Both the position numbers and the translations under genes were made by a program. The notes under the pieces were generated by a model. That model was not told the DNA's origin. It searched no databases and saw only the letters and a program-made list of their open reading frames with translations. Positions 1-64,000 of a DNA stretch of 64,000 bases are shown here, one piece after another. The DNA comes from Cellulomonas sp. JZ18 (lineage in GTDB: Bacteria; Actinomycetota; Actinomycetes; Actinomycetales; Cellulomonadaceae), in the NCBI RefSeq assembly GCF_009720485.1, contig NZ_CP045245.1, positions 1,550,001 to 1,614,000 of the forward strand. The letters run 5' to 3'. Positions within the stretch are counted from its first letter, which is position 1, and each line of letters opens with the position of its first letter.

Positions 1-12
1 AGGACCTGGACA

Positions 13-27
13 TGAGACCGATTCTCA
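13..27. promoter_or_regulatory. Zur-like palindrome upstream of glyS
   Basis: The 15-bp sequence TGAGACCGATTCTCA has perfect 5-bp arms (TGAGA/TCTCA) around a 5-bp centre. It resembles the TGAnAATnATTnTCA layout of zinc uptake regulator (Zur) boxes. In mycobacteria glyS lies beside smtB and zur, so a zinc operator here is plausible. It may serve glyS or a gene to the left of the window. This is a motif match only. Confidence 0.5.
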
Positions 28-145
28 ACTGCACCAGGCGTGGATGTCAAAGTCGCTGCGCCGTGGGGGTGCACGTCGCGGCTAGGCTGTCCCGGTTGTG
101 CCCCGCGACACCCAGCCGCGGGCTTCCTCGACCCAGGAGAAACCA

Positions 146-1534
146 GTGGCCAGCACCGCCTCCCGCCTCGACGCCGTCGTCTCCCTCGCCAAGCGCCGGG
201 GGTTCGTCTTCCCGAGCGGCGAGATCTACGGGGGCACCCGCTCCGCGTGGGACTACGGGCCGCTCGGCGTCGAGCTGAAGGAGAACATCAAGCGCCAGTG
301 GTGGCGTGCGATGGTGACCAGCCGCGACGACATCGTCGGCCTGGACTCCTCCGTCATCCTCCCGCGGCAGGTCTGGGTGGCGTCGGGCCACGTCGGCGTG
401 TTCACCGACCCGCTGACCGAGTGCCTGTCCTGCCACAAGCGCTTCCGCGAGGACCACCTCGTCGAGGACTTCGAGGCGAAGAAGGGCCGCGCGCCGGAGA
501 ACGGCCTGGCCGAGATCGCCTGCCCCAACTGCGGCACCCGCGGCGAGTGGACCGAGCCGCGCGACTTCAACATGATGCTGAAGACGTACCTCGGCCCCGT
601 CGAGGACGAGTCCGGGCTGCACTACCTGCGTCCCGAGACCGCGCAGGGCATCTTCGTGAACTTCCAGAACGTGCTCACCGCCGCGCGCAAGAAGCCGCCG
701 TTCGGCATCGGCCAGATCGGCAAGTCGTTCCGCAACGAGATCACGCCGGGCAACTTCATCTTCCGCACGCGCGAGTTCGAGCAGATGGAGATGGAGTTCT
801 TCGTCGAGCCGGGCACCGACGAGCAGTGGCACCAGTACTGGATCGACACGCGCACCGACTGGTACGTCGACCTGGGCATCGACCGCGAGAACCTGCGCCA
901 CTACGAGCACCCGCAGGAGAAGCTGTCGCACTACTCGAAGCGGACCGTCGACATCGAGTACCGGTTCGGCTTCTCCGGCTCGGAGTGGGGCGAGCTCGAG
1001 GGCATCGCGAACCGCACCGACTTCGACCTGTCGACGCACGGCGAGCACTCCGGCAAGGACCTGTCCTACCGTGACCCGGCGACGAACGAGAAGTACGTGC
1101 CGTACGTCATCGAGCCGGCCGCCGGCCTGACGCGCTCGCTGATGGCGTTCCTCGTCGAGTCGTACACGGTGGACCAGGCGCCGAACACCAAGGGCGGCGT
1201 CGACGAGCGCGTCGTGCTCCGGCTCGACCCGCGCCTGGCGCCCGTCAAGGCCGCGGTGCTCCCGCTGTCGCGCAACGAGCAGTTCAGCCCCAAGGCGCGC
1301 GACCTCGCCGCCGAGCTGCGCCGGAACTGGAACGTCGACTTCGACGACGCCGGCGCCATCGGTCGCCGCTACCGCCGTCAGGACGAGATCGGCACGCCCT
1401 TCTGCATCACGGTCGACTTCGACACCCTCGACGACCAGGCCGTGACGATCCGCCACCGCGACGACATGACGCAGGAGCGCGTCGCGCTCGACCAGGTCAC
1501 CGGCTACCTCGCGCAGCGGCTCGTCGGGGCCTGA
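146..1534 (+). CDS. glyS: Glycyl-tRNA synthetase, homodimeric class II type
   Basis: This enzyme charges tRNA-Gly with glycine in the cytoplasm. The 462-residue product has the class II catalytic core: the family N-terminus [15 protein letters not shown] (about residues 25-39), motif 2 around [10 protein letters not shown] (about 197) and a C-terminal anticodon-binding domain from about 365. Cys93, Cys96, Cys126 and Cys129 form two CxxC pairs that look like zinc ligands. The GTG at 146 is chosen because AGGAGA at 135-140 sits at correct spacing and the family N-terminus follows directly; an in-frame GTG at 98 would add 16 unconserved residues. The Zur-like palindrome at 13-27 lies upstream. 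Length is normal for the alpha-2 family. Confidence 0.96.
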
Positions 1535-1538
1535 CGGC

Positions 1539-2372
1539 GTGCCGACGGGCGTCGCGTCCCGCCGCCACGACCTGCCGGTCGGGTTCGACCCGCAGGTCGT
1601 GGCGGCGGTCGACGCCCGTCTGCACGGCGTGGCGGCCGAGCACGGCGTGCACGTGCCGTGGGCGGTCGAGAGCGGCAGCCGGGCGTGGGGCTTCCCGTCG
1701 CCCGACAGCGACTACGACTGCCGCTTCTTCTTCGTCCGGCCCCTCGACGCGTACCTGGACCCGTGGCCCGCACGCGACGTCATCGAGACGCCTCTCGACG
1801 CCGTGCTGGACGTCAACGGCTGGGACCTGGTCAAGGCGGTGCGGCTGGCGGTCGCCGGCAACGCCACGGTCGGTGAGTGGCTGCGCTCGCCGCACGTGTA
1901 CGCCGGCGACGTGCGGTTCCGGGACGAGCTGCTGGCGCTCGTCGACGACGTGACGGACCGGGACCGCGTGATGCGCCACTACCTGAGCGTCGGGACCGAC
2001 CACTGGCAGCGCTCCGGCGCGGCGACGGGGACGCCCGTGCCCCTGAAGAAGGTGCTGTACGCCGTGCGTCCGGCGGCGGTGCTGCACTGGTTCGACGCGC
2101 ACCCGGGCGCCACACCGCCCATGGAGCTGCCGCGCCTGCTCGCCGAGGCCCCGGTGCCGGCGCACGTGCAGGCCCACGTGGACGAGCTGGTCGCCGCGAA
2201 GTCCCGGACCCGCGAGCTCGGCACGGGCGTGGTCCCCGCGCGGCTGCGCGACTGGGTCGAGGAGCGGTTCCGCGCGGTCGACGTCACCGCCGCGACGACC
2301 CGCTCCGACGAGCGACGCCGCGCCCGGGCTGCCGACGGCTTCCGCGCGCTGCTGCGCCGCTGGGCGCCCTGA
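1539..2372 (+). CDS. RlaP/YcgL-type nucleotidyltransferase superfamily protein
   Basis: The product has 277 residues and belongs to the DNA polymerase beta-like predicted nucleotidyltransferases (Pfam PF10127, from memory). The signature GSRAWGF followed by SDYDCRFF lies near residues 48-65; the Asp pair in SDYD would bind metal. The rest is helical and resembles this family rather than kanamycin or antitoxin nucleotidyltransferases. GTG at 1539 is 2 nt after the glyS stop, so the two genes are probably co-transcribed. The substrate of the family is not firmly known. Confidence 0.85.
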   Translation: MPTGVASRRHDLPVGFDPQVVAAVDARLHGVAAEHGVHVPWAVESGSRAWGFPSPDSDYDCRFFFVRPLDAYLDPWPARDVIETPLDAVLDVNGWDLVKAVRLAVAGNATVGEWLRSPHVYAGDVRFRDELLALVDDVTDRDRVMRHYLSVGTDHWQRSGAATGTPVPLKKVLYAVRPAAVLHWFDAHPGATPPMELPRLLAEAPVPAHVQAHVDELVAAKSRTRELGTGVVPARLRDWVEERFRAVDVTAATTRSDERRRARAADGFRALLRRWAP

Positions 2373-2410
2373 CGCGCGGCGTGCCCGCGCCGGCGGGGGA
2401 CAATGGAGGC

Positions 2411-3604
2411 GTGCAGACCACCACCGACACGCTGCCCGAGCGCGTGCGCCCCGCCGGCGCCGTGCTGCCGCCGCTGCGCATCGGCCCGATCACCGTCGAC
2501 ACGCCCGTCGTCCTCGCGCCCATGGCGGGGGTGACCAACGCGGCGTTCCGACGGCTGTGCCGCGAGTCCGGCGCGGGCCTGTACGTGGCGGAGATGACGA
2601 CGAGCCGCGCCCTCGTGGAGCGCAGCCCGGAGTCGCTGCGGATCATCTCGTTCGAGCCGGACGAGGTGCCGCGGTCGGTCCAGGTCTACGGCGTCGACCC
2701 GGCGACCGTGGGAGCCGCGGTCCGGATGCTCGTCGAGGAGGACCGGGCCGACCACGTCGACCTGAACTTCGGGTGCCCCGTGCCCAAGGTGACCCGTCGC
2801 GGCGGGGGAGCGGTGCTGCCGTGGAAGCGGGACCTGTTCGCCTCGATCGTCCGCGCCGCCGTCGACGCCGCGCGTCCCGCCGGCGTGCCGGTCACCGTCA
2901 AGATGCGCAAGGGCATCGACGCGGACCACCTCACCTACGTCGAGGCGGGACTCACGGCCCAGGACGCGGGGGTGGCCGCGGTCGCGCTGCACGGGCGCAC
3001 CGCCGCCGACTACTACTCGGGCACGGCCGACTGGGACGCGATCGCGACCCTCAAGGAGGCGGTCACCGACATCCCGGTGCTCGGCAACGGCGACATCTGG
3101 TCGGCCGAGGACGCGCTCGCGATGGTCGAGCACACCCGCTGTGACGGCGTCGTGGTCGGGCGCGGCTGCCAGGGGCGGCCGTGGCTGTTCGCGGACCTGG
3201 CGGCGGCGTTCGCGGGGTCGTCGGAGCGCGTCCGCCCGGGGCTCGGTGAGGTCGCGGCCGTGGTGCGCCGGCACGCCGAGCTCATGGTCGAGCACTTCGG
3301 CGACGAGTCGAAGGCGCTGCGCGAGATGCGCAAGCACATGGCCTGGTACTTCAAGGGCTACGTGGTCGGCGGGGAGCTGCGCGCGCAGCTCGGGCTGGTG
3401 TCGTCCCTCGCGGAGCTGGACGACCGGCTGGCGCGGCTCGACCACGACCAGCCGTACCCCGGGGCGCCCGCCGAGGGGCAGCGCGGCCGCGCGGGCTCGC
3501 CGAAGCGGCCGATCCTGCCGTACGGGTGGCTGGACTCCCGTGAGCTGTCGGACGACTTCCGCCGCGAGCTGCACGAGGCCGAGCTGTCCGTCTCGGGCGG
3601 CTGA
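2411..3604 (+). CDS. dusB: tRNA dihydrouridine synthase, DusB type
   Basis: This FMN-dependent enzyme reduces uridines in the tRNA D-loop. The 397-residue protein is a TIM barrel with the family start APMAGVTNAAFR (residues 36-47), the catalytic-cysteine motif NFGCPVPK (Cys122) and the flavin-phosphate region GNGDIWSAED. The C-terminal helical tRNA-binding part contains the MRKHMAWY motif. The start GTG 2411 is supported by a GACAAT -10 hexamer at 2399-2404, only 6 nt away, which implies a leaderless transcript separate from the gene before it. It converges on the PfkB gene with a 19-nt gap. Confidence 0.95.
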   Translation: MQTTTDTLPERVRPAGAVLPPLRIGPITVDTPVVLAPMAGVTNAAFRRLCRESGAGLYVAEMTTSRALVERSPESLRIISFEPDEVPRSVQVYGVDPATVGAAVRMLVEEDRADHVDLNFGCPVPKVTRRGGGAVLPWKRDLFASIVRAAVDAARPAGVPVTVKMRKGIDADHLTYVEAGLTAQDAGVAAVALHGRTAADYYSGTADWDAIATLKEAVTDIPVLGNGDIWSAEDALAMVEHTRCDGVVVGRGCQGRPWLFADLAAAFAGSSERVRPGLGEVAAVVRRHAELMVEHFGDESKALREMRKHMAWYFKGYVVGGELRAQLGLVSSLAELDDRLARLDHDQPYPGAPAEGQRGRAGSPKRPILPYGWLDSRELSDDFRRELHEAELSVSGG

Positions 3605-3623
3605 CGCCGCGTCGCGCCGACCG

Positions 3624-4547
3624 CTACCGGGCCATGACGACGACCCGGTCGGCGAGCGCGCGCACCGTGGACGGCGACGCGTAGGGAGCGGCGAGGCCGG
3701 GACCGGCGACGGCGACGCCGCCGGTCGCCGACGCGACGGCCAGGGCACGGGGCACGGGCTCGCCCGCGAGCGTGGCCCACAGGAGGCCGGCGGTGAACGC
3801 GTCGCCGGCGCCCTCGGCCTGGAGGACCTCGTGCACGGGGGCGGGGCCGACCTCGTACCAGTGCTCGCCGAGGTCGTCCGCCGCGAGCGCGAGGGCGCCG
3901 GCGGCGCCGCGCGTGCAGACGGCCACACGGGCACCCTCCGCGATGCGGGCGCGCAGGTAAGCCGCAGGGTCGTCGAGGCGCACCGCGCTGGCCACGACGA
4001 CGTCCGCGGCGGCGGTGAACGCGCGCGCGTACTCGCCCACGCCGTCGTCGTCGTGCACGTCGCACCACACCGGCACCCCCGCGGCGCGCGCCGCGGCGAG
4101 TACCCGACGGCTGTGCTCGGCCAGGTCCACGACCGCGGCGTCCGCTCCCGCGAGCAGGTCGGCGAGCGGGCGGGCCGTCGGCGGCTCGACCGCGTCGGGC
4201 AGGGTCAGGTACACCGACAGTCGGGCGCCGTCGTCCGCGACGAGGTTCACGTGCCGCTCGCTCGACCGCCCTGCGGCCGGGAGCGCGACGACCTCGAGGC
4301 CCGGGCGCTCCAGCGCGCCGCGGATGTGGGAGGCGGCCTCGTCCTCGCCGAGGACGGTGCGCAGCACGACGTCGATCCCCAGCGCCCTGAGCGTGACGGC
4401 CTTGCCGGCGGACGTCCCCCCGATCCCGTCGGACCAGCCGTCGGCCAGCACGGTGTGCGGACGCGGCTCGGGCAGGGCGCCGACCCGGACCGTCAGGTTC
4501 CAGGCGACGGGTCCGGAGACGAGCACGCGCGGCGGGACGGAGGGCAC
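3624..4547 (-). CDS. PfkB-family carbohydrate/nucleoside kinase
   Basis: The 307-residue protein is a ribokinase-like (PfkB) kinase that should phosphorylate a sugar or nucleoside with ATP. It shows the N-terminal substrate region GGTSAGKAVTLRALG and the C-terminal signature EGAGDAFTAGLLWA (near residue 245), where the Asp of GAGD is the catalytic base. The GTG at 4547 is chosen because TACGCT (4554-4559 on the minus strand) ends 6 nt before it. It is divergent from the next gene, so the two promoters share the 4548-4626 interval. The substrate cannot be read from sequence. Confidence 0.85.
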   Translation of the reverse strand: MPSVPPRVLVSGPVAWNLTVRVGALPEPRPHTVLADGWSDGIGGTSAGKAVTLRALGIDVVLRTVLGEDEAASHIRGALERPGLEVVALPAAGRSSERHVNLVADDGARLSVYLTLPDAVEPPTARPLADLLAGADAAVVDLAEHSRRVLAAARAAGVPVWCDVHDDDGVGEYARAFTAAADVVVASAVRLDDPAAYLRARIAEGARVAVCTRGAAGALALAADDLGEHWYEVGPAPVHEVLQAEGAGDAFTAGLLWATLAGEPVPRALAVASATGGVAVAGPGLAAPYASPSTVRALADRVVVMAR

Positions 4548-4626
4548 GCTGCGAGCGTACGTCGCGCACGTCACACCCCGCACCGGTCGGCGAGCAGGAC
4601 GGGTCGAGTGCCGACAGACTCCCCGC

Positions 4627-5730
4627 ATGCGAACTGTGGGTGTCGAGGAGGAGTACCTGCTGGTCGGGCCCGACGGCGCACCCGTGGGTGCGGCGGCGGC
4701 GGCCGTGCGCGCCTACGAGCTGCGTGTGGGCCCGGCGGACCCCGAGCCGGAGCCGGGCGGCGGCCTCGAGACCGAGCTGAAGGAGCAGCAGCTCGAGACG
4801 GGGACCCACCCGTGCGAGGACCTGGGCGCCCTGACGGACGAGGTGCGGGCCGGACGCGCGCGGGCGCGGGGCGCGGCCGAGGCGGTCGGTGTGCGGCTCG
4901 CGGCGCTGGCGACGTCCCCGGACGCCGGCGGCGGCACGCTGTCGCACTCCGCTCGGTACCACCGGATGGCGCAGGAGTACGCGCTGACGGCCCGCGAGCA
5001 GCTCACGAGCGGGTGCCACGTGCACGTCTCCGTCGCGGACGACGAGGAGGGCGTGGCGGTCCTGGACCGGATCGGGCCGTGGCTGCCCGTGCTGCTCGGG
5101 CTGAGCGCCAACTCCCCGTACTGGCGGGGCGAGGACTCCGGGTACGCGAGCTTCCGCTCGCAGGTGTGGAACCGCTGGCCGACCGCGGGCCCGACGGCGC
5201 CGTTCGGCGACGCCGCCGGCTACCGCCGGGTGGTGGAGGAGCTGCTGGCGACGGGCGCGGCGCTCGACCACGGGATGCTCTACTTCGACGCCCGCCTGTC
5301 GCACCGGTACCCGACGGTCGAGATCCGCGTCGCGGACGTGTGCCTGCGCGCCGACGACGCGGTGCTCGTCGCGGCACTCGCCCGCGGGCTGGTCGAGACG
5401 GCCGCGCGCGAGGCGGCGGACGGCGTGCCCCCGCTCGTCGACCGCGTCGAGCGGCTGCGCGCGGCGACGTGGCGCGCCGGTCGGTCGGGCCTGTCGGGCG
5501 ACCTCGTGGCGCCGCCGGCGTTCACGCCCGCGCCGGCCCGCGAGGTCGTCCGGGCGCTGCTGGACCACGTGCGGCCCGCGCTCGACGAGGCGGGCGACAC
5601 CGCGCGGGTCGAGGAGCTCCTCGACGCCCTGTGGGTCCGCGGGACCGGTGCGGTGCAGCAGCGCGCCTGGTGCCGTGCGGGCGGCCTGCGCGCGGTGGTG
5701 GACGGCGCGGTGGCGGCGACGGCGGAGTGA
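4627..5730 (+). CDS. ybdK: Carboxylate-amine ligase, YbdK/GCS2 family
   Basis: The 367-residue protein belongs to the glutamate-cysteine ligase type 2 family (YbdK), which forms gamma-glutamyl amides from a carboxylate, an amine and ATP. It starts with the family sequence TVGVEEEYLLV and carries ELKEQQLETGTHP near residue 49 and TSGCHVHV near 129. Length is usual. ATG 4627 follows CAGACT (4615-4620) with a 6-nt gap, so it is probably leaderless. A perfect hairpin begins inside the last codons and should end transcription. True glutathione or ergothioneine synthesis is not implied; most YbdK proteins have only weak ligase activity. Confidence 0.88.
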   Translation: MRTVGVEEEYLLVGPDGAPVGAAAAAVRAYELRVGPADPEPEPGGGLETELKEQQLETGTHPCEDLGALTDEVRAGRARARGAAEAVGVRLAALATSPDAGGGTLSHSARYHRMAQEYALTAREQLTSGCHVHVSVADDEEGVAVLDRIGPWLPVLLGLSANSPYWRGEDSGYASFRSQVWNRWPTAGPTAPFGDAAGYRRVVEELLATGAALDHGMLYFDARLSHRYPTVEIRVADVCLRADDAVLVAALARGLVETAAREAADGVPPLVDRVERLRAATWRAGRSGLSGDLVAPPAFTPAPAREVVRALLDHVRPALDEAGDTARVEELLDALWVRGTGAVQQRAWCRAGGLRAVVDGAVAATAE

Positions 5731-5761
5731 GCACGGCTCCTCCGCCGTCGCCGCCACCGCG
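5706..5761. terminator. 22-bp perfect hairpin, bidirectional terminator
   Basis: Bases 5706-5727 and 5740-5761 are exact reverse complements with a 12-nt loop. The left arm is the 3' end of the YbdK gene and the loop contains its TGA. The facing alpha-glucosidase gene stops at 5767, so the hairpin can serve both strands. There is no T-tract. Confidence 0.85.
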
Positions 5762-5766
5762 GTGAC

Positions 5767-7485
5767 TCAGGCCTGCGCGCGGGTCCAGACGGTCGTCGCG
5801 GCCGGCACGGTCGGCGCCTGCGCGGTGCCGCCGAGCGGGCCCGAGGCGAGCAGGACCTCGGTGCCCCCGGGCAGGGCCACCTCGTCGTCGCCGAGGTTCG
5901 CCACGACGACGACGTCCCGGTTCGCGAACCGCAGCACGTGCGGGTCCTCGTCGAGCCAGCGCAGGTCGCCCGTGCCGAGCTGCTCGGCGCGGCGCAGCGC
6001 GAGCGCGGCGCGGTACATCTCGTAGGTCGACCCGGCGCGGCCGCGCTGACGGTCGGCCGCGAGCGCGGCCCACTCGGCCGGCTGGGGCAGCCAGGCGGCC
6101 CCCGTGGGCGAGAAGCCGAGCGCGGGTGCGTCGCCCTCCCACGGCAGCGGGACGCGGCAGCCGTCGCGGCCGCGCTCGACGCCGCCCGTGCGGAAGAACG
6201 CGGGGTCCTGGCGCAGGTGGTCCTCGAGCGCGGTGTGGTCGGGCAGGCCGAGCTCCTCGCCCTGGTAGACGTACGCCGACCCGGGCAGGCCGAGCATGAG
6301 CAGCGAGGCCGCGCGCGCCCGGCGCAGCCCGAGCTCGGCGTCCGGCTGCTCGTCGCCGTGGCCGATGCCGTTGGGGCGGTGCGTGGGGTCGCTCAGGCCC
6401 ATGCGGGACGCGTGCCGCACGACGTCGTGGTTGGACAGCACCCACGTGGTGGGTGCACCGACGGCGTCGTTCGCCGCGAAGGACGCGCCGATGACGCGGC
6501 GCAGGGCGGGACCGTCCCAGCCGGCGGCCAGGAACGCGAAGTTGAACGCCTGGTGCATCTCGTCGGGGCGCACGTAGCGGGCCAGGCGCGACAGGGGCTC
6601 GACCCACGCCTCGGCGACCATGGCGCGGTCGCCGTCGTACTCGTCGAGGACGCTGCGCCACGCGCGGTAGATCTCGTGGACGCCGTCCTGGTCGAACATC
6701 GGGCCGTGGTTGCCGGAGCCGCTGACGGCGTCCTCGTCGTCGGTGCCCTCGATCATCGAGACGTGGCCGTCCCAGTCGGGCAGGCCCGCCTGCTTGACCA
6801 TGCCGTGCGCGACGTCGACGCGGAAGCCGTCCACGCCGCGGTCGAGCCAGAACCGCAGGATCTGCTCGAACTCGGCGCGGACCTCGGGGTTCTCCCAGTT
6901 CAGGTCGGGCTGCTTGCTGTCGAACAGGTGCAGGTACCACTGCCCGGGCGTGCCGTCCGGGTCGGTCGTGCGGGTCCAGGCGGGCCCGCCGAAGATGGAG
7001 TCCCAGTTGTTCGGGGGCAGCTCGCCGTGCTCGCCGCGCCCGTCCCGGAAGACGTAGCGGTCGCGCTCGGGGGAACCGGGGCCGGCCGCGAGGGCCGCCT
7101 GGAACCACACGTGCTCGTCGCTGGTGTGGTTGGGCACGAGGTCGACGACCACGCGCAGCCCGAGCTCGTGGGCGCGGGCGATGAGCGCGTCCGCGTCGGC
7201 GAGCGTGCCGAACAGCGGGTCCACGTCGCGGTAGTCCGCGACGTCGTAGCCGGCGTCCGCCTGGGGGGAGCGGTAGAACGGCGAGAGCCAGACGGCGTCC
7301 ACGCCGAGCTCGGCGAGGTGGTCCAGGCGCGCGGTGATGCCCGGCAGGTCGCCCACGCCGTCGCCCGAGGCGTCGGCGAACGAGCGGGGGTACACCTGGT
7401 AGATGACGGCGTGGCGCCACCAGGGGCCGGCGGGGTCCTCGGCGCGGTGCGCGAGCGCGGCGTCGGGGAGGGCGTCGATGGTCAC
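5767..7485 (-). CDS. GH13 alpha-glucosidase (oligo-1,6/alpha-1,4-glucosidase type)
   Basis: This 572-residue cytoplasmic GH13 enzyme should release glucose from maltose or malto-oligosaccharides. All family blocks are visible: DLVPNHTSDEH (about 115), GFRVDVAHG with nucleophile Asp224, AEAWVEP with acid/base Glu292, and SNHDVVRH with Asp354. No signal peptide is present. GTG 7485 follows a GGAAGG ribosome site by 7 nt. It lies 113 nt downstream of the LacI regulator on the same strand and opposite the malEFG transporter, so it probably processes the imported sugar. Exact linkage preference cannot be told. Confidence 0.93.
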   Translation of the reverse strand: MTIDALPDAALAHRAEDPAGPWWRHAVIYQVYPRSFADASGDGVGDLPGITARLDHLAELGVDAVWLSPFYRSPQADAGYDVADYRDVDPLFGTLADADALIARAHELGLRVVVDLVPNHTSDEHVWFQAALAAGPGSPERDRYVFRDGRGEHGELPPNNWDSIFGGPAWTRTTDPDGTPGQWYLHLFDSKQPDLNWENPEVRAEFEQILRFWLDRGVDGFRVDVAHGMVKQAGLPDWDGHVSMIEGTDDEDAVSGSGNHGPMFDQDGVHEIYRAWRSVLDEYDGDRAMVAEAWVEPLSRLARYVRPDEMHQAFNFAFLAAGWDGPALRRVIGASFAANDAVGAPTTWVLSNHDVVRHASRMGLSDPTHRPNGIGHGDEQPDAELGLRRARAASLLMLGLPGSAYVYQGEELGLPDHTALEDHLRQDPAFFRTGGVERGRDGCRVPLPWEGDAPALGFSPTGAAWLPQPAEWAALAADRQRGRAGSTYEMYRAALALRRAEQLGTGDLRWLDEDPHVLRFANRDVVVVANLGDDEVALPGGTEVLLASGPLGGTAQAPTVPAATTVWTRAQA

Positions 7486-7598
7486 AGGTCGACCTTCCAG
7501 TGGTGGGTGCGGTGCAGGGGGACGGACGTCGTCCGCTCGGGGGCCGGACGCGCACGGGTGCGCTCCGGACGGGGAGGGGTGCGGCGGGGCCGCGCGCG

Positions 7599-8675
7599 TC
7601 AGAGGGCCGCGGCTGCCGCGTCGGCAGGCGCCGCCGACCGCTCGGCGGGCGCCGAGCCGGTGGACCCGCGCACGACGAGCTCGGGGTGGAAGAGCAGCTC
7701 GGCACGTTCGGCGAGCGTGCCCTTGATCTCGCCGACGAGCGCCGAGACCGCGGCGTGCCCCATGGCGGCGACGGGCTGGCGCACGGTCGTCAGGGGCGGG
7801 TCGGTGAACGCGATGAGCGGCGAGTCGTCGAAGCCGACCACGGAGACGTCGTCGGGCACGGACAGCCCCAGGGTGCGGGCCGCGCGGACGGCGCCCAGCG
7901 CCATCATGTCCGAGCCGCAGATGACGGCCGTGTGGCCCGAGCGCAGCAGCTGGGTGGCGGCGGCGTGCCCGCCCTCGACCGTGAACAGCGTCGAGACGAC
8001 GTGCGGCTCGGGGTCGTCCACGCCGGCGTGCCGGGCGAGCAGGTCGACGAACGCGTCGCGCTTGCGCTGGGACGGCACGAACCGGGTCGGCCCGATGGCC
8101 AGGCCGATGCTGCGGTGGCCGAGCGACCACAGGTGCCGGAACGCCTGGTCCATGGCGGCGGAGTCGTCGGTGGAGACGGCCGGCGCGTCGACGCCCTCGG
8201 CGAAGCCGTTGACGAGCACGACCGGGACGCCGCGTCCGCGCAGGCGGTGGTAGCGGTCCTTGCTGGCGGTGGTGTCGGCGTGCAGGCCGGACACGAAGAC
8301 GATGCCGTCGACGCCGTGCTCGAGCAGCAGCTCGACGTACTGGTCCTCCGTGGTGCCGCCGGGGGACTGCGTGCACAGCAGCGGGGTGTAGCCGCGGTCG
8401 GTGAGCATCGTCTCGATGACCTGCGCGAAGGCGGGGAACACGGGGTTGCTGAGCTCCGGCACGACCAGGCCGACGAGGCCGGCCGAGCGCATGCGCAGCT
8501 TCTCGGGGCGCTCGTAGCCGAGCACGTCGAGGGCCGCGAGCACCGCCTGCCGCGCCTGTGCGGACACGCCGTGCTTGCCGTTGAGCACGCGCGACACGGT
8601 CGCGGTGCTCACCCCCGCCTGCTCGGCGAGGTCGGTCAGCCGGGTACGCACAGGCGGCAGCGTAGTAGGGGACAC
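7599..8675 (-). CDS. LacI-family regulator of the maltose locus
   Basis: The 358-residue protein has an N-terminal LacI helix-turn-helix (LTDLAEQAGVSTATVSRVLNGKHGVS, about residues 12-37) and a periplasmic-binding-like sensor domain (about 65-340), ending in an Ala-rich tail. GTG 8675 is preceded by GAGGAGGT. Its position between an alpha-glucosidase and a divergent malEFG operon makes it the likely repressor responding to maltose or a related sugar (inference). Candidate operators lie in the divergent intergenic region (8739-8749 and 8770-8782). Confidence 0.9.
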   Translation of the reverse strand: MSPTTLPPVRTRLTDLAEQAGVSTATVSRVLNGKHGVSAQARQAVLAALDVLGYERPEKLRMRSAGLVGLVVPELSNPVFPAFAQVIETMLTDRGYTPLLCTQSPGGTTEDQYVELLLEHGVDGIVFVSGLHADTTASKDRYHRLRGRGVPVVLVNGFAEGVDAPAVSTDDSAAMDQAFRHLWSLGHRSIGLAIGPTRFVPSQRKRDAFVDLLARHAGVDDPEPHVVSTLFTVEGGHAAATQLLRSGHTAVICGSDMMALGAVRAARTLGLSVPDDVSVVGFDDSPLIAFTDPPLTTVRQPVAAMGHAAVSALVGEIKGTLAERAELLFHPELVVRGSTGSAPAERSAAPADAAAAAL

Positions 8676-8720
8676 GGGACCTCCTCGTCCTCCGCACGGC
8701 GGTCGCGCGACGGCTGCCCT

Positions 8721-8782
8721 TGAAAGTGATGCCTGAAAGTTACCGTAACGAGTTGCAGCACCAGTCGCAAACGTCGTACGTT
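8721..8782. promoter_or_regulatory. malE promoter and candidate LacI operators
   Basis: The divergent lacI/malE gap holds the direct repeat TGAAAGT at 8721-8727 and 8734-8740. It also holds the palindrome GTTACCGTAAC (8739-8749) and the near-palindrome AACGTCGTACGTT (8770-8782). A plausible plus-strand promoter is TTGCAG (8753-8758), an 18-nt spacer and TACGTT (8777-8782), so the second palindrome would cover the -10. Which one is the true operator is not decidable by eye. Confidence 0.5.
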
Positions 8783-8851
8783 CCGGGCACCAGGCCAGCG
8801 TCGGCACCGCCGCCGCATGGCGACGGCACCCGATCAACCAGGAGATGAACG

Positions 8852-10084
8852 ATGCGACGGAGCATCCCGGCCGTGGCGGCCACGCTCGGCCTCGCGCTCA
8901 CCCTCGCCGCGTGCAGCGGCGGCGGTTCGGCCGGCCCCGAGGCCACGACGTCGGCCACCGCCGGCGGTGGCGGCAGCAGCGACCTCGTCGTCTGGGTCGA
9001 CGAGACCCGCCAGGCGGCCGTCGAGGAGGCCGCCTCGGCGTTCGAGGAGGAGAACGACGTCACGGTCGAGGTCGTCCTCAAGAACTTCGAGGACATCCGG
9101 ACGGACTTCCTCGCCCAGGTGCCCACCGGCGAGGGGCCCGACATCACCGTCGGCGCGCACGACTGGCTGGGTGAGCTGACGCAGAACGGCGTCGTCGCGC
9201 CGATCGAGCTGGGCGACCGCACCGCCGACTTCGAGCAGGTCGCGGTCGAGGCGTTCACGCAGGACGGTCAGGTCTACGGCCTGCCGTACGCGATCGAGAA
9301 CATCGCGCTCATCCGCAACACCGCGCTCGCGCCCGCCGCACCCGCCACGTGGGACGAGGCCGTCGCCGCGGGCCGCGCCGCCGGCACGCCGTACCCGGTC
9401 CTCATCCAGACCGGCACCGAGGGCGACCCGTACACGTACTACCCGCTGCAGACGTCGTTCGGTGCGCCCGTGTTCGCGCAGAACGAGGACGGCTCGTACT
9501 CGCCGGAGCTCGCGATGGGCGGCGCGCCCGGGCAGGCGTTCGCGCAGTGGCTGCAGGCGCAGGGCCAGGCCGGTGTCCTGAAGACCGACATCACGTACGA
9601 CATCGCGGTCGAGGCGTTCAAGAACGGCGAGTCGCCCTTCATCATCGGCGGCCCGTGGATGCTCGAGCAGTTCGAGGGCCTGGACCTGTCGATCGACCCG
9701 ATCCCGTCGGCCGGTGGCCAGCCCGCGCAGCCGTTCGTCGGCGTCCAGGGCTTCTACGTCTCCGCGCAGAGCGAGAACGCGCTGCTCGCCAACGACTTCC
9801 TCGTGAACTTCATCGCCACGGACGAGGCGCAGCTCGCGCTGTACGAGGCGGGCAACCGCCCGCCGGCCCTGACGTCGGCCGCCGAGACCGCGTCGGAGGA
9901 CCCGGTCACCGCCGGCTTCGCCGCCGTCGGCGCCGAGGCCGTGCCGATGCCGTCGATCCCCGAGATGGGCTCCGTGTGGGCCTTCTGGGGCGTCACCGAG
10001 GCGAACATCCTCTCCGGTGCGGCCGAGCCGGTCGCCGCCTGGGACAAGATGATCGCCGACATCCAGGGCGCCATGGGCTCCTGA
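8852..10084 (+). CDS. malE: Maltose/maltodextrin ABC transporter substrate-binding lipoprotein
   Basis: The 410-residue product is an extracellular solute-binding lipoprotein (family 1). It has a lipoprotein signal peptide ending LTLAAC with the lipidated Cys21, a Gly/Ser linker, and a mature domain containing GPDITVGAHDWLGEL and the hinge region GLPYAIENIALIRN. ATG 8852 follows AGGAGATG. It is the first gene of malE-malF-malG and is divergent from the LacI regulator. Maltose specificity is inferred from the MalF type and the neighbouring GH13 enzymes; a cyclic or branched maltodextrin is possible. Confidence 0.9.
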   Translation: MRRSIPAVAATLGLALTLAACSGGGSAGPEATTSATAGGGGSSDLVVWVDETRQAAVEEAASAFEEENDVTVEVVLKNFEDIRTDFLAQVPTGEGPDITVGAHDWLGELTQNGVVAPIELGDRTADFEQVAVEAFTQDGQVYGLPYAIENIALIRNTALAPAAPATWDEAVAAGRAAGTPYPVLIQTGTEGDPYTYYPLQTSFGAPVFAQNEDGSYSPELAMGGAPGQAFAQWLQAQGQAGVLKTDITYDIAVEAFKNGESPFIIGGPWMLEQFEGLDLSIDPIPSAGGQPAQPFVGVQGFYVSAQSENALLANDFLVNFIATDEAQLALYEAGNRPPALTSAAETASEDPVTAGFAAVGAEAVPMPSIPEMGSVWAFWGVTEANILSGAAEPVAAWDKMIADIQGAMGS

Positions 10085-10219
10085 CCTCGCACCACGGCAG
10101 CGCGCCGCACGGTCCCGCACCGTGCGGCGCGTCCGCCGCGGGCGCGCGCACCGCCTCCCCGGTGGCGCCGCCCGTCCCCGGGGCGTGAGGACGCGCCCGC
10201 CACTGCGTACGGAGGCCCG

Positions 10220-11860
10220 ATGTCCACCCAGTCCACCCTCGACGACACCTCGACCGCCGCCGGCGACGGCGACGCGCCGGGCCGGCCGCGGCGGCGCCTG
10301 CGGTCACCGGGCGTCCCGCACGCGTCGGGCACGACCGGCGGCCTCGTCGCCAAGCTCGTGCTCATGGCGGTCGTCAACGCCTTCGGGGTGTTCGCGATCC
10401 TCGCGGCCTGGAACGAAGGGTCCTACGGGATCCTCGCGGCGATGGTCGCCCTGCTCGTCGCGGCCGACTGGGTCTACTTCTCCCGGCGCACCCTGCCGCT
10501 GAAGTACGTGCTGCCGGGGCTCGCCTTCCTGCTCGTCTTCCAGGTGTACGTGGTCGCGTACACCGGCTGGGTCGCCTTCACGAACTACGGCGACGGCCAC
10601 AACTCGACCAAGGAGCACGCGATCGAGGCGCTGCTCGTGCAGAACGAGCGCCGCGTGGAGGGCTCCGCGACCTACCCGATCACGGTCCTCGAGCGCGACG
10701 GCGAGCTGGGCTTCGCGGTGGTCGACGAGGACGGTGACGTCCGGGTCGGCACGGCGGAGGAGCCGCTGGCGCCCGTCGACGGCGCGACGCTCGACGGCGA
10801 CGCCGTGACCGCGGTGCCCGGTGCCGAGCTGCTCGACCGGCGCCAGGTGCTCGAGCGCCAGGACGAGGTCACCACCCTGCGCGTCCCGTTCTCGGACGAC
10901 CCGGAGGACGGCTCGATCCGCACGCAGGACGCGCGCACCGGCTACGTGTCCACCTCGACGCTCGAGTACGACGCCGAGGCCGACACGATGACCGACGTCA
11001 CGACCGGCACGGTGTACTCGCCGAGCGACGACGGCTGGTTCGTCTCCCCGGGCGGGGAGCGGCTCAACGTCGGCTGGCGGGTCGCGGTCGGGTTCGACAA
11101 CTTCTCGACGGCGTTCGGCGACAGCCGGTACGCGGGCCCGTTCCTCAAGGTCCTCGCGTGGACGTTCGCGTTCGCGATCCTGTCGGTCGTCACGACGTTC
11201 CTGCTGGGGCTGTTCCTGGCGATCACGTTCAACGACACGCGCCTCGGCGGGCGCCGGATCTACCGGACCCTGCTGATCTTCCCGTACGCGATCCCCGGCT
11301 TCCTCGCGGCGCTGCTGTGGTCCGGGATGCTCAACCGGTCGTTCGGGTTCGTCAACCAGGTGCTGCTCGGCGGTGCGGACGTGCCGTGGCTCACCGACCC
11401 GTGGCTGGCCAAGCTGTCGGTCCTGCTGGTGAACCTGTGGCTGGGCTTCCCGTACATGTTCCTCATCTGCACGGGCGCCCTGCAGTCGCTGCCCGGTGAC
11501 GTGATGGAGGCGGCGAAGGTCGACGGCGCGGGCCGCTGGCGCACGTGGCGCTCGGTGACGCTCCCGCTGCTGCTCGTCGCGACGACGCCGCTGCTCATCT
11601 CGTCGTTCGCCTTCAACTTCAACAACTTCACGCTCATCTACATGCTCACCAACGGCGGGCCGCGCTTCGCGGACGCGTCGGTGCCGCTGGGGCACACGGA
11701 CATCCTCATCTCGATGGTGTACTCCGTGTCCGGCCTCGACGGCACGGCCGCCAAGAACTACGGCCTGGCCAGCGCCCTGTCGATCGTCATCTTCGCGATC
11801 GTCGCGACGATCTCGGCGATCACCTTCAAGCGCACGAAGCAGTTCGAGGAGATCAGCTGA
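10220..11860 (+). CDS. malF: Maltose ABC transporter permease MalF with periplasmic P2-like insert
   Basis: The 546-residue integral membrane protein has several N-terminal helices (about 35-125), then a long extracellular insert of roughly 150 residues (about 130-285, with NYGDGHNSTKEHAIEALLVQNERRV at its start, here shortened by description), then a permease domain. This insert corresponds to the P2 domain that in enteric MalF contacts MalE. The EAA loop MEAAKVDGAGRWRTWRSVTLPL lies near residue 430. A GGAGG site precedes ATG 10220. The 135-nt gap after malE contains GC-rich inverted sequence. It overlaps malG by one base. Confidence 0.93.
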   Translation: MSTQSTLDDTSTAAGDGDAPGRPRRRLRSPGVPHASGTTGGLVAKLVLMAVVNAFGVFAILAAWNEGSYGILAAMVALLVAADWVYFSRRTLPLKYVLPGLAFLLVFQVYVVAYTGWVAFTNYGDGHNSTKEHAIEALLVQNERRVEGSATYPITVLERDGELGFAVVDEDGDVRVGTAEEPLAPVDGATLDGDAVTAVPGAELLDRRQVLERQDEVTTLRVPFSDDPEDGSIRTQDARTGYVSTSTLEYDAEADTMTDVTTGTVYSPSDDGWFVSPGGERLNVGWRVAVGFDNFSTAFGDSRYAGPFLKVLAWTFAFAILSVVTTFLLGLFLAITFNDTRLGGRRIYRTLLIFPYAIPGFLAALLWSGMLNRSFGFVNQVLLGGADVPWLTDPWLAKLSVLLVNLWLGFPYMFLICTGALQSLPGDVMEAAKVDGAGRWRTWRSVTLPLLLVATTPLLISSFAFNFNNFTLIYMLTNGGPRFADASVPLGHTDILISMVYSVSGLDGTAAKNYGLASALSIVIFAIVATISAITFKRTKQFEEIS

Positions 11861-12771
11861 TGGCCACCACGTCCGCCGCACCGCGCGTCCGGCCGTCCGC
11901 CGCGCGCACCGGGCAGCCGCGCATGTCGCCGCGCCGGTGGTTCTCCGAGCTCGGCTGGCGCCACCTCGTCGGCGTCGTCGCCGTGGTCTTCGCGATGTTC
12001 CCCATCGTGTACGTCGTCTCGGCGGCGCTGTCCGAGGGCGGCACGCTGACCGGGTCCAACCGCCTCTTCGGGGAGGTGTCGGGCTCGAACTTCTCCGCGC
12101 TCGGCGACTCGCTGTTCTGGACGTGGCTCGGCAACACGCTGCAGATCGCGATCGCCACCGGCGTCGGCACGGTGCTCATGGGTGCCGCCGCGGCGTACGC
12201 GTTCTCGCGGTTCCGCTTCCGCGGCCGCCGGGCCGGCCTGACGGCCCTGCTCGTGATCCAGATGTTCCCGCAGATGCTCGCGTTCGTCGCGATCTTCCTG
12301 CTGCTCATCGGCCTCGGCAACGTCATGCCCGTGCTCGGCCTGAACAGCAAGCTCGCGCTCATCGCCGTGTACCTCGGCGGCGCGCTGGGCGTGAACACGT
12401 TCCTCATGTACGGGTTCTTCAACACCGTCCCGCGCGAGCTCGACGAGGCGGCGAAGCTCGACGGCGCCACGCACGCGCAGATCTACTGGACGATCATCCT
12501 GCGGCTCGTCACGCCGATCCTCGCGGTCGTCGCGCTGCTGTCGTTCATCAGCACGTTCGGCGAGTTCATCATCGCCCGCCTGGTGCTGCAGTCGGAGCGC
12601 AACTGGACCGTCGCGGTCGGCCTGTACGGCTGGGTGTCGTCGCTGCTCGAGGCGAACTGGGGCCTGTTCGCCGCCGGTGCGGTCATCTCCGCGCTGCCGG
12701 TGCTGCTGCTCTTCCTGTTCCTGCAGAAGTACATCGTCGGCGGCCTGACGGCCGGCTCGGTCAAGGGATGA
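11860..12771 (+). CDS. malG: Maltose ABC transporter permease MalG
   Basis: The 303-residue permease has six predicted membrane segments and the EAA-loop motif ELDEAAKLDGATHAQIYW near residue 190, which would contact the ATPase. ATG 11860 overlaps the malF stop by one base (TGATG), and its own stop overlaps the next ATG (ATGA), so translation is coupled. No ATP-binding subunit gene lies in the window. In many actinobacteria a shared ATPase (MsiK) energises such permeases, and that is inferred here. Confidence 0.94.
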   Translation: MATTSAAPRVRPSAARTGQPRMSPRRWFSELGWRHLVGVVAVVFAMFPIVYVVSAALSEGGTLTGSNRLFGEVSGSNFSALGDSLFWTWLGNTLQIAIATGVGTVLMGAAAAYAFSRFRFRGRRAGLTALLVIQMFPQMLAFVAIFLLLIGLGNVMPVLGLNSKLALIAVYLGGALGVNTFLMYGFFNTVPRELDEAAKLDGATHAQIYWTIILRLVTPILAVVALLSFISTFGEFIIARLVLQSERNWTVAVGLYGWVSSLLEANWGLFAAGAVISALPVLLLFLFLQKYIVGGLTAGSVKG

Positions 12772-14642
12772 GCGCGTCGCACCACGGGGCGCAGCCGGTC
12801 CCGCACCTGCTCGACGACGCCCACCACGACGGGTCCGAGCTGTACGTGCCGGCGGGCACGCCGTCCCTCGGGGACGACGTGCCGGTCCGGGTCCGGGTGC
12901 CGGAGGGCGCGCCGGAGCGGGCGGTCTGGGTACGGGTCGTGCGGGACGGCGAGCCGACGATGGTCCCGGCGCGGATCGACCGGACGGCGGACGGGGAGCG
13001 CTGGTACGTCGCCGACGTCCGCGTGCACAACCCGGTCACCGGGTACCGCGTGCTCCTCGACGAGCCCGGCGGGTACCGCTGGCTGAACGGTCGCGGCACG
13101 TGGCGGCGCGACGTCACCGACGCGGCCGACTTCCGCCTCTCGGTGCACGACGAGGCACCGGCGTGGATGCACGACGCGGTCGTCTACCAGGTGTTCCCGG
13201 ACCGGTTCGCCCGCTCGTCCGGCGGCGTCGGCGCGCCCGACGACGTCCCGGGCTGGGCCACGCCGATGGCGTGGACCGACGAGCCCGTGGCGACCGGCGA
13301 CACCGGCCGCCAGCTCGCCGGCGGCGACCTGCGCGGCATCGAGCAGCGGCTCGACCACCTGCAGCGCCTCGGCGTCGACACGCTGTACCTGACGCCCGTC
13401 TTCCCGGCGCGCTCCAACCACCGCTACGACGCGACGAGCTTCGACCGGGTCGACCCGATCCTCGGCGGCGACGACGCGCTCGCGTCCCTGTCCGCGGCGC
13501 TGCACGCGCGCGGCATGCGCATCGTCGGCGACCTCACGACGAACCACACGGGGGACGGCCACGAGTGGTTCGCGCGGGCCCGCGCCGACCGGTCGAGCGA
13601 GGAGGCCCGCTTCTACTACTGGACGGACGAGGAGCCCGGGTACGTCGGGTGGCTCGGGCACGCGTCCCTGCCGAAGCTGAACTACGGCGCGCCCGGGCTC
13701 GCGCAGCGGCTCGTCGACGGCCCCGACTCCGTCGTCGCCCGGTGGCTGCGGCCCCCGTTCGCGCTGGACGGCTGGCGCATCGACGTCGCGAACATGACCG
13801 GCCGGTACGCCGCCGACGACTACACGCACGACGTCGCGCGGATGGCGCGCACGACGATGCGGGCCGAGAACCCTGACGCCGTGCTCGTCTCCGAGCACTT
13901 CCACGACGCGGGCGGCGACATGTCGGTCGGCGGCTGGCACGCGAACATGAACTACTCCGCGTTCAGCCGCCCGCTGTGGACGTGGCTCGGCGACCCGTCC
14001 TCCGGGCTGACGACCCTCGGCCTCGGCGTGCCGCTGCCGCGGCGCGGGGGAGCGGCCACGGTCGCCACCATGCGCGAGTTCGACGCGGCGGTCCCGTGGG
14101 CGGTGACGGCGCACCAGTGGAACATGCTCGGGTCGCACGACACCGCGCGGATCCGCACGGTCGTGGGGTCCGCCGAGCTGCAGGAGGTCGCGGCCGGGGT
14201 CCTGTTCACCTACCCGGGGACGCCGGTGGTCTTCGCGGGCGACGAGGGCGGAGTCACCGGCACGACCGGCGAGCACGCGCGCGTGCCCATGCCGTGGCAG
14301 GACGTGGACGCCGGCGGCGGTCCGCGCTGGGACGCCGCGACGTTCGACCTGTACCGGCGCCTCATCGCGCTGCGCCGCTCCTCGCGGGCGCTGCGCGAGG
14401 GCGGGCTGCGGTGGGCGTTCGCGGACGACGACGCGGTCGGCTACCTGCGCGAGACGCACGACGAGCGCGTGCTCGTCGTCGCCGCCCGGGCGCCGTGGGC
14501 CGGGACCGTGCTGCCCGGGCGGCTGCTCGCACCCGGCGCGCGGCCCGAGGTCCTGCACGGGAGCGGGACGATCGACCTGCGTCCCGACGGACTGCACGTG
14601 CCCGGGGACGGCCCCGGCGTGCACGTGTGGCGACTGGCGTGA
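12768..14642 (+). CDS. GH13 alpha-amylase-family enzyme, neopullulanase/maltogenic type
   Basis: The 624-residue protein is the last gene of the malEFG operon. An N-terminal beta domain (about 20-125) precedes the catalytic barrel that begins WMHDAVVYQVFPDRF (about 133). GH13 blocks are DLTTNHTGDGHEW, GWRIDVAN with nucleophile Asp339, VLVSEHFHD with Glu376 and LGSHDTAR with Asp458. The N-terminal module and the lack of a signal peptide fit cytoplasmic neopullulanase or cyclomaltodextrinase-like enzymes acting on imported maltodextrins. ATG 12768 overlaps the malG stop. The true substrate could also be pullulan-derived oligosaccharides. Confidence 0.88.
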   Translation: MSASHHGAQPVPHLLDDAHHDGSELYVPAGTPSLGDDVPVRVRVPEGAPERAVWVRVVRDGEPTMVPARIDRTADGERWYVADVRVHNPVTGYRVLLDEPGGYRWLNGRGTWRRDVTDAADFRLSVHDEAPAWMHDAVVYQVFPDRFARSSGGVGAPDDVPGWATPMAWTDEPVATGDTGRQLAGGDLRGIEQRLDHLQRLGVDTLYLTPVFPARSNHRYDATSFDRVDPILGGDDALASLSAALHARGMRIVGDLTTNHTGDGHEWFARARADRSSEEARFYYWTDEEPGYVGWLGHASLPKLNYGAPGLAQRLVDGPDSVVARWLRPPFALDGWRIDVANMTGRYAADDYTHDVARMARTTMRAENPDAVLVSEHFHDAGGDMSVGGWHANMNYSAFSRPLWTWLGDPSSGLTTLGLGVPLPRRGGAATVATMREFDAAVPWAVTAHQWNMLGSHDTARIRTVVGSAELQEVAAGVLFTYPGTPVVFAGDEGGVTGTTGEHARVPMPWQDVDAGGGPRWDAATFDLYRRLIALRRSSRALREGGLRWAFADDDAVGYLRETHDERVLVVAARAPWAGTVLPGRLLAPGARPEVLHGSGTIDLRPDGLHVPGDGPGVHVWRLA

Positions 14643-14672
14643 GGCGGCGGGGCACGACCGCCGCCTCACGCC
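14636..14672 (+). terminator. 15-bp hairpin ending the malEFG operon
   Basis: Bases 14636-14650 and 14658-14672 are exact reverse complements with a 7-nt loop. The left arm covers the TGA of the GH13 gene (14640-14642). The dgt -10 hexamer begins 19 nt later. Confidence 0.82.
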
Positions 14673-14703
14673 CGCGTCGGCGCCCCGAACTACGCTGGGC
14701 GGC

Positions 14704-16002
14704 GTGACCACGCTCGACGACCTCGCCCGCCTGCGCGCGGACGGCGACGGCTACGTCGACGCCGACCGCGAGCGCTGGGTGCCCGAGGGCGCGAAGAACG
14801 CCGAGCGGACGCCGTTCGAGCGGGACCGCGCCCGCCTCGTGCACTCCTCGGCGCTGCGCCGGCTCGGCGCCAAGACGCAGGTGCTCGGGCCGTCCTCCGA
14901 CGACTTCGTCCGCACGCGCCTGACGCACACGCTCGAGGTGGCGCAGGTCGGGCGTGAGATCGCCAAGGCGCTGGGCTGCGACCCCGACGTCGTCGACACC
15001 GCGTGCCTGGCGCACGACCTGGGGCACCCCCCGTTCGGCCACAACGGCGAGCGTGCGCTCGCGGGCCTGGCGCGCGGCATCGGCGGTTTCGAGGGCAACG
15101 CCCAGACGCTGCGCCTGCTGACGCGGCTCGAGCCGAAGGTCGTCGGACCGGACGGGCGCTCGGTCGGCCTGAACCTGACGCGCGCGAGCCTGGACGCCTC
15201 CGTCAAGTACCCGTGGGGGCACGGCGAGGGCCCCGTGAGCGCGGCGACGGGCCGGCCGACGCACAAGTTCGGCGTCTACGCGGACGACCTGCCGGTCTTC
15301 GCGTGGCTGCGGCGCGACGCCCCGGACCGCCGCAAGTGCCTCGAGGCGCAGGTGATGGACCTCGCGGACGACATCTCCTACTCCGTGCACGACGTCGAGG
15401 ACGCGGTGGTGGGCGGCCGGTTCGACCTCGACGTGCTCACCGTCCCCGACGAGCGGGCGCGCATCGTCGAGGCCGTCGAGACCTGGTACGGCGACCAGGT
15501 CGACGCCGCCGGCCTCGAGGGCGCCATGGACCGGCTCGTCGCCGCGCGCCTGTGGGAGCCCGGCTTCGACGGGTCGCGGGGAGCGCTCGCGGGGCTGAAG
15601 GACGCGACGAGCCAGCTCATCGGCCGGTTCGCGAAGGCGGCGCAGCGCACGACGCGCGAGCGCTACGGGCCGGGCCCGCTCACGCGGTACGCCGCCGAGC
15701 TCGTCGTGCCGGTCGAGACGGTCGCCGAGATCCTCGTGCTCAAGGGCCTGGCCGTCGCGTACGTCATGGCGCCGCGCGAGCTGGAGCCGCTGTACCAGCG
15801 GCAGCGGGAGGTGCTGGCCGACCTGGTCGAGGTCCTGGCGGACCGGGCGCCGAACGCGCTGGAGCCGACGTTCGCCGCGGACTGGGAGGCGGCGTCGGGC
15901 GACGCGGAGCGCCTGCGGGTCGTCGTGGACCAGGTGGCGTCGCTGACGGACGTGTCCGCGCTGGCGCTGCACGCGCGGCTCGTCCGCCCGCCCCGGCACT
16001 GA
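14704..16002 (+). CDS. dgt: Deoxyguanosinetriphosphate triphosphohydrolase-like HD protein
   Basis: The 432-residue protein is a dNTPase of the HD superfamily that cleaves dGTP (or other dNTPs) to the nucleoside and triphosphate. The metal site is visible as TRLTHTLEVAQ (His75) and CLAHDLGHPPFGHNG (His104, Asp105). A later YSVHDVEDAV supplies further residues. GTG 14704 follows TACGCT (14691-14696) by 7 nt. In many actinobacteria dgt sits directly before dnaG; here the YCII and surface-protein genes lie between them. Confidence 0.94.
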   Translation: MTTLDDLARLRADGDGYVDADRERWVPEGAKNAERTPFERDRARLVHSSALRRLGAKTQVLGPSSDDFVRTRLTHTLEVAQVGREIAKALGCDPDVVDTACLAHDLGHPPFGHNGERALAGLARGIGGFEGNAQTLRLLTRLEPKVVGPDGRSVGLNLTRASLDASVKYPWGHGEGPVSAATGRPTHKFGVYADDLPVFAWLRRDAPDRRKCLEAQVMDLADDISYSVHDVEDAVVGGRFDLDVLTVPDERARIVEAVETWYGDQVDAAGLEGAMDRLVAARLWEPGFDGSRGALAGLKDATSQLIGRFAKAAQRTTRERYGPGPLTRYAAELVVPVETVAEILVLKGLAVAYVMAPRELEPLYQRQREVLADLVEVLADRAPNALEPTFAADWEAASGDAERLRVVVDQVASLTDVSALALHARLVRPPRH

Positions 16003-16015
16003 CGCACCGGGGCGG
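15988..16015. terminator. Hairpin between convergent dgt and YCII genes
   Basis: CCGCCCCGG at 15988-15996 pairs exactly with CCGGGGCGG at 16007-16015 across a 10-nt loop. It spans the dgt stop and precedes the facing YCII gene stop at 16033. Confidence 0.65.
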
Positions 16016-16032
16016 ACGGGACGGGTCGTCCG

Positions 16033-16374
16033 TCAGTCGGCCGCACCCAGGGGCCACACGGGCCGCACCTCGATCCGCCCCGCCCGCGCCATCGGGTGGG
16101 CGGCCGCGACCGCGATCGCCTCGTCCAGGTCGGCGCACTCGATCACGTCGTACCCGGCGATCGTCTCCCGCGTCTCGGCGAACGGCCCGTCGGTGACGAG
16201 CAGCTCGTCGCCCCGGCGACGCACGGTCGTCGCGGCCTCCACGGGACGCAGGCGGTCGCCGTGCTTCCACACGCCACGCGCGTCGACGTCCGCGCCCCAC
16301 GCCTCGATGTCCACGTCACCGGGCTGCGGCGGCTCGCCCTCGGGGTCGGTGCAGATGAAGAGCATGTACTCCAC
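16033..16374 (-). CDS. YCII-related (DGPF) domain protein
   Basis: The 113-residue protein belongs to the YCII-related family; the short signature DGPFAETRE is visible near residue 63, and EYMLFICTDPEGEP opens the protein. Such proteins are ferredoxin-like folds sometimes found with ECF sigma factors, but none is adjacent here. GTG 16374 is chosen because AGGAGG lies 5 nt upstream on the minus strand. An earlier in-frame start would add about 23 unconserved residues. Function is unknown. Confidence 0.85.
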   Translation of the reverse strand: MEYMLFICTDPEGEPPQPGDVDIEAWGADVDARGVWKHGDRLRPVEAATTVRRRGDELLVTDGPFAETRETIAGYDVIECADLDEAIAVAAAHPMARAGRIEVRPVWPLGAAD

Positions 16375-16969
16375 GGTGTCCTCCTGGTCGGCGCCGGGCC
16401 CTGTCGGCCCGGACGCAGCCACGACGTGCGGCCGCCCCCGCATTCGACACCGGGCGCCGGGCGCGGCGCACCTGCGCTCCCGCGGCGCGGTCCTGCCCCG
16501 CGCCCGGCCGACGCGGGCGCTGCGCGGGGCGTCGTCGGCGTGGGCACGTGCGTCGCGGTCGTCGGGGACAAAGGCGACGCCGGGCCCGGCGCGCGAGAAA
16601 TCGCCCTGTGCCGCGCGTCACGCCGAATTGTGCTGGTCTGCCCGGCGCATTCTGTCGGGAATGGGCGACGGGGAGGGCGTGGTGGTGACCGTGGCAGTCA
16701 GGGCGGGTCTGCGACAGGGTGGGGGAGCGCGAAGGTGCAGGTCGCAGCGCCTGTGACGTGGGTCTCGGCGCCGCGGGCGGCGAGGTGGCGGGACGCCGAC
16801 GCACTTTCGTCCATTTCGTTCCGACATGGGGCGTGACGTGCGCGGGTGCATTTCTTCGCGTGGGTGCTAGCACCCACGCGTCCGCCGGGAGTGCCTATAT
16901 GTTCGGCGCGCCCCGAGCACCAGGCGAAAGCCTGCGGGGGCCCGATCCCGTGCCATTCCAGGAGTTCTC
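16375..16969. other. 595-bp non-coding interval with regulatory-looking sequence
   Basis: No supportable gene is seen. The right half is less GC-rich than the flanks, with AT-rich stretches around 16801-16860. It contains a 24-bp perfect palindrome (16857-16880), a TATATG hexamer at 16896-16901, and a small hairpin CAGGC-GAAA-GCCTG at 16921-16934. It probably carries the promoter and a long 5' leader of the surface protein gene that starts at 16970. Confidence 0.6.
16857..16880. repeat. 24-bp perfect palindrome upstream of surface protein gene
   Basis: The half-site CGCGTGGGTGCT is followed directly by its exact reverse complement with no spacer. It lies 90-113 bp before the GTG of the surface protein. 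It could be a regulator-binding site or, if transcribed, a strong stem. Confidence 0.8.
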
Positions 16970-19288
16970 GTGCCACGTCGCCACCCGCAGTACCGCAGGT
17001 TGTCCCTCGCCCTCGCCGGTGCCCTCGCGGTCGTGGGCCTCGGCGCCGCCGCGACCCCGACGGTCGCCGCGCCGGCCCCCGGCGCCTCGGTGCTCTCGAC
17101 CGCCGGCACCGACTTCTGGGTGACGTTCAGCCGGAACGCCAACCCCCCGACGGTCCAGGTCTTCGTCACCGGCGCGACGACCACGGGCACGGTGACGTGG
17201 CCCGGCGCCGCGCCGGCGCCGTTCACGACGACCGAGGGCCAGGTCACGGTCCTCGACGCGCCGGCCGGCTACGCCGCGGCGATCCAGGCGATGGGCTCCG
17301 ACGGCACCTTCGCGACCGGCGTGCACGTGCAGACCGAGGCGCCGGTGACGGTGTACGGGCTGAACTACGGCGGCTCGTCGTCGGACGGCTTCGTGGCCTC
17401 GCCCGTGCCGGCCCTCGGCACCGACTACCGCGTGCTCTCGGTCCCCACGACCATCGGCGACTACGGCTCCCGGGTCACGGTGGTCGGCACGCAGGACGAC
17501 ACCGAGGTCACCGTCGTCCCGGCGAGCGCGCTCGCCGACCGGACGGCCGGCACCCCGTACACCGTCACCCTCGACGCGGGCCAGGTGTACTCGCTGGCGG
17601 GCACGCGCAGCGGCGACGACGTCAGCGGCACCACCGTCTCGGCGTCCGCGCCGGTCGCGGTGTTCGCGGGCGCCGACTGCGTGAACATCGGCCTGGGCGC
17701 GTGCGACCTGGTGACCGAGCAGATGTGGCCGGTCGACCAGTGGGGCACGTCCTTCATCCTGTCCCGCTTCCGCTCCGAGAGCGGCGGCAACCCGGTGCGC
17801 GTGCTCGCCGACCGCGACGGCACGGAGCTGCGGGTCGACGGTGCGGTCGTCGCGACCCTCGACGCCGGCGAGATCTGGGACGGCACCCTCATGACGGCCG
17901 GGGGCAACTCCGCGGCCGTCGTGACGGCCGACCAGCCGGTGCTCGTGAGCCAGCAGATGGTCAGCGGGCAGTACGTGCAGGACGGCCGGACCACGTCGGG
18001 CGACCCGGCCACGATGCTCGTCCCGCCGTACCAGCAGTTCCTCGACCGCTACACGTTCTCCACGCCCGCCGGCCGCTTCTCCTTCAACGCGATCAACGTC
18101 GTGGTCCCGACCGCGCAGCTCGGGTCGTTCCGGCTCGACGGCGCCCCGGTCGACGCGGCGCAGTTCGCGCCCGTCGCGGGCACGACGTTCTCGGCCGCGC
18201 AGCTGCTCGTCGCGGACGGCACCCACACGGTGAGCGCCGACGCCCCGTTCGGCGCGTTCGCCTACGGCGCGAACAACTTCAACTCCTACGCCTACGCGGG
18301 CGGCGCCGGCCTGACGCCGGTCGGCCGCGTCGCGCGGGTCGCGCCCGTGGACCCGGACGCCGTGCCGACGTCGGGCCGCCCGGACGAGGAGGTCTGCGTC
18401 CCGGTGGTCGTGCAGGACGCCGACGGCGAGCCGGTCGCGGGCGTGCGCGTCGACCTGGCCGTGGCCGGCGCGAACGCGGGTGCGACGGACACCCGCAACA
18501 CCGACGCGGACGGCCGCGCCTCGCTCTGCTACACCCCCACGGAGCTCGGCGAGGACGTCCTGACCGTGACCTCGGGCACCGCCGACGCGCAGTTCACCGT
18601 CGTCGTCACGAGCGCGCCGGAGATCAGCACCACCGACCTCGGCGTCCTCGTCGTCGGCCGCCCGGCCGCCGTGGCCGTGCGCGCCGTCGGCACGCCGGCG
18701 CCGACGTTCGCCGTCACCGCGGGCGCCCTGCCCGCGGGCCTGACGCTGGACGAGGAGACCGGCGAGGTCACCGGCACGCCGACGACCGCCGGCCCGTGGT
18801 CGGCGACCGTGACGGCCACCAACGAGAACGGCACGGACAGCGTCGTGCTCACCGGTGACGTCGCCGCGGCGCCGGTCGCGACCGGGGCCGTCGTCCCGCG
18901 GCTCGTCGTGGGCGAGGCCGTCACCGTGCCCGCGCCGGCCTCGGGGCGCCCCGCGCCGGCCTTCGTCGTCAGCGCCGGCGCGCTCCCCGCGGGCCTGACG
19001 CTGGACGCGGCGACGGGCGTGGTCTCCGGCACGCCGACGCAGTCCGGCTCGTGGTCGGCCACGATCACGGCGACCAACGCGGTCGGCAGCACCGACGTCG
19101 TGCTCGGCGGCGAGGTGCTCGCCGCGTCGGCCGACCCGACGCCGGCCGCCCCGACGTCCGCGGACGCGGCGCCGGCGGCGCTGTCCGCCACCGGCACGCA
19201 GGCGCTGACCACGTCGGCGCTCGCGCTCGCGCTCCTGGTGCTCGGCGCGGCTCTCGTGCTGGTGCGTCGCCACCGCGCGCGCGGCTGA
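16970..19288 (+). CDS. Secreted IgGFc-binding-like protein with Ig repeats and sortase-type anchor
   Basis: The 772-residue protein has a Sec signal peptide (about 1-36, ending near AAPAP). An IgGFc-binding-protein N-terminal-like beta domain follows (about 45-465; for example DFWVTFSRN and VASPVPALGTDYRV). Next comes a Big1-like domain (about 475-545) and two similar putative-Ig repeats, each with ALPAGLTLD and a downstream SGTPT or TGTPT motif. The tail is LSATG (738-742), a hydrophobic helix and RRHRARG, a cell-wall sorting signal with a non-canonical LxxTG, as used by class E sortases. GTG 16970 follows AGGAG by 5 nt. It probably acts on the cell surface; the ligand is unknown. Confidence 0.85.
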   Translation: MPRRHPQYRRLSLALAGALAVVGLGAAATPTVAAPAPGASVLSTAGTDFWVTFSRNANPPTVQVFVTGATTTGTVTWPGAAPAPFTTTEGQVTVLDAPAGYAAAIQAMGSDGTFATGVHVQTEAPVTVYGLNYGGSSSDGFVASPVPALGTDYRVLSVPTTIGDYGSRVTVVGTQDDTEVTVVPASALADRTAGTPYTVTLDAGQVYSLAGTRSGDDVSGTTVSASAPVAVFAGADCVNIGLGACDLVTEQMWPVDQWGTSFILSRFRSESGGNPVRVLADRDGTELRVDGAVVATLDAGEIWDGTLMTAGGNSAAVVTADQPVLVSQQMVSGQYVQDGRTTSGDPATMLVPPYQQFLDRYTFSTPAGRFSFNAINVVVPTAQLGSFRLDGAPVDAAQFAPVAGTTFSAAQLLVADGTHTVSADAPFGAFAYGANNFNSYAYAGGAGLTPVGRVARVAPVDPDAVPTSGRPDEEVCVPVVVQDADGEPVAGVRVDLAVAGANAGATDTRNTDADGRASLCYTPTELGEDVLTVTSGTADAQFTVVVTSAPEISTTDLGVLVVGRPAAVAVRAVGTPAPTFAVTAGALPAGLTLDEETGEVTGTPTTAGPWSATVTATNENGTDSVVLTGDVAAAPVATGAVVPRLVVGEAVTVPAPASGRPAPAFVVSAGALPAGLTLDAATGVVSGTPTQSGSWSATITATNAVGSTDVVLGGEVLAASADPTPAAPTSADAAPAALSATGTQALTTSALALALLVLGAALVLVRRHRARG

Positions 19289-19315
19289 GACCAGACCCGG
19301 CCCGCCGGGACCGAC

Positions 19316-19357
19316 GACGGGCGTGCCCACCACCGCGGGGTGGTGGGCACGCCCGTC
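19316..19357 (+). terminator. 19-bp perfect hairpin after surface protein gene
   Basis: Bases 19316-19334 pair exactly with 19339-19357 around a 4-nt loop (GCGG). This is among the strongest stems in the window. It ends 41 nt before the dnaG -10 hexamer. Confidence 0.88.
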
Positions 19358-19411
19358 CGCGCACCCGCCCGGTGGGCGGTGGCCGCCCGCACCGCGCCTA
19401 GACTCACGCCC

Positions 19412-21400
19412 GTGGCGGGACGCATCCGGCGGGAGGACGTGGAGGCGGTCCGCGAGCGCGTCCGGATCGAGGACGTCGTCGGTGCGCACGTCGCGCTGCG
19501 GCCCGCCGGGGTCGGCTCGCTGAAGGGCCTGTGCCCGTTCCACGACGAGCGCACGCCGTCGTTCCACGTGCGGCCCCAGGTGGGGCGCTACCACTGCTTC
19601 GGCTGCGGCGAGGGCGGCGACGTCATCGCGTTCGTGCAGAAGGTCGACGGGCTGGGCTTCACCGACGCCGTCGAGCACCTGGCCTCGCGCGTGGGGATCC
19701 AGGTCCGGTACGAGGACGGCGGGCCGACGCGTCCGGGCGAGGAGCCGGGTCGGCGTCGGCGCCTGCTGGACGCGCACCGCGTCGCCGAGGAGTTCTACCG
19801 CGAGCAGCTGCTGACACCGGCGGCGGCGCCGGGCCGCGCGTTCCTCGCCGAGCGCGGGTTCGACCGCGCGGCGGCCGAGGAGTTCGGCGTCGGCTTCGCG
19901 CCGCAGGGGTGGGACGGGCTGCTGCGACACCTGCGCGGGCGGGGCTTCACCGAGGCCGAGCTGACGGCGTCGGGCCTGGTGAGCCAGGGGCAGCGCGGGA
20001 TCTACGACCGGTTCCGCGGGCGGCTCGTGTGGCCCATCCGCGAGGTCACGGGGGAGACCGTCGGCTTCGGCGCGCGCCGCCTCCTGGACGAGGACCAGGG
20101 GCCGAAGTACCTCAACACCCCGGAGACGGCGCTCTACCGCAAGTCGCACGTCCTCTACGGCATCGACCTGGCGAAGCGCGAGATCGCGCGCGAGAAGCAG
20201 GTGGTCGTCGTCGAGGGCTACACGGACGTCATGGCCATGCACCTGTCCGGGGTGCGCACCGCCGTCGCGACGTGCGGCACCGCGTTCGGCGGCGACCACG
20301 CGCGGATCGTGCGCCGGCTGCTGGGCGACAGCGGCGGCGCGGGTGGCGTGCAGCTGGTCGGGGGCGGGTCGGTCGGCGGGGCCGTGGTGTTCACGTTCGA
20401 CGGCGACGCGGCCGGGCAGAAGGCGGCGCTGCGCGCCTTCGGCGAGGACCAGTCCTTCACCGCGCAGACGTTCGTCGCGGTCGAGCCGTCCGGCATGGAC
20501 CCGTGCGACCTGCGCCAGGCGAAGGGCCCCGACGCGGTGCGTGCTCTCGTGCAGGCGCGGCAGCCGCTGTTCGAGTTCGTCATCCGCTCCACGCTCGCGG
20601 CGCACGACCTGTCGACGGCCGAGGGGCGCGTGCACGCCCTGCGCGCGACCGCACCCGTGGTCGCGGGGATCCGGGACACCGCCCTGCGTCCCGAGTACGT
20701 CCGCCTGCTCGCCGGGTGGCTGGGCATGGACGACCAGGAGACCGTGCGGCGGGCCGTGCAGGACGCCGTCCGCCGTGGGGCGGCGCGCGGTGCGGCCGGC
20801 CGCGGCGGGGACGGGCGCGCGGACCGCGGCCGTCCCGACCACGGACGGCCGGGGGAGCGCCGCGACGCCGCGCCCGAGCCGGTGCGCGTCGCACGGATGC
20901 CCGTGCCGGACCGGCGCGACCCGGTCGCCCAGGTGGAGCGCACCGCCCTGGAGGTGGTGCTCCAGGCCCCCCTGCTCGTGCCCGCGGACTTCGACGCCCT
21001 CGCCGCCGACACGTTCGCGGCGCCCGCGTACCGCGCGGTGCACGAGGCCGTGCGCGCGGCCGGCGGTGTCGAGGCCGCGCGGGGGCACGTCGAGCGGGCC
21101 GGGGGCGCGTCGACCCTCTGGGTGGGCGCCGTCCTCGAGGAGGCCGCCGAGCCCGTCCGCGCGCTGGTGACCGAGCTGTCCGTGGCGCCGCTGCCGGAGG
21201 ACCGCGAGGAGGCGCTGCCGGCCTACGTGCGGGGCGTCGTCACGCGGCTGGTGGACATCGGCTTCACGCGGCAGATCGCGGACGTGCGCGGACGGCTGCA
21301 GCGCATGGGTGCGGACGCCGACCCGGCTGCGTCGCGGGCCCTGCTCGCCGAGCTGCTCGAGCTCGAGGGCCGGCGGCGGGCGCTGCGCGAGAGCGCCTGA
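19412..21400 (+). CDS. dnaG: DNA primase
   Basis: The 662-residue primase makes RNA primers at the replication fork. It has the N-terminal zinc site (Cys41-x2-His44, Cys62-x2-Cys65), the RNA-polymerase domain, and the TOPRIM core with VVVVEGYTDVMAMH (about 265-278) and VVFTFDGDAAGQKAAL. A Gly-rich insert of about 15 residues (GGAGGVQLVGGGSVGGA) separates TOPRIM strands. The C-terminal helicase-interaction domain follows a low-complexity Arg-rich linker (about 450-495). GTG 19412 follows TAGACT (19399-19404) by 7 nt, so it is probably leaderless. Confidence 0.96.
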   Translation: MAGRIRREDVEAVRERVRIEDVVGAHVALRPAGVGSLKGLCPFHDERTPSFHVRPQVGRYHCFGCGEGGDVIAFVQKVDGLGFTDAVEHLASRVGIQVRYEDGGPTRPGEEPGRRRRLLDAHRVAEEFYREQLLTPAAAPGRAFLAERGFDRAAAEEFGVGFAPQGWDGLLRHLRGRGFTEAELTASGLVSQGQRGIYDRFRGRLVWPIREVTGETVGFGARRLLDEDQGPKYLNTPETALYRKSHVLYGIDLAKREIAREKQVVVVEGYTDVMAMHLSGVRTAVATCGTAFGGDHARIVRRLLGDSGGAGGVQLVGGGSVGGAVVFTFDGDAAGQKAALRAFGEDQSFTAQTFVAVEPSGMDPCDLRQAKGPDAVRALVQARQPLFEFVIRSTLAAHDLSTAEGRVHALRATAPVVAGIRDTALRPEYVRLLAGWLGMDDQETVRRAVQDAVRRGAARGAAGRGGDGRADRGRPDHGRPGERRDAAPEPVRVARMPVPDRRDPVAQVERTALEVVLQAPLLVPADFDALAADTFAAPAYRAVHEAVRAAGGVEAARGHVERAGGASTLWVGAVLEEAAEPVRALVTELSVAPLPEDREEALPAYVRGVVTRLVDIGFTRQIADVRGRLQRMGADADPAASRALLAELLELEGRRRALRESA

Positions 21401-21440
21401 GGGCCGCCCGGCTCGCCGGCGCGTCGTCCGTCGGCGGCCC
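21401..21440. terminator. Possible weak bidirectional terminator
   Basis: GGGCCGCC (21401-21408) pairs with GGCGGCCC (21433-21440) between the convergent dnaG and transglutaminase genes. The 24-nt loop makes it less certain than the others. Confidence 0.4.
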
Positions 21441-21458
21441 GGCTCCCGCTGGGCCCCG

Positions 21459-22253
21459 TCAGCGCAGCGCGACCAGCCCGGTGCCGTCGTCCTCGGCCGG
21501 CTCGTCGGTCACCGCGGTCACCGTCATCGACCGCAGCCGCAGGCTGCCGCCGTAGTACGAGAGGAACGCCGTGTCGGTGGCGTCGCGGCCCGTCGCGATG
21601 CGCAGCATCGTGGGGCGCGGTGCGAGCCGGGTCGCGTCGACGACGTGCCAGGCGCCCTCGACGTACGCCTCGGCCACGGCGTGGAAGTCCATCGGGCGCA
21701 GGCCGGGGGCGTACACCGCGGCGAGCCGTGCGGGCACGTCGCACGCCCGCAGCAGTGCGACGACCAGGTGCGCGAAGTCGCGGCACACGCCGCGCCGCTT
21801 GAGCAGGGTGTCCGTGGCGCCGTCGGTCGGCAGGCTCGAGCCCGACACGTACCGCACGTGCTGGCTCACCCACGCGACCACCGCGTCGAGCAGCGCCGCG
21901 CCCGCCAGGCCCGCGAACTGGTCGCGCGAGAACGCCAGCAGCCGGTCCGACTCGGCGTACCGGCTCGGACGGCGGTACTCGACGAGGTCGACGTCCTCGA
22001 CCGGTGCCGGCTCGGCCCACCCGGTGACGTCCGCCTGGTAGTCGACGACGACGCGGCCCGCCGGCGCGAGCACGCGGTGCATGCGCCCGCCGTGCGGCAG
22101 CTTGATCTCCTCGACGTCGAGCACGGTGTCGTCGGTGCGCACGAGCAGCCGTTCGCTGCGGTCGAAGGGCCCTTCCGCCACGGCCACCGCGAGGAGCATC
22201 TCGAGCGGCTGGTGCACGTCGAGCGAGAGGTGGGCGGCCACGGAGCGCAGCAC
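21459..22253 (-). CDS. Transglutaminase-like cysteine protease-fold protein
   Basis: The 264-residue cytosolic protein combines an N-terminal beta domain (bacterial transglutaminase N-like) with a transglutaminase core. The triad is visible: RRGVCRDFAHL with Cys157, MDFHAVAEAYV with His191, and VVDATR with Asp206. Actinobacterial relatives are often next to alpha-E and circularly permuted ATP-grasp genes, but these are absent here. GTG 22253 is preceded by a GGAAGGA site on the minus strand. The substrate is unknown. Confidence 0.9.
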   Translation of the reverse strand: MLRSVAAHLSLDVHQPLEMLLAVAVAEGPFDRSERLLVRTDDTVLDVEEIKLPHGGRMHRVLAPAGRVVVDYQADVTGWAEPAPVEDVDLVEYRRPSRYAESDRLLAFSRDQFAGLAGAALLDAVVAWVSQHVRYVSGSSLPTDGATDTLLKRRGVCRDFAHLVVALLRACDVPARLAAVYAPGLRPMDFHAVAEAYVEGAWHVVDATRLAPRPTMLRIATGRDATDTAFLSYYGGSLRLRSMTVTAVTDEPAEDDGTGLVALR

Positions 22254-22586
22254 GGTCGACGCATCCTTCCCCGGCGCACGGGCCGGACGACACGAGGGGG
22301 CAGCAAGAGGGGGACGGCAGGGGTACGGCGCGGGTACGGCGGGGCGGAGCGAGGGGTCGAGCAGGCCCGGACGCGAGCCCGGCAGCGGTGCGCGGGGACG
22401 TCCGGAGGGAGGGCAGGGGAGGGCCGGGGGTCGTGCGGGGGAACCGCCGGCGGGCGGCGGTGAGGCAAGTGTGGGGCTCCGGGAGGCCGCCGTCCAGCCC
22501 GTGCTGCCGACCCGGTGTCGTCGCAGGTCAGCGGGCGTGTCCGGGGGCCCGCGGGGGCCGGCGCGCCGCGGTCGTACGCTGGGTGC
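22254..22586. other. 333-bp non-coding, G-rich interval
   Basis: No gene is seen. The plus strand is strongly G-rich. Five G-runs at 22407-22430 (GGG, GGG, GGGG, GGG and GGGGG with 1-2 nt spacers) fit a G-quadruplex motif. The pirin promoter hexamer TACGCT lies at 22575-22580. Confidence 0.6.
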
Positions 22587-23600
22587 GTGACGAACCTCGA
22601 GGCGGCACCGCGCGAGCAGGTCTGCACGAGCGACCCGACGGTCCACGGCGCCGCCGGCGGGCTCGCCGACGTCGAGCTCGTCGAGCCGCGCGACGTCCCG
22701 CTCGGCGGACCGCGCGCGATGACCGTGCGGCGCACGCTGCCGTCCCGCGAGCGCTCGCTCGTCGGCCCGTTCTGCTTCGCCGACCACTACGGCCCGGACG
22801 ACGTCGTCGCCACCGGCGGCATGGACGTCCCGCCGCACCCGCACACCGGCCTGCAGACCGTCACGTGGCTGTTCGAGGGCCAGGTGCTGCACCGCGACGC
22901 GCTCGGCAGCGAGCAGACGATCGTGCCCGGGCAGCTCAACCTCATGACGGCCGGCCGCGGCGTCTGTCACTCCGAGGAGGGCACGCCGGCGCTGCTCGGT
23001 CCGTCGGGGCGCCTGCACGGCGTCCAGCTCTGGACCGCGCTGCCCGACGCCCACCGCGACGGACCCCGCGACTTCGAGCACGTCGCGCACGTCCCGGCCG
23101 TCGACGTCGGTGCCGCCCGCGTCCAGGTCTTCCTCGGGTCGCTCGCGGGCGCGACCTCCCCGGCGCGCGCGTACTCGCCGCTCGTCGCCGCCCAGGTCGA
23201 CGCCCCCGCCGGCGCGACGGTGCACCTGCCCGTCGACCCCGCCTTCGAGCACGCCCTGATCGTCGACGCCGGCGACGTCCGCCTCGCCGGGACCCCCGTG
23301 CCGCCGGCCTGGCTCGGCTACGTCGCACCCGGGCGGGACGCGCTCGTGCTCGAGGTGGGGGACCGGCCGCTGCGCGCCGTGCTCGTCGGCGGCACGCCGT
23401 TCGACGAGCAGGTGCTCATGTGGTGGAACTTCGTCGGCCGCACGCACGACGAGGTCGTCGAGGCGCGCGCGCAGTGGCAGGCCGCGCTCGCGGGCGACCC
23501 GGCCGGGATCGACCGGTTCGGCGTCGTCACCGGGTACGACGGTGCGGCCCTGCCGGCGCCCGAGCTGCCGAACGTGCGTCTGCGGCCCCGGCAGCGCTGA
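22587..23600 (+). CDS. Pirin-family bicupin protein
   Basis: The 337-residue protein has the pirin signature PPHPHTGLQTVTW (metal ligands His84 and His86) and CHSEE near residue 130, then a C-terminal pirin domain. Bacterial pirins bind iron; some degrade quercetin and others act as regulators, so no precise role is claimed. GTG 22587 follows TACGCT by 6 nt, so it is probably leaderless. Length is slightly above the usual 290-320 residues. Confidence 0.92.
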   Translation: MTNLEAAPREQVCTSDPTVHGAAGGLADVELVEPRDVPLGGPRAMTVRRTLPSRERSLVGPFCFADHYGPDDVVATGGMDVPPHPHTGLQTVTWLFEGQVLHRDALGSEQTIVPGQLNLMTAGRGVCHSEEGTPALLGPSGRLHGVQLWTALPDAHRDGPRDFEHVAHVPAVDVGAARVQVFLGSLAGATSPARAYSPLVAAQVDAPAGATVHLPVDPAFEHALIVDAGDVRLAGTPVPPAWLGYVAPGRDALVLEVGDRPLRAVLVGGTPFDEQVLMWWNFVGRTHDEVVEARAQWQAALAGDPAGIDRFGVVTGYDGAALPAPELPNVRLRPRQR

Positions 23601-23715
23601 CACCGCCCGTCCGGAGGTGCGCTGCGCGCGTGCGTGGCGCGCCCCACCGACCCGTGTGAGGCTGGCCGGACCGCGCGTGGCCGGCACGCGCACCGGTCCG
23701 GGAGGCGGTGGGGAG

Positions 23716-24012
23716 ATGGCACGGCGGCCGACCGGCGCGCGCGTGGCGGCGTCGAGCACGTGGACGGACCCGGACGGCGTGCGCATGCCCGGCGGTGAGG
23801 TGCACGGCTGGCTCGAGGGCACCAACCAGACGGTGTGCGGGCTCCCGCTGAGCCGCGCGTCGCTCGCGCGCTTCCCGCACGTGCGCTGGGAGGACGCCCA
23901 GCCGGAGACGGGCGCGCACGCCGACGAGGTGCGGCACGTGTGCTCCCGGTGCCGCGCCGCGCTGCGGCCGCGCGAGGGGCGGGACCGGCGGTCCGTCCCG
24001 CGTCGGCCGTGA
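23716..24012 (+). CDS. Small Cys-containing hypothetical protein
   Basis: The 98-residue protein is not recognised. It contains TVCGLPL, then HVCSRCRAALR near residue 75, so three cysteines and a CxxC might bind a metal. Both ends are Arg-rich. ATG 23716 follows GGGAG closely. The stop overlaps the start of the phosphoesterase gene (GTGA), so the two are probably translated together. Confidence 0.6.
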   Translation: MARRPTGARVAASSTWTDPDGVRMPGGEVHGWLEGTNQTVCGLPLSRASLARFPHVRWEDAQPETGAHADEVRHVCSRCRAALRPREGRDRRSVPRRP

Positions 24013-24557
24013 CGGCACCGACGGCCGGCGGGCCCGGGGCCGTGCGCGTGCTCGCCATGTCGGACACCCACGTGCCGCCGCGTGCCCGGGACCTGCCGGC
24101 ACCCTTGTGGGAGGCCGTCGACGCGGCGGACCTCGTGGTGCACGCGGGGGACTGGGTGCACGTCGACCTGCTCGACCGGCTCGAGGCACGCTCGGCGCGG
24201 CTGCTCGCCTGCTACGGCAACAACGACGGCGCCGACCTGCGGGCCCGCCTGCCCGAGGTGGCGCGGCTCGACGTCGCCGGTCTCCGCGTGGCCGTCGTCC
24301 ACGAGACGGGAGCGGCACAGGGGCGGGAACGACGTTGCGACGCCGCCTTCCCGGACGTCGACCTGCTCGTGTTCGGGCACAGCCACATCCCCTGGGACAC
24401 GACGACGCCCGCGGGGCTGCGGCTGCTCAACCCGGGGTCCCCGACGGACCGGCGCCGCCAGCCCGACCACACGTGGCTCACGTTCACGCTGCGGGCGGGC
24501 GCCGTCGAGGACGTCGTGCTGCACCACCTGCCGCCGGGGGCCGCCGCAGGGCGGTGA
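24009..24557 (+). CDS. YfcE/MJ0936-type metallophosphoesterase
   Basis: The 182-residue protein is a calcineurin-like phosphoesterase of the YfcE family. Metal-binding motifs appear in order: MSDTHVPP (about 15), HAGDW (about 41), GNND (about 67), a His in VVHETG (about 95) and FGHSHIP (about 123). Members hydrolyse phosphodiesters such as bis-pNPP, and their physiological substrate is usually unknown. GTG 24009 overlaps the stop of the preceding small gene. Confidence 0.9.
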   Translation: MTAPTAGGPGAVRVLAMSDTHVPPRARDLPAPLWEAVDAADLVVHAGDWVHVDLLDRLEARSARLLACYGNNDGADLRARLPEVARLDVAGLRVAVVHETGAAQGRERRCDAAFPDVDLLVFGHSHIPWDTTTPAGLRLLNPGSPTDRRRQPDHTWLTFTLRAGAVEDVVLHHLPPGAAAGR

Positions 24558-24579
24558 CCCGCGGGAGCCCGCGGGCGCG

Positions 24580-24864
24580 TCAGAACCGGAACGGGATGGG
24601 GATGCCGCCGCAGCAGCACACCCCGCGCACGTCCGCCTGGGCGAGCAGCAGGGCGGCCTGGTAGCAGGCGACGAACTGCGCGACGGTCGGCACGACCGCG
24701 CGCACGACCCCCCGCGTGGCCACCAGGTGCCGGACGGCGGCGGAGCACGAGGGCCCGCCGTGGGCCACACGGTGCGCGCAGCTCCAGCCCTTGCGGGGGG
24801 AGAGGTTCCGCTGGTAGCCGCGGATGGCGCTGTCGACGAGGGCGGCGGCGATGGTCATCGCCAC
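24580..24864 (-). CDS. yidD: YidD-like membrane protein insertion efficiency factor
   Basis: The 94-residue protein has IRGYQRNLSPRKGWSCAH near residue 14, matching the YidD pattern I-x-x-YQR-x-(I/L)SP followed by conserved cysteines (PSCSAAVRH), and ends CCCGGIPIP. YidD proteins aid YidC-dependent insertion. The gene is far from rpmH, rnpA and yidC, so it is a stand-alone divergent paralogue. It faces the phosphoesterase gene. The sequence is divergent and the assignment moderate. Confidence 0.65.
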   Translation of the reverse strand: MAMTIAAALVDSAIRGYQRNLSPRKGWSCAHRVAHGGPSCSAAVRHLVATRGVVRAVVPTVAQFVACYQAALLLAQADVRGVCCCGGIPIPFRF

Positions 24865-24947
24865 AACGTAGGCGCGGTGCCGGGGACCCGCCCGGCGAAC
24901 GGCGAGGGGTCGACCGCACCGGGGGCCGGGGGGTTAGGGTCACCGCC

Positions 24948-25763
24948 ATGGCCGTCCTCGCCCCCGACCAGGTCCTCGCCCGGCACGCCGTACGGATCAG
25001 CGGCCCGACGACCGGGCACCCGCTGGTGTTCGCGCACGGGTTCGGGTGCGACCAGAGCATGTGGCGGTTCGTCGCCCCCGCCTTCGAGGAGACGCACCGC
25101 GTCGTCGTCCTCGACCACGTCGGCGCGGGGGAGTCGGACCTGGCCGCCTACGACCCGCAGCGGCACTCCCGGCTGGACGGCTACGCCGACGACATGGTCG
25201 AGCTCGTCGAGGCGCTCGGCCTCGGGCCGGTGACGTTCGTCGGGCACTCCGTCAGCGCGATGATCGGCGTGCTGGCGGCCGCAGGCCGACCTGACCTGTT
25301 CGAGCGGCTCGTGCTGGTCGGGCCGAGCCCGCGCTACGTCGACGACGACGGGTACCGCGGGGGCTTCGCGGCGGCGGAGATCGAGGAGCTCCTCGCCACC
25401 ATGGACGCCAACTACCTCGGGTGGGCGCAGTTCCTCGCCCCCGTCATCGTCGGCCGTCCCGACCGGCCGGAGCTCGGGCAGGAGCTCGCGAACTCCTTCT
25501 GCCGGACCGACCCGGCGATCGCACGCCGGTTCGCCCGCACGACCTTCCTGTCCGACAACCGGGCGGACCTGCAGCGCGTGCGGACCCCCGCGCTGGTCGT
25601 GCAGTCGCGCGAGGACGTCATCGCCCCGCCGGAGGTGGGGCGCTGGGTGCACGAGCACCTGCCCGGCAGCGAGCTGGTCGTGCTCGACACGGTGGGCCAC
25701 TGCCCGAACCTCAGCGCGCCGGAGGAGCTGGTCGCGGCGATGCGCCGCTACCTGGACCACTGA
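24948..25763 (+). CDS. rsbQ: RsbQ-like alpha/beta hydrolase
   Basis: The 271-residue protein strongly resembles Bacillus RsbQ and the plant KAI2/D14 receptors. The N-terminal block HGFGCDQSMW (31-40), the LDGYADD block and the region around NSFCRTDPAIARRFA match that family. The catalytic triad is intact: Ser101 (GHSVS), Asp223 (REDVIAP) and His251 (GHCPNLS). In Bacillus, RsbQ is needed for the phosphatase RsbP to sense energy stress. Here the next gene, 4 nt later, is a PAS-GAF-PP2C phosphatase of the RsbP type, which supports the call. ATG 24948 follows TAGGGT (24935-24940) by 7 nt. Confidence 0.9.
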   Translation: MAVLAPDQVLARHAVRISGPTTGHPLVFAHGFGCDQSMWRFVAPAFEETHRVVVLDHVGAGESDLAAYDPQRHSRLDGYADDMVELVEALGLGPVTFVGHSVSAMIGVLAAAGRPDLFERLVLVGPSPRYVDDDGYRGGFAAAEIEELLATMDANYLGWAQFLAPVIVGRPDRPELGQELANSFCRTDPAIARRFARTTFLSDNRADLQRVRTPALVVQSREDVIAPPEVGRWVHEHLPGSELVVLDTVGHCPNLSAPEELVAAMRRYLDH

Positions 25764-25767
25764 GGCC

Positions 25768-27311
25768 GTGCCCGACGTCGCCCGCTCCGTGGCCTGGTCG
25801 CGCGCACCGGTCGCGCTGCTGCGCCTCGACGCGGACGGCAGGGTGCTCGACGCGAACGCCACGTTGCTCGGGTGGGTCGGGCGGAGCGCCGACGAGGTGC
25901 TGGGCCGCGTGCGCCTGGCCGACCTGCTCAGCGTCGGCGGCCGCATCTACTGGGAGACCCACGTCGGTCCGCTCCTGCGGATGCAGCGTCGGGTCGACGA
26001 GCTCGCCCTCGAGCTCGTCGGGGCCGACGAGCGCCTGCCGGTGCTGATGTCGGCGCGTGTGCTCGACGCCGACGCGGACGGGACACCCGTCGTCGAGGTC
26101 GCGCTGAGCAGCGCGCGCGACCGGGCCCGGTACGAGGGTGAGCTGCTGGCGGCACGGCGTGCGGCGGAACGGGCCGCCGAGCAGGTGCGGGTGCTGGCGG
26201 AGACGACCGCGGGGCTGTCGTCGGCCGCGGGCGTCGACGACGTCGTGCAGGTCCTGCGGCGTACGGCGCTGCGCGGGCTGGGCGCGTCCGGCGTGGCGGT
26301 GTGGACCACGGAGGGCCACGGCCGGCTCGTGCGGCACGGCGGTGCGGGGTCGGACGGGACCGACCTGCCCGAGCCGTCCGTCGAGCAGCTGGGCGCCGAC
26401 CCGGTGCACCGCACTCCCGCCGGCGACGTGCTGGTCGCGCTGCCCGGGCGCGTGGAGCTGCAGGGCGTGTGGTCGCTGCGGCCCTCGGCGGCCCCGGGTG
26501 CCGACCCCTGGGAGCCGGACGTGCTGGCGGCCGTGGGGCGGCAGGCGGGCGTCGCGCTCGAGCGGGCACGCCTGTTCGACCAGCGCACGTCGGTGGCGCA
26601 CACGCTGCAGCGTGCGCTGCTCACGACGCCGCAGCTGCGTGACCCGCGCGTGGACGTCGCGACCGCCTACCGCCCGGCCGCCGACGGGCTGGAGGTCGGC
26701 GGCGACTGGTACGACGTCGTGACGCTCGACGACGAGGGCACGCTCGCGGTCGTCGTCGGCGACGTGGTCGGCCACGGGCTGGCTGCCGCGACCACGATGG
26801 CCGAGCTGCGCAGCGGGCTGCGGGCGGCGGCCGAGCCGGGCGCGGGGGCCTCCCGGGTCCTCGACCGGCTCGACGGCGTCGTCGCACGCACCGGCTCGGG
26901 GCTGGCGGCGTCGCTCGTCTACGCGGAGCTCGCCCCCGCGACGGGGGCCCTGCACTACGCCGTGGCGGGTCACCTGCCGCCGCTCCACCTGCCGGCCGAG
27001 GGGGAGCCCCGGTTCCTCTGGGACGGCAGGTCCGCCCCCTCGGGCTGACCGGCGGGCGTCCGCGTCCGGGGGCGTCCGTGCGGCTGGGGCCGGGCGACCG
27101 TCTCCTGCTGTGCACGGACGGGCTCGTCGAGCGCCGGGACCACGCCCTGCGCGACAGCCTCGCCCGGCTGCGTGACCGGGCGGCCGGCCTCCTCGCCGGG
27201 GACGCGCCGCTGGACGCGCTGGTCGACGCCGCCACGGAGGGGAACCGGGGTCCGCGCGACGACGTGTGCGCGCTCCTGCTCACGTGGAGAGGCGCCGACG
27301 GGGCGGGTTAA
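25768..27311 (+). pseudogene. rsbP: RsbP-like PAS-GAF-PP2C serine phosphatase, frameshifted
   Basis: The frame from GTG 25768 encodes a PAS domain (about 5-115), a coiled linker, a GAF domain (about 150-265) and a SpoIIE/PP2C domain with GGDWYDV (about 310) and VVGDVVGHG. It stops at 27048. The rest of the phosphatase (RLGPGDRLLLCTDGLVERR and RDDVCALLL) continues in the frame one base earlier to 27311. The shift maps to the run CCCCC at 27035-27039; one extra C would restore the protein. It may be a sequencing error, a real mutation or programmed frameshifting. It is probably translated with the RsbQ-like gene. Its partner would be a phosphorylated anti-anti-sigma factor, not found in this window. 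Confidence 0.8.
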
Positions 27312-27320
27312 CGTGCTGCG

Positions 27321-29024
27321 ATGGTCCCCGAGCAGCCCGCCACGTCCACCGCACGCCAGGTCGCCGACCGCTGGGTCGAGACCCTCGCCGACCTCGACCC
27401 CGTCGTCGGGACGGCCCTCGGGACCCGGCCGGACGACCGGCGGATGCCGGACCTGTCGCCGGCGGGCGCCGACGAGAAGGCCGCCGCGTCTCGGCGCGTC
27501 CTGGCGGACCTCGACGCCGCCCAGGTGCTCGACGACGACGACCGGCGGTGCGCGACCCTCCTGCGCGAGCGCCTGACCGCACAGCTCGCGGTGCACGACG
27601 CGGGGGAGCACCTCGCCGCGCTGCGGCCCCTCGCGTCGCCGGTGCACGCCCTGCAGTCCGTCTTCCTCATGATGCCCACCGCCACCGAGCACGACTGGGA
27701 CGTCGTCGCGGACCGCCTGGCGCAGGTGCCCGCCGCGGCCGAGGGGTTCCGGGCCTCCCTCGAGGACGGTCTGCGCCGTGGCGTGCGCAGCGCGCCGCGG
27801 CAGGCCGAGGCCGTGGTCGGTCAGCTCGGCGACTGGCTCGACGCGTCGGACGGGCGCGGCTGGCACGCCGGCTTCGTCGCGGGGTCCGAGGCGGCCGCGC
27901 TGCCCGACGCGCTACGCACGCGGCTGGACGCCGCGGCGGAGGCGGCTGCAGGCGGGATCGCCGCGCTGCGCACGTGGATCGCGCAGGAGTACCTGCCCGC
28001 CGTCGGCGACGTCCCGGACGCGGTGGGGCGCGAGCGCTACCTGCTCGCCGCGCGCCTGCACACGGGTGCGGACCTGGACCCGCAGGAGGCGTACGCCTGG
28101 GGCTGGGAGGAGCTGGCGCGCATCGAGGCGGACATGGCCGCCGAGGCGGACCGCCTGCTGCCGGGCGCGTCCGCGCAGGAGGCGCTCGCGTACCTGGACG
28201 AGCACGGCGAGGTCGTCGAGGGCGTGGAGGAGGTGCGCGTCTGGCTGCAGCGGATGATGGACACCGCGATCGCCGAGCTCGACGGCACGGTCGTCGACGT
28301 GGCGGATCCCGTCAGGCGCGTCGAGGCGATGATCGCCCCGCCCGGGGCCGCCGCCGCGCCGTACTACACGCGCCCGTCGCTCGACTTCTCCCGGCCGGGC
28401 CGCACCTGGCTGCCGACCCTCGGCCGCGACCGGTTCCCCACCTGGGACCTCATCAGCACCTGGTACCACGAGGGCGTCCCGGGTCACCACCTGCAGCTCG
28501 GCCAGTGGGCGTACCGCGCCGGCGACCTGTCGGTCTACCAGACGTCCGTCGGGTCGATCCCCGCCACCACCGAGGGCTGGGCGCTGTACGCCGAGCGCCT
28601 CATGGACGAGCTCGGGTACCTGGACACCCCCGGTGCCCGGCTCGGGTACCTCGACGGGCAGCGCATGCGCGCCGTGCGCGTCGTCATCGACATCGGCATG
28701 CACCTCGGGCTCGAGATCCCCGCGACGCACGCGTTCCACCCCGGCGAGCGGTGGACGGCGGAGCTGGGGGAGGAGTTCTTCGGCGCGCGCAGCGGCTCGC
28801 CCGCCGCGTTCGTCCACAGCGAGATCGAGCGCTACCTCGGCTGGCCCGGACAGGCCATCAGCTACAAGCTCGGCGAGCGGGCGTGGCTCTCCGGCCGGCA
28901 GCGCGCGCGCGAGCGCCGCGAGGCGGCCGGGGAGTCGTTCGACCTGCGGGCGTGGCACACGGCGGCCCTCGGGCTGGGCTCGCTCGGGCTCGACGACCTG
29001 GAGCGGGAGCTCGGCGCGCTCTGA
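27321..29024 (+). CDS. DUF885 family metallopeptidase
   Basis: The 567-residue protein belongs to the DUF885 family, which is related to zinc carboxypeptidases and oligopeptidases. The metal motif HEGVPGHHLQ is visible near residue 390, followed by TTEGWALYAERL and the C-terminal block SYKLGER near residue 515. No signal peptide is seen, so it is probably cytoplasmic. ATG 27321 follows TAACGT (27309-27314) by 6 nt. Substrates of this family are poorly known. Confidence 0.92.
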   Translation: MVPEQPATSTARQVADRWVETLADLDPVVGTALGTRPDDRRMPDLSPAGADEKAAASRRVLADLDAAQVLDDDDRRCATLLRERLTAQLAVHDAGEHLAALRPLASPVHALQSVFLMMPTATEHDWDVVADRLAQVPAAAEGFRASLEDGLRRGVRSAPRQAEAVVGQLGDWLDASDGRGWHAGFVAGSEAAALPDALRTRLDAAAEAAAGGIAALRTWIAQEYLPAVGDVPDAVGRERYLLAARLHTGADLDPQEAYAWGWEELARIEADMAAEADRLLPGASAQEALAYLDEHGEVVEGVEEVRVWLQRMMDTAIAELDGTVVDVADPVRRVEAMIAPPGAAAAPYYTRPSLDFSRPGRTWLPTLGRDRFPTWDLISTWYHEGVPGHHLQLGQWAYRAGDLSVYQTSVGSIPATTEGWALYAERLMDELGYLDTPGARLGYLDGQRMRAVRVVIDIGMHLGLEIPATHAFHPGERWTAELGEEFFGARSGSPAAFVHSEIERYLGWPGQAISYKLGERAWLSGRQRARERREAAGESFDLRAWHTAALGLGSLGLDDLERELGAL

Positions 29025-29062
29025 GGGGTGCCGCGCCGAGCGCGGTCGCTAGCATCGGTCCG

Positions 29063-29830
29063 GTGGTGGACGTGGCGCAGAGCGCCCACATGATCCCGAT
29101 GCTGCCGTGCGGGGACGTCGACGAGATGGCGGCGTTCTGGACCGCGCTCGGGCTCACCGTCACGTACCGGCAGCTCCGCCCGAACCCGTACGTGGCGCTG
29201 CGACGGCACGGGATCGACCTGCACTACTACGGCATGCCGGACGTCCGGCCCGAGCTGAGCCACTCCACGTGCGCGATCGTCGTGCCGGACACCGGCCCCC
29301 TGTACGCCCTGTTCGTCGAGGGCCTGCGCGCGCGCTACGGCGTCGTCCCGCTCACCGGCGTCCCGCGGATCACGCGGCCACGGGCGCGTGCGAACAACGC
29401 GGGGCTGAGCGGGTTCAGCGTCGTCGACCCCGCGGGCAACTGGATCCGCGTCAGCCGGCAGCCCGACGACGAGCACGTGCCGCAGGCCGTCGACGACCGG
29501 GTGGAGTGGGTCTCGGGCGGCGGTGGTGCGCTCGCCCGGGCGGTCGAGCACGCCGTCGTGACCGCCGACTCCCACGGCGACGAGGTGCAGGCGCAGCGGA
29601 CGCTGGCCGGCGCCGTGCGCCGGCACCCGGACGCGCCGGCCCCGGAGCGGGCGGCGGCCTGGGCCTACCTCGCCGAGCTGCGCGTGCGCCTGGGGGACCT
29701 CGCCGGCGCCCGGGAGGCAGCGCGGGTCGTCACGGACCTCGCGCAGGTGCCGGACCTCCCGGCGGGTGAGCGCGAGGCCGTCGCGGCGTCCGCGGACGAG
29801 GTCGCACAGCTCCCGCTCACCCCGCCCTGA
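29063..29830 (+). CDS. VOC-domain protein with helical C-terminal extension
   Basis: The 255-residue protein has an N-terminal glyoxalase/bleomycin-resistance fold (about 1-140: MIPMLPCGDVDEMAAFW, LHYYGMPDV, GFSVVDPAGNWIRV). An unusual C-terminal part of about 100 residues follows, Ala-rich and helical, resembling tetratricopeptide segments (AAAWAYLAELRVRLGD). GTG 29063 follows TAGCAT (29050-29055) by 7 nt; a second GTG directly after is also possible. Function could be resistance or simply unknown. Confidence 0.8.
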   Translation: MVDVAQSAHMIPMLPCGDVDEMAAFWTALGLTVTYRQLRPNPYVALRRHGIDLHYYGMPDVRPELSHSTCAIVVPDTGPLYALFVEGLRARYGVVPLTGVPRITRPRARANNAGLSGFSVVDPAGNWIRVSRQPDDEHVPQAVDDRVEWVSGGGGALARAVEHAVVTADSHGDEVQAQRTLAGAVRRHPDAPAPERAAAWAYLAELRVRLGDLAGAREAARVVTDLAQVPDLPAGEREAVAASADEVAQLPLTPP

Positions 29831-29879
29831 CCGCCCGCCGCCCGCCGGCGTCCCAGCGACGCGAGCGGGCAGCGGGACC

Positions 29880-29901
29880 CGGTCCGGGTGCTACCGGACC
29901 G
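29880..29901. terminator. 8-bp hairpin between VOC and alpha-galactosidase genes
   Basis: CGGTCCGG (29880-29887) pairs with CCGGACCG (29894-29901) across a 6-nt loop containing the alpha-galactosidase stop on the minus strand. Confidence 0.6.
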
Positions 29902-32032
29902 TGGCGTGCAGCACGAGCGCCTGCGCCGGCCACAGGGTCGGGATCTGCAGGCCGGCGGACGCCAGCAGGGCGCCGGGCAGCGTCACCTCTCCGGCGCTGA
30001 CCCAGCCCGGGGTGATCCACCCGTGGCGGGGGAGGCCCAGCTCGGTACGGACCCGCACCCGGTAGCGACGGTCGGGGTCGAGCCCGTGGAGCCGGACCCG
30101 CTCGGGGAGCGCCTCCTCCAGCGTGGCGACGGTCGCCACCGTCCACACGCCCTCGGACCGGTCGGGAAGCACCGCGCCGACGACGCGCAGGGCGGGGTCG
30201 ACGACGTCGGCGTGCACGGCCGTGCCCGTGTGCAGGACGTGGCGCACCTCCTTGTACAGCGCCGCGAACGCGCGCACGACCTGGAGCTCCTCGTCGGTGC
30301 AGGACAGCAGGTCCCACTCGAACCCGGCGGAGCCCATGAGGCTGGTCGCCGCCCGGAAGGACAGGTCCAGCGTGCGGCCGGAGCTGTGCGACTCGGTCGG
30401 GCCGACGTGCCCGCCGACGAGCTCGGGCGGCAGCAGCAGCTGGGTCCACCGCTGGATGTCCTGACGCTCCACGGCGTCGTTGGAGTCCGACGCCCAGACG
30501 CGGTCGGTGACCGCGAGGATGCCGAGGTCGGTGCGGGCGCCGCCGCTGGAGCAGGACTCGATCTCCAGGCCCGGGTGCTCGCGCTTGAGCTGGGCGATGA
30601 GCCGGTAGGCGGCCCGGGTCTGGTCGTGCGTGCCGGGGCGGCCGCGGTGCGTGGCGTCGACGAGGTCGCGGTTGTGGTCCCACTTGATGAAGTCGATCCC
30701 GAGCTCGCGCACGAGCGTGCCGATGCACTCCCGGACGTACTCGTACGCGGCGGGCTCGGCGAGGTCGAGGACGTGCTGCTGGCGCCAGGAGACCCCTGCG
30801 GGCTCCTCGACGCGGTCGGGTGCGTGCAGGAGCCACTCGGGGTGTGCGCGCGCCAGGTCGGAGTCCAGGTTGACCATCTCCGGCTCGAACCACAGGCCGA
30901 ACTGCATGCCCAGCTCGTGCACCCGCCGGGCCAGCGGTTCGAGCCCGTCCGGCCAGACCGTCCGGTCGACGAACCAGTCGCCCAGGCCCCGCCGGTCGTC
31001 GCGGCGGCCGCGGAACCAGCCGTCGTCGAGGACGAACCGCTCGACGCCCACGTCGGCGGCGCGCTCCGCGAGGCGCAGCAGGGTCTGCGGGTCGTGGTCG
31101 AAGTACACCGCCTCCCACGTGTTGAGCACGAGCGGACGGGGACCCGCCGGGTGCTGCGGGCGGGCGCGGAGCATCGTGTGGAACCGCGCGGAGAGCCCGT
31201 CCAGCCCGGCGTCGCTCCACGCGAAGTACGTGGTGGGGGTCGCGTAGGACTCTCCCGGTGCGAGGCGCACCTCCCCGGCGCGCAGGAGCTCGCCCGCACC
31301 CAGGAGCGTCACCTCGTCCGTCATCCGGTCGACCCGGTGCGTGACGTCGGCGCTCCAGCCGAGGTGCACCGCCCAGACCTCGCCCGCCCGGTCCCGCAGG
31401 ACGCCCGTGGACGCGATCGTCACGTGCGGCGAGTCGTGCCCGGACCGGCCGCGGCGGGTCTGCCGGGTCGTCGCGCCGCGCGGCATCGGCACGGTCAGCG
31501 GCGCCTTCTCACGCGTCCAGCGTCCGGAGAACGTCGTCAGGTGGTCGGCGGTGCGCGGGACGGGCAGCGTCGCCTCCACCTGGACGACCTCGACCTCCGC
31601 GTCGCCCGTGGCCGTGACGGTGTGGTCGACGGTCACCACGCCGCCGGCGGTCAGCGCGAGGGTGCTCTCCAGCCGCAGGCCCGCCGTCGGGTCCTGCGCC
31701 GAGACGCGCACGGCGTGCTCCGCCTCGTCGACCCCGGTCACGGTCCACCGGGGGAGCACCGGGGTGGTGCCGCGCCGCAGCAGCAGACCGGGACGACCCG
31801 CCCAGCCGTCGGACTCGACGGGCAGCAGGCTGAGCTGCCAGGCGGCGTCCAGCGTGCCGGGTGGGGTCTGCCGCGACGCGGCCAGGGCCAGCGCCCCCAG
31901 GTCCTCGGCGCCGACGGGTCCCGGGTCGCGACCCCAGTGCAGGACGGTCGGCAGACCGGTCGGCAGGTGCTGGACGACCAGCGCGACGCCGTCGCGTCGC
32001 AGCAGGGTGAAGCGGTCGGGTGTGTGCTGCAC
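29891..32032 (-). CDS. GH36 alpha-galactosidase
   Basis: The 713-residue enzyme should remove terminal alpha-galactose from oligosaccharides such as melibiose or raffinose. It has the N-terminal beta super-sandwich (about 1-290), the barrel with VLDDGWF (about 335), KWDHNRD with nucleophile Asp452, the CSSGGARTD block (494-502) and the acid/base region ASDSND (Asp516). Length matches bacterial GH36 enzymes. No signal peptide is seen, so it is cytoplasmic. GTG 32032 follows GAAGAGG. No transporter lies beside it, so the substrate source is not visible. Confidence 0.95.
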   Translation of the reverse strand: MQHTPDRFTLLRRDGVALVVQHLPTGLPTVLHWGRDPGPVGAEDLGALALAASRQTPPGTLDAAWQLSLLPVESDGWAGRPGLLLRRGTTPVLPRWTVTGVDEAEHAVRVSAQDPTAGLRLESTLALTAGGVVTVDHTVTATGDAEVEVVQVEATLPVPRTADHLTTFSGRWTREKAPLTVPMPRGATTRQTRRGRSGHDSPHVTIASTGVLRDRAGEVWAVHLGWSADVTHRVDRMTDEVTLLGAGELLRAGEVRLAPGESYATPTTYFAWSDAGLDGLSARFHTMLRARPQHPAGPRPLVLNTWEAVYFDHDPQTLLRLAERAADVGVERFVLDDGWFRGRRDDRRGLGDWFVDRTVWPDGLEPLARRVHELGMQFGLWFEPEMVNLDSDLARAHPEWLLHAPDRVEEPAGVSWRQQHVLDLAEPAAYEYVRECIGTLVRELGIDFIKWDHNRDLVDATHRGRPGTHDQTRAAYRLIAQLKREHPGLEIESCSSGGARTDLGILAVTDRVWASDSNDAVERQDIQRWTQLLLPPELVGGHVGPTESHSSGRTLDLSFRAATSLMGSAGFEWDLLSCTDEELQVVRAFAALYKEVRHVLHTGTAVHADVVDPALRVVGAVLPDRSEGVWTVATVATLEEALPERVRLHGLDPDRRYRVRVRTELGLPRHGWITPGWVSAGEVTLPGALLASAGLQIPTLWPAQALVLHATVR

Positions 32033-32367
32033 GGGGCCTCTTCTGCGTCGGAGCGGACAGGGCCGTCCCGCCGGGTGGGGCGGGGTCGGCGACGGCGTCG
32101 GCGCGAGCACCCGCGGGGCGTCCTCGCCGACCGGTCCTGGCCACCCTAGGCGCCTGCGGCGGCGGTACGACCCGTCGACCCCGCGCGCCGTCGCGGCGCG
32201 CCCCCGGCGTCGTCGCGGCGCCGCACCACCCGGGTCCTGGGAGGTCGGCACGGGCGCGCACGGGACCGGCGCGCGAGGAGCAGGTCCGGCGCACGAGGCG
32301 CCCCCGGGGCCCCGTCCTCGACGCCGACCGCCGGACGCGCCGCGCGCCGTGGCGCTAGGTTGCCCGG
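32033..32367. other. 335-bp non-coding interval
   Basis: This lies between the divergent alpha-galactosidase and lipoprotein genes. No gene or clear palindrome was found. The lipoprotein promoter hexamer TAGGTT is at 32356-32361. The rest is GC-rich without recognisable motifs. Confidence 0.6.
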
Positions 32368-32931
32368 ATGACCCGCAGCCGGAGTACCGCCATCGTCGCC
32401 CTGACGGCCCTCCTCGCGCTCGCGGGCTGCGCCGGGCGGGCCGGGGCGGGGGAGGCGGCGACGCGCGACGAGATCGCCCGCTGGTCCGAGCCGGCCGGGA
32501 TCGCGCCCGAGCTCGTGCACGTCACCACGGTGGACGGCTTCGACCTCGCCACGCAGTCGGTGGGGGTGTCGGGGGGTGACGGCATGGCGGCGGCCTGGGT
32601 GGGGACCGGGACGGGCGGCGTCGGCACGGTGCTGCTGCGGGCGGACCGGTACCCGGACGCGTCCGCCGTCCCGTGCGCCGACCTGCCCGACTCCTCCGAG
32701 CCGGTCCTGCGCTGCTCCCTCACCCGGGGCGACGTGCACGTCGTGCTCGAGGGCGAGGGCGTGGAGGCGGCGGTGCTGCGCGCCGCGGCGGACGCGGTCC
32801 GGGTGCCGGGGGCGGACGAGCTGGCGCACCTGTTCTCCGAGGTGCAGGTCGCCGGGCCGCCGGTGGAGCGCGGCGACCTGCCGCCGCACGGCGACGGGGC
32901 CCCGGGTGACGCACCGGGGGCCGGCGGATGA
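32368..32931 (+). CDS. Putative lipoprotein of unknown function
   Basis: The 187-residue protein has a lipoprotein signal ending ALAGC with lipidated Cys21, then an acidic, beta-rich mature part and a Pro/Gly-rich tail. Two cysteines (VPCADLPD and LRCSLTR, about 105-120) could form a disulfide. No family was recognised. ATG 32368 follows TAGGTT by 6 nt. It overlaps the next small gene by four bases, so they are coupled. Confidence 0.75.
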   Translation: MTRSRSTAIVALTALLALAGCAGRAGAGEAATRDEIARWSEPAGIAPELVHVTTVDGFDLATQSVGVSGGDGMAAAWVGTGTGGVGTVLLRADRYPDASAVPCADLPDSSEPVLRCSLTRGDVHVVLEGEGVEAAVLRAAADAVRVPGADELAHLFSEVQVAGPPVERGDLPPHGDGAPGDAPGAGG

Positions 32932-33221
32932 CCCCCCGCCGCTCCGCGCAGGACGCACCGGGGCAGGCGGGGACGCTCGGCGTGCTGGTCGCCCTCGCGC
33001 AGGACGGGACGGCGCCGTTGCTGCTCGGCGTGGACGAGGACACCGCGGTGGTCCACCGGGACGGCGCGTGGGAGGCGTGCGGTCGCCGCGCCGTGCGGAC
33101 GGTCGAGGCGGCGGACGGGTCCGCGGTGGCGCCGGCACCGTTCGTCCGACCCGGCGCGCTGACGAGGGCGGACCGGCGCGTCGGGGCGTGCCGCACGGGT
33201 CGGCGGCGTCCGCGTCCGTAG
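32928..33221 (+). CDS. Small hypothetical protein coupled to lipoprotein gene
   Basis: The 97-residue product is unrecognised. ATG 32928 overlaps the lipoprotein stop (ATGA). The central part (GTLGVLVALAQDGTAPLLLGVDEDTAVVHRDG) has protein-like composition, whereas the Arg-rich C-terminus (GRRRPRP) may be an artefact of high GC. It may be a real coupled gene; confidence is limited. Confidence 0.45.
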   Translation: MTPRRSAQDAPGQAGTLGVLVALAQDGTAPLLLGVDEDTAVVHRDGAWEACGRRAVRTVEAADGSAVAPAPFVRPGALTRADRRVGACRTGRRRPRP

Positions 33222-33231
33222 GCTCGTGCGC

Positions 33232-33597
33232 ATGGCGAACGCGACGCGTCGGCTGCGCGCCACCCGCCGGCGTCGGCGCCGGCTGGCCCAGGTGGAGCAC
33301 GACCTCGAGGCCGGCCAGTGGGACGCGCTGCGGGCGGCCTGGGGCGGGTGCGCGTACTGCGGCGCGCGGGACGTCCCGCTGCAGCGCGACTGCGTGCTGC
33401 CGATCTCCCGCGGGGGCCGCTACACCCTCGACAACGTCGTGCCCGCGTGCGGTGCGTGCAACGCCAGCAAGTGCAACGCCGAGGTCACGGGCTGGATGCG
33501 GCGCAAGCGGCTCGACGAGCGTGCCTTCCTGCTGCGCCACGCGCAGATCCGCACGGGGCTGCGGGCCGTGGTCCCCGAGGCCGGCCCCGGGCGGTAG
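33232..33597 (+). CDS. HNH endonuclease-fold protein
   Basis: The 121-residue protein has an HNH-type zinc-site layout: CAYCGARD (near residue 39) and CGACNASK (near 74), with RDCVLPISRGGRYTLDNVVPAC between. The usual first His of HNH (as in DHI) is replaced by CVLPI, so catalysis may be altered. N- and C-termini are Arg-rich and could bind DNA. ATG 33232 follows TAGGCT (33219-33224) by 7 nt. Lone small HNH proteins are common in actinobacteria and their role is unknown. Confidence 0.8.
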   Translation: MANATRRLRATRRRRRRLAQVEHDLEAGQWDALRAAWGGCAYCGARDVPLQRDCVLPISRGGRYTLDNVVPACGACNASKCNAEVTGWMRRKRLDERAFLLRHAQIRTGLRAVVPEAGPGR

Positions 33598-33629
33598 CCG
33601 CCGGCGCCCTGTTCGGGGCGGCCGGCGGC
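33597..33629. terminator. Hairpin between convergent HNH and SRPBCC genes
   Basis: GCCGCCGGC (33597-33605) pairs with GCCGGCGGC (33621-33629). It begins in the HNH stop codon and lies just before the SRPBCC stop at 33637. Confidence 0.55.
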
Positions 33630-33636
33630 CCGGGGG

Positions 33637-34437
33637 TCACGGGGCGTCAGGGGTCGCGGGGAGGTCCTGCAGCCAGTCGCGCCACGCCGGCTCCTCGCGC
33701 CGGACCCAGTCCGCCGCCTCCGGGGAGAAGAGGTACGCCTGCACGCTCGCCGCCGCGGTCCCGTCGTCCTCGCCGTACGTGAAGACGCTGAGCAGCCCCG
33801 GCACGGGGGACGTCAGCCGGACCAGCGCCTGCCGGTCGCCCAGCCGCTCGACCGTGCCCGTGAGGCCCCGCGCGTCGACGCTCGCCCCCTCGGCGTGCAG
33901 GCCGAGCGCGTCGCGCAGGACCGACCAGACCGCGCCCGCGTCGCCGCGGTGGGTCGCGGTCACCTCCATCCGCGTGGCCTCCTGGCCGGTGAAGTGCGTC
34001 AGGTAGAGGCGCAGGTTGTCGAAGAACGGCAGCCACCCCGGGGCGACGCCGTCCCACCACTCCTGCTCCCAGTCCGCGCCGGTCCCGAAGCCGCTGCTGG
34101 TGACGTGCACGACGCACGTGCCGCCGGAGCGCGCCTCGACCAGGAACTCGGAGGTCAGCGGGCTGAGGGTGCCCGGCTCGACGCCCATGAGCGCGGCCCA
34201 GTCCTCCTCGAACGCGAACCGGTGCGGCGGGTCCCAGCGGGTGACGCGGCCCCGCGAGCCCATGTCGTGGCCGATGGTGAAGTGCAGGGCGCCGCCCTCG
34301 CGCTCCTCGATCTGCGTCGGCAGGTACCAGGCGTTCAGGCCGCGCGCGGTGGCGAGGGCCTGCCAGACCTGCTCGGGCGTGCCGGGGACCTCGACGCTGA
34401 ACTCCAGGCGGTACGGGACGTCCGTGGTCGTGCTCAT
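33637..34437 (-). CDS. SRPBCC/AHSA1-domain protein
   Basis: The 266-residue protein holds two START-like halves. The first begins YRLEFSVEVPGTPEQVWQAL and contains GHDMGSRGRVTRWDPPHRFAFE (described in parts), typical of Aha1-like SRPBCC domains; the second (about 160-260) is degenerate. Such proteins bind hydrophobic ligands. It is downstream of, and overlaps by four bases (ATGA), an ArsR-type regulator, a pairing common in actinobacteria. ATG 34437 is chosen from this overlap. Confidence 0.87.
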   Translation of the reverse strand: MSTTTDVPYRLEFSVEVPGTPEQVWQALATARGLNAWYLPTQIEEREGGALHFTIGHDMGSRGRVTRWDPPHRFAFEEDWAALMGVEPGTLSPLTSEFLVEARSGGTCVVHVTSSGFGTGADWEQEWWDGVAPGWLPFFDNLRLYLTHFTGQEATRMEVTATHRGDAGAVWSVLRDALGLHAEGASVDARGLTGTVERLGDRQALVRLTSPVPGLLSVFTYGEDDGTAAASVQAYLFSPEAADWVRREEPAWRDWLQDLPATPDAP

Positions 34438-35009
34438 GAGTCCTCCTCGGGGATCGGGTGGGCGGCGACGACGAGCCGGTGCGGGCGCCCGTCGTCGTGG
34501 TGGTAGCGCGCCGCCAGGTCGAGCACGGCGGCCGTGAGGTCCTCGGCGAAGGCGGCACGGTCCGCGGCCGAGCGGAAGCCGATCTGCGTGTCGACCGTCA
34601 GCGTCGGGACGCGTCCGCCCGTCCCGGCCCGACGCACCAGGGCGCCGACCTCGCGCACGACGCGGGCGGCGACCGCGACGAGGTAGCGCGCGGACACGCG
34701 GTCGGGCGTCGCGTCGGGGTCGGCCGCGCCCGCGCTGACGGCCGCCGGCGACACGACGTACGACGCCGCGGACGCACGCAGCACGCGCTCCGTGATGCCG
34801 CCGTGCCGGCGTTCCTCGGCCAGCTCCACCAGGCCGTGCGCCTCGAGCGCGCGCAGGTGGTAGTTGACCTTCTGGCGCGGGAGCCCGACGCGGGCCGCGA
34901 GCCCGGCGGCGGACGCGGGGACGGCGAGCTCGCGCAGCAGCCGCGCCCGGACGGGGTCGAGCGCGACGGCTGCCGCGACGGCGTCCTCGATGACCTCGAC
35001 GTCCTGCAT
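34434..35009 (-). CDS. ArsR/winged-helix transcriptional regulator
   Basis: The 191-residue protein has an N-terminal winged helix (about 10-85: DPVRARLLRELA, GLPRQKVNYHLRALEAHGLV) and a C-terminal domain of unknown ligand. The HTH is of the ArsR type but lacks the metal-binding ELCVCDL box, so metal sensing is unlikely. It is co-transcribed with the SRPBCC gene and divergent from the reductase gene. ATG 35009 is chosen; a TTG at 35045 would add 12 residues without support. A TTGACA hexamer lies at about 35040-35045 on the minus strand. Confidence 0.82.
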   Translation of the reverse strand: MQDVEVIEDAVAAAVALDPVRARLLRELAVPASAAGLAARVGLPRQKVNYHLRALEAHGLVELAEERRHGGITERVLRASAASYVVSPAAVSAGAADPDATPDRVSARYLVAVAARVVREVGALVRRAGTGGRVPTLTVDTQIGFRSAADRAAFAEDLTAAVLDLAARYHHDDGRPHRLVVAAHPIPEEDS

Positions 35010-35073
35010 GCCGCCAGGCTTCCCCCTGAAAACAAATCTTGTCAAGGGTGCGGCGTCGTCCTACCGTCGGTGC

Positions 35074-35640
35074 ATGGGACGGCTCGTCTACTCGATGTTC
35101 ACCTCGCTCGACGGGTACGCCGCGGACGCCTCCGGCAGCAGCGACTGGGGCGGGGCTCTGGACCCTGGGCTGCACGACTTCGTGTCCGAGCGGACGCGCT
35201 CGGTCGGCACGTACCTGTACGGCCGGCGCATGTACGAGGTCATGTCCTTCTGGGAGACGGCCCACGAGGACCCCGACGCGCCGGACTTCGTGCGCACCTA
35301 CGCCGACGTGTGGCAGCGCGCGACCAAGGTCGTCTACTCGACGACGCTCGGGGCCCCGACGACGGCCCGGACGACCGTCGAGCGGACCTTCGACCCCGTG
35401 GCGGTCCGTGCGTGGGTCGACTCGCTCGACCACGACGTCACGATCGACGGCCCGACGCTCGCCGCGCACGCGCTGCGCGCCGGCATCGTCGACGAGGTGC
35501 AGCCGTACCTCGCCCCCGTGTCGGTCGGGGGAGGGCTGCGGTTCTGGCCGGACGGGCTGCGGCTGGACATGGAGCTGGTCGAGCAGCGCGCGTTCCGCAA
35601 CGCCACGCTGTGGCTGCGGTACCGGGTACGCCGCGGCTGA
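35074..35640 (+). CDS. Dihydrofolate reductase-family (RibD C-terminal) protein
   Basis: The 188-residue protein has the DHFR/RibD C-terminal fold: LVYSMFTSLDGYAAD (about 3-17), YLYGRRMYEVMSFW (about 48) and a late GGGLRFWPDG. It is a YyaP/YwjB-like reductase, not true FolA, and its substrate is unknown. ATG 35074 follows TACCGT (35062-35067) by 6 nt. It is divergent from the ArsR/SRPBCC pair and might be controlled by the same regulator (inference). Confidence 0.88.
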   Translation: MGRLVYSMFTSLDGYAADASGSSDWGGALDPGLHDFVSERTRSVGTYLYGRRMYEVMSFWETAHEDPDAPDFVRTYADVWQRATKVVYSTTLGAPTTARTTVERTFDPVAVRAWVDSLDHDVTIDGPTLAAHALRAGIVDEVQPYLAPVSVGGGLRFWPDGLRLDMELVEQRAFRNATLWLRYRVRRG

Positions 35641-36004
35641 GGGCGCCCGAGGGGGCTGCACGTGGGGCGGCGCGGCTCGGCTGGCCGCCCGTGGGCCACC
35701 GGCCAGCCGGTCTCCGCGCGCGACGCCGCGGTGCCGGAGGTGCACGAGCACGTGCCCCCGCCCGTGCTCGCACAGCGCGTCGGACAGCCCCCGTGCCCGC
35801 GTCGACCACGGCCGCCGGCTCGGCCACGGCGCCGGCGTGCCCGGGCGAAGACGTCGTCGTGCGTCACGTCGTCCTCGACCGCGCCGACCGTGGACGTCGG
35901 CACGGCGCGCAGCTCGACCGCGACCGGCGCGAGCGCCGGCGCGCCGGAGGCAGCAAGAAGGCCTCCTCCCAGCGTCTCCGCCGGTCAGAGGCCTTCGTTC
36001 GCGC
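35641..36004. other. 364-bp interval without a supported gene
   Basis: All frames in this stretch are Arg/Pro-rich and lack family matches. Its right end carries the terminator of the minus-strand tRNA-Asn gene (35957-35996). Nothing else is recognisable. Confidence 0.55.
35957..35996 (-). terminator. tRNA-Asn terminator hairpin
   Basis: GAAGGCCTC (35957-35965) and GAGGCCTTC (35988-35996) are exact reverse complements. They lie 9 nt downstream of the tRNA-Asn 3' end on the minus strand, followed by a TTCTTGCTG stretch. Confidence 0.7.
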
Positions 36005-36076
<72 letters not shown>

Positions 36077-36173
36077 TCGTGCGGGAAGAGACTCTAGCAG
36101 CCGCCGGGGCCCGCGTTGACCACGTACTCGCGACCGTGGCGCGTGACGTGCGTCGCTCCCGCCGCGCAGCGCG

Positions 36174-36698
36174 TCACGGCGCCAGGCCGACCTCCGCGCG
36201 CACCCGCGCCTCGGCCTCCGCGACGGCCCGGGCGTCGTCGGGGCCGGAGAGGTCGACCCGCCCGTCGCCGATCGTCTGGGTGAACAGCTCGCCGTCCTCG
36301 TCGCGCCGCAGGGCGACGCGCACGCGCCCGCCGGACGGCAGCGTCACGTGCTCGACGTGCACCACCGACTGCTGCACCCGCTCGCGGAACGTCTGCGCGA
36401 GCTCGCGCGCCGCCGTGTCGTCGTCCGCCAGGACGAGGTCGGTCGTCGCGCCGCTCACCCAGTGCACGGTGAGGCGTCGCGCCTCGGCGTCGAGCGTCCC
36501 CCGGTCCACGGCCGACCACGCCGTCCGTGCCACCGGCGCGTCGTCGTCCGCGCCGACGAGGTGCAGGGCGCGTCGGCTCACGACCGCCCACCTGCCCTCG
36601 ACGAGGGGTGCCGCCGCGAGCACGGCGTCGCCGGAGGAGAGGTCGAGCCGTCTGCGGACGGGATCGGGCAGGCGACGGCGACGGGAGAACAGGGCCAC
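36174..36698 (-). CDS. Conserved actinobacterial hypothetical protein
   Basis: The 174-residue protein lies between two tRNA genes. It begins VALFSRRRRLPDPVRRRLDL and has alternating strands (WAVVSRRALHLVG, LTVHWVSG) then a helix-rich C-terminus (DDARAVAEAEARVRAEVG), suggestive of a PH-like beta barrel. Family not identified with certainty. GTG 36698 follows TACCGT... read on the minus strand as TACGGT (36705-36710) by 6 nt, so it is probably leaderless. Confidence 0.75.
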   Translation of the reverse strand: MALFSRRRRLPDPVRRRLDLSSGDAVLAAAPLVEGRWAVVSRRALHLVGADDDAPVARTAWSAVDRGTLDAEARRLTVHWVSGATTDLVLADDDTAARELAQTFRERVQQSVVHVEHVTLPSGGRVRVALRRDEDGELFTQTIGDGRVDLSGPDDARAVAEAEARVRAEVGLAP

Positions 36699-36758
36699 GC
36701 GCCCACCGTACCCAGCGCGGCGCGGGGTGGACCGGGACGTCCGGACCCCCGACGGAGG

Positions 36759-36832
36759 TGGGCCAGGTGGGGCTTGAACCCACGACCGACGGATTATGAG
36801 TCCGCTGCTCTGACCGGCTGAGCTACTGGCCC
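36759..36832 (-). tRNA. tRNA with CAT anticodon (Ile2 or elongator Met)
   Basis: The 74-nt gene has acceptor GGGCCAG/CTGGCCC, D-arm TAGCTCAGCCGGTCAGAGCA, anticodon stem-loop GCGGA-CTCATAA-TCCGT and T-loop GGTTCAAGCCC. Both C4-G69 and C5-G68, identity pairs used by TilS in tRNA-Ile2, are present, which favours Ile2 (lysidine-modified). Elongator Met cannot be excluded. Confidence 0.9.
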
Positions 36833-36890
36833 GGTGCGTGCAGCCTAGCGACGGCGGGCGCGGCGCCGGGCGTGCGGCGAGACTCGCACC

Positions 36891-37682
36891 ATGACGCGCA
36901 CGGACACGGGCAGGCGTCCGCCGCTGCCCTGGGCGGTGCTCGCGGCCGTGCTCGTCGGGTGGTTGGTGGTGTCGGGCCTGGTGGGGCTCTACATGGGCGT
37001 CGTGCGCGCCACGCCCGGCCTGCCGGACGTGCGCACCGTCCGTGCGGACCTCGTCGCCCCGCACCTGGCCGGGCTGGTCGCGGCCCTGGTCGCGACCGCC
37101 CTGTGGGGGCGCTGGCGCGAGGTCTGGCGCGAGCCGCGTGACGTGCACCCGCTGTGGTGGGTGGTCCCGGTGCTCGTCCTGGCGGGCGCCGTGGCGACGG
37201 CCGACCGGGGAGCCCTGGCCGGGGCACCACCCGGGCTGACGACGGCCCTCGTCGTCGCCTGCGTGCTCGCGGCGCTCGACACCGAGGTCGTGCTGCGCGG
37301 TGTCGCGCTCGTCGCGCTGCGGGCGCGCTGGCCGGAGCCCGCCGCGGCGCTCGGCACGGTCCTGCTCTCCGGTGCGGTCGAGGTGCTGACGGGCCCGGGC
37401 ACGCCGGCGACCCGCGCCGTCGTCGGTGCCGCGACCGGCGTCCTGCTCTACGTCGCACGCCGCGTGGGCGGCGGCCTCGTCGTGCCGGTCGTCCTGCACA
37501 CGGCGGTCGACGTCGCGGTCTGGTCGCGGGCGGTGGGCGAGCAGGCCGGGCAGGTGCCGGGCACGTCGGTCCAGGTCCTGGGGCTGGCGGCGGCCGCGCT
37601 GGTGGTCGTGGCCGTCTCGCGCGCGGGCGGGATGGCCCGGCCGCCGAGCGGGCTGCGCCGACGGCGTCCGCGGCGCGGCTGA
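36891..37682 (+). CDS. CPBP-family intramembrane protease-like protein
   Basis: The 263-residue protein has about seven membrane segments. A CPBP/Abi-like core is visible: DTEVVLRGVAL (about 124-134, in place of the usual EExxxR), a second motif near 165 and VVPVVLHTAVDVAVW (His near 205). The first acidic Glu pair is reduced to TE, so proteolysis is uncertain. ATG 36891 follows GAGACT (36879-36884) by 6 nt. Its role is unknown; relatives mediate prenyl-protein processing or peptide immunity. Confidence 0.72.
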   Translation: MTRTDTGRRPPLPWAVLAAVLVGWLVVSGLVGLYMGVVRATPGLPDVRTVRADLVAPHLAGLVAALVATALWGRWREVWREPRDVHPLWWVVPVLVLAGAVATADRGALAGAPPGLTTALVVACVLAALDTEVVLRGVALVALRARWPEPAAALGTVLLSGAVEVLTGPGTPATRAVVGAATGVLLYVARRVGGGLVVPVVLHTAVDVAVWSRAVGEQAGQVPGTSVQVLGLAAAALVVVAVSRAGGMARPPSGLRRRRPRRG

Positions 37683-37862
37683 GCGCGTCCCGTCGGCCTG
37701 GCGGCGGCCGCACTGGTCGGGCGGGTGCCGGCGGCCGGCGCGGACCGTGCCGTCCCCGCCGTCGCACCGCTCCGGTCGCCGCCGCACGCGCCCGCTGCCA
37801 CGATGCCCACGGGCACCGGCGGAGCCGCCGGAGGTCGGGGGAGCCCGCGTCGAGGAGGTGTC

Positions 37863-38648
37863 ATGACCACGGTCGCCGCGAGGTCGTCGGGGAACGTCTG
37901 GGAGGTCGGTGCGCGCGCCGGCTACGCCGCGAGCGGCCTGCTGCACGTGCTCGTCGGCGTGCTCGCGGTGCAGCTGGCCGTCGGCGGGGGCGGTGGGTCG
38001 GCGGACCAGTCGGGGGCCTTCGCCCAGGTCGCGCAGACGCCGTTCGGGGCGGTGGCCCTCTGGTTCGCGGTGGTGGCGCTCGCCGCCCTCGGCGCGTGGC
38101 AGGCCGCGGCGGCCCTGAGCGGGGCGGTCGGCGGTGCCGGCGACCGGGCCAAGGCCGCCGGCAAGGCGGTCGTGTACCTCGCCCTCGCCGCGACGGCCCT
38201 GACGTTCGCGCGCGGGGGCGGCTCGGCCGGTTCCGGCGGGCGGACGTCGGACGCCACGGCCGCGTTGATGCAGGCGCCCGCGGGGCGCCTGCTCGTCGGT
38301 GCGGTCGGGGTCGGCGTGGTGGCCGTCGCGGCGTACCACGTGCACAAGGGGGTCCGGCAGCGCTTCCTCGAGGACCTGCACCGGCTGCCGGCGGGGCGGA
38401 CCGGGCGGTGGGCGCGCCGCGCGGGTGTCGCCGGCTACGTCGGGAAGGGCGCCGCGCTCGCGGTGGTCGGCGTGCTCTTCGTCGTCGCGGCCGTGCAGGC
38501 GGACCCGGGGGAGGCGACCGGGCTCGACGGCGCGCTGCACGCGCTGCGCGACGCGCCCGCCGGTCCGGTCCTGCTGCTCCTCGTGGCCCTCGGACTCGTC
38601 GCCTATGGCGCGTACAGCCTGGTCAGGGCCCGGTTCGGTCGCCTCTGA
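37863..38648 (+). CDS. DUF1206 integral membrane protein
   Basis: The 261-residue protein has six hydrophobic segments in three repeats of about 80 residues. Each repeat begins with an ARAGYAASGLLHVLVG-like motif (WARRAGVAGYVGKG in the third), which is the DUF1206 pattern. Function is unknown. ATG 37863 follows GAGGTGT. It precedes the c-di-GMP riboswitch and bldC on the same strand; the promoter-like TTGCAC/CATGCT at 38691-38719 separates them. Confidence 0.9.
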   Translation: MTTVAARSSGNVWEVGARAGYAASGLLHVLVGVLAVQLAVGGGGGSADQSGAFAQVAQTPFGAVALWFAVVALAALGAWQAAAALSGAVGGAGDRAKAAGKAVVYLALAATALTFARGGGSAGSGGRTSDATAALMQAPAGRLLVGAVGVGVVAVAAYHVHKGVRQRFLEDLHRLPAGRTGRWARRAGVAGYVGKGAALAVVGVLFVVAAVQADPGEATGLDGALHALRDAPAGPVLLLLVALGLVAYGAYSLVRARFGRL

Positions 38649-38690
38649 CATTTCACCCGCACCGGGCGTATGTCCGACCCCCGGTGGTTC

Positions 38691-38719
38691 TTGCACGGAT
38701 GTCCAGTTTCCGGCATGCT
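38691..38719 (+). promoter_or_regulatory. Candidate bldC promoter
   Basis: TTGCAC (38691-38696), a 17-nt spacer and CATGCT (38714-38719) match sigma-A spacing. The predicted start would be just before the riboswitch at about 38725. Confidence 0.55.
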
Positions 38720-38724
38720 CTTCC

Positions 38725-38803
38725 CCGTCAGCGACAAACGGCAAACCCGCCGCAAGGCGGGGACGCAAAGCCACGGGGCCCACGCGGCCAGCCGAGCTAC
38801 CGA
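38725..38803 (+). promoter_or_regulatory. Cyclic-di-GMP-I (GEMM) riboswitch
   Basis: The core features are all present in order: CGGCAAACC (from 38739), the P1b stem CCCGCC-GCAA-GGCGGG (38746-38761) with its GNRA tetraloop, GGGACGCAAAGCCACGGG (38759-38777, quoted as two parts GGGACGCAAAG and CCACGGG), and a second stem with GCCAGCCGAGCTACCG (38787-38802). This matches the GEMM-I consensus. It lies in the 5' leader of bldC, whose AAGGAG (38810-38815) and ATG (38822) follow directly. Regulation could act on translation start or termination. Confidence 0.93.
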
Positions 38804-38821
38804 ACGACGAAGGAGCCAGAC

Positions 38822-39046
38822 ATGGCCGTCCAGACGCACACCACCGACGCCCCCCTCTCGCAGGGCACGCTGCTCACGCCGGGCGAGGTCGCGGTCCTCT
38901 TCCGCGTCGACCCCAAGACCGTGACCCGCTGGGCGCAGGCCGGCAAGCTCTCGGCCGTCCGCACGCTCGGTGGCCACCGCCGCTTCCACGAGGCCGAGGT
39001 CCGTCAGCTCCTGACGGGCGTCCCGCAGCAGCGCGCGAGCGAGTGA
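38822..39046 (+). CDS. bldC: BldC-type MerR-like DNA-binding protein
   Basis: The 74-residue protein is a short MerR-type HTH protein. It has LLTPGEVAVLFRVDPKTVTRWAQAGKL (17-43) and the wing TLGGHRRF (48-55). It closely resembles BldC, a small developmental regulator of Streptomyces that binds head-to-tail on DNA. ATG 38822 follows AAGGAG. The c-di-GMP riboswitch sits immediately upstream. A long perfect hairpin follows the stop, so it is probably monocistronic. In Cellulomonas its targets are unknown. Confidence 0.92.
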   Translation: MAVQTHTTDAPLSQGTLLTPGEVAVLFRVDPKTVTRWAQAGKLSAVRTLGGHRRFHEAEVRQLLTGVPQQRASE

Positions 39047-39078
39047 GCCCGGCCGCCGGGGGGCGGCACGCACGACAC

Positions 39079-39119
39079 CGACGACGCCGGTGGTGACCTG
39101 GTCACCACCGGCGTCGTCG
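39079..39119 (+). terminator. 18-bp palindromic hairpin after bldC
   Basis: Bases 39079-39096 pair exactly with 39102-39119, with CCTGG at the tip. It ends 33 nt downstream of the bldC stop and has no T-tract. Confidence 0.85.
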
Positions 39120-39201
39120 CGTCCGTGCACGTCCCGGTCGCCCCGCGGCAGTGGGCGGTGCACGGGCTCCGGCACCCACCCCGACGTGAAAGGATCGGAC
39201 C

Positions 39202-39690
39202 ATGGCCCTGCGTGAGATCCGGACCGTCGGCGACCCCGTCCTGCGCACCCCGTGCGAGCCCATCACCAGCATCGACGACCGCGTCCGCGCGCTGGTCGAC
39301 GACCTGCTCGAGACGGTCGACCAGGAGGGCCGCGCCGGCCTCGCTGCGAACCAGATCGGCGTCTCCCTGCGGGCCTTCTCGTGGAACATCGACGACGAGA
39401 TCGGCTACGTGCTGAACCCGCGGATCGTCGAGCTGTCCGAGGACGAGTACCAGGACGGCGACGAGGGGTGCCTCTCCGTGCCCGGCCTGTGGTTCCCGAC
39501 CCACCGCGCCTGGTACGCGCGCGTGGAGGGCACCGACCTGGACGGCAAGCCGGTCGTGGTCGAGGGCACCGAGCTCATGGCCCGCTGCCTGCAGCACGAG
39601 GTCGACCACCTCGACGGCATGCTGTACCTGGACCGCCTCGAGCGCTCGGTGCGCAAGAAGGCGATGCGGGCCATCCGCGAGCAGCTCTGA
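39202..39690 (+). CDS. def: Peptide deformylase
   Basis: This 162-residue metalloenzyme removes the formyl group from nascent proteins. Its three motifs are GLAANQIG (46-53), EGCLSVP (Cys90) and QHEVDHLDG (His132 and His136, metal ligands, with Glu133 catalytic). ATG 39202 follows AAAGGA. It lies downstream of the bldC terminator. The window also encodes methionine aminopeptidase (61.7 kb), the next step of N-terminal processing, but not nearby. Confidence 0.97.
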
Positions 39691-39852
39691 TCGCCCGTCC
39701 GGGCGGGTCCCGACGGCGTGTCGTCGGTTCCGCCTGGACCCGGAGCCCGTCGTCGGGCATCCTGTGCCGTGCACGCCGCGTGCGTCATGCGTTCTTCCGG
39801 TTGGGGGACGAGGTCGTTGGGGAAGGCGACCCTCGAGCCCTAGGAGGACCGA

Positions 39853-40353
39853 ATGGCCGGTGCCATCACCCGCGGTGTCCTTTTCGTGCACTCCGCACCG
39901 CGCGCGCTCTGCCCCCACGTCGAGTGGGCGGTCGGCAACGCGCTGGGCGGCCGTGTCAGCTTCGACTGGACCCCGCAGCCCGCGGGGCCGGGCTTCTACC
40001 GGGCCGAGCACTCGTGGCAGGGCACGCCCGGCACCGGTGCGCGCCTCGCGTCGGCGCTGCGCGGCTGGGCCCACCTGCGCTACGAGGTGACGGAGGAGCC
40101 CAGCCACGGCGTCGACGGCTCGCGCTGGAGCCACACGCCGGAGCTCGGCATCTTCCACGCGGCCACCGACGTGCACGGCAACATCGTCGTGCCCGAGGAC
40201 CGCATCCGGGCCGCCCTCGAGCACGCAGGGGACCCCGTGCGCATGCGCGCCGAGCTCGACCTGGCGCTGGGGCAGGCGTGGGACGACGAGCTCGAGCCGT
40301 TCCGCTACGCCGGTGCCGGCGCGCCCGTGCGCTGGTTGCACCGCGTCGGCTGA
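39853..40353 (+). CDS. DUF3145 family protein
   Basis: The 166-residue protein matches the actinobacterial DUF3145 family (ITRGVLFVHSAPRALCPHVEWAVG, TPELGIFHAATDVHGNIVVPEDR, both given in part). Function is unknown. ATG 39853 follows TAGGAGGA. The gene is preserved next to the fab genes in many Micrococcales, facing fabF. A 15-bp hairpin separates them. Confidence 0.9.
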   Translation: MAGAITRGVLFVHSAPRALCPHVEWAVGNALGGRVSFDWTPQPAGPGFYRAEHSWQGTPGTGARLASALRGWAHLRYEVTEEPSHGVDGSRWSHTPELGIFHAATDVHGNIVVPEDRIRAALEHAGDPVRMRAELDLALGQAWDDELEPFRYAGAGAPVRWLHRVG

Positions 40354-40386
40354 GGCGACCGGTCGCCGGTTCCCGCAGGGCGCACG

Positions 40387-40426
40387 ACCGCGGCCCCGGA
40401 CCCCGTGCAGAGTCCGGGGCCGCGGT
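40387..40426. terminator. 15-bp hairpin between DUF3145 gene and fabF
   Basis: ACCGCGGCCCCGGAC (40387-40401) pairs exactly with GTCCGGGGCCGCGGT (40412-40426). It lies between convergent genes and can end both transcripts. Confidence 0.85.
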
Positions 40427-40444
40427 GCGTCCGCCTCGGGGCGG

Positions 40445-41689
40445 TCAGACGGAGGTGACGAGCAGCGCCACGTTGTGGCCGCCGAAGCCGAACGAGTTGT
40501 TGATCGCGGCGACCGGGCCGTCGGGCAGCGCACGGGGCTTGTCGCGCACGAGGTCGAGCACGAGCTCGGGGTCGGGGTTCTCGACGTTGATCGTCGGCGG
40601 AGCCTGTCGCTCGTGCAGGGCCAGGACGGCGAAGATCGTCTCGAGCGCGCCGGCGCCGCCGAGCAGGTGCCCGGTCATCGACTTCGTCGCCGACAGCGCG
40701 ACGTGGTCGGCGTCGGGGCCGAGGACGCCGCGGATGCTGCGCGCCTCGATGAGGTCGCCCACCACGGTCGACGTGGCGTGCGCGTTGACGTGGTGCACGT
40801 CGGCCGCGGCCACGCCCGAGTCGGCGAGCGCGGCCTGCATGGCCCGGATCTGGCCGTCGCCGGACGGCTCCGGGGACGTGATGTGGTACCCGTCGGCGGA
40901 GAGGCCGACGCCGGCGATGCGGGCGTACACCCGGGCGCCGCGGGCGCGGGCGTGCTCGGCGCTCTCGAGCACGACGATGCCCGCACCCTCGCCGAGCACG
41001 AAGCCGTCGCGGGCCGTGTCGTAGGGCCGCGAGGCCGCCGCGGGGTCGTCGTTGCGGGTGGAGAGGGTGCGCGACGCGGCGAAGGCGGCGACCGGCATCG
41101 GGTGGATGGCCGCCTCCGTGCCGCCGGCGACGACGACGTCGGCCCGCCCGCTGCGGATCATGTCGACCGCGTAGCCGATCGCCTCGGCGCCGGACGCGCA
41201 GGCCGAGACCAGCGCGTGCGCGCCGGCGCGGGCGCCGAGCTCGAGCGAGACGTACGCGACGGGGGAGTTCGGCATGAGCATCGGCACGGTCATGGGCAGG
41301 ACGCGGCGGCCGCCCTTCTCGCGCAGCGTGTCCCACGCGTCGAGGGTGGTCCAGATGCCGCCGATGCCGGACGACACGACCGCGCCGAGGCGGTCGCCGT
41401 CGACCTCGGGCGAGCCCGCGTCCTTCCACGCCTCGCGCGTCGCGATGACGGCGTACTGCGCGGAGGGGTCCATGCGCTTGAGCTCGGGGCGCGGCAGCAC
41501 CTGGTCGGGTGCGACGCGCAGCTGGGCGGCGAACGTGACGGGGATGTCGTAGCGCTCGGCCCAGTCGTTCTCGAGGGGGCGCGCACCCGACTCGCCCGCC
41601 AGGGCTGCCTGCCACGTGGACGGCACGTCGCCGCCGAGCGGCGTGGTCGCGCCCAGGCCGGTGACGACGACCTCGGGGACGGTGGTCAT
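40445..41689 (-). CDS. fabF: 3-oxoacyl-ACP synthase II
   Basis: The 414-residue KAS II elongates fatty acids by condensing malonyl-ACP with acyl-ACP. The Cys-His-His triad is visible: VSACASG with Cys164, NAHATST with His304 and MTGHLLGG with His341, plus Lys336. Residues SFGFGGHN close the active site. ATG 41689 follows AGGAG. It is the last gene of fabD-fabH-acpP-fabF and ends at a strong hairpin. Confidence 0.96.
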   Translation of the reverse strand: MTTVPEVVVTGLGATTPLGGDVPSTWQAALAGESGARPLENDWAERYDIPVTFAAQLRVAPDQVLPRPELKRMDPSAQYAVIATREAWKDAGSPEVDGDRLGAVVSSGIGGIWTTLDAWDTLREKGGRRVLPMTVPMLMPNSPVAYVSLELGARAGAHALVSACASGAEAIGYAVDMIRSGRADVVVAGGTEAAIHPMPVAAFAASRTLSTRNDDPAAASRPYDTARDGFVLGEGAGIVVLESAEHARARGARVYARIAGVGLSADGYHITSPEPSGDGQIRAMQAALADSGVAAADVHHVNAHATSTVVGDLIEARSIRGVLGPDADHVALSATKSMTGHLLGGAGALETIFAVLALHERQAPPTINVENPDPELVLDLVRDKPRALPDGPVAAINNSFGFGGHNVALLVTSV

Positions 41690-41757
41690 GGGTGCTCCTC
41701 GGGTGTGTGCGGTGCGGCGGGGCGACGCGGTCGCCCCGCCGCGCGTGCGTGGGGCCG

Positions 41758-42009
41758 TCAGGCCGCCTGGGCGCCGTTGATGAAGCTGACGGCGTCGCCC
41801 ACCGTGGCGAGGTTCTTGACCTCGTCGTCGGGGATGCGCACGTCGAACTTCTCCTCGGCGAGGGTGACGATCGTCATCATCGACAGCGAGTCGATGTCCA
41901 GGTCGTCGGTGAAGGACTTCTCGGGCAGGACGGAGTCGGTCGGCAGGCCGGTCTCCTCGCTGACGATCTCGGCCAGGCCGGCCAGGATCTCCTGCTCGCT
42001 GTACGCCAT
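41758..42009 (-). CDS. acpP: Acyl carrier protein
   Basis: The 83-residue ACP carries growing acyl chains on phosphopantetheine attached to Ser41 in the motif DIDSLSMM. It is the third gene of the fab operon, between fabH and fabF. ATG 42009 follows a GAGGAGAC site (AGGAGA on the minus strand). Length is normal. Confidence 0.96.
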   Translation of the reverse strand: MAYSEQEILAGLAEIVSEETGLPTDSVLPEKSFTDDLDIDSLSMMTIVTLAEEKFDVRIPDDEVKNLATVGDAVSFINGAQAA

Positions 42010-42095
42010 GGATGTCTCCTCGTGTCGGGTGGTGCTCGGACGAAACGTGCTGACGGTACCCGGGGCGTGCGGCGCCGCCGGGCCGCGGCACGGGC

Positions 42096-43100
42096 TCAGG
42101 GCAGGACGACGACCTGCGCGGCGTAGACGAGGCCGGCGCCGAAGCCGATCTGCAGCGCGAGCGCGCCCGAGGGCACCTGCCCCTCGCGCAGCAGCCGCTC
42201 GGTGGCCAGCGGGATGGACGCGGCCGACGTGTTGCCCGTGTCGGCGATGTCGCGCCCGACGACCACGGACTCCGGCAGCTTCAGCTGCTTGATCATCTGG
42301 TCGATGATCCGCATGTTCGCCTGGTGGGGGATGAACGCCTCGATGTCGTCGGCCGTGACGCCCGCGGCGTCCATGGCCTTCTGCGCGACCGGCGCCATCT
42401 GCCACACGGCCCACTTGAAGACGCTCTGCCCCTCCTGGCGCAGCGTGGGCCAGCCGGCGCCCTCGTCGCGCGTCGCGAGCCACGAGTGCGTCTGGCGGAT
42501 CGCCTGCGCCTGGCCGCCGTCCGAGCCCCACACGGTCGGGCCGATGCCCGGCGTGTCGGACGGGCCGACGACGACCGCGCCGGCGCCGTCGCCGAGCAGG
42601 AAGGAGATGGTGCGGTCCGTCGGGTCGACGAAGTCGCTCATCTTCTCGGCGCCGATGACGAGCACGTTGCGGGCGGTGCCGGCGCGCACAAGCGCGTCCG
42701 CCTGGCCGATGCCGTAGCAGTACCCGGCGCACGCGGCGGAGATGTCGAAGGCGGCGGCGGGCGTCGCGCCGATGCGGTCCGCGACGATCGCGGCCCCCGC
42801 GGGGGTCTGGTGGAAGTACGTGACCGTGGACAGGATCACCGCGTCGATGTCGGCACCCGTCAGGCCGGCGTTCTCGAGGGCGGCGCGGGCGGCGCCCTCG
42901 GCCAGGTCCAGGACGTCGGTCGAGGCGTCCGCCCGGCGCCGGGTCACGATGCCGGTGCGCTGCCGGATCCACTCGTCCGAGGAGTCGATGGGACCGACGA
43001 GGTCGTCGTTGGGCACGACGCGCTCGCCGCGGACGCCGCCGATGCCGAGGATGCGGGTGTGCGCGGGCCCGGTGGCCTGCGTCAGGGTCGGACGGGTCAC
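42096..43100 (-). CDS. fabH: 3-oxoacyl-ACP synthase III
   Basis: The 334-residue KAS III starts fatty acid synthesis by condensing acyl-CoA with malonyl-ACP. The Cys-His-Asn triad is present: SAACAGYCYG with Cys124, IPHQAN with His259 and GNTSAAS with Asn290. In actinobacteria it is expected to use branched-chain primers (family knowledge). GTG 43100 overlaps the fabD stop (GTGA). Confidence 0.95.
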   Translation of the reverse strand: MTRPTLTQATGPAHTRILGIGGVRGERVVPNDDLVGPIDSSDEWIRQRTGIVTRRRADASTDVLDLAEGAARAALENAGLTGADIDAVILSTVTYFHQTPAGAAIVADRIGATPAAAFDISAACAGYCYGIGQADALVRAGTARNVLVIGAEKMSDFVDPTDRTISFLLGDGAGAVVVGPSDTPGIGPTVWGSDGGQAQAIRQTHSWLATRDEGAGWPTLRQEGQSVFKWAVWQMAPVAQKAMDAAGVTADDIEAFIPHQANMRIIDQMIKQLKLPESVVVGRDIADTGNTSAASIPLATERLLREGQVPSGALALQIGFGAGLVYAAQVVVLP

Positions 43101-44089
43101 GACGAGCTCTCCTGCGTGGTGGTCGAGGGGGACGGCTGCGCGCCGCCGGCGTGGCGGCGCACGAGGTCGCGCGCCGCGTCGAGGTCGGCGGGCGACTTCA
43201 GCGCCACGGTCTCGACCCCCGGCAGCGTACGCCGGGCGAGGCCGGTGAGGACGCCGCCGGGGGCGACCTCGAGCAGCGCCGTGACACCGAGGTCCGCCAG
43301 CGTGGCCTGGCACAGGTCCCACCGGACCGGCCGGGCCACCTGCGCGACCAGGCGGGCGAGCGCGTCGGCGCCGTCCGCGACGACCGCGCCGTCGGCGTTG
43401 CCGAGCAGCGTGACGACGGGCTCGCGCGGCGACAGGCGCGCGGCGGCGGCGGCGAGCTCGTCGACGGCCGGCGCCATGTGCTCCGTGTGGAACGCGCCCG
43501 CGACCTGCAGCGGCACGACCCGCACGCGCGCCGGCGGCTCCGCGGCGAGCGCCGCGAGGGCGTCGAGCGTGCCGGCCGCGACGACCTGGCCGCCGCCGTT
43601 GACGTTGGCGGGGACGAGCCCGAGCGCGGCGAGCCGGGCCAGGACCTCGTCAGGGTCGCCGCCGAGGACCGCGCTCATGCCCGTGGGCGTCGCGGCGGCG
43701 GCACGCGCCATGGCGGCGCCCCGCACCGCGACGAGCGCCAGCGCGTCGTCGTCGCTCAGGACGCCCGCGACGGCCGCGGCGGCGAGCTCGCCCACCGAGT
43801 GGCCCGCCGCGACGTCGACCCGCCCGGGCACGACCTGCGCGAGGTCGGTGCCGAGCGGCGCGTCGAGGACCGCCCGCAGGCTGGCGAGGGCGGTGGCGAC
43901 CAGCAGCGGCTGCGCCACGGCGGTGTCGCGGATCGTCTCCGCGTCGGACGTGGTCCCGTGGGCCGTCAGGTCCGCCCCCGTCACCTCGCTCGCACGCGCG
44001 AGGAGGTCGGCGAACCCGTCGACCTCGAGCCAGGGGGCGAGCATGCCGGGGGACTGGGCACCCTGACCGGGGCAGGCGACGACGAGCAC
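43097..44089 (-). CDS. fabD: Malonyl-CoA:ACP transacylase
   Basis: The 330-residue enzyme loads malonate onto ACP. It has the nucleophile elbow GHSVGE (Ser98), an Arg in RGAAMARA (about 125) and the His in GAFHTEHM (about 205). GTG 44089 follows a CACAGT hexamer (44096-44101) by 6 nt. It is first in fabD-fabH-acpP-fabF, and a FasR-type operator lies about 66-88 bp upstream. Confidence 0.95.
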   Translation of the reverse strand: MLVVACPGQGAQSPGMLAPWLEVDGFADLLARASEVTGADLTAHGTTSDAETIRDTAVAQPLLVATALASLRAVLDAPLGTDLAQVVPGRVDVAAGHSVGELAAAAVAGVLSDDDALALVAVRGAAMARAAAATPTGMSAVLGGDPDEVLARLAALGLVPANVNGGGQVVAAGTLDALAALAAEPPARVRVVPLQVAGAFHTEHMAPAVDELAAAAARLSPREPVVTLLGNADGAVVADGADALARLVAQVARPVRWDLCQATLADLGVTALLEVAPGGVLTGLARRTLPGVETVALKSPADLDAARDLVRRHAGGAQPSPSTTTQESSS

Positions 44090-44154
44090 CCGACCACTGT
44101 GCCGTCCCGCCGGTGCGGCACCCGGTCACGGCTCGTACCAACCTCGTGAGCCAG

Positions 44155-44177
44155 GCTTGTCGCACCTGTACAAAGGC
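44155..44177. promoter_or_regulatory. FasR-type operator upstream of fabD
   Basis: The site is GCTTGT-N9-ACAAAGGC on the plus strand. The same arms with identical spacing recur upstream of fasR at 45536-45558. It lies about 54-76 bp upstream of the predicted fabD transcript start, a typical activator position. Confidence 0.7.
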
Positions 44178-44194
44178 GCGTGTGCCGAGCGGGG

Positions 44195-45514
44195 TCAGGG
44201 GCGTGCGGCGTCCAGGCGTCCGACGGCGAGCGCGGTCTGCAGGACGTACGACTCGCGCGCGTCCAGCGGGTCCCAGCCCGTGACGTCGGCGACGCGGCGC
44301 AGCCGGTAGCGCACCGTGTTCGGGTGCACGTACAGGCTGCGCGCGGCCGCCTCCAGGGAGCGCCCCGCGCCCAGGTAGGCGGACAGGGTCTCGAGCAGCG
44401 AGCCCTGGCTCGCCGCGAGCGGGACGAACGCCCGCTCCACGAGGGCGCGGCGGGCGTCGGCGTCCCCGACCAGGACGCGCTCGGGCAGCAGGTCGTCGGC
44501 GAGCACGGGCCGGGGCACCTGCTCCCAGCCCGCCGCCGCCTGCAGGCCGGCGAGCGCCGCCCGGGCCGAGGCCGTGCTCTCGACGAGCCCGGGCGCCGGC
44601 GGGCCGATCACGACGGGACCGGGCCCGAACCGCGGCAGCAGGCCCATCGCGGCCGCCCGCAGGTCGCCCTCACCCCCGAGGAAGACGACGAGCCGGTCGC
44701 CGAGGATGCCGACGAGCGCGTCGTCGGCGGCCCGCCGCGTGGCGCGGCGCAGGTCCGCGACGCGCACCTCGTCCAGGTGCGCGGCCGTGGTCCCGACGAC
44801 GACGAGCGTGGAGCCGCGCCCGCTCCAGCCGATCGCCGCGACGCGCGAGCGCAGGGCGTCGTCGGCGTCGCCGCGCACGAGCGCGTCCACGACCAGCGCC
44901 TCCAGGCGGGCGTCCCACCCGCCGCGCACCTCGGCGGCGCGCGCGTAGACCTCGGCCGCCGAGAAGGCGACCTCGCGCGAGTACCGCAGCACGGCCTCGC
45001 GCAGCTCGCGCTCGGCGCCGGGAGCGGCCAGGCGGTCGCTGTGCGTCTCGACGACGTCGACGACGACGCGCACGAGCTGCAGCGTGTGCTGCAGCGAGAT
45101 GGAGCGCGTCAGCTCGGGCGGCGCCGCCGCGAAGATCTCGCCGACGCCGTGCGGCGGGCGGGACGGGTCCGCGAACCACGTGACGAACGCCGTGATGCCC
45201 GCCTGCGCGACGAGGTTGACCCACGACCGGTCCTCCGCCGGCAGCGCCCGGTACCACTCGAGGTCGGCGTCGAGCCGGCGCATCGCCGCCACCGCGAGCT
45301 GCCCCGCACCCTCGCGCACGCGCCGCTGCGTCTCGGTGCCGCCGGCGTCCGCGTGGTCGCCCGTGCGCGCCGCGGACGGCGGACGGGCGGTGCGCACCCG
45401 CGCGCTCGCGGCCCGCGGCCGCGCGACGACCGGGTGCGCCCCGTCCGCGACGTCGTCGGGCACCGCCCCGGGCGGCGGCGGGCCCGGCCGGTCGGCCGTG
45501 GGAGGGGACGTCAT
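44195..45514 (-). CDS. fasR: FasR-type (PucR/CdaR family) activator of fatty acid synthesis
   Basis: The 439-residue protein has a Pro/Ala-rich N-terminus, a central domain (about 100-330; YRALPAEDRSWVNLVAQAGI) and a C-terminal PucR-type HTH with ARSLYVHPNTVRYRLRRVADVTGWDP (about 390-415). It sits directly upstream of fabD, as FasR does in Streptomyces coelicolor, where it activates the fab operon. ATG 45514 follows TATGCT (45522-45527 on the minus strand) by 7 nt. Its own promoter carries the same operator as fabD, suggesting autoregulation. Confidence 0.9.
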   Translation of the reverse strand: MTSPPTADRPGPPPPGAVPDDVADGAHPVVARPRAASARVRTARPPSAARTGDHADAGGTETQRRVREGAGQLAVAAMRRLDADLEWYRALPAEDRSWVNLVAQAGITAFVTWFADPSRPPHGVGEIFAAAPPELTRSISLQHTLQLVRVVVDVVETHSDRLAAPGAERELREAVLRYSREVAFSAAEVYARAAEVRGGWDARLEALVVDALVRGDADDALRSRVAAIGWSGRGSTLVVVGTTAAHLDEVRVADLRRATRRAADDALVGILGDRLVVFLGGEGDLRAAAMGLLPRFGPGPVVIGPPAPGLVESTASARAALAGLQAAAGWEQVPRPVLADDLLPERVLVGDADARRALVERAFVPLAASQGSLLETLSAYLGAGRSLEAAARSLYVHPNTVRYRLRRVADVTGWDPLDARESYVLQTALAVGRLDAARP

Positions 45515-45535
45515 GCGAGCGAGCATAGGGGCGGC

Positions 45536-45558
45536 GCTTGTGGGAAGTCGACAAAGGC
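45536..45558. promoter_or_regulatory. FasR-type operator upstream of fasR
   Basis: GCTTGT (45536-45541), N9, ACAAAGGC (45551-45558). It overlaps the expected -35 region of the fasR promoter (-10 at 45522-45527), so occupancy might repress the gene. Confidence 0.68.
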
Positions 45559-45630
45559 CGAGGTGGTCCTCACGCCTGGCGGACCAGCTCCGGACGGGTG
45601 CGGACCGGACGGAACGGATAGGGTCTCGGC

Positions 45631-46317
45631 ATGGCTCTCCTGCCTCGACTGCGCCAGCTCATGCGGCGACCGACCTCGGCCTCACGGGTCGGGGCGCGTC
45701 GTCCTACGACGGCCGCGCGCCGTGGGGACACCCTCCACGAGGACGCGCTGCGCTCGATGCTGAGCGACGACCCGAACAACGAGCGCGCGTTCCAGGCGCT
45801 CGCCGAGATCGTCCGCCGCCGTGCCGCGGAGCAGGTGCCGGAGGAGGACCCGCTGACGGCGCCGAACGTCGAGCACGAGCGGCAGCACGCCGCCGACCTG
45901 GCGGTGTGGTCGCTCGGCGAGGAGCTCTCGGGCAACCCCCGCGCCTGGTACCCGCTCATCGAGCTCGCCCGGCTGTCGGTCCGGGACGACCACGAGGGCA
46001 CGATCCGCCGCCTCACCACGGCCGCGGAGCGCGACACCTCCGGCCGCGCGCTCGTCGAGGCGCTGGCGCTCCTGTGCGACGCCGGGATGCCGGTCGACGC
46101 CCTCAACCTCGGCGTCGGGCACTGGCGCCCCCGTGAGCACGACCCGGCGGTGGCACGGCAGCTCGTGCGGGCCGCGATCGAGGCCGACCGCCCGCTGGAC
46201 GCCAAGCAGCACCTCGCCTCGCTCGACCTGTACCCGGACCAGCGCGCGATCGCGGACCTGCGCGCCGAGCTGACGCGGCAGGTCGCCCAGGCGGAGCAGT
46301 CCATCCCCGGCACCTGA
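45631..46317 (+). CDS. Tetratricopeptide-like hypothetical protein
   Basis: The 228-residue protein is largely helical with repeat-like units (EDALRSMLSDDPNNERAFQALAEIVRRR, then NPRAWYPLIELARLSV). It begins with a short basic segment and is expected in the cytoplasm. No specific family beyond TPR-like is recognised. ATG 45631 follows TAGGGT (45619-45624) by 6 nt. It is divergent from fasR, sharing the 45515-45630 interval that contains the FasR-type site, and may be co-regulated (inference). Confidence 0.75.
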   Translation: MALLPRLRQLMRRPTSASRVGARRPTTAARRGDTLHEDALRSMLSDDPNNERAFQALAEIVRRRAAEQVPEEDPLTAPNVEHERQHAADLAVWSLGEELSGNPRAWYPLIELARLSVRDDHEGTIRRLTTAAERDTSGRALVEALALLCDAGMPVDALNLGVGHWRPREHDPAVARQLVRAAIEADRPLDAKQHLASLDLYPDQRAIADLRAELTRQVAQAEQSIPGT

Positions 46318-46362
46318 CAGCGCCAGGGCCCCGCGCGGCCCTGCACCACGGCCACGAACGCC

Positions 46363-46402
46363 ACGAGCGGGCGGTCCCGGTCTCCCGGGGCCGCCCGCTC
46401 GT
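46363..46402. terminator. 12-bp hairpin between convergent genes
   Basis: ACGAGCGGGCGG (46363-46374) pairs exactly with CCGCCCGCTCGT (46391-46402); inner GGTCCCGG/CCGGGG bases can extend it. It lies between the TPR-like gene and aceE. Confidence 0.8.
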
Positions 46403-46426
46403 CGTGTCAGCGGGTGCCGCGACCCG

Positions 46427-49174
<2,748 letters not shown>

Positions 49175-49504
49175 CGGGTGCTCCTTCGCGTCTCGTGCGC
49201 ACCCGCGGCGGGTTCGCCCCGGTGCGCCTGGCAGTCCCGCGGTCGGCTCTCGCGCGGGTGGCGAGCGGTCGCGGCTGCGGGTAGTCGGACCATTCTCGGA
49301 CGATGCGGGGTGGAAAGTCACACCGGTGGCCGTGACGTCGGCGACACGGGCGCGCACGCGTCCGTGCAGGACGTTGCCGGGGACGGGAGCGCCCGGGTGG
49401 GCTAACGTGTGCCGACATCGGCAGGCGGACCCGTCAGGAGGGCCCGCCGGTGGGGGCCAGCCGGCCCCCGTCGCAGCCGTCGGGCAGAAGGGAACGGGCC
49501 GGAC
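49175..49504. other. 330-bp divergent promoter interval between aceE and the DUF3052 gene
   Basis: No gene was found. A TAACGT hexamer lies at 49403-49408 for the plus-strand gene. A strong small hairpin GGGGGCC-AGCC-GGCCCCC (49452-49469) lies in the predicted 5' leader of that gene. Confidence 0.55.
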
Positions 49505-49927
49505 GTGTCTTCCACCGCGGACGACGCCGCGACGCAGGCGGCCGCTCGTCTCGGCTTCGTGGCCGGGCAGGTCGTGCAGGAGCTGGGTTACGACGACGAC
49601 GTCGACGAGAACCTCCGCACGGGGCTCGAGGCGCTCACGGGCAACGAGCTCGTGGACGAGGACTACGACGACGTCACGGACGGCGCGGTCATCTGGTTCC
49701 GCGACGACGACGGCGACCTCACCGACTTCCTCGTCGACGCGATGACGGTCCTGGACGACAACGGTCCGATCTGGGTCTTCACGCCGAAGGCCGGGCGTCC
49801 CGGGCACGTCAAGCACAGCGACATCGAGGAGGCCGCGACGACGTCCGGCCTGCACGCGATGACGACGTTCGCGATCGGGCCCGACTGGTCCGCCACGCGC
49901 CTGGCGACGCGCGGCCGCGGCAAGTGA
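49505..49927 (+). CDS. DUF3052 family protein
   Basis: The 140-residue protein is DUF3052, rich in Asp ([32 protein letters not shown]). Its conserved gene order with aceE suggests a link to the pyruvate dehydrogenase complex, but no activity is known. GTG 49505 follows GAAGGGAA. The peroxiredoxin gene follows 7 nt later in the same direction. Confidence 0.88.
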
Positions 49928-49934
49928 CCGTGCG

Positions 49935-50405
49935 GTGAGCGTCCCCGCCGTCGGGGACGTCGCACCGGACCTCACGCTGCCGGACACCCACGGCAGCCCC
50001 GTCTCGCTGCGCGCGCTGCGCGGCGGGCCCGTGGTGCTCGTCTTCTTCCCGTTCGCGTTCTCGCGCATCTGCTCGGGCGAGCTGTGCGAGCTGCGGGACA
50101 ACCTGTCCGCGTTCGAGGCGGCCGGCGTCACGCTGCTGGGCATCTCCTGCGACCCGATGTTCGCGCTGCGTGCCTGGTCGGAGCAGGAGCGGCACGGGTT
50201 CGAGCTGCTGTCCGACTTCTGGCCGCACGGCGCCGCGGCGCGCGCCTACGGCGTGTTCGACGAGGAGCACGGCCTCGCGCTGCGCGGCAGCTTCCTCGTC
50301 GACGCCGAGGGGGTCGTGCGCTGGTCGGTCGTGAACCCGCGGGGCGAGGCGCGCCCGATCGCGGCGTACCGCGAGGCGCTCGCGGCGCTCGCGCGCGGCC
50401 GCTAG
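49935..50405 (+). CDS. ahpE: AhpE-type thioredoxin-fold peroxiredoxin
   Basis: The 156-residue peroxiredoxin reduces peroxides. The active-site block [21 protein letters not shown] contains the peroxidatic Cys46. A second Cys51 lies five residues later, where mycobacterial AhpE has no cysteine, so an intramolecular disulfide is possible. GTG 49935 closely follows the DUF3052 stop. Its stop overlaps the GNAT stop on the other strand (shared CTAG). Confidence 0.9.
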
Positions 50406-50974
50406 TCCCCGCGCTGCCGGTCCTCGCGCTCCGCGACCAGCACGACGACGTCGCGCCGTGCACCGCCGGTGAGCGGGTGGTCGCGCAGCAGCCCGTCCCG
50501 CACGTACCCGGCGCGCTCGGCCGTGCGCACGGAGGCGACGTTCCAGGGCTCGACGAGGAGCGTGATGCGCCGCAGCCCGGGCATGGTCCAGCCGAAGCGC
50601 GTGAGCGCGACCAGGGCGTCGGTCGCGTACCCGCGCCGTCGCGCCGAGGGCACGACGGCGTACCCGGCGGTGCCGCGCCCGTCCGCGAGGTCGCGCAGCC
50701 AGAGCCCGCAGTGCCCGACGGCGGTGGCGGAGCGTGCGTCGACCACGGTGAACGAGAAGCCCGCTCCCTCCGCGTGCCGGGCGCGCTGGCGCTCGACCCA
50801 CGCCTGCGCCTCGTCCCACCCGGCGTGCGGCGGCAGCGTGCCGATCGTCGGGACGTAGGGGTCGGTCGACAGCTCGCGGGCCATGGCGGCGTCGTCCGGA
50901 CGCACCTCGCGCAGCAGGACGAGCCCGTGGGCCGGTGCGACGACGGGCCACGGCGGCAGCGGGGACGCGGGCAC
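50402..50974 (-). CDS. GNAT acetyltransferase, RimJ/RimL-like
   Basis: The 190-residue GNAT protein has the acetyl-CoA signature GTAGYAVVPSARRRGYATDALVAL (about 104-127) and the late NVASVRTAERAGYVRDG. Substrate could be a ribosomal protein or an antibiotic and is unknown. GTG 50974 follows TACCGT (50981-50986, minus strand) by 6 nt, so it is probably leaderless. It overlaps the ahpE stop codon. Confidence 0.88.
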   Translation of the reverse strand: MPASPLPPWPVVAPAHGLVLLREVRPDDAAMARELSTDPYVPTIGTLPPHAGWDEAQAWVERQRARHAEGAGFSFTVVDARSATAVGHCGLWLRDLADGRGTAGYAVVPSARRRGYATDALVALTRFGWTMPGLRRITLLVEPWNVASVRTAERAGYVRDGLLRDHPLTGGARRDVVVLVAEREDRQRGD

Positions 50975-51019
50975 GGGACCACGGTAGGCGTCCGGGCGTG
51001 GACGGTGCTGTCGACGAGG

Positions 51020-51093
51020 TGGGCCCGGCCGGTCTCGAACCGACGACCTCCGCGGTGTAAGCGCGGCGCTCTGACCAACTGAGCTACAGGCCC
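51020..51093 (-). tRNA. tRNA-Val (TAC)
   Basis: The 74-nt gene folds as a cloverleaf with acceptor GGGCCTG/CGGGCCC, D-arm TAGCTCAGTTGGTCAGAGC, anticodon stem CCGCG/CGCGG with loop CTTACAC (anticodon TAC) and T-arm GGTTCGAGACC. CCA is partly encoded downstream as CACC but not as a clean CCA end. Confidence 0.94.
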
Positions 51094-51134
51094 CTGGAGC
51101 GTGCGACAGCCTAGCGGCGACGTAGGCTCGGCCC

Positions 51135-52184
51135 GTGCGAGCCACCGTCCTGCACGGGCCCCGCGACGTCCGCGTCGAGCAGGTGCCCGACCCCGAGGTC
51201 CGCCGTCCCACCGATGCCGTCGTGCGCGTCGTCGCGAGCTGCGTGTGCGGCTCCGACCTGTGGCCGTACCGCGGCGTGCGCGAGGTGCGCGAGCCGCGCC
51301 GGATGGGGCACGAGTTCGTGGGCGTCGTCGAGGAGGTCGGGGCCGACGTCGCCCGCGTGAAGGTCGGCGACTTCGTCGTCGCGCCGTTCGTCGTCAGCGA
51401 CGACACCTGCGTGCACTGCCGCAACGGCGTGCACACGTCCTGCGTCAACGGCGCCGGCTGGGGCGGCCCGGACCGCCACGGCGACATGGTCGACGGCGGC
51501 CAGGGCGAGTACGTCCGCGTGCCGTTCGCCGACGGCACGCTCGTCGTCACCCCTGAGCACCCGGACGAGGCGCTGCTGCCGCACGTGCTCACGCTCACCG
51601 ACGTCATGGGGACCGGCCACCACGCCGCGCTCGCGGGCGGCGTGCGGGCGGGCTCCACCGTGGCGGTCGTCGGCGACGGCGCGGTCGGCCTGTGCGCCGT
51701 CATCGCAGCGCGCCGGCTCGGTGCCGAGCGCGTGGTCGCCCTGTCCCGGCACGAGGCGCGTGCGGCGCTCGCGGTGCGCTTCGGCGCCACGGACGTGGTC
51801 GCGGAGCGCGGCGACGAGGGTGCCGCCGCGGTGCGCGACCTGCTCGGGGGCGTCGGACCGGACGCGGTGCTCGAGTGCGTCGGGACGAAGGAGTCGATGC
51901 AGCAGTCGCTCGACACCGTGCGCCCCGGCGGCCGGGTCGGCTACGTGGGCGTGCCGGCCGGCGGCCCGGAGCTGCCGATCGGGCAGATGTTCGGCGCGAA
52001 CATCGGCGTGCTCGGCGGGGTCGCGCCGGTCCGCGCGTACGTCGAGGGCCTGCTGCCCGACGTGTGGGCGGGCACGATCGAGCCGGGCCTGGTGTTCGAC
52101 GGGACGTTCGCGCTCGACGACGTGGCCGACGCGTACCGGGCGATGGACGAGCGGACGGTGACGAAGTCCCTGGTGCTGCCGTGA
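51135..52184 (+). CDS. Zinc-type alcohol dehydrogenase-like protein
   Basis: The 349-residue medium-chain dehydrogenase has the catalytic-zinc motif CGSD (Cys38) and GHE (His59, Glu60), and the Rossmann motif VVGDGAVG near residue 178. In the structural-zinc lobe only Cys92, Cys95 and Cys103 are seen, so the four-Cys site is incomplete. The N-terminal domain and GQGEYVRVP fit NADP-dependent reductases. GTG 51135 follows TAGGCT (51123-51128) by 6 nt. It overlaps the NIF3 gene start. Confidence 0.88.
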   Translation: MRATVLHGPRDVRVEQVPDPEVRRPTDAVVRVVASCVCGSDLWPYRGVREVREPRRMGHEFVGVVEEVGADVARVKVGDFVVAPFVVSDDTCVHCRNGVHTSCVNGAGWGGPDRHGDMVDGGQGEYVRVPFADGTLVVTPEHPDEALLPHVLTLTDVMGTGHHAALAGGVRAGSTVAVVGDGAVGLCAVIAARRLGAERVVALSRHEARAALAVRFGATDVVAERGDEGAAAVRDLLGGVGPDAVLECVGTKESMQQSLDTVRPGGRVGYVGVPAGGPELPIGQMFGANIGVLGGVAPVRAYVEGLLPDVWAGTIEPGLVFDGTFALDDVADAYRAMDERTVTKSLVLP

Positions 52185-53377
52185 GCGCGCCGACGCTGCG
52201 TGACGTCGTCGCGGCGCTCGAGAAGCGGTACCCGCCCGGGACGGCCGAGTCGTGGGACGCCGTCGGCCTCGTCGCGGGCGACCCGGCCGAGCCGGTGCGG
52301 CGGGTGCTGCTCGCGGTCGACCCCGTCGCCGCCGTCGTGGACGAGGCGCTGGAGTGGGGCGCCGACCTGCTCCTGACGCACCACCCGCTGTTCCTGCGCG
52401 GCGTGCACTCGGTCGCCGCGACGACCTACAAGGGCGCGCTCGTGCACCGCCTCGTGCGCGGCGGGTGCGCCCTCTACGCCGCCCACACGAACGCGGACGC
52501 CGCCCGGGGCGGCGTGGCGGAGGCGCTGGCGGAGGCCGTCGGCCTCGTCGACACCGTGCCGCTCGTGCCCGTGCCGTCGCCCGCGCTCGACAAGGTCGTG
52601 GTGTTCGTCCCCGAGGAGCAGGCGGAGGCACTGGTCGACGCGCTCGCGGACGCCGGCGCCGGCGCGCTCGGGGACTACGAGCGCTGCGCGTGGACGACGA
52701 CCGGGGAGGGGACGTTCACGCCTCAGGAGGGCGCCGCGCCGGCGATCGGTGCGGTCGGGCGCCGTGAGCACGTGCGCGAGACCCGCGTCGAGATGGTCGC
52801 CCCCCGGTCGGCCCGTGCGCGCGTGCTCGCCGCGCTGCGCGCCGCCCACCCCTACGAGGAGCCCGCGTTCGACGTGCTGGAGCTCGCCGCCGAGCCGGGC
52901 TCCACGGGCCTCGGCCGGGTGGGGACCCTGCCCGAGCCGGCGACCCTCGCCGACTTCGCGGCCCGCGTCGCCCGCGCCGTGCCCGCCACCGTGCAGGGGG
53001 TCCGCTGGGCGGGCGACCCGCAGATGACCGTCCGGCGCGTCGCGGTGCTCGGCGGGTCCGGCGACTCGCTGTTCGACGCGGTGCGCGCCGCGGACGTCGA
53101 CGCCTACGTCACCGCGGACCTGCGCCACCACCCCGCCTCCGAGCAGCAGGAGCGGGCCGCGTTCGAGGCCGCGGGAGGTGCACCCCGCCCCGCGCTCGTC
53201 GACCTCGCGCACTCGGCCTCGGAGTGGCCGTGGCTGGCGCGGGCGGCGGCCGACCTGGTCGCGGACCTGCAGGCGCAGGGCACTACGGTGGAGACCCGCG
53301 TGAGCACGCTGAGCACCGACCCGTGGACGGGTCGCGTGGATCAGACGGCCAGCACCCAGCCGGAAGGAACCCCGTGA
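52181..53377 (+). CDS. NIF3/YbgI-family GTP cyclohydrolase I type 2-like protein
   Basis: The 398-residue protein is of the NIF3-like (YqfO) dinuclear-metal family. Metal ligands are visible in LLTHHPLF (His67-His68), YAAHTNAD (about 107) and the C-terminal block TADLRHHPASEQ. A PII-like insert (about 130-240) contains HPYEEPAFDV, as in Bacillus YqfO. GTG 52181 overlaps the dehydrogenase stop (GTGA), and the next gene overlaps its own stop, so this is a coupled operon. The family activity is debated. Confidence 0.92.
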   Translation: MSAPTLRDVVAALEKRYPPGTAESWDAVGLVAGDPAEPVRRVLLAVDPVAAVVDEALEWGADLLLTHHPLFLRGVHSVAATTYKGALVHRLVRGGCALYAAHTNADAARGGVAEALAEAVGLVDTVPLVPVPSPALDKVVVFVPEEQAEALVDALADAGAGALGDYERCAWTTTGEGTFTPQEGAAPAIGAVGRREHVRETRVEMVAPRSARARVLAALRAAHPYEEPAFDVLELAAEPGSTGLGRVGTLPEPATLADFAARVARAVPATVQGVRWAGDPQMTVRRVAVLGGSGDSLFDAVRAADVDAYVTADLRHHPASEQQERAAFEAAGGAPRPALVDLAHSASEWPWLARAAADLVADLQAQGTTVETRVSTLSTDPWTGRVDQTASTQPEGTP

Positions 53378-54114
53378 CGAGTGCCCCCGCAGTCGACCAG
53401 CGCCGCCTCCTGGACGTCCAGGAGCTCGACACCCGCCTCGACCAGCTCGCGCACAAGCGGCGCACGCTGCCGGCCCTGGCCCGCCTCATCGAGCTCGACG
53501 CGCAGCTCGCCGACCTCGACACCGCGCTCGTCACGTCCCGCACCGCGGCGTCCGACCTGCGCGCCGAGCTCGCGAAGTCCGAGGCGGACGTCGAGCAGGT
53601 GCGCTCCCGCGCCGCGCGCAACCAGCAGCGGCTGGACGCCGGCCAGGGGTCGGCGAAGGACATGCAGGCGCTGTCCAGCGAGCTCGAGAGCCTCGCGCGT
53701 CGCCAGTCCGACCTCGAGGAGGTCGAGCTCGAGATGATGGAGCGTCTCGAGGCGCACGAGAGCACGCTGGCCGAGCTCGAGCAGGCGCACGCCGCGCTCG
53801 TCGCCGAGCACGAGAAGGTCGCCGCCGAGCGCGACGCCGGCTACGCGGAGATCGACGCCGAGGTCGAGCGGCTGCGCTCCGTCCGGGCGACGGCCGTGGA
53901 CGGCATCGACGCCGGGCTCGTCACCCTGTACGAGCGGCTGCGCAACCAGCACCAGGGCCGGGGCGCCGCGCCGCTGCGGGGCAACCGCTGCGAGGGCTGC
54001 CGGCTCGAGCTCAACCCGCTCGACCTCGAGGCCATCCGCGCCAAGCCCGCGGACGCCGTCGTCCGCTGCGAGGAGTGCGGGCGGATCCTCGTCCGCGGGA
54101 CCGAGGGGGCCTGA
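53374..54114 (+). CDS. C4-type zinc-ribbon coiled-coil protein
   Basis: The 246-residue protein is a long coiled coil (about 10-175, rich in Glu and Ala) followed by a C4 zinc ribbon: NRCEGCRLELNP (about 208) and VVRCEECGRI (about 232). The family occurs in most actinobacteria next to NIF3. GTG 53374 overlaps the NIF3 stop (GTGA) and follows GGAAGGAAC. The biological role is unknown; the ribbon suggests nucleic-acid or protein contact. Confidence 0.92.
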   Translation: MTSAPAVDQRRLLDVQELDTRLDQLAHKRRTLPALARLIELDAQLADLDTALVTSRTAASDLRAELAKSEADVEQVRSRAARNQQRLDAGQGSAKDMQALSSELESLARRQSDLEEVELEMMERLEAHESTLAELEQAHAALVAEHEKVAAERDAGYAEIDAEVERLRSVRATAVDGIDAGLVTLYERLRNQHQGRGAAPLRGNRCEGCRLELNPLDLEAIRAKPADAVVRCEECGRILVRGTEGA

Positions 54115-54116
54115 CG

Positions 54117-54912
54117 ATGACGGAGCGTCCCGAGGGCACGAGCGGGGCCGACGCCCTCGACCACGCCACCACGACCGACCCGGCCGGGACCGGGACCGCG
54201 GCGGCGCAGGAGCCGGCGCGACGGGCGCGGCCCTCGGGGCGGCGGTGCGCTTCGACAGCGCCGAGCCGGTGACGGTGGTGCTCGTGCGGCACGGGCAGAC
54301 CACCATGACGGTCTCGCGCGGGTACTCCGGCTCGTCCGAGCCCGGCCCCCGCTCGACGAGCACGGGCGGGCGCAGGCGGCCGCCGCGGCAGCGCTCGTGG
54401 ACCGCGTGGGCCGCGACCTGTGGGGCGACATCGCCTACCCGAGCGAGCTCGTCGCGTCGCCGATGGTCCGCACGCAGCAGACCGCCGCGGTGATCGCCGA
54501 GCGGCTCGGGCTGCAGGTGCGCACGGACGCCGCGTTCCAGGAGGCGGACTTCGGCGACTGGCAGGGTCTGACGGCCGAGGAGATCGAGGAGCGCTGGCCC
54601 GGGCAGCTCGAGCCGTGGCACACGTCCGGCCGGCTGCGCCCGCCGGGCGGTGGCGAGTCGATCGAGGACGTCGGCGTGCGGCTGCGGGCGGGGCTGGACG
54701 CGCTGCAGACCGGCGGTCCGCGCACGGTCGTCGTCGTCTCGCACGCGGTCGCGATCCGCGCCGCCCTCGGCGTCACCATGGGCGCCGACCCCGGCACCTG
54801 GAGCCAGCTGCGCGTCGCGCCGGCGGCGGTCAGCATCATCCGGCTGTACGCGGACAAGCGGGACGAGATCGCGGTCGCCGGGGCGCCGAGCGAGGGGTGG
54901 GGCCGGGCCTGA
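54117..54912 (+). pseudogene. Histidine phosphatase, split by two frameshifts
   Basis: The sequence encodes a histidine phosphatase (VVLVRHGQT near 54284, then IAYPSELVASPMVRTQQTA and VVVVSHAVAIR) but in three frames. From ATG 54117 the frame shifts at the GGGG run 54236-54239 and again at the CCCCC run 54346-54350. One extra G and one extra C would give a continuous protein of about 265 residues. The N-terminal 40 residues are Ala/Thr-rich, with no RNase H domain, unlike the RNase H/CobC fusion known in mycobacteria. It is downstream of the zinc-ribbon gene, two nt after its stop. Confidence 0.75.
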
Positions 54913-54932
54913 CGGTCCGCCGCCGTCCCGGC

Positions 54933-55355
54933 TCAGGCCGCTGTGGTCCCGTCCTGCGCGGCCACCAGCTCGACCTCGAAGCCGGCGGCGTTCTCGAGGT
55001 AGGCGGCGTAGTGGTCCGGGCCGCCCGCGAACGGGTGGTCCTCGGCGAACAGGAGCGACCAGCCGTGCGCCGGCGCGTCGGCGACGAGGTCGTCGACGTC
55101 CGCGCGCGACCCGGCGTGGAACGCGAGGTGGTTGACGCCCGGGCGACGCCGCTCGTGCGGGACCGGCTCCACGTCCGGGCCCGTCTCCAGCACGAGGTAC
55201 GTGGGGCCCAGAGTCCATCCGGAGCCGGTGCGCCAGGTGCTCGTCCGCTCGTACCCGAGCCGGCTCAGCAACCACGTGAAGGAGGTCCACGCCGCGTCGT
55301 CGTCGGGCAGCCAGAGCTCGACGTGGTGCAGCGCGCCGCGGACGGGACGGCCCAT
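54933..55355 (-). CDS. VOC-family glyoxalase-like protein
   Basis: The 140-residue protein has a glyoxalase fold (HHVELWLPDDDAAWTSFTWLL, NHLAFHAGSRADVDDL and YAAYLENAAGFEVELV). Putative metal ligands are His11, His in NHLAFHA and Glu in FEVELV. It is immediately downstream of yaaA (1 nt apart), so the two are co-transcribed. ATG 55355 has GAGATG near it. The substrate is unknown. Confidence 0.85.
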   Translation of the reverse strand: MGRPVRGALHHVELWLPDDDAAWTSFTWLLSRLGYERTSTWRTGSGWTLGPTYLVLETGPDVEPVPHERRRPGVNHLAFHAGSRADVDDLVADAPAHGWSLLFAEDHPFAGGPDHYAAYLENAAGFEVELVAAQDGTTAA

Positions 55356-55356
55356 C

Positions 55357-56136
55357 TCAGGCCACCACGAGCGAGAGCGTCCGGGCGCCGCGGCGCGGCG
55401 GAGCGCCGAGCTCGACGGCGAGCAGCGCGTCCCCGACGAGGGCGGACGCGGCGTGCGCGAGCTCGTCGGCGTCGCGGGGTGCGCGGCCCCGGCGGGTGAG
55501 CAGGTGGCGGGTGAGCACGCCGCGTGTGTGCTTGGCGTGGTGCGAGACGACGGAGCGGCGGCCGTCCACCTCGCGCAGGACCCGCACCGTGACCCAGTCG
55601 GCGTCGGCCGGCGGCGTCCACGCGGCGAGGTAGGTGGCGGAGCGGCAGTCGACGACGAGTGCGCCGGCGGCCTCCGCAACGAGGGTGTCGCCGAGCGGTC
55701 CCCGCCACGCCGCGGCGAGGGGCCCGACGCCCGGCAGGTCGGTGCCCATCGACAGGCGGTAGGCGGGGATGCGGTCGGTCGGCGTCACGACGCCCCACAG
55801 ACCGGAGACGATGCGCACGTGCGCCGCTGCGCGGGTACGGGCGGCGGGCGTGAGGTCCGCGAGGCCGGCCGCCGCGTACAGGACGCCGGTGTAGACGCGG
55901 GCGGCGGGCGCCGCCGGGGCCTCGCGCAACGTGGTGTTGCGTGCGACCTCCGCGGCGAGCCCGGGGGAGACGCCGAGCGTCGCGGGGGCGTCGGCGCGGG
56001 CGCTGACCTCGACGAGCGCGTCGAGCACCTGGGCGCGCAGCGGCGTGAGGTCCGGGTGAGCGAGGGCGTCCAGGTCGACGGGCGCGCCGGTCGCGGCGGG
56101 CGTCTTGCCCTCCGAGGGCGGGAGCATCACGAGCAC
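55357..56136 (-). CDS. yaaA: Peroxide stress protein YaaA (DUF328)
   Basis: The 259-residue protein belongs to YaaA, which in E. coli lowers free iron during peroxide stress. It begins VLVMLPPSEGKTP and contains VYTGVLYAAAGL, a block with RIVSGLWGVVTPTDRIPAYRLSMG (parts quoted) and the C-terminal HHAKHTRG. GTG 56136 follows TACAGT (56143-56148, minus strand) by 6 nt. A VOC gene follows within one base. No redox regulator is next to it. Confidence 0.93.
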   Translation of the reverse strand: MLVMLPPSEGKTPAATGAPVDLDALAHPDLTPLRAQVLDALVEVSARADAPATLGVSPGLAAEVARNTTLREAPAAPAARVYTGVLYAAAGLADLTPAARTRAAAHVRIVSGLWGVVTPTDRIPAYRLSMGTDLPGVGPLAAAWRGPLGDTLVAEAAGALVVDCRSATYLAAWTPPADADWVTVRVLREVDGRRSVVSHHAKHTRGVLTRHLLTRRGRAPRDADELAHAASALVGDALLAVELGAPPRRGARTLSLVVA

Positions 56137-56199
56137 CGGCCGACTGTACGGTGCGGTGAGGCGCGCGACCGCGCCGCGGGGGACGAGAAGGGGCGTGCG

Positions 56200-56583
56200 A
56201 TGGCTCACGTGAAGGTCTACGGCCGGCGCTCGGTGTGGGCGGGGCGGCGGCACGAGGTCTCCGACGCCGTCCACGGCGCCGTGACGTCCGCCTGGGGCCT
56301 GCCGGAGGAGAAGCGGTTCCACCGCTTCCTCTGGCTCGACGACGACGACCTCGTCGCGCCGCGCGGCGAGGGCTACCTGGTGGTGGAGGTCGTCTGCTTC
56401 ACCGGCCGCAGCCCGGCGGCCGTCCGCGCGCTGATCGCCGCGTTCTACGACGACGTCGCACCGGCGCTCGGGCTCGGGTCGGACGACCTCGAGGTGGTCG
56501 TCCTCGAGGCCCCGCCGACGCACTGGGGGATCCGTGGCCGCGCCGGTGACGAGCTGACGCTGGACTACCGCGTCGACGTCTGA
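56200..56583 (+). CDS. Tautomerase-family-like protein without Pro1
   Basis: The 127-residue protein matches tautomerase family 2 (LPEEKRFHRFLWL, ALGLGSDDLEVVV and THWGIRG). The family uses an N-terminal Pro after Met removal, but this protein starts MAHVKVYG, so no Pro1 is available. The catalytic role may be lost or changed. ATG 56200 follows GAAGGGG. It ends 11 nt before the palindrome controlling the next gene. Confidence 0.8.
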   Translation: MAHVKVYGRRSVWAGRRHEVSDAVHGAVTSAWGLPEEKRFHRFLWLDDDDLVAPRGEGYLVVEVVCFTGRSPAAVRALIAAFYDDVAPALGLGSDDLEVVVLEAPPTHWGIRGRAGDELTLDYRVDV

Positions 56584-56594
56584 CGCCGGGGTTG

Positions 56595-56618
56595 ATAGGC
56601 AAGCCAGAACTTGCCTAT
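56595..56618. promoter_or_regulatory. Perfect 9-bp inverted-repeat operator
   Basis: ATAGGCAAG (56595-56603) and CTTGCCTAT (56610-56618) are exact reverse complements with a 6-bp centre. The right arm contains the first bases of the -10 hexamer TATGGT (56616-56621), which ends 6 nt before the GTG of the HTH regulator. This is a strong autoregulatory operator candidate. Confidence 0.82.
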
Positions 56619-56627
56619 GGTGGGCCC

Positions 56628-56911
56628 GTGGCCGACATCTTCCGCGCCCTGGACGACGAGACCCGCAGGCTGGTGCTCGACGAGCTGGCCGCGCGGGACG
56701 GGCTGACGCTGTTCGACATCTGCACCGCGCTCGTGACACGGCACGGCGTGAGCATGAGCCGCCAGGCGGTCTCCCAGCACCTCGCGGTGCTCGAGGCGGC
56801 CGGGCTGGTGTCGACGGAGCGCCGCGGCCGGTCCAAGTTCCACCACTTCCGCCCCGAGCCGCTCGCCGAGATCACCCGGCGGTGGCCCCCGACGCCAGGA
56901 GCGCACCATGA
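56628..56911 (+). CDS. ArsR-type HTH regulator (probable frameshift at 3' end)
   Basis: The winged helix is complete (VADIFRALDDETRRLVLDEL, MSRQAVSQHLAVLEAAGLVSTERRGR), about residues 1-85. As sequenced, the frame has no stop before 57374 and runs through the VOC gene. One extra C in CCCCC (56886-56890) would give a TGA at 56909-56911 overlapping the VOC ATG (ATGA), the expected coupling. I therefore give 56911 as the likely end. It lacks metal-binding motifs. It probably controls itself and the VOC gene. Confidence 0.8.
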
Positions 56912-57309
56912 GGATCGAGCTGACCAGCGTGTTCGTGGACGACCAGCGCACGGCGCTGGCCTTCTACACCGACGTCCTGGGCTTCGTGAAGCGGCACGAC
57001 GTGCCGCTCGGCGACGCCGCCTGGCTGACGGTCGTGTCGCCCGAGCGGCCCGACGGGCCCGAGCTGCTGCTCGAGCCGGCCGGCCACCCGGCCGTGAAGC
57101 CGTACCGGGACGCGCTCGTCGAGGACGGCATCCCGCTGATCCAGCTCGCGGTCGACGACGTGCACGCCGAGCACGAGCGGCTCACCGCGCGCGGCGTGCA
57201 GTTCACGCAGCCGCCGACGGACATCGGCAACGCCCACGTCGCCGTCTTCGACGACACGTGCGGCAACCTCGTGCAGATCATCGCGATGAAGCCCGGGGCC
57301 GAGCTGTAG
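56908..57309 (+). CDS. VOC-family glyoxalase-like protein
   Basis: The 133-residue protein is a glyoxalase-fold enzyme (LTSVFVDDQRTALAFYTDVLGF, ELLLEPAGHPAV, HVAVFDDTCGNLVQI), probably binding a metal at His/Glu positions near 6, 60 and 120 (approximate). It overlaps the preceding regulator and is likely co-transcribed under the palindrome at 56595. The ligand is unknown; the regulator-plus-VOC layout suggests stress or xenobiotic response. Confidence 0.88.
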   Translation: MRIELTSVFVDDQRTALAFYTDVLGFVKRHDVPLGDAAWLTVVSPERPDGPELLLEPAGHPAVKPYRDALVEDGIPLIQLAVDDVHAEHERLTARGVQFTQPPTDIGNAHVAVFDDTCGNLVQIIAMKPGAEL

Positions 57310-57375
57310 CCCGTCGCGCGCGGGCCCCGGGCCGGCACGCCGCCCCCAGGGGAGCGCCCCGCGGACGCGGGTGAG

Positions 57376-57776
57376 GCGGATGAGTCAGCCGGTACGCCGG
57401 GTTCTGTCCCCGCGCGCGGTTGCCCCCGCGCGGGTGGCGGCCATCCATCTACGACGTACGTTGCCGCACGCCTCCAGCGGCCTACCCGGGAGCTCGGGCG
57501 GGCAGCCCTCGGACGCTCCCTGTCTGGCCTTGCTCCGGGTGGGGTTTACCTAGCCGCACCGGTCACCCGGCACGCTGGTGGTCTCTTGCACCACCGTTTC
57601 ACCCTTACCCCGCACGTCCGGCGGACCGGTCGTGCGTGGCGGTCTGCTCTCTGTGGCACTGTCCCGCGGGTCACCCCGGGTGGGTGTTACCCACCACCCT
57701 GCCCTGCGGAGCCCGGACGTTCCTCGGCGGGCCCTCCGGGGAGGGACCGACGCGGCCGCCTGGCTGACTCATCCGC
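57376..57776 (-). ncRNA. rnpB: RNase P RNA
   Basis: Read on the minus strand, this shows the type A RNase P RNA landmarks: GAGGAACGTCCGGGCTCC near the 5' end, ACAGTGCCACAGAGA, GGGTGAAACGGTG, AAGAGACCACC, TAGATGGATGGCCGCC and the 3' ACAGAACCCGGCGTACCGG. The outer helix P1 pairs 57376-57390 with 57762-57776 over 15 bp. Length near 400 nt is normal. The DUF817 reading frame overlaps its 5' part. Confidence 0.96.
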
Positions 57777-58771
57777 ACCCGACAGCCTACCGGCCCGCGC
57801 GGCGGCCGCCGGCGCGTCACCCCGGGGACCAGGCCGGCCGCGGGGACCAGGCCCGCCGACGGGACCACCCCGGCCCCGCCCGCCTCGGGCGGCTGCGGCG
57901 GGTACACCCACGCGACCAGCACCACCGAGATGAGCATGAGCAGGAACCACGAGCCGAGCTTGCTCAGCGACACCAGGTGCCAGCCGTCGGCCTGGGACGG
58001 GTAGAGCCACGCGTCGGCGTACGTCGCGACGTTCTCCGCGACCCAGATGGCGGCGGCCACGAGGAGGAACGCGACGACCACGGGCATCCGCCACGTGCGC
58101 GCGTGCACCCGGTAGTGCATGACGGTGCGGCCGAACACGACGAGCACCGCCGCGACCAGCAGCCAGCGCGCGTCCGGCACCCAGTGGTGCGTGAAGAAGT
58201 TGACGTAGACCGCGGTGGCGAGCACGGCGGTCACGTGTCGCCGGGGCCAGCGGTCGAACCGCAGGTCGAAGATGCGGAACGTGCGCACGAGGTAGGAGCC
58301 CACGGCCGCGTACATGAAGCCGGAGTAGAGCGGCACGTCCCCGATGCGCAGGACGCCGTCGGCGGCGTAGGCCCACGACCCCACGTGCGTCTTGAAGACC
58401 TCCATGACCGTGCCCACGACGTGGAAGAGACCCACGACGCGCATCTCGCGGGCCGTCTCCAGCCGCGTGGCGAGCATGAGCACCTGCAGCGCGACGGCCG
58501 CGAGCGTGAGCGCGTCGTCGCGGGCGAGCGCGGCGCCGTCCGGGTACCAGAACCGCGCCGCCAGCAGCAGCGCGAGCATGAGCGCGCCGAAGAGGCACGC
58601 CCACGCCTGCTTGAGCACGAACACGACGAGCTCGAGCGCGCCCGTCCGCCAGCCGCGTGCGCCCAGGGCGCGCAGGCGCGCGTGCGCCCGCCGGTCGATG
58701 CGCTCCTCGACCCCCGTGAACCCGCGCTCGGCGGGCGACGCGACGGGGGCGGGGGAGCGGCGGCGCAGCAC
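57671..58771 (-). CDS. DUF817 membrane protein running into rnpB
   Basis: The 366-residue frame is a DUF817 protein with about seven membrane segments, containing MEVFKTHVGSWAYA, YSGFMYAAVGSYLVRTFRIFDLRF (in part) and NFFTHHWVPDARW. Family members are near 270-290 residues; the last 70 residues here (AGLVPAAGLVPG and on) are unconserved and reach 106 nt into rnpB. In the frame one nt later a TGA occurs at 57817-57819, so a frameshift might end the true gene there. GTG 58771 is the start. Confidence 0.8.
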   Translation of the reverse strand: MLRRRSPAPVASPAERGFTGVEERIDRRAHARLRALGARGWRTGALELVVFVLKQAWACLFGALMLALLLAARFWYPDGAALARDDALTLAAVALQVLMLATRLETAREMRVVGLFHVVGTVMEVFKTHVGSWAYAADGVLRIGDVPLYSGFMYAAVGSYLVRTFRIFDLRFDRWPRRHVTAVLATAVYVNFFTHHWVPDARWLLVAAVLVVFGRTVMHYRVHARTWRMPVVVAFLLVAAAIWVAENVATYADAWLYPSQADGWHLVSLSKLGSWFLLMLISVVLVAWVYPPQPPEAGGAGVVPSAGLVPAAGLVPGVTRRRPPRGPVGCRVRMSQPGGRVGPSPEGPPRNVRAPQGRVVGNTHPG

Positions 58772-58853
58772 GGTCCCACCTCAGCACCACCGCCGCCCGT
58801 CGCGCGCGCGGTCGGGGCGGGGGCCGCGGGCAGGTTGCGTGGACGTCCTGTGG

Positions 58854-59284
58854 TCAGAAGCTCGCGCCGGCCGGTGCGTCCGGCTCGGCCGTGCCGGCCC
58901 GCGCCGCCTCCGCGGCGGCGAGCTGGGACGGCGTGCTGCGCAGGAGGCAGAACTCGTTGCCCTCGGGGTCCGCGAGCACGTGCCACGCGACGTCGCCCTG
59001 GCCGAGGTCGACCCGCGTCGCGCCGAGCTCGAGCAGCCGCGCGAGCTCCGTCTCCTGGTCCGAGCCGTCCGCGGGCCTGATGTCGAAGTGCAGCCGGTTC
59101 TTCACCCGGCGCTCGTCGGGGACCCGGAGGAAGAGCCACTCGGTCGCGGACCCGTCCCGGGCGCGATGACGACCTCCCCGTCGTCCTCCTCCGTCACCGG
59201 CCAGCCCAGCACCTCGGACCACCAGCGGGCCAGCGCGGCGGGGTCGGCGGCGTCGACGACGATCTGGGACACGACCACGGGCAT
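58854..59284 (-). pseudogene. VOC-family protein, frameshifted
   Basis: A glyoxalase-like protein begins [21 protein letters not shown] (ATG 59284, after TACCGT at 59292-59297) and continues in another frame as [20 protein letters not shown] to the stop at 58854. The switch lies near the CCC at 59151-59153; one extra base would restore about 143 residues. It is similar to DUF-type VOC proteins with a C-terminal RSTPSQL tail. It may be intact in the living cell. Confidence 0.7.
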
Positions 59285-59614
59285 GCGCCCCACGGTAGGG
59301 GAGGCAGGGGCGGGCCGCGCGTCCGCCGTGGGTCCGAGCGCGACCGGGCCGGCGTCGAGGTCGAACGGCGGAGCCGCGTCGCCCTCGCGGACCACGTCCA
59401 GGCGCTGGCGCTCCTGCTCCGCCACGAGGTGCTTGTGCGCGGGCTGGAAGACCTCGACGAAGTCCGGCAGCAGCCCGCCGCCCGGGGAGGACCCCGTGCC
59501 GGACCGCACGGACAGCCGGAACCGGTCGAACCACCCGCGGGCGACCGCCCGGTCGAGCAGGACGAGGACCAGCGCCGCAGCGACGACCACCAGCACCCAG
59601 CCCAGCGCGTCCAT
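59102..59614 (-). CDS. Membrane-anchored DUF6191-like protein fused in frame to VOC N-terminus
   Basis: ATG 59614 follows TATCCA (59621-59626, minus strand) by 6 nt. Residues 3-22 form one membrane helix ([20 protein letters not shown]). Residues about 55-90 ([32 protein letters not shown]) resemble the actinobacterial DUF6191 family. No stop separates this frame from the VOC ATG at 59284, so it reads on into the VOC until the frameshift stop at 59102. It may be a real fusion or two genes with a lost stop. Confidence 0.6.
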
Positions 59615-59640
59615 GCGCCCTGGATACCAGGGCGCCGGCG

Positions 59641-60726
59641 TCAGCGGTACTGCGCGCGCACCGGGCAGTCGAACGGGTCGCGGGCGCCGAGGCCGACCCG
59701 GTTGAGGTACTGCACGACGATCGCGTACGAGCGCACGAGCGAGGTCTCCGTGTACGGCACGCCGGTGCGGGCGCAGTGCTCCCGCACGATCTGCCGGGCG
59801 CGGGCCAGGTGGGGCCGCGGCATGCTCGGGAAGAGGTGGTGCTCGATCTGCGCGTCGAGCCCGCCCATGAGCGCGGTGACGAACCGGCCGCCGCCGATGT
59901 TGCGCGAGGTCAGCACCTGCTTCGAGAGGAAGTCCAGGCGGCTGTTCTCGGGCACCATCATCATGCCCTTGTGGTTCGGCGCGAACGAGGCGCCCATGTA
60001 CACGCCGAACACGGCGAGCTGCACCGCGAGGAACGCGGCGGCCATGCCGAGCGGCAGCGCCCACACGACCAGGGCGACGTACAGCGACAGGCGCAGGCCG
60101 ATGACGACCATCTCGAGCGTGCGCGTCCGGCTGGCAGGCGCGGCCACGAGGCTCTTGATGGCCACGACGTGCAGGTTCAGGCCCTCGAGCGTCAGCAGCG
60201 GGAAGAACAGCCAGCCCTGCCGCTTGACGATCTGGCGGACGAAGCCGCGAGTCTCGCGGGCGTGCTCCTCGAGGAACACGATCGTGTCCGGGGAGATGTC
60301 CGGGTCCTTGCCGACCCTGTTGGGGTTCGCGTGGTGACGCGTGTGCTTGCTCATCCACCACTGGTGGCTGATGCCGACGACGCCGTTGGCAAGCACCCGC
60401 CCGAGCCGGTCGTTCGCGGGTCCGGTCAGCAGCACCTGCCGGTGCGACGCCTCGTGCGCGACGAACGCGAACTGCGTGAGCAGCACGCCGAGCAGACCCG
60501 CGACCAGCAGCTGCCACCACGAGTGGCCCAGCAGGACGAACGCGACGACGAGCGCGACGAGCCCGGTCGTCAGGCCGGCGAGCAGCGACACGTAGAAGCC
60601 CAGGGTCCTGTCGAGCAGTCCTGCCGCCTTCACCTCCGCCGACAGCTCGTGGTAGGTGCCGGCCGCCGCCTCGCGGGGCGACGTCGCGCGCGGTGCGGAC
60701 GGGGTGCTGACGGGTGCAGGAGCCAC
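59641..60726 (-). CDS. Membrane fatty acid desaturase
   Basis: The 361-residue membrane enzyme introduces a double bond into acyl chains. The three histidine boxes are HEASH (91-95), HTRHH (128-132) and QIEHH (about 300). Four hydrophobic segments are visible. The QxxHH third box is that of acyl-lipid front-end/omega desaturases such as DesA3-like proteins. GTG 60726 is the start. No electron-donor gene is nearby. Confidence 0.93.
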
Positions 60727-60947
60727 ATGACCTCCAGGGCTCGGTTCGACTTCCCAGCCGTGGGGGTGAGCGGGCGCTCGACTCGCGGATGCCCTCCACA
60801 GTACGTGGCGAACCCGGACCGCACCTGGTGGCTAACCCACGGCTCGGTCCTCGTCCGGGTGATGCGGGGGTCCCGCGTGCACGCGGTGCACGGCACCCCG
60901 GACGCCGGGCGTGCGGGGTGGGCGTGCGGGTGGGGGTGCGAGGTGGG

Positions 60948-61730
60948 TCAGTGGGCGCCCTGGGCCGCGAGGCGCGCCGCCCCCACGATGCCGGCGGCGT
61001 TGCGCAGCGCGGCGGGCACGATCGGTGTCCGCAGCTCGAGCAGCGGGAGGAACTCCTGGTGCTTCTTGCTCACCCCGCCGCCCACGACGATGAGGTCGGG
61101 CCAGAACAGGTTCTCGACGACCGTGAAGTACCGCTGCAGGCGCTCGGCCCACTGCGGGAAGGTCAGGCCGTCGCGGTCGCGCGCGGCGTCCGACGCCCGG
61201 GTCTCGGCGTCGTGCCCGTCGACCTCCAGGTGGCCCAGCTCGGTGTTGGGCACGAGCACGCCGTCGACCACCAGGCAGGACCCGATCCCCGTCCCGAGCG
61301 TCACGACCAGGACCACCCCCGGGACGCCCTTCGCGGCGCCGTACTGCACCTCCGCGTACCCCGCGGCGTCGGCGTCGTTGACGGCGAGCACGCGCCGCCC
61401 CGTCGTCGCGCCGATCGTCGTCTCCACGTCGGTGCCGATCCACGACCTGTCGACGTTGGCCGCGGACTGGGCCACGCCGTGCAGGATCACGGCCGGGAAC
61501 GTGACCCCGATGGGCACGTCCTTCTCGAGCGCGAACGAGTCCACGACCTGCGCGACGGTGTCGGCGACGGCGGCCGGGGTGGCCGGCCGCGGCGTCGGGA
61601 TGCGCACACGCTCACCGGCGAACGCCCCCGTCGCCAGGTCGACGGGGGCGCCCTTGATGCCGGACCCGCCGATGTCGATGCCGAACGCGGTCGAGACCTT
61701 GTGCTTCTTGTGCTTCGCGTCCTTGCTCAT
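60948..61730 (-). CDS. ppgK: Polyphosphate glucokinase
   Basis: The 260-residue ROK-family kinase phosphorylates glucose using polyphosphate (or ATP). Motifs are [16 protein letters not shown] (16-31), [10 protein letters not shown] (about 117), TLGTGIGS (about 143) and the C-terminal [10 protein letters not shown]. The Lys-rich N-terminus KDAKHKKHK is basic, as might suit polyphosphate. It is translationally coupled to map (ATGA overlap at 61727-61730). It can trap glucose released by the GH13 enzymes of this window (inference). Confidence 0.94.
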
Positions 61731-62599
61731 GGCAGCGTGAGGACCTCCGCCCCGTCGTCGGTGACGAGCAGCGTGTGCTCGAACTGGGCCGACCTGCTGC
61801 GGTCGGCCGTGACGACGGTCCAGCCGTCGTCCCACATCTCCCAGTCGGCGGTCCCGAGGTCGAGCATCGGCTCGATGGTGAAGACCATGCCGGGCTGGAT
61901 GACGGTGTCGTAGGCCGGGGCGGCGTCGTAGTGCGGGACGACGAGACCCGTGTGGAAGGCAGGGCCGACGCCGTGGCCGGTGAAGTCGCGCACGACGCCG
62001 TACCCGAACCGGCCCGCGTACTTCTCGATGACACGTCCGATCACGTTGATCTCGCGGCCCGGCTTCACCGCCCGGATCCCGCGCTCGAGCGCCTCGCGGG
62101 TCCGCTCGACGAGCAGCCGCGACTCCTCGTCGACGTCGCCGGCGAGGAAGGTGGCGTTCGTGTCACCGTGCACGCCGTCGACGTAGGCGGTGACGTCGAC
62201 GTTCACGATGTCGCCGTCCTGCACGACCGTCGTGTCCGGGATGCCGTGGCAGATCACCTCGTTGAGGGAGGTGCAGATCGACTTCGGGAAGCCGCGGTAG
62301 CCGAGGGTCGACGGGTACGCGCCGTGGTCGACGAGGAACTGGTGCCCGATCGCGTCGAGCTCGTCGGTCGTCACACCGGGGCGCACGTGCGCGCCGATCT
62401 CCTCCAGCGCTCGGGCCGCGAGACGGGCCGCCACGCGGATGCGGGCCACGGTGTCGGCGTCGAACACGTCGGGACCGCGCCACGGCGCGGGCGCCGGGCG
62501 GTCGACGTACTCGGGGCGCGGGATGCTCGGGGGCACCGGGCGGCGCGGGCTGACCTGCCCGGGGACGAGGGCGGCGCGCGACGCGTGGACCGGCGGCAT
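61727..62599 (-). CDS. map: Methionine aminopeptidase, type I with N-terminal extension
   Basis: The 290-residue enzyme removes N-terminal methionine. Metal ligands are Asp135, Asp146, His209, Glu243 and Glu274; His118 is also conserved. A Pro-rich N-terminal extension of about 40 residues ([13 protein letters not shown]) resembles the SH3-binding linker of actinobacterial MetAP1c. ATG 62599 follows TAGACT (62607-62612, minus strand) by 7 nt. It overlaps ppgK, an order known in other actinobacteria. Confidence 0.96.
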
Positions 62600-62673
62600 G
62601 CCTGGCAGTCTACGGAAGGTACGGCCCGTCACCCGCCGGGGGACGGCGGGCCCCGCCAGGACGGAGAGGACCG

Positions 62674-62844
62674 ATGGCCGACTACTGGTACAACATCCGC
62701 ACCGGCCAGGTCGAGGAGGGCCGGCGCAGCGACTGGTCCCAGCGGATGGGGCCCTACAAGACGCGCGAGGAGGCCGAGCAGGCCCTCGACCGCGCCCGGC
62801 GCCGGACCGAGGCCTGGGACGCCCAGGACGCCGAGGACCGCTGA
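62674..62844 (+). CDS. Small SPOR-domain-like protein
   Basis: The 56-residue protein begins [16 protein letters not shown] and contains [18 protein letters not shown], a pattern like the SPOR-domain-containing small proteins next to map in actinobacteria. ATG 62674 follows GGAGAGGA, a clear ribosome site. It is divergent from map. The product is short but the coding pattern and conserved neighbourhood support it. Confidence 0.85.
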
Positions 62845-62864
62845 GGCCCGGCCGTCGCGTCGCC

Positions 62865-63866
62865 TCAGCGGCGGGCGAGGACCGCCACGAGCGGACGGTG
62901 GTCGCTCGCACCGACGCGGGGGAGCACCCGCGCGTCCACGACGCGCCAGGCACGCTCGTCGACGAGGACGTGGTCGATCGGGGCCGCGAGCAGCGTCGGC
63001 GCCGCCGCCGGCCACGTGCCGTGCGCGCCGGCCCCGGCCGCGCGGGCCGCGTCGACGCAGGGGCCGGTGTCGCGCAGCGCGGGGTGGTCGAGCGTCGCGT
63101 TGAGGTCGCCCGCGACCACGACGCCCGGCGTCGAGCGGCACACGGCGGCGACCGCCTCGCCCTCGGTGCGCCACGCGCGCATCACGGCGCGCCCCGTCGG
63201 CGCGAGCGGGTGGGCGGCGACGAGCACCGGTCCGTCACCGTCGGGCCGCGCCCGCAGGCTGCCGAGCCGGTGGTCGAGCGGCTCGACGTCGGGGTAGGTG
63301 CCCACGTGCGCGGCGACGACGAGGGACGTCCCCGCGACGTGCGGCACCCGGCTGGGGGCGTGCAGCACCTGCCACCCCGCGGGCGGGAGCCGGTCGGCGA
63401 GCGCCCCGGCGGTGGTCCGCGAGGTCTCGGGCAGCGCGACGACGTCGGCACCGACGCCCGTCACCAGGTCGGCGAGCGTCGAGGCCGGGACCGCGTCGAG
63501 CGTGTTGAACGTGAGCACGACGAGGTCGCCGCCGCCGCCCTGCGGTCCGGCGGCCGCAGCCTCGGCGTCCGTTGTGGGGACGGACCGGACCGCGAGGACG
63601 GCTCCGTGCGCCGCCGCGACCACCGCGCAGGCCACCGCGAGCGGGACCAGGGTGCGTCGTGCGCCGCGCACGAGCAGCAGCGCCACGAGCAGCGTCGCGG
63701 CCGCGGCGGCGGCGAGCGCGGCGAGCAGCCCGCGCAGCGCGACGACCTGGGCGACGGGCCAGGCGCCGGCGCCCAGCGGCACCAGCGTGAGCACGCCGAC
63801 GCCGAGCACGGCCGTGGTCCCGACCGCCACCGCTACGCCGACCGGCGCGGCGGGCCGGCGGCTCAC
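62865..63866 (-). CDS. Membrane-anchored endonuclease/exonuclease/phosphatase-family protein
   Basis: The 333-residue protein has three N-terminal membrane segments (about 10-90) and an EEP fold with [12 protein letters not shown] (about 119), [10 protein letters not shown] (about 142), [16 protein letters not shown] (about 245-260) and VGASDHRPL (about 320). The domain is probably outside the membrane. GTG 63866 overlaps the panB stop (GTGA), so it is coupled to panB. Members hydrolyse phosphodiesters or lipids; the substrate is unknown. Confidence 0.88.
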
Positions 63867-64000
63867 GCGTCGAACGAGTGCGCCGCCGTCGGGAAGGTGC
63901 CGGACCGCACCTCGTCGGCGTAGGCCCGCGCGGCGGCGGTGAGTGCCGCGCCGACCTCTCCGAACCGCTTCGCGAAGCGCGGGGACCAGTCGCCCATGCC
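63863..64000 (-). CDS. panB: 3-methyl-2-oxobutanoate hydroxymethyltransferase, 3' end only
   Basis: The 45 codons at the right edge read [13 protein letters not shown] then [15 protein letters not shown] and end TAAHSFDA. This matches the C-terminus of PanB, the first enzyme of pantothenate synthesis. Only the end of the gene is in the window; the start lies to the right. Its TGA overlaps the start of the EEP gene. Confidence 0.82.

Follow-up and report, generated by a model that had tools for sequence, protein, structure and literature searches.

A c-di-GMP-I riboswitch upstream of a second BldC-family gene in Cellulomonas and close relatives

In Streptomyces, c-di-GMP acts through the protein BldD, as described in a passage of an earlier study (PMC6428758). 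The 64,000-nucleotide stretch of the Cellulomonas sp. JZ18 genome analysed here (the window) carries a c-di-GMP-I aptamer just before a BldC-family gene, and the locus raises the question of whether the same signal reaches a regulator of this family through RNA.

The aptamer and the gene behind it

A cmscan search of the window against Rfam returned a c-di-GMP-I (RF01051) match at 38730–38804 on the + strand that spans the full model (1–87) and scores 55.1 bits where the gathering threshold is 35, with an E-value of 5e-8 for a search of all 64 kb against 4227 Rfam families; it is the sole match to this family at or above the curated cut-off in the window. The original prediction had placed the riboswitch at 38725–38803 and proposed an Infernal search with RF01051 as its check; the search gave a significant hit and confirmed the element with a shift of a few bases. 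The landmarks that it had listed are all in place, namely GGCAAACC, a P2 helix (earlier called P1b) capped by a GNRA loop (GCAA, 38752–38755), GGGACGCAAAG, CCACGGG and GCCAGCCG, and the alignment supports a predicted P1 helix that closes the junction. Our own mapping on the sequence, in which we take the Vc2 numbering to carry over to the window leader, puts the predicted contact residues G20, A47 and C92 at G 38740, A 38767 and C 38800. In Vc2 these three residues contact the ligand, according to part of a published account (PMC4744006). The features of the locus are as follows.

38651..38659, + strand: TTTCACCCG box with core TTCACCCG, roughly 75 bases 5′ of the predicted transcription start (by eye)
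38691..38719, + strand: predicted promoter TTGCAC, 17-base spacer, CATGCT (by eye, 81 aligned loci)
38726..38729, + strand: 5′ strand of the P1 helix (CGUC), in the region where the transcript is predicted to start (RNAalifold, 75 leaders)
38730..38804, + strand: c-di-GMP-I (GEMM-I) aptamer (RF01051, 55.1 bits, E 5e-8)
38740, + strand: G equivalent to Vc2 G20, a ligand contact (G in 73 of 75 leaders; own mapping)
38740–38747, + strand: GGCAAACC landmark (sequence)
38800..38801, + strand: CC, the Vc2 C92 equivalent and the next base, with alternative pairing to the Shine–Dalgarno GG (ensemble folding)
38806..38809, + strand: 3′ strand of the P1 helix (GACG), immediately 5′ of the Shine–Dalgarno sequence (RNAalifold and alignment counts)
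38810..38815, + strand: Shine–Dalgarno sequence AAGGAG (sequence)
38822..39046, + strand: bldC2, encoding a 74-aa BldC-family DNA-binding protein, read here as a paralogue of the DUF3073-linked bldC (ORF, NF033787)
39080..39120, + strand: strong inverted repeat after bldC2, a possible transcript end (by eye; not called as an intrinsic terminator)

The ORF opens with an ATG at 38822, 17 bases past the end of the riboswitch match, and its product scores 100.2 bits against the NCBI model HTH_BldC (NF033787, cut-off 77). The Pfam families HTH_17, MerR and MerR_1 all fall on one helix–turn–helix; the protein is a stand-alone winged helix–turn–helix of 74 aa without an effector domain. Its best solved-structure relatives are chains 6ama and 6amk, titled only 'Putative DNA-binding protein', which we take to be Streptomyces coelicolor BldC. 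The closest named relative, from Cellulomonas telluris (L084), is 99% identical over 74 columns.

Streptomyces BldC and the window protein are both small MerR-like winged helix–turn–helix proteins with a conserved helix and GGHRR wing, and two observations nevertheless separate them. The same genome holds a second BldC copy at C1:711679, which has no riboswitch, adjoins a DUF3073 gene and is 75% identical to the window copy over 62 residues. In a tree of 128 BldC proteins that has 76 columns only and many unresolved forks, the S. coelicolor stretch (6ama) groups among the DUF3073-linked rows, with weak resolution, and the window protein does not group with it. The set that holds 6ama comprises 44 rows (support 92/92, not starred); the window protein lies outside it, but L072 and L097, both riboswitch-linked and on long branches, lie inside. 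On this tree the label 'riboswitch-linked' requires 5 changes against a shuffled mean of 36.8; by these sequences the riboswitch-linked copies are strongly clustered, with one clade not established. Neighbouring genes point the same way: the window copy has no DUF3073 and lies before def, whereas the copy at L004 adjoins DUF3073. Because DUF3073 lies within the fetched stretch at only 11 of 30 class-level BldC loci (the genome's own one included), it serves as a marker inside Cellulomonadaceae and not as a definition of the bldC orthologue. We read the window gene as a second, paralogous BldC and name it bldC2 here. What had been called a bldC gene is thus a member of the BldC family but, judging from the tree and from the DUF3073-linked copy, not the orthologue of S. 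coelicolor bldC.

Distribution of the riboswitch–bldC2 pairing

The original prediction had suggested a search of related Cellulomonadaceae bldC leaders, where the element recurs. A pattern scan of a contig collection described as covering 84,980 species, in which an aptamer core had to be followed at fitting distance by a BldC start and the motif VDPKTVT, found at least 80 loci, all selected in this way for both aptamer and BldC. Among the matches listed, 68 are labelled Cellulomonas or Actinotalea (hand count); the other labels comprise ten metagenome-assembled genomes (MAGs) with broader labels (one of them 'Proteobacteria'), one Pengzhenrongella and one Cellulosimicrobium. Starting from the protein, we found the riboswitch upstream in 29 of 29 further loci (L039–L067), a set made of the best window-protein matches in Cellulomonadaceae and biased to close relatives of the window gene. 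RF01051 matches occur in 116 of 221 Cellulomonadaceae genomes and in 7 of 25 genera, with search filters that lose some weak matches. As far as these sequences go, the riboswitch–bldC2 pairing is conserved in Cellulomonas and close relatives.

Riboswitch and DUF3073 divide the BldC copies between them. We compared 40 further BldC copies, those of 27 genomes, of which 20 had no riboswitch match, and the genome's own second copy, giving 69 rows and 65 different genes, with four genes fetched twice (L219–L222). A riboswitch without DUF3073 accompanies 20 of these genes, DUF3073 without a riboswitch 41, and neither the remaining four (24, 41 and 4 before de-duplication by hand); the two occur together in none of 178 rows. 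Among the four, L245 and L246 belong to a single genome as additional paralogues, and L181 and L195 carry a riboswitch with an altered core that the motif missed. The changes in these two bldC2 leaders, CAGAG for CAAAG and GCATAC for GCAAAC, may reflect decay or an altered specificity. Five genus g2 genomes (G004, G007, G013, G016 and G018) have the riboswitch-linked copy as their sole BldC match at 1e-15, and no BldC signature was found around DUF3073 in these five, three of which are very fragmented drafts.

The genomic setting is shared in part. Across 81 loci, the window included, def lies within 0.7 kb 3′ of bldC2 in 23 and at 3.7–5.1 kb in 15 (hand count), usually with DUF3145 adjoining it; in most of the remaining loci the downstream flank is too short for def to be judged. 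No def match was found in five loci with at least 4.7 kb of flank (L078, L117, L121, L137 and L144), three of them labelled Actinotalea. This distribution establishes a shared genomic place in Cellulomonas and Pengzhenrongella but does not do so in Actinotalea.

The pairing was not recovered at 29 RF01051 loci outside the family (L148–L176), drawn from 42 such genomes in which the riboswitch model matched: none showed a BldC signature, some stretches being short. This pass used the BldC signature alone, as 22 of the 29 had given no aptamer-motif hit in a first, ORF-based pass. Conversely, none of the 30 class-level BldC loci closest to the DUF3073-linked copy, the genome's own one included, has a riboswitch. 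Three genomes (two labelled Actinotalea and one Actinomycetales MAG) each carry two riboswitch–bldC pairs with clearly different proteins (L072/L078, L077/L126 and L097/L120). The pair in a record labelled Cellulosimicrobium cellulans DE0111 (L145) encodes the very protein found in a record of Cellulomonas hominis (L138); either the record is mislabelled or the pair was transferred.

Leader architecture and a proposed mode of control

The bldC2 leader consists of little beyond the aptamer. A promoter-like motif, with CATAGT in many relatives where the window has CATGCT, would make transcription begin at the aptamer's 5′ end; a simple sigma-70 consensus scan of the region did not call the candidate at 38691..38719. 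Farther upstream, the TTTCACCCG box appears by eye in many, not all, of the aligned bldC2 upstream regions, in either orientation. Its TTCACCCG core is also found near the second riboswitch of the genome and upstream of the DUF3073-linked bldC, and possibly marks the site of a shared regulator.

The 81 loci gave 75 distinct leaders (one had no found start and five were identical to others), to which a P1 helix of C/UGUC with GACG/A is common, with RNAalifold probabilities of 0.83–0.97. Its positions are paired in 273 of 300 cells, compared with 49 to 210 when the partner strand is slid, the upper of these values counting against the model, and none of 500 shuffles scored as high. Two-sided changes occur at three of the four pairs; at two of those three, a single clade (GUUG/CGAC) accounts for the nine changed cells. 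In 71 of the 75 leaders the 3′ strand of P1 ends 0–1 base 5′ of the motif taken as the Shine–Dalgarno sequence.

Because the promoter-like motif, the aptamer and the Shine–Dalgarno sequence share one short conserved leader, it is a reasonable inference that the riboswitch directly controls bldC2. Translation initiation is the likeliest level of control, since a scan found no terminator-like site within 38550–39250 and the leader has no space for one. We put the probability that c-di-GMP controls bldC2 translation, in either direction, at about 0.7. The genome has seven GGDEF matches, and c-di-GMP is therefore probably made in this organism. In the mechanism that we propose, transcription would start at the aptamer and c-di-GMP binding would close P1, whose 3′ strand, by alignment, abuts the Shine–Dalgarno sequence; the switch would then act on translation initiation, and BldC2, once made, would serve as a transcription factor on its targets. 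For an ON switch, the CC at 38800..38801 would pair with the Shine–Dalgarno GG in the ligand-free RNA and hide it, and the ligand would take the CC and free it.

Folding bears on the direction, and its lean on ON or OFF reverses with the amount of coding sequence included. In the ligand-free ensemble of the window leader, CC:Shine–Dalgarno pairing reaches 0.61, 0.71 and 0.96 with 3, 18 and 40 coding bases, but it exceeds 0.3 in only 33 to 38 of 74–75 leaders. When the aptamer is enforced on the leader alone, Shine–Dalgarno exposure rises by more than 0.1 in 34 of 74 leaders and falls in 6, which speaks against a translational OFF switch, in which the ligand-stabilised P1 at the Shine–Dalgarno sequence would hinder the 30S subunit and high c-di-GMP would lower BldC2. 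With coding sequence included the counts turn in favour of such a switch (17 up and 23 down of 75 with 18 coding bases; 15 up and 25 down of 74 with 40). In the window itself, enforcing the aptamer takes exposure from 0.50 to 0.97, from 0.37 to 0.29 and from 0.27 to 0.53 with 3, 18 and 40 coding bases, respectively. An OFF switch would also fit a conserved P1 that abuts the Shine–Dalgarno sequence, although the GGAG core itself lies outside P1. Class I switches of both signs have been published, and according to a review (PMC6366702) the attributes of one cannot simply be carried over to another. We lean slightly towards ON; OFF is only a little less likely, and its weight is a share of the figure given above for translational control in either direction.

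Two further readings leave the aptamer in place and change what it does. It could bind c-di-GMP with little or no effect on bldC2, as a vestigial or non-regulatory element, and the altered core bases of L181 and L195 would suit such a history. Precedent exists in Clostridioides difficile 630, where only 11 of 16 c-di-GMP riboswitches were functional, as given in part of the same review (PMC6366702). We consider this unlikely for bldC2, as the aptamer, P1 and its contact with the Shine–Dalgarno sequence have been kept across many species. At the position equivalent to G20, where an A is associated with sensing of cyclic AMP-GMP, L116 has an A and L115 a C. The RNA might instead recognise a cyclic dinucleotide other than c-di-GMP, for example cyclic AMP-GMP, as a few rare GEMM variants are described to do in PMC7266159. 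We regard this as very improbable, the window being among the 73 of 75 leaders with G at that position. Translational control by c-di-GMP, with the slight lean towards ON, is the reading that we carry forward.

Relation to BldD and to other c-di-GMP riboswitches

The original prediction had set RNA control of a bldC gene apart from the BldD route of Streptomyces. The RNA does lie upstream of a BldC-family gene, but that gene is a paralogue. A search for PF21179, the C-terminal domain of BldD-like proteins, found it in none of 48 Cellulomonadaceae genomes, the genome's own included, and in 10 of 10 genomes outside the family that served as a positive control (58 genomes in all, of our own choosing). 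Given this absence from the 48 searched genomes, RNA may replace the BldD route in the family, and is probably not an extra route alongside it; the pairing suggests a link from signal to regulator in which the classical protein BldD plays no part. In Streptomyces c-di-GMP reaches the Bld regulators chiefly by way of BldD and bears on a bldC gene through this protein repressor of transcription; as proposed here, it would do so through RNA in a family whose searched genomes gave no BldD-like domain. Excerpts of the Streptomyces study (PMC6428758) report that BldC and BldD share 15 bound genes or operons, bldC among them, and that BldC is an activator of cdgE, which encodes a diguanylate cyclase. 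Both proteins are ancient actinobacterial regulators, and bldC and bldD are seldom both present in simpler actinobacteria, as stated in part of a review (PMC4255298).

We offer, tentatively and at rather less than even odds, a history for this arrangement. In a family without detectable BldD, the c-di-GMP input to BldC would have moved from protein to RNA: after a duplication of bldC, one of the copies would have acquired a minimal riboswitch acting on translation, with the Shine–Dalgarno sequence competing with the ligand for its binding cytosine, and some Actinotalea-like genomes would have retained that copy as their sole BldC. If true, the same signal has been wired to the same regulator family through a different molecule, where BldD was not found. 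To our knowledge Cellulomonas makes no aerial hyphae, which raises the question of what BldC does there. A role in motility only was rejected: flagellin (PF00669) is present in 119 of 221 Cellulomonadaceae genomes, but 14 of the 29 genomes behind the protein-found loci have no flagellin match and keep the riboswitch and bldC2, and genera without the riboswitch (g6 and g22) have flagellin. The pair is thus not simply an accessory of flagella.

Compared with RF01051 in general, the bldC2 riboswitch matches the full model in sequence and structure and retains the contact residues by our mapping; it differs in a leader that is nearly aptamer alone, in P1 lying against the Shine–Dalgarno sequence and in a BldC-family target. 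The Vc2 RNA of Vibrio cholerae, which precedes the regulator gene VC1722, has a class I aptamer as in the bldC2 leader and a target of a different family. The mechanism of Vc2 on VC1722 is described as unknown in part of one paper (PMC4744006), and neither Vibrio class I riboswitch uses transcription termination, according to a passage of the review (PMC6366702). In the c-GAMP riboswitch of Geobacter pilM, a downstream G ties up the C that pairs with the ligand when the terminator fold forms, as set out in a section of PMC9262584. The proposed ON logic of bldC2 would be analogous, with a ligand-contacting C sequestered when ligand is lacking; pilM acts through a terminator, whereas in the bldC2 leader the Shine–Dalgarno sequence would be the competing strand. 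The riboswitch class is known and already in Rfam, and its target here is apparently undescribed: no link between a c-di-GMP riboswitch and BldC was found in searches of open-access papers, a scope that takes in few subscription papers and allows for an earlier mention there.

Other structured RNAs in the window are an ordinary class A RNase P RNA (57377–57771, − strand) and three ordinary tRNAs (36004–36076, 36759–36832 and 51020–51093, all on the − strand). The genome has two RF01051 matches, that of the window and one at C1:3898268. The latter (68.4 bits; L001:1333–1575, minus strand) precedes a 50-aa ORF beginning MDQRGSAAEP, and similar ORFs of 43–51 aa follow riboswitches in several relatives (L011, L021, L026, L028 and L029). 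Three of these small ORFs had no Pfam match at E-values of up to 1; such ORFs may represent a family of small proteins controlled by c-di-GMP. Outside Cellulomonadaceae but within its taxonomic order, L150 (from 1501 onward) and L152 have c-di-GMP-I riboswitches before ORFs that resemble response regulators by eye.
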